From the NCBI GenBank assembly GCA_013151235.1, contig JAADIO010000070.1, positions 1-14,081 on the forward strand: a DNA stretch of 14,081 nt. The letters run 5' to 3'. Positions 1-14,081 of this stretch are shown here, one piece after another. Position 1 is the first letter of the stretch; each line of letters starts with the position of its first letter. Position numbers and translations under genes: made by a program. A model generated the notes under the pieces. That model had not been told where the DNA came from, ran no database searches, and worked only from the letters and a program-made list of their open reading frames with translations. The stretch is from Deltaproteobacteria bacterium. Lineage in GTDB: Bacteria > CG2-30-53-67.

Positions 1-52
1 TGGATCAAGGTAAGCCAAGAGCAGACTTGACCCCTTGGGGAGTGGATTTGGG

Positions 53-81
53 TTGACTCTTCCGGGTTTCTTCAATATATT
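53..81 (+). promoter_or_regulatory. Sigma70-type promoter of the FmdB-family gene
   Basis: The sequence shows TTGACT (53-58), a 17-base spacer and TATATT (76-81), each hexamer matching the consensus at 5 of 6 positions. Transcription would start near 88, giving a leader of about 50 bases before the ATG at 139. It is the only convincing promoter upstream of the first gene. The call rests on motif match and spacing alone. Confidence 0.65.
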
Positions 82-138
82 TACATTGTATATGGAATGA
101 AGAAGAAATTTCATTGTTTGGAAAGGAATGAATGAGCG

Positions 139-348
139 ATGCCCTTTTACGAATATTCCTGTTCTGCATGTGGTGAAATTTTTGAGATCCTCCAGAGACT
201 CGGCGCTTCGGCCGAGGGGGTGCAGTGCCCGAAGTGTGGCCAGGGTGATTGCACAAAACTGATGTCCGCTTCAACAATTCATGGATCCTGCGGTGATGGA
301 CTCACGCAGGGAGGCGGCGGCTGTGTTCCCCGTGGTGGGTTTTCGTGA
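139..348 (+). CDS. FmdB-family small zinc-ribbon protein
   Basis: This 69-residue protein opens MPFYEYSCSACG, the typical start of the FmdB / putative regulatory protein family (zinc ribbon, often annotated CxxC_CXXC_SSSS). It shows two knuckles, C8-x2-C11 and C30-x2-C33, with hydrophobic and aromatic residues between them, then a Gly-rich tail holding further cysteines (C38, C51, C62). The length fits the family, and a small cytoplasmic zinc-binding protein is expected. The family was named from a formamidase operon regulator, but the role of most members is unknown, so no target is assigned. The start is preceded by AAGGA (about 122-126), which is rather far, and a good promoter lies at 53-81. 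A 26-codon ORF follows 36 bases after the stop. Family assignment is secure; function is not. Confidence 0.88.
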   Translation: MPFYEYSCSACGEIFEILQRLGASAEGVQCPKCGQGDCTKLMSASTIHGSCGDGLTQGGGGCVPRGGFS

Positions 349-359
349 GGGAGTTGATC

Positions 360-374
360 CCTGCCGTCGGCAGG
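360..374 (+). promoter_or_regulatory. Hairpin enclosing the Shine-Dalgarno of the 26-codon ORF
   Basis: CCTGCC (360-365), GTC loop, GGCAGG (369-374) forms a perfect 6-bp stem between the FmdB stop and the next start. Its 3' arm contains most of the AGGAG (372-376) that precedes the ATG at 385. The stem could mask that ribosome binding site in the fmdB mRNA. There is no T-tract, so it is not a terminator. The regulatory role is inference. Confidence 0.4.
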
Positions 375-384
375 AGTAGCCATT

Positions 385-465
385 ATGAATGAAATCTGGG
401 TCTGGGTCATTCTGACCGTTTTTATTGCTTTGCTCGGCCTTCTCTCCTACAAGGGGGGCGGGTGA
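385..465 (+). CDS. 26-residue single-pass membrane peptide, function unknown
   Basis: The ORF reads MNEIWVWVILTVFIALLGLL followed by SYKGGG and a TGA stop. It has an acidic N-terminus, about 16 hydrophobic residues forming one membrane segment, and a Lys/Gly tail, the usual make-up of a bacterial small membrane protein. AGGAG at 372-376 sits 8 bases before the ATG, a proper Shine-Dalgarno, although it lies in a small hairpin. The gene starts 36 bases after the FmdB stop on the same strand, so the two are probably co-transcribed. I do not recognise a family. The main doubt is its shortness; the clean hydrophobic composition and the placed ribosome binding site support it. Confidence 0.5.
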   Translation: MNEIWVWVILTVFIALLGLLSYKGGG

Positions 466-478
466 GGCTGGAAGAAAG

Positions 479-495
479 TTCCCCCGGCGGGGGAA
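479..495. repeat. Perfect 7-bp hairpin after the small membrane ORF
   Basis: TTCCCCC (479-485), loop GGC, GGGGGAA (489-495) forms a strong stem 14 bases after the small ORF stop. The bases after it are not T-rich, so it lacks the tail of an intrinsic terminator. It may protect the 3' end of the fmdB transcript or slow convergent transcription from the minus-strand regulator gene. I see nothing else in 496-647. Confidence 0.35.
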
Positions 496-647
496 TCAAG
501 AGAAAACTGCCGTAAAAAGCATCCCGGTCGATCTGCGTAATTCCGGTGTTTCTTTCCATCTTTTTTATTATTCGGGTTTTTAATAGATGATCTTACCCCA
601 CTTCGCAAAAAGGGGCAAGGAGGGGACCTGTGCCGGTTTCTACAGGA

Positions 648-2822
648 TCAGTGAACAATCTCGGAGAGTTTTTGCAGGACCTGCGGGTCGAAATGGACGT
701 TGGCGAGGTTTTGCATTTCTTGCAGGGCGGCTTTTTCGGAGAAGGGCTTCCGCCATGCCCGATTGGAAGTCATGGAGACGAAGGTGTCTGCAACGCAAAG
801 GATTCGGGCCGGCAGGGGGATCTGGTCCCCTACCAGACCGTAGGGGTAACCGGATCCGTTTAATTTTTCATGATGTTGCAGGACCGTATTTTTGACCTCT
901 TCTTCCTCGGTCGCCAGGGCATCCAGGATCTTCCAGCTGAAGAAGGGATGGCGCCGGATGATGGCGGTCTCCTCTTCGGAGAGCTTCCCTTTTTTATTGT
1001 ACAGTTCACTCCGGATAGCGATCTTTCCGATATCATGCAGCCGGGCGGAGAGGATGAGCCTTTCGGTCTCCTGTGCTGTCAGCTTCATCCTTTTTGCAAG
1101 ATTTTCCGTATACCGGGCAACACGCTCAGAATGGCCGTTGTGGAATGTGTCCTTGGCTTCCAATACCATGGCCAGCGAAGCAAGCGCTGTTTTAGAGAAT
1201 CTGTTCTGAATTTCTTCGAAGCGGAGCCCTTCCTTGAGAAAATCAGTCAGGTGAGCACTTAATGGGAGGATTTTCCGTAAGTCCTCTTCCGTGAAGGTTC
1301 CTCCGTCCGTTTTGTTTGAGAGGTGAATCACCCCCAGAGTTTTCCCATCCATCCGCAGGGGGATCGACAGGAAAGATCCGTTTTTGTAGTCTTTGTAAAG
1401 ATTCTTGTGAACGGCGGGGATGGATTCTATGGTTTCCGCCACAACCGGTTTTCCTCCTGCAGCAACCCAGCCGGTCACTGTTTTGTCCGCCGGAACCCGG
1501 GTATTCTTAATCAATTCGGTGTAGTTCCCGAAACCGCAGGCCGCCCGGATAACAAACTGGCCGGTGCCGGGTTCCGCAAGGAGGAGGGAGCCTTTCTCTG
1601 CATGGAGGGTCTCCATGGCGACTTCCACAATCAGCTCAATCAGTCGTCCCATATTGAAAACGGAATGAATTGTGCGGGTGACCCGGTTTAAATCGAGTTG
1701 CTGTGTAAGCGCCTCGGGTTCCGCTGCACGAGGATCCTGTTGCGGATATTGGGTGACCTGGTCCCCCCCCTGCTCCCGGGCGGTCTGCAGGGCCTCTTCC
1801 ATGGAATGAATCAGGGCCATCTTGTCCTTCGCATCAAAGGGAAAGGTAACCAACCCCGCACTGATGCTGATCCGTACGGATCGCTCTCCCGTTTCATCCT
1901 GAAAGAGGTGACGACTGATGGTTTCCCGCAGCCGGTCGGCGAAAACCAATCCGCCCTTCCGGTCGGTTTCCGTCAGGATCAAAGCAAATCGATCTTCGCC
2001 GTACCGGCAGACGGTATCGATCTGCCGGATCTGATCCATAAGTATGGTGCTGATTTCACGGAGTGTTTGTTCACCTTTGAGATGTCCACACTGCCTGACA
2101 TATTCGTCCCAATGGTCCATTTCCATCAGGAGGAGGGACATGGGATTTTTCCGACGTTTCGCTCGTCCGATCTCCCGGTCCAATTGTTCATGGAACTGCA
2201 GGAGATTTGCCTGTCCCGGAAGGTTGTGCAGGGGAACAGCGGTGTCTTCCTGCCCATTGGTTTCATAATCCCGGAAGAGTGCTTCGGACTGTATCATGAG
2301 CAGCCAGAGGAGTTTTGCGGCATCTTCCGAAAAGGAATTCGTTTCCTTGCTGAAGAGTTGCAGGGTTCCGATAATGTTGTTGCTTGCATAGATCGGCACG
2401 GAGATCATCGAGGCGGCATCGGCATAAGTCAGGCACCGGTTCACTAAGTCGTCGCTGCCGCAGGGAACAAAGAAGGTCTTCCCGCTCTGCATACACCATT
2501 CTACAAAAAGGTTCCCCTGTGTCAGGGGTCCTGCAATCTCCTGAGAAAATCCTCGAATAATGAAGGGTCTGACCATATCGAGGTCGTTGTTCCGCAGGTA
2601 GAGCAGGGCCCGGTCATAGGGGATCATTTCGCTGACCAGGTCACAAAGAACATGCAGGGAAACCTTGAACTCCATGTTCAGGTTGGAGATCATGCCCGCC
2701 TTCAGCAGGATGTTGATCTCCTGGAATTTTCTGGAAGCAAAGTCCTGACTGATTTCCGGGGAGATGTCGAGCATATATTTCCGGGCAATCGGATCTTTGA
2801 TAAATCGTCCGGTGTCAGACAT
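648..2822 (-). CDS. GAF - degenerate GGDEF - GAF - HD-GYP signalling protein (putative cyclic-di-GMP phosphodiesterase)
   Basis: This 724-residue protein has no signal peptide or membrane segment and should be cytoplasmic. By eye the order is a GAF-type sensor (about 45-185), a GGDEF fold (about 205-360), a second GAF (about 385-530) and an HD-GYP domain (about 545-724). The GGDEF signature is replaced by GEDRF (275-279), losing the second Gly and the Glu, so diguanylate cyclase activity is unlikely. The HD-GYP part keeps HDIGK (596-600), the HHE triad (650-652) and GSGYP (656-660), the hallmarks of di-iron cyclic-di-GMP phosphodiesterases. One deviation is Asn where HHExxDGxGYP usually has Asp. 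HD-GYP enzymes hydrolyse c-di-GMP to pGpG or GMP; the GAF ligands cannot be told. The ATG at 2822 follows an in-frame stop, so it is the first possible start. Its own ribosome site is weak, and an upstream mini-ORF overlaps it. Domain calls are firm; activity is inferred. Confidence 0.9.
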   Translation of the reverse strand: MSDTGRFIKDPIARKYMLDISPEISQDFASRKFQEINILLKAGMISNLNMEFKVSLHVLCDLVSEMIPYDRALLYLRNNDLDMVRPFIIRGFSQEIAGPLTQGNLFVEWCMQSGKTFFVPCGSDDLVNRCLTYADAASMISVPIYASNNIIGTLQLFSKETNSFSEDAAKLLWLLMIQSEALFRDYETNGQEDTAVPLHNLPGQANLLQFHEQLDREIGRAKRRKNPMSLLLMEMDHWDEYVRQCGHLKGEQTLREISTILMDQIRQIDTVCRYGEDRFALILTETDRKGGLVFADRLRETISRHLFQDETGERSVRISISAGLVTFPFDAKDKMALIHSMEEALQTAREQGGDQVTQYPQQDPRAAEPEALTQQLDLNRVTRTIHSVFNMGRLIELIVEVAMETLHAEKGSLLLAEPGTGQFVIRAACGFGNYTELIKNTRVPADKTVTGWVAAGGKPVVAETIESIPAVHKNLYKDYKNGSFLSIPLRMDGKTLGVIHLSNKTDGGTFTEEDLRKILPLSAHLTDFLKEGLRFEEIQNRFSKTALASLAMVLEAKDTFHNGHSERVARYTENLAKRMKLTAQETERLILSARLHDIGKIAIRSELYNKKGKLSEEETAIIRRHPFFSWKILDALATEEEEVKNTVLQHHEKLNGSGYPYGLVGDQIPLPARILCVADTFVSMTSNRAWRKPFSEKAALQEMQNLANVHFDPQVLQKLSEIVH

Positions 2823-2841
2823 TCTTTTTGTTTCCCATCAT
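2815..2841 (-). CDS. 8-codon upstream ORF overlapping the HD-GYP gene start
   Basis: On the minus strand AGGAG (2852-2848) lies 6 bases before ATG-ATG at 2841, opening the peptide MMGNKKNV, which stops with TGA at 2817-2815. The stop lies just inside the next gene, whose ATG is at 2822-2820, so the reading frames overlap by 8 bases. The large gene has only a weak GGG-type site in front, so its translation may depend on ribosomes finishing the mini-ORF. This is a reading of motif positions; a peptide product is not claimed. Confidence 0.4.
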   Translation of the reverse strand: MMGNKKNV

Positions 2842-2915
2842 AAGTTGCTCCTGTCGTAGAAACGGGCCGAATCTGGAGAACCACTGCAGTGAACCGAAAC
2901 TACTGATAGATAGAT

Positions 2916-3047
2916 GATGGTCTCGTAAAAAGTCACGAAGCCCTTCGACAGGCTCAGGGCGAACGATGTAAGTTATTGATATTCCGTTCGTGGTGAGCCT
3001 GTCGAACCATGAACGGAATCCGGAAAAGGATTTTTTACGACACCATC
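2916..3047. mobile_element. MITE-like palindromic repeat, copy 1 (132 bp)
   Basis: The ends are imperfect inverted repeats of the form GATGGTGTCGTAAAAAGTC, with 17 of 19 positions matching between the left end and the reversed right end. Inside are palindromic modules with the widespread TTCGACAGGCTCA / TGAGCCTGTCGAA motif. Six bases ATAGAT occur immediately outside both ends (2910-2915 and 3048-3053), a possible target duplication, although the left side is a GATA-type mini-repeat. There is no coding capacity. A related, longer copy in opposite orientation lies at 13903-14081. It is probably a non-autonomous element or REP-like sequence. Confidence 0.75.
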
Positions 3048-3389
3048 ATAGATGTAAAATAGCAAAAGCCGTGCCAAAGGCTGCGGCCCGGGTTTTTACT
3101 GCCCCTCCTCTTTTCAGTATCGAACGGCAGCCTTTGTATCACAAGGAGTTATACGGAATCTGTTCGCGAATCTTCTATCCGGATTCATGATCTTTCATTT
3201 CTTCGGCGGGGTGACAGTGTGTAAAAGTTTACAGAAAAAAGGAAAAACTTTTCACTTATTAGGTGATTTTTTTCCCATAGTGCAAGATGCGGTACTTTTG
3301 AAAAGAGTGGGGTGATGCCGTTGGAGGGGGAAGCCTTGCTCCGAAAACATGATGCAATAGAATTCCGGAAAGCAGTATGAAAACAAATA
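3048..3389. other. Gene-free stretch with long inverted repeat and dyads
   Basis: No convincing gene was found here on either strand. It holds a perfect 10-bp inverted repeat CAAAGGCTGC / GCAGCCTTTG (3075-3084 and 3127-3136, 42-base loop), a symmetrical TGTAAA-AG-TTTACA dyad (3220-3233) that could be an operator, and A-rich then T-rich runs around 3234-3275 that can fold back on each other. I compared it by eye with c-di-GMP, TPP, SAM, glycine and fluoride riboswitch cores and found no match. It may be decayed sequence or contain an unrecognised RNA. Confidence 0.3.
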
Positions 3390-3421
3390 AAAAGGCGTCC
3401 ACAAATTTCGGGACGCCTTTT
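3390..3421 (-). terminator. Intrinsic terminator (minus strand)
   Basis: AAAAGGCGTCC (3390-3400) and GGACGCCTTTT (3411-3421) form a perfect 11-bp stem with a 10-base loop. Read on the minus strand the stem runs into TTTTTATTTGTTT, a good T-tract. On the plus strand only four Ts follow before GGG. It therefore mainly ends leftward transcription, and the only candidate upstream on that strand is the small ORF/RNA at 3432-3620. Confidence 0.75.
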
Positions 3422-3426
3422 GGGAA

Positions 3427-3450
3427 TGACATCATGGGGGGATGATGTCA
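3427..3450. repeat. Perfect 9-bp hairpin preceding the terminator
   Basis: TGACATCAT (3427-3435), a six-G loop, and ATGATGTCA (3442-3450) form a perfect inverted repeat 5 bases from the terminator stem. It overlaps the stop codon of the minus-strand 62-codon ORF. Two tandem hairpins at the end of a short transcript suit a structured RNA or a protected 3' end. Confidence 0.5.
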
Positions 3451-3620
3451 GACGCTTGTTTTCTTTTCATTACCGATACATAGACGAAGCAATCAACATG
3501 CCAATTCACCTGATGTCGGTTAAATGATCCATAACCTATTGAAACAAAAGGTGTAATCTTGTTGCAGGTCCTGTTTTTCTCGGGACTGGCCTGGAAGCAA
3601 TTGGGACAAATCACCACCAT
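3432..3620 (-). CDS. Possible 62-residue degenerate zinc-ribbon protein, or a small-RNA locus
   Basis: The ORF starts MVVICPNCFQASPEKNRTCN. C5-x2-C8, then C19-x2-I22 followed by TPF, resembles the start of a zinc-ribbon domain (CPNC...CxxCGTPF), but the fourth ligand is Ile instead of Cys. Past residue 25 nothing is recognisable. The ATG at 3620 has no clear Shine-Dalgarno. Base composition is more AT-rich than the neighbouring genes. A hairpin and a strong minus-strand terminator follow directly, so the locus is probably transcribed leftward from the AT-rich block around 3630-3670. It could be a real small gene, a decayed fragment of a larger zinc-ribbon protein, or a small RNA of roughly 240 nt in which the ORF is incidental. 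Confidence in translation is low; confidence in a transcribed unit is moderate. Confidence 0.3.
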   Translation of the reverse strand: MVVICPNCFQASPEKNRTCNKITPFVSIGYGSFNRHQVNWHVDCFVYVSVMKRKQASDIIPP

Positions 3621-3773
3621 GCAAGAAGGCTATATATTAATAAATGTAATGATTCTAATAAGTTAAGCTACTGTGGCAAAATTGTCTCGCGGTGCGTCAT
3701 TCCGCACAGCCTCAGGTCTTGCACGGTGTCGGCAAGTCTCATGCTCCTGCCGGTGGAGCGTTACGGAAAATAC

Positions 3774-3803
3774 GTGACATCCTTTCCGGGGTATGGTAAT
3801 AAT
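3774..3803 (+). promoter_or_regulatory. Candidate sigma70-type promoter of eno
   Basis: GTGACA (3774-3779) and AATAAT (3798-3803) each match the consensus at 5 of 6 positions, with an 18-base spacer. Start of transcription would be near 3810, about 50 bases before the enolase ATG. It lies on the correct strand with no other gene between. The preceding 3640-3770 region holds no gene I can support. Confidence 0.5.
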
Positions 3804-3807
3804 CTGA

Positions 3808-5190
<1,383 letters not shown>

Positions 5191-5197
5191 TTTCGAG

Positions 5198-6076
5198 ATG
5201 ATGGAGATCTCCCGTCTCAGGCAATCTCTCGAAGATCTCTACCGGACGTACGATATCCGTTATCTGCAGGCCGACCCCCTTTCCATGGTTCACCGGTTTT
5301 CCCGGCCGGAAGACCGGGAGGTGGCCGGTTTGATTGCGGCGGCTTTCTCCTATGGCAGGGTCCCGCAGATCTTAAAGACCCTGAAGGGGATCTTTGCCCC
5401 CATGGCGGGGGCGCCCTATGCCTTCGTGCAAAATTTTGATCTTGTGCGGGACGGTCCGAAATTCTCGGGGTTGGTGCATCGCTTCAATAACGATCAAGAC
5501 CTGATCTGCCTCCTGATCGGTTTGCAGCAGGTCTTGAAGGAATTCGGATCTGTAAAGGGTCTTTTTCTGGCCGGTTATGCTCCGTCCGAGCCCGATATCG
5601 GCCCGGCTCTGACTCGTTTCGTGGAGTATATTCTTGCCCTTGATTATTCCCCCCTCTACGGGAAAAGGCCTCTCCCTCCGACGGCGGGGGTCCGTTTTCT
5701 GCTCCCCTCTCCCCGGAAAAAAAGCGCCTGCAAGCGGCTCAATATGTATCTTCGCTGGATGGTCCGGTGCGGTGATTCCCTTGACCTGGGACTATGGCGG
5801 GAGATTTCTCCGGCCAAGCTTCTGATTCCCCTGGATACGCATGTCGCGCGGATTGCGAAACGGATCGGACTGACGAAGCGGACGGCGGCCGACTGGCGGG
5901 CGGTTCGGGAGATTACGGAGAAACTTCGGCGCCTCGATCCGGAAGATCCCGTCCGGTATGATTTTGCCCTTGCCCATCTGGGGATTTTGCAGCAGTGTGG
6001 AAAAGAGGTAAATGCCGCCGGGTGTGCCGCCTGCGTTCTGGAGTGGACCTGCAGGAAAAACTCCCGGCAGCGATGA
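5198..6076 (+). CDS. TIGR02757/DUF2400 family protein, HhH-GPD glycosylase-like with Fe-S cysteine cluster
   Basis: The 292-residue protein matches the TIGR02757/DUF2400 family in my reading: an N-terminal LYRTYDIRYLQADPL, then VAGLIAAAFSYGRV (about 42-55) and a C-terminal block IPLDTHVARIAKRIGL (210-225). That block resembles the DTHV segment of endonuclease III-type DNA glycosylases, with D213 at the catalytic Asp position. Near the C-terminus C267-x8-C276-x2-C279-x5-C285 resembles the C-x6-C-x2-C-x5-C iron-sulfur loop of that superfamily. The family has no established reaction known to me; a DNA-related role is inference from the fold signature. Two adjacent ATGs at 5198 and 5201 are in frame, and purine-rich AGGGGAAGGG inside the end of eno is the likely ribosome site, rather far upstream. 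It follows eno by 7 bases, so expression is probably coupled. Convergent genes follow downstream. Confidence 0.85.
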   Translation: MMEISRLRQSLEDLYRTYDIRYLQADPLSMVHRFSRPEDREVAGLIAAAFSYGRVPQILKTLKGIFAPMAGAPYAFVQNFDLVRDGPKFSGLVHRFNNDQDLICLLIGLQQVLKEFGSVKGLFLAGYAPSEPDIGPALTRFVEYILALDYSPLYGKRPLPPTAGVRFLLPSPRKKSACKRLNMYLRWMVRCGDSLDLGLWREISPAKLLIPLDTHVARIAKRIGLTKRTAADWRAVREITEKLRRLDPEDPVRYDFALAHLGILQQCGKEVNAAGCAACVLEWTCRKNSRQR

Positions 6077-6187
6077 TTGTTTCCTCACATTATGGATGCC
6101 TATTGGTCATGAGGTGGGTTGCCCTCCGTGATCATCATTTTCCGACGCTGCATGATCGTGGTGATCCCGCAGGGTGCGAAAATGTCT

Positions 6188-7396
6188 TCAGGGCAGCTCA
6201 TAGATCAACAGGCGGGTTTTTTGCCGGAAAGGAATCATTCCCTCCCGGAGGAAGAGGATCAGATCCCTTTTCCCGTTGTTATCGATATCTCCCACGGCCT
6301 GGTCGATAATTTTTCCGAAGATCGGCTGGGTATCCCAGTACTCCCTGACCTGACCGTTGGCCAGGACAAGATCGGCTACGCTCTCCCGGGTCAACAGACT
6401 CCTGATGAGCCGGACATTCAGGATCGGCCGCTGCAGGATCAGGAGTAACTCATCCCGGCCGTCCTGATCGTAGTCACCGGAAAGCATGCGATTGGGAATC
6501 TTCAATTTTTTCTTCAGCGTCCCCCCTGCGGGATTTTGCACACGGATCTTGTATGTGTGAAAATCGGGAAGTCTGAAAGCATCGATTTTTGTGATCTCCC
6601 GCAGGTCGGGGGCATAGAAGCGGAGTTGCCCCGTTCCGGAGAGGCTGTAATAGGCGGAGCCGTCGGCATCCCGTGAATAGTGGCTTCCCGCAGCATAGAG
6701 AGCCGCTCCGGGCGGGAAATTCAGCGGTCCTGCCCGCTGGATCCGTCCTCCCTCCCAGTGGTAGCGGCCGATCTTGTCCCGGCCCGGGGTAAAAGACTGT
6801 CCCGCCAGGAAAGGATGATCTTCCGGATCCCGAAGGATCTGCAGATAGACGCCGGGAATGACCGCCCTCCGAAAGTGTTTCTCCTGAAAGGTCAGGATAC
6901 CGGAGAAGAGTTGATGGTTCCGAATTCCCCGGTAAAGGATTTCATCCCTGCCGTCGCAGTTAAGATCACCTGCGTCGAGGGAGAGGTAACGGATCTTCCT
7001 GTTATCTTGGTTGACGGCATCGAGGGGAGATTCGGCGTCTTTATGTTTCCAGATCCGGAAGGAAAAGAAACCCTTTTTCTCCTGCTCTTTCGTGCCGGGA
7101 GTTAGGAACCGTCCGTATTTCCACTGTACGATACGAAGGATCCTTCCATCCGTGGTGATCAGTTCGTTTTCCCCATCCCCGTCGAGATCTCCGATGACCG
7201 CGGAGCGGACCGGGAAAGGGAGCACTTTTTCCTTCCACACTTTCTGCATAACCTGTTTCCGGATATAGGTCGGGATGACGGCCGGGAAGTCGTTTTTCTT
7301 CACGGTGTTCCCTGCGGCATGCGCGACGACCGGCACCGGGAACCGGAGCAGGGGAAAGAGGCCGAGGAGGACAAGGATCAGCAGGATACGTTTCAT
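6188..7396 (-). CDS. Exported FG-GAP/VCBS repeat protein, function unknown
   Basis: The 402-residue product begins MKRILLILVLLGLFPLL, a Lys/Arg then hydrophobic signal peptide, with probable cleavage after AHA near residue 27. There is no lipobox Cys, so a soluble periplasmic or secreted protein is expected. Four FG-GAP-type calcium loops of the GD-x-D/N-xx-G form are visible: GDLDGDGENELI (69-80), GDLNCDGRDEIL (143-154), GDYDQDGRDELL (307-318) and GDIDNNGKRDLI (369-380). Their spacing suits blades of an integrin-like beta-propeller; a partial RDADG copy lies near 242. Such propellers usually bind ligands or scaffold; no catalytic motif was seen. The ATG overlaps the GH57 stop as ATGA, with GGGAG upstream, so translation is coupled. 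An exported partner of a signal-less GH57 enzyme is odd, and the substrate or ligand is unknown. Confidence 0.8.
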   Translation of the reverse strand: MKRILLILVLLGLFPLLRFPVPVVAHAAGNTVKKNDFPAVIPTYIRKQVMQKVWKEKVLPFPVRSAVIGDLDGDGENELITTDGRILRIVQWKYGRFLTPGTKEQEKKGFFSFRIWKHKDAESPLDAVNQDNRKIRYLSLDAGDLNCDGRDEILYRGIRNHQLFSGILTFQEKHFRRAVIPGVYLQILRDPEDHPFLAGQSFTPGRDKIGRYHWEGGRIQRAGPLNFPPGAALYAAGSHYSRDADGSAYYSLSGTGQLRFYAPDLREITKIDAFRLPDFHTYKIRVQNPAGGTLKKKLKIPNRMLSGDYDQDGRDELLLILQRPILNVRLIRSLLTRESVADLVLANGQVREYWDTQPIFGKIIDQAVGDIDNNGKRDLILFLREGMIPFRQKTRLLIYELP

Positions 7397-9594
7397 GGAG
7401 ACTCCCTCAGGGTTTCGGTTCGATTCTCAGTCGTTTCCCCCTGCCGTATTGAAAGATCACTCATTTCCATGTTGAGTTGCAGGAGGGCTTCTTCCCCCGG
7501 GGCCAGACGCATTTCCCAGTGCAGAAGAAGGCAGGAACCCTGATAGATTTTCTCAAAGCCTCCTTCCGACTGGGAGACGGTTTCGATCGGAAAGCGCCAA
7601 AGGCCGGCCGGTTGCCGTGCAGTGATCCCCCACCGAATGCCGCTCCATTCATCCGTCAGGACGAGGCGTTCCACTCCGTCCATCGCTCCCGTTCCGGCAA
7701 GATGAGGGGGAACCGGTTTCTCCCCGTTGATCCGGTAGTAACGGTCCGGGGCATTGCCGGCCAGCAGGGTGATGTTGAATTCAATCCCGAAGCGGCCGGT
7801 AAGATCGTCCGGTCCCGTGTTGCGGATGCTGTAATCGATTGTCACCGACGAAACCCCGGCGGTTGCGTGGATGGTTTTTGTCACCCGGACTGTTTTCGGC
7901 CTCCCGGCCCCCTGCGCGGAACGGACGGCGCCTTTCCGGGTCAGCGAGAGACCGGTCCCCTTCCCGGTGGTCGCGAGGGAGGCGGTGTAGGCTCCGGCTA
8001 CGAAGTCTCCCTCCTCATCGTATTTCCCTTGCTGAAAGGCCTCCATGGATGTTTTGTCCGGGAAGAAATGGTCGATCAGGGAATGTCGGGGATAGGGATC
8101 ATAAACAATCCGTTCCGCCAGTCCTTCTTCTTTCGCCATGACCTGATGATGAATGGTCTGCACACCCCCCTCCTGCGGAGCGGTGAGGGCCCGGCTGATC
8201 TCCTGATGATAAAATTCAGGGATCCGGGTCAGGGTATCCTGCAGGTTGAAGGAGCGGGGTTTGAAGTCGAGGCCGATGAGTGTGCCGCCCTGGTGGGGGG
8301 CGAAGATCATCGTATAGCTTTCCGAGTTCAGAATCATCTCTTCAGCGCCGTCTTTGTCGAGATCGGCATGAACGGTGTCCAGCCAGACCGACCGGCCGTC
8401 ATGCAGGAGGGTGTCGGCGATGGCCTCGGCCCGGATCAGGTGACGGTAGATGCCGGCACGCAGGTGGGGCAGGTAGAGCCCGCCGAAGACACCGTGCCAG
8501 TAGGCATCGTTGCACTGTCCCTTCCACAGTTCATTGAGGGCGGTCTCTTTCTCCTTTCCGTCAGGGAGGTGGTGAACCTTGTCGCTGACAAAAAGCATCT
8601 TTTTGTGCATCCGGTTGCTCTCCGGATATTTGGAAAAGAAGTTTCGCCAGAAACCACCGGCCAGGAAGGGGCGGGCCATTTCTTCCAGACCGGCTTCGGC
8701 GAGCCGATCTTTCAAGTGCCGGAACTCTTCCGAAGCGTTCTGCAGCAGCGACCATTCGGCCATTTCCATATAGGAAGAGGTGGGAAGATAGATCCGTCCT
8801 CGGGGGGCGTGGCTTTGAAGGACCTCGGAGAAGAGTTTCGGCTCAATCCAGTCCCGGTTTTCGTCCAGGGCCTCGAAAAAGCGGGAGAGCCAGCCTTCCT
8901 CGTAGACGGAATGATAGGTCCCGGGCCATACGCCGAACTTTTCTCCATCGTCTCCCATAATCGCAAGCGGGGTCTCCGAGGTATTCCGCATTTCGTCAAG
9001 GTAGGCGAGGGTTTCTTCCACCGGGTGGAAAGGAATCAGGTAGCGCAGGCGTTCGCTGCCGGGAAAGACATTCAGGATCTTTCCCTTTTCTTCCGTGATG
9101 TAATATCCGTGAAGGGACTCCCCTCGAAGACCGGCCATGATAAAATGGTGATCATCGATGACGATATACTTTGCCCCGGCGTTATGGAGCGATTCCGCCA
9201 GGTGGGGCTCCCAGACCCGTTCCGCCAGCCACATCCCCTTCGGTTCGGTCCGAAAGGTCTCCCGGAGAAAAGAGGTCAGCTTGCTCATCTGTCCCTGTTT
9301 GTCCGATTCATAGAGCGTGGTCAGGATCGGTTCGTAAAACCCTCCGGACATGAGTTCGACCTGATTTTTTCCCACCAAACTGCAAAGTTCTTTGATGAAT
9401 TCCGGATGGTTTTCCTTCAGCCATTCCAAAAGGAAACCGGAATAGTGGAGAGTCACACGTATATGGGGGTGTTCCGTCAGTGCGCGGGCGAAGGGAAGAT
9501 AAGCTTTTTGGTAAGAGGTTTCCAGTACCTGGGAGAAGTTGTCTACCGGTTGATGATTGTGGATTGCAAGAAGGAGTGTAACCGGTTTTGCCAT
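7393..9594 (-). CDS. GH57 family 4-alpha-glucanotransferase / alpha-amylase
   Basis: This 733-residue protein belongs to glycoside hydrolase family 57, the retaining enzymes acting on alpha-1,4-glucans. Conserved regions are HNHQP (12-16), GGFYEP (84-89), WLAERVWEP (122-130) with the nucleophile E125, and GDDGEKFGVWPG (214-225) with the acid/base Asp (215/216). QCNDAYWHGVFGGLYLPHLR (360-379) and the DLDKDGAEEMIL segment (411-422), followed by a beta-rich C-terminal part, match the DUF1925/DUF1926 layout of Thermococcus-type 4-alpha-glucanotransferase. It is somewhat longer than that enzyme (659 residues). There is no signal peptide, so cytoplasmic action on glycogen or maltodextrin is expected. 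Transferase versus hydrolase cannot be decided from sequence. The ATG at 9594 has CGGAG upstream and a TATAAT promoter. Its stop overlaps the FG-GAP gene start. Confidence 0.93.
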   Translation of the reverse strand: MAKPVTLLLAIHNHQPVDNFSQVLETSYQKAYLPFARALTEHPHIRVTLHYSGFLLEWLKENHPEFIKELCSLVGKNQVELMSGGFYEPILTTLYESDKQGQMSKLTSFLRETFRTEPKGMWLAERVWEPHLAESLHNAGAKYIVIDDHHFIMAGLRGESLHGYYITEEKGKILNVFPGSERLRYLIPFHPVEETLAYLDEMRNTSETPLAIMGDDGEKFGVWPGTYHSVYEEGWLSRFFEALDENRDWIEPKLFSEVLQSHAPRGRIYLPTSSYMEMAEWSLLQNASEEFRHLKDRLAEAGLEEMARPFLAGGFWRNFFSKYPESNRMHKKMLFVSDKVHHLPDGKEKETALNELWKGQCNDAYWHGVFGGLYLPHLRAGIYRHLIRAEAIADTLLHDGRSVWLDTVHADLDKDGAEEMILNSESYTMIFAPHQGGTLIGLDFKPRSFNLQDTLTRIPEFYHQEISRALTAPQEGGVQTIHHQVMAKEEGLAERIVYDPYPRHSLIDHFFPDKTSMEAFQQGKYDEEGDFVAGAYTASLATTGKGTGLSLTRKGAVRSAQGAGRPKTVRVTKTIHATAGVSSVTIDYSIRNTGPDDLTGRFGIEFNITLLAGNAPDRYYRINGEKPVPPHLAGTGAMDGVERLVLTDEWSGIRWGITARQPAGLWRFPIETVSQSEGGFEKIYQGSCLLLHWEMRLAPGEEALLQLNMEMSDLSIRQGETTENRTETLRESP

Positions 9595-9629
9595 GCATAT
9601 TTCTCCGGGGATCTTTGAAAGTCGTTGCG

Positions 9630-9658
9630 ATTATAGACAAAGAGCTGATCGAAAGCAA
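9630..9658 (-). promoter_or_regulatory. Promoter of the GH57 / FG-GAP operon
   Basis: On the minus strand TTGCTT (9658-9653), a 17-base spacer and a perfect TATAAT (9635-9630) precede the GH57 ATG at 9594. Transcription would start near 9623, leaving a leader of about 28 bases with its ribosome site. The -35 box overlaps one copy of a 10-bp direct repeat, and the spacer contains one arm of a 7-bp inverted repeat, so regulated expression is likely. Confidence 0.7.
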
Positions 9659-9678
9659 CCTTTGTCAGGATCGAAAGC
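9636..9678. promoter_or_regulatory. Candidate operator: paired direct and inverted repeats at the GH57 promoter
   Basis: GATCGAAAGC occurs twice, at 9647-9656 and 9669-9678, spaced 22 bases start to start (two helical turns). The first copy overlaps the -35 box. A perfect 7-bp inverted pair, GACAAAG (9636-9642) and CTTTGTC (9660-9666), brackets the first copy. The arrangement is what a dimeric or cooperatively bound regulator would use. No regulator gene is nearby, so its identity is unknown. Confidence 0.45.
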
Positions 9679-9687
9679 GCAAAAAAC

Positions 9688-9904
9688 TGTAACGACTCAG
9701 GTTGCTTCTATTTTTCGGCAGGACAAGGCGTGAGGAGCGCAAAACCGGAGGCGTATTTTTATACGTTGAGGATTTGAGCACCGGAACACCCCAAGATCCC
9801 TTATTCCTCAGAACCGCGGAAAGCGGCAAAGATAAATCTCAGGCGGGGCACGCCGAAGGCGTAACCAGTCATGCGGGAAAAGAGGGGTGACCTGAGTCGT
9901 TACA
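9688..9904. mobile_element. MITE-like element with perfect 15-bp terminal inverted repeats (217 bp)
   Basis: TGTAACGACTCAGGT (9688-9702) is exactly inverted as ACCTGAGTCGTTACA (9890-9904). AAAAAC lies directly outside both ends (9682-9687 and 9905-9910), fitting a target-site duplication. The interior has no supported gene. It contains GAGGCGTATTTTTATACG (around 9748-9766) with a TATA-type palindromic core, reminiscent of short dispersed repeats in other bacterial genomes. Without a transposase it would be a non-autonomous element moved in trans. Family identity is not claimed, and it differs from the repeat at 2916 and 13903. Confidence 0.7.
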
Positions 9905-9935
9905 AAAAACTGACCGGCCCGAGAGCCGGTCAGTT
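9904..9935 (-). terminator. hflX: Intrinsic terminator downstream of hflX
   Basis: AACTGACCGGC (9908-9918) and GCCGGTCAGTT (9925-9935) form a perfect 11-bp stem with a six-base loop. Read on the minus strand the stem is followed by six Ts. It lies about 310 bases past the hflX stop, the nearest leftward gene, so the hflX mRNA would carry a long 3' untranslated tail. The MITE-like element has inserted at its T-tract, with the A-run retained on both sides. Confidence 0.8.
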
Positions 9936-10244
9936 CAAGAAAGGAGGACAGACTTAATTAAGCGGCCTGTTAAAAGGAAACTTAATTAAGGTGCTTTGTA
10001 TATAGTTGCACTGCAATCTGTGTGCCGAATCACTGGATATGGATAAGTCATTGAATACATGTGGTTTTGCGACTGTTCTGAAAGTATGCCCGGTTCCCGT
10101 TTTGTCCATTTTTATCCATGTTTTCTTTCGGGTTCCATCTCCTGTCCGGGAAAGCGGTGCAGGACAAGGGCTGAGCGCTTGTGCAGAAAAGAACAGGGCA
10201 AAGTGCAATTTTGCACAAGAAGATTTCTCTCGGTGATGGAATAT
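9936..10244. other. Gene-free stretch forming the long 3' region of hflX
   Basis: No supportable gene was found; the short ORFs here lack ribosome sites and family features. It holds two copies of the palindrome CTTAATTAAG (9953-9962 and 9981-9990) spaced 28 bases, and an inverted repeat GTGCAA-TT-TTGCAC (10203-10216). Several other GTGCA/TGCAC words lie around 10005-10185. An hflX transcript reading to the terminator at 9904-9935 would include all of this. An RNA processed from the 3' end is possible but unsupported. Confidence 0.3.
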
Positions 10245-11885
<1,641 letters not shown>

Positions 11886-11906
11886 GGTGCAACCTCCTGC
11901 GAACAA

Positions 11907-11935
11907 ATTATAGACAGGGAAGGAAAAAAGATCAA
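11907..11935 (-). promoter_or_regulatory. hflX: Sigma70-type promoter of hflX with very short leader
   Basis: On the minus strand TTGATC (11935-11930), a 17-base spacer and perfect TATAAT (11912-11907) give a near-consensus promoter. Transcription would start near 11900, immediately before AGGAGG (11898-11893). The mRNA leader is then only about 15 bases. This placement excludes an hflX start codon upstream of about 11898. Confidence 0.75.
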
Positions 11936-11989
11936 GGCGGACCTTGCGACAATCGGTCGCTGCTTGCCGCAAGATTCGGAAAGAAATAT

Positions 11990-12019
11990 TTGCCTCTCCT
12001 TCCGCTTGCGTGGTAATTT
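11990..12019 (+). promoter_or_regulatory. Weak candidate promoter of the alkyltransferase gene
   Basis: TTGCCT (11990-11995), 18-base spacer and TAATTT (12014-12019) is a poor but correctly placed sigma70-like site about 40 bases before the ATG at 12062. It is divergent from the hflX promoter. It is the best I can find; the true promoter could differ. Confidence 0.25.
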
Positions 12020-12061
12020 AGATTTCGCAGAAAATGGTAGAGGCTTTCAGGAAAGAGGACA

Positions 12062-12598
12062 ATGGCACAAGGGGAACTCTGCTATGCCGAGTTTGCTTCG
12101 CCTTTCGGCCCGGTCTGGGTCAGCGGGAACGATACCGGAGTCACCGCGATCGTCTTGTCGCCGCATGAGGTGAAGCGGGCGCAAAGAGAGCTTTTGAAGC
12201 GGTTCCCTGGGATCCTGCGGGAAAACTCCGGAAAGTTGGCGCCCGTCATCCGGGAAGTGAGTCGATATCTTGACGGATCTTCCGAGGAGATTGCCCTGCA
12301 GGCCGACCTGACCGGGTTGCCCCCTTTTCGGCAACGGGTCTTGAAGGTTCTGCAGACGATCCCTTACGGGGAAGTGCGAAGTTATCAGTGGGTCGCAGTG
12401 CAGGCGGGAAGTCCCCGGGCCTTTCGGGCGGCGGGTTCCGCCTGTGCCGCCAATCCACTTCCTTTACTGATCCCCTGTCACCGTGTGATCGCCGGGGACG
12501 GCTCACTCGGCGGATTCCGGGGCGGGACCCTGCTCAAAAAACGGTTGCTGGCACTGGAGGGGGTTGACCTGTCTTCGATGACCCGGAGGCGAAGATGA
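12062..12598 (+). CDS. ogt: Methylated-DNA--[protein]-cysteine S-methyltransferase (O6-alkylguanine-DNA alkyltransferase)
   Basis: This suicide repair protein moves the alkyl group from O6-alkylguanine in DNA to its own cysteine. The 178-residue sequence has the active-site motif IPCHRVI (137-143), with C139 as acceptor, inside the block NPLPLLIPCHRVIAGDGSLG. It has the preceding helix-turn-helix region (PFRQRVLKVLQTIPYGEVRSY, from 88), with the arginine finger region around SPRAFRAAGSACAANP, and the C-terminal GGFRGG-x4-KRLLALEG. The usual RAVG is RAAG here, a minor change. Length and single-domain form match Ogt/MGMT rather than the larger Ada. AGGA-type purines (12049-12059) precede the ATG. 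It is divergent from hflX and is followed after 54 bases by a transporter gene on the same strand. The symbol ogt is by family; orthology to the E. coli gene is not proven. Confidence 0.92.
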   Translation: MAQGELCYAEFASPFGPVWVSGNDTGVTAIVLSPHEVKRAQRELLKRFPGILRENSGKLAPVIREVSRYLDGSSEEIALQADLTGLPPFRQRVLKVLQTIPYGEVRSYQWVAVQAGSPRAFRAAGSACAANPLPLLIPCHRVIAGDGSLGGFRGGTLLKKRLLALEGVDLSSMTRRRR

Positions 12599-12652
12599 AA
12601 ATTACTTCACAGCAGGGGAAAGGGGGGAGCGACCGGTCTGGAGGGAAAAGGG

Positions 12653-13594
12653 ATGGGACAGGCGGATAATGTGAAAAAGATCGGTGCGGCACGGTTTTCC
12701 GTGGGGGCCGCCCTCGGTCTTGCCGTTCTGAAATTAACGACCGGTTTTCTGCTTCATTCCCTTGGGATGATCTCAGCCGGTGTTGATTCTCTCATGGATC
12801 TCATTGCTTCCGGGATCAATTATTTCTCCATGAAGCAGGCGATCAAACCGGCCGACCGGGAACATCCCTACGGTCATGGGAAGATCGAGAATATCGCCTC
12901 TCTCTTCCAGGCGGGGATCATCGGTCTGGCCGGGTTGTTGCTGATGGGGGAGGGGATTCGCCGGATGCTGCTTGTCGAGGCCGTTCCCGTCTTCGATGTG
13001 GGGATCTTTGTGATGGCTCTTTCCGGCGTGATCAGTTATCTTGTGGGAAGACGTCTGGCCCGGTTCGCCCGGATGACCGATTCCCCCCTTCTTGCAGCCG
13101 ACGCCCTCCATTTCACCATCGATACCTGGACCAATACCGGCGTTGTGCTGGCCCTGCTTCTTTCCCGATGGAGTGGAAAAATCTTCTTCGACCGGGCGGC
13201 GGCAATCCTGATCGGAGGCTGGATCCTCTATGCCGCACTGAAGCTCTTTCGGAATGCCCTCGCCGCCCTGATGGATCAGAACATCTCCCCGGAAATGGAG
13301 GAAAAAATCGACCGGATCATCCTCGATCATTGCGAGGAGATCATCGGTTATCATCGGATGCGGACCCGGCGGTCGGGTTCAAAGAAGATGATCGATCTTC
13401 ATCTGGTGATCTGCAAGGATATCACTCTTGACGAAGCACACGGAATTACGGAGGAGCTGGAGAAAAAGATTGAAGAGGATATCAATAACTCCGACGTGAT
13501 GATCCATATCGAGCCCTGTGACATGGAATGCCCCCGGATACGGGAGCAGTGCCTCTACAAGACCGAACCTTCCTCCCCCGCAGATGGGTCTTGA
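12653..13594 (+). CDS. Cation diffusion facilitator family metal efflux transporter (YiiP/FieF-like)
   Basis: The 313-residue protein has six predicted membrane helices in residues about 12-205 and a cytoplasmic metal-binding C-terminal domain, the standard cation diffusion facilitator layout. Members export Zn2+, Fe2+, Mn2+, Co2+ or Cd2+ in exchange for protons. The transport site is D45-x3-D49 in helix 2 (DSLMD) and H153-x3-D157 in helix 5 (HFTID), the same DD-HD set and numbering as E. coli YiiP. D68, H71 and H75 (DREHPYGH) match its second site, and H234, H250, H263 and H285 resemble the third. A DD-HD site suits Zn/Fe rather than the DxxxD pair of Mn types, but specificity is not proven. 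The C-terminus adds three Cys (289, 293, 300). GGAGGG (12640-12645) lies 7 bases before the ATG. The stop abuts the stop of the convergent zinc-ribbon gene. Confidence 0.93.
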   Translation: MGQADNVKKIGAARFSVGAALGLAVLKLTTGFLLHSLGMISAGVDSLMDLIASGINYFSMKQAIKPADREHPYGHGKIENIASLFQAGIIGLAGLLLMGEGIRRMLLVEAVPVFDVGIFVMALSGVISYLVGRRLARFARMTDSPLLAADALHFTIDTWTNTGVVLALLLSRWSGKIFFDRAAAILIGGWILYAALKLFRNALAALMDQNISPEMEEKIDRIILDHCEEIIGYHRMRTRRSGSKKMIDLHLVICKDITLDEAHGITEELEKKIEEDINNSDVMIHIEPCDMECPRIREQCLYKTEPSSPADGS

Positions 13595-13801
13595 TCACTC
13601 ATCGGCCACCGGGACCCCTTTGATCTTCTGACCGAAAACAAATTTTTTCTTCGGATTTGCCGAGGTCATAAAATGATGGTGACCGCAGATCGGGCATTTG
13701 TAGAAGTAGCTTTCGCTCAGGATCGAAAAGTTGTCGATCCCGTTGGATTCATAATTCATGCTGGCCTTGTACATGGTTGAAGAACACTTGGGGCAGGTCA
13801 T
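13595..13801 (-). CDS. Small zinc-ribbon protein, function unknown
   Basis: The 68-residue product carries C3-x2-C6 at the very N-terminus (MTCPKCSSTM) and C36-x2-C39 (YKCPICGHHHF), a two-knuckle zinc ribbon with a Tyr/Ser-rich stretch between them, then a Lys-rich tail ending GVPVADE. No further domain or signal peptide is visible, so a cytoplasmic zinc-binding protein is expected. AAAGGAG is 6 bases before the ATG and a near-consensus promoter sits at 13871-13898, so the gene is probably expressed despite its size. Its stop codon touches the transporter stop with no gap, and there is no terminator between them. A link to metal efflux is possible from position only. I do not recognise a named family. 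Confidence 0.8.
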   Translation of the reverse strand: MTCPKCSSTMYKASMNYESNGIDNFSILSESYFYKCPICGHHHFMTSANPKKKFVFGQKIKGVPVADE

Positions 13802-13870
13802 CGTTCGCTCCTTTATCAGAAAACGGTTTATCTATAAGTCTACAAAGTAGAGTAATTTGATCCTGTTTGT

Positions 13871-13898
13871 ATTATATAGCGGTTTTTCCAAAAGTCAA
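13871..13898 (-). promoter_or_regulatory. Near-consensus sigma70-type promoter of the small zinc-ribbon gene
   Basis: On the minus strand TTGACT (13898-13893), 16-base spacer and perfect TATAAT (13876-13871) match 11 of 12 consensus bases. Transcription would start near 13864, giving a leader of about 60 bases with the AAAGGAG site near its end. The -35 box is 4 bases from the end of the repeat element at 13903. Confidence 0.75.
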
Positions 13899-13902
13899 GG
13901 AG

Positions 13903-14081
13903 GATGCTCTCGTAAAAAGTCGTTTTCCGGATTCCGTTCATGGTTCGACAGGCTTCCGAGCATGGTGAGCTTGCCGAACCACACGAACGGAATATCAATC
14001 ACTTACACCGTTCGCCCTGAGCACGCCTGTCCTGAGCTGGTCGAAGGGTCGAAGGGCTTCGTGACTTTTTACGACACCATC
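13903..14081. mobile_element. MITE-like palindromic repeat, copy 2 (179 bp, inverted, expanded)
   Basis: The reverse complement aligns with the element at 2916-3047. Both ends carry the GATGGTGTCGTAAAAAGTC-type terminal repeat (17 of 19 matching between ends), and the outer 30 or so bases are nearly identical to copy 1. The interior is about 47 bases longer, with extra TTCGAC / GGTTCGGCAAGCTCACC-type palindromic units in both halves. There is no gene inside. The right end coincides with the last base of the window, so a target duplication cannot be checked. Confidence 0.75.

Follow-up and report, generated by a model that had tools for sequence, protein, structure and literature searches.

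To our knowledge, very few bacterial genes keep a start codon other than NUG over long evolutionary times. The closest described case is infC, which begins at AUU, AUA or AUC (together AUH; ATG, GTG and TTG are called canonical here) and is autoregulated by IF3. Through the start codon, IF3 represses both infC (AUU) and the Streptomyces gene sigR (GTC) (PMC5472188), and 30S complexes formed on non-canonical codons are destabilised by IF3 (PMC5472188; PMC8266586). In Staphylococcus aureus, conserved AUA and AUU starts with extended Shine-Dalgarno (SD) sequences give about 10% of the output of AUG, as determined in poor medium (PMC13009471). IF3 is the anti-association factor for the 30S subunit, and HflX is an alternative, stress-related splitting factor (PMC9067457).

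The hflX gene described here shares with infC an AUH start, a strong nearby SD and conservation across phyla; infC, however, is a case of self-control, whereas hflX would be controlled by a partner factor, its response to IF3 being inferred. Like sigR, it combines a non-NUG start with an extensive SD, is stress-related and lies outside infC, but sigR uses another codon and is known from Streptomyces, whereas the hflX pattern spans many phyla. The Staphylococcus genes ccpN (AUA) and cvfC1 (AUU) (PMC13009471) also have a conserved AUH codon and an extended SD, with reporter output about 10% of that from AUG, and differ from hflX in their narrower reported conservation and unrelated functions. 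The AUU start of pcnB, likewise an AUH codon, has been interpreted as a low-output setting, and lepA encodes, as hflX does, a GTPase that acts on the ribosome, although the lepA cases are isolated predictions. The hflX-linked uORF motif (PMC8632094) is a different, leader-peptide motif found in Bacillales. Within the open-licence papers searched, we found no earlier report of a non-NUG hflX start, which is weak evidence of absence; a conserved AUH start behind a strong SD is a known kind of arrangement, and what appear to be new, within those papers, are the gene concerned, the range of phyla and the functional connection with IF3.

The window, that is, the whole stretch of 14,081 nucleotides that was analysed (contig JAADIO010000070.1 of the deltaproteobacterial assembly GCA_013151235.1), carries hflX, encoding the ribosome-splitting GTPase, at 10245..11885 on the minus strand. 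Membership in the HflX family follows from a match to NCBIfam TIGR03156 above the cut-off (E 1.5e-133) and from the Pfam order GTP-bdg_N, GTP-bdg_M, MMR_HSR1 (G domain); the protein is of the long form, with about 190 residues N-terminal of GTP-bdg_N. From the ATC at 11883..11885 the frame is open for 546 codons (546 residues) to a TGA at 10247-10245. Read base by base on the minus strand, the upstream order is TTGATC (-35 element, 11930..11935), a 17-nt spacer (11913..11929), TATAAT (-10 element, 11907..11912), 8 nt, AGGAGG (SD, 11893..11898), 7 nt and ATC-AAG-AAT-ATC, which confirms both the ATC with AGGAGG 7 nt upstream and the promoter just before AGGAGG that a sequence-only reading of this DNA had pointed out. 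To judge from these elements, a sigma-70-type promoter ends just upstream of the hflX SD. If transcription begins 6–8 nt past the -10 element, an expectation drawn from the promoter consensus only, the leader would be about 14–16 nt long, with little in it apart from AGGAGG. An SD precedes the start, so the mRNA, earlier described as nearly leaderless, is by this prediction short-leadered rather than leaderless. Folding of the first 72 nt after transcription would begin at the expected +1 is no more stable than that of shuffled sequences (z -0.55) and leaves the start codon unpaired; leader structure was dropped as a control element of hflX for this reason. The next in-frame NUG downstream is the ATG at 11471-11469, codon 139, and not a codon past residue 200 as had been stated. 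Upstream, the nearest is a TTG at 11904..11906 and a further TTG lies at 11972; such codons had been placed in or before the promoter, and the nearer one in fact follows the -10 element directly, although it is still 5' of the expected transcript start.

Both the -35/-10/SD/ATC arrangement and the ATC start are shared by the sister species and two genomes of the same family (L006, L007). In the sister species TATACT, AGGAGG and ATC stand at matching places; the -35 element reads TTGATC in L003 and TTGAAC in L006 and L007, all three have TATACT with 17-nt spacing, and AGGAGG is conserved in relatives. L006 and L007 read AGGAGGTCnnnTAG-ATC-AAG, with an in-frame TAG touching the ATC, so that in-frame ribosomes cannot arrive from upstream there. 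The TTG at 11906-11904 is missing from the sister species, and no conserved residues were found upstream of the ATC among the relatives compared. An alignment with related hflX genes, which the sequence-only reading had proposed as a check on its start, thus came out in its favour. In other genomes the homologous codon is ATC, ATA or ATT, and in genus g2 of the same family hflX starts at UUG.

A first search of 60 genomes gave a match in 59, part of the weaker matches being other GTPases, and an N-terminal alignment without the start codon was then used to scan public genomes, which added 80 long-form loci. By their record names these belong to Nitrospirota, Nitrospinota, Deltaproteobacteria, Myxococcota, Acidobacteriota, Tectomicrobia, Omnitrophota and Hydrogenedentota. 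Long-form HflX is present in 72 of a 336-genome sample; widening by the phylum of G031 and by the relatives of G101 gained almost no new genomes. Most of the genomes surveyed are drafts from uncultured organisms (MAGs), with taxon names as in the records, and codon calls with a weak SD are less certain. Among 144 distinct long-form loci the called starts are ATC 51, ATA 23, ATT 23, ATG 25, TTG 12 and GTG 5, with none called in 5, so that AUH accounts for 97/144 loci and AUG for only 25. Four of the five uncalled loci (L060, L073, L074, L129) read, by eye, ACG at a fitting place, with a clear SD before it in L073 and L129; these would seem to widen the set of weak start codons.

A rule-free count of the codon five before a conserved Gly gives AUH 83, ATG 17, TTG 7 and GTG 2 (n=144), and where it is not AUH the codon is often another start codon. 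Adjacent upstream codons are AUH at a background of about 4.6% per codon, compared with 83/144 at the start codon, and AUH at this position is far beyond chance. No ATG, GTG or TTG occurs between the upstream stop and five codons past the conserved Gly in 73/144 loci, and in 71 of these 73 an AUH codon falls between positions -7 and -3, for which the chance would be about 1e-45 if the loci were independent; they share ancestry, and p-values that assume independence overstate the significance. In another phylum, sampled later, the pattern was replicated in 13/13 new genomes. On a tree of 130 N-terminal domains, the start must have switched between NUG and non-NUG no fewer than 13 times. The Desulfobacteria have ATG in 9/9 cases, mostly without an SD (AUG starts lacking one were seen in L046, L064, L083, L108, L111 and other Desulfobacteria), and hflX begins with UUG in Corallococcus and with TTG in E. 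coli; the few short-form genes examined mostly have AUG, and a Geobacteraceae MAG (L088) has a long-form hflX with an ATA start. In L078 and L087 the start reads ATGA and could overlap the stop of the upstream gene, a form of coupling. As lineages with UUG and AUG exist, the AUH start, as called from these sequences, is not obligatory.

The codon class goes together with the strength of the SD. An SD of at least 5 nt precedes 76/97 AUH starts and 2/25 AUG starts (p = 9e-11), and the median anti-SD duplex is -9.5 kcal/mol for AUH versus -2.7 for AUG. In 18/96 AUH loci a TATAAT-like hexamer ends 20–29 nt before the start, whereas 10-nt bins farther upstream contain about 3 each, which indicates that other genomes too have such a short leader. 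The gene of the window meets the sequence criteria for an AUH-start gene (a homologous start that is AUH, no usable NUG and a normally spaced SD), its own upstream in-frame TTG codons being judged non-functional.

The parallel with infC, which the sequence-only reading had drawn from E. coli, is borne out within the source genome, where infC starts GGAGGTGGTTCT-ATA behind GGAGGT; most genomes sampled have AUH in infC. In two same-family genomes whose hflX reads TAG-ATC (G005, G003), infC (L191, L192) may start at CTG behind GGAGGTGAAT. If starts are called simply by the best SD, several loci of era and obgE come out as AUH, yet all of these have canonical starts nearby, and the absence of a canonical start was for that reason chosen as the measure. 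Over at most 30 of the same genomes, a nearby canonical start is lacking at 14/19 loci for hflX and 18/30 for infC, and among the controls at 0/28 for obgE, 0/30 for frr and 0/22 for era (0/80 together; p = 3e-13). A scan of 0.72 Mb (27%) of the source genome for an SD core followed by AUH in long open frames recovered infC and hflX. Most of its other matches look like ORFs in the wrong frame or are preceded, within a few codons, by an ordinary ATG or GTG start, leaving one undecided ATT case. On this 27% of the sequence, the idea that the genome uses AUH starts habitually was rejected. On G000 contig 30 (L264:2641, minus strand), a gene for a membrane-anchored, peptidase-like protein may start at ATT behind AAGGAG; there is no canonical start upstream and the next is 17 codons downstream.

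The N-terminal domain of long-form HflX (11292..11882, minus strand; about 190 residues) has no Pfam match. It contains an invariant HTH...D motif (H94, H96, D106), and its predicted structure has a pLDDT of 89.7. Judged by title, almost all of the 50 listed VIA-align entries are JAMM/MPN (JAB1) proteins or complexes that include such a protein, but Z does not exceed 7.7 and the best Foldseek E-value is 3.5e-3. On the strength of this model, the domain may be a JAMM-like one that has become fused to HflX. Beside hflX on G347 contig 40, an 896-codon frame (6332-8326; L368/L367/L369) holds three more tandem copies of it.

Could the ATC be something other than a start? The source is a 73-contig draft genome, in which a sequencing or assembly error of ATG is conceivable, but the same codon class occurs in more than 100 independent genomes, and we regard this possibility as negligible, refuted by conservation. 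An ordinary isoleucine codon, with the true start at the in-frame TTG codons that do exist upstream at 11906 or 11972, is very improbable: the TAG directly before ATC refutes it for L006 and L007, 71/73 loci without a canonical start have AUH at this place while the upstream residues are unconserved, and the TTG at 11906, itself not conserved, sits between the -10 element and the expected +1. Slightly harder still to credit is initiation at the ATG at 11471, which is the first ATG, GTG or TTG downstream and would leave 138 codons untranslated. Against it, dN is far below dS in codons 2–25 between sister genomes (0.08 vs 0.29; 0.06 vs 0.30), the elements GLK, RQ, HTH and DDLTD before residue 139 are almost invariant, and the residues before that point form a confidently predicted fold. 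These comparisons exclude, or all but exclude, a sequencing error, an isoleucine codon and a start further downstream, and the AUC at 11885-11883 is, as a codon call, well supported. No transcript, ribosome-profiling or N-terminal peptide data are available from these organisms, and AUH initiation rests on sequence.

We think it probable that hflX is translated from AUC with low output and gated by IF3. Sequence comparison gives the codon and how it is conserved, along with the SD, the layout of the promoter and the likeness to infC; the low output, the gating and its purpose are inferred. AUC pairs imperfectly with the initiator tRNA, and the strong SD would hold the mRNA on the 30S subunit, although most of the complexes would not survive rejection by IF3; the rate of HflX synthesis would therefore be low and would go up when the supply of IF3 falls short of that of 30S subunits. 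HflX splits 70S ribosomes, and IF3 stops the freed 30S subunits from rejoining; the cell would thus make more of the splitting factor when IF3-bound free subunits run short. By analogy, HflX is inferred to be kept low and IF3-gated as are infC and Streptomyces sigR. It cannot be ruled out that the AUC start is real and only sets a low constitutive level, IF3 varying too little to regulate; this proposal, modelled on that for pcnB and motivated by the harm that an excess of a ribosome-splitting factor would do, seems to us unlikely, if still to be reckoned with. Lineages without AUH do use other weak combinations (AUG without an SD, UUG with one), and what has been conserved may be a weak initiation and not the codon as such; E. 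coli hflX, too, uses UUG. Yet the pairing of a strong SD with AUH persists from phylum to phylum, when a weaker SD would have been as easy a route, and the same design is found in infC of the same genomes, for which feedback is established in E. coli (PMC5472188). The conservation of the start codon fits a low-output setting as well as active feedback by IF3, and sequence alone cannot separate the two.

If IF3-gated translation from AUC is accepted for hflX, these observations suggest that the cell couples HflX synthesis to its check on the accuracy of start sites, the control by IF3 being an inference without expression data. A wider version, which we hold to be an even bet, is that HflX and IF3 form one translation-level circuit across many phyla, both mRNAs carrying IF3-rejected AUH codons behind strong SDs, so that a fall of IF3 per 30S subunit would raise both and restore the pool of free subunits. 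The start of hflX would rank among the most widely conserved non-NUG starts after infC, and gene finders limited to ATG, GTG and TTG must misplace the N-terminus of HflX in these phyla. HflX and IF3 work on one and the same subunit cycle, and the finding raises a testable question, namely whether IF3 sets the level of HflX through its start codon.
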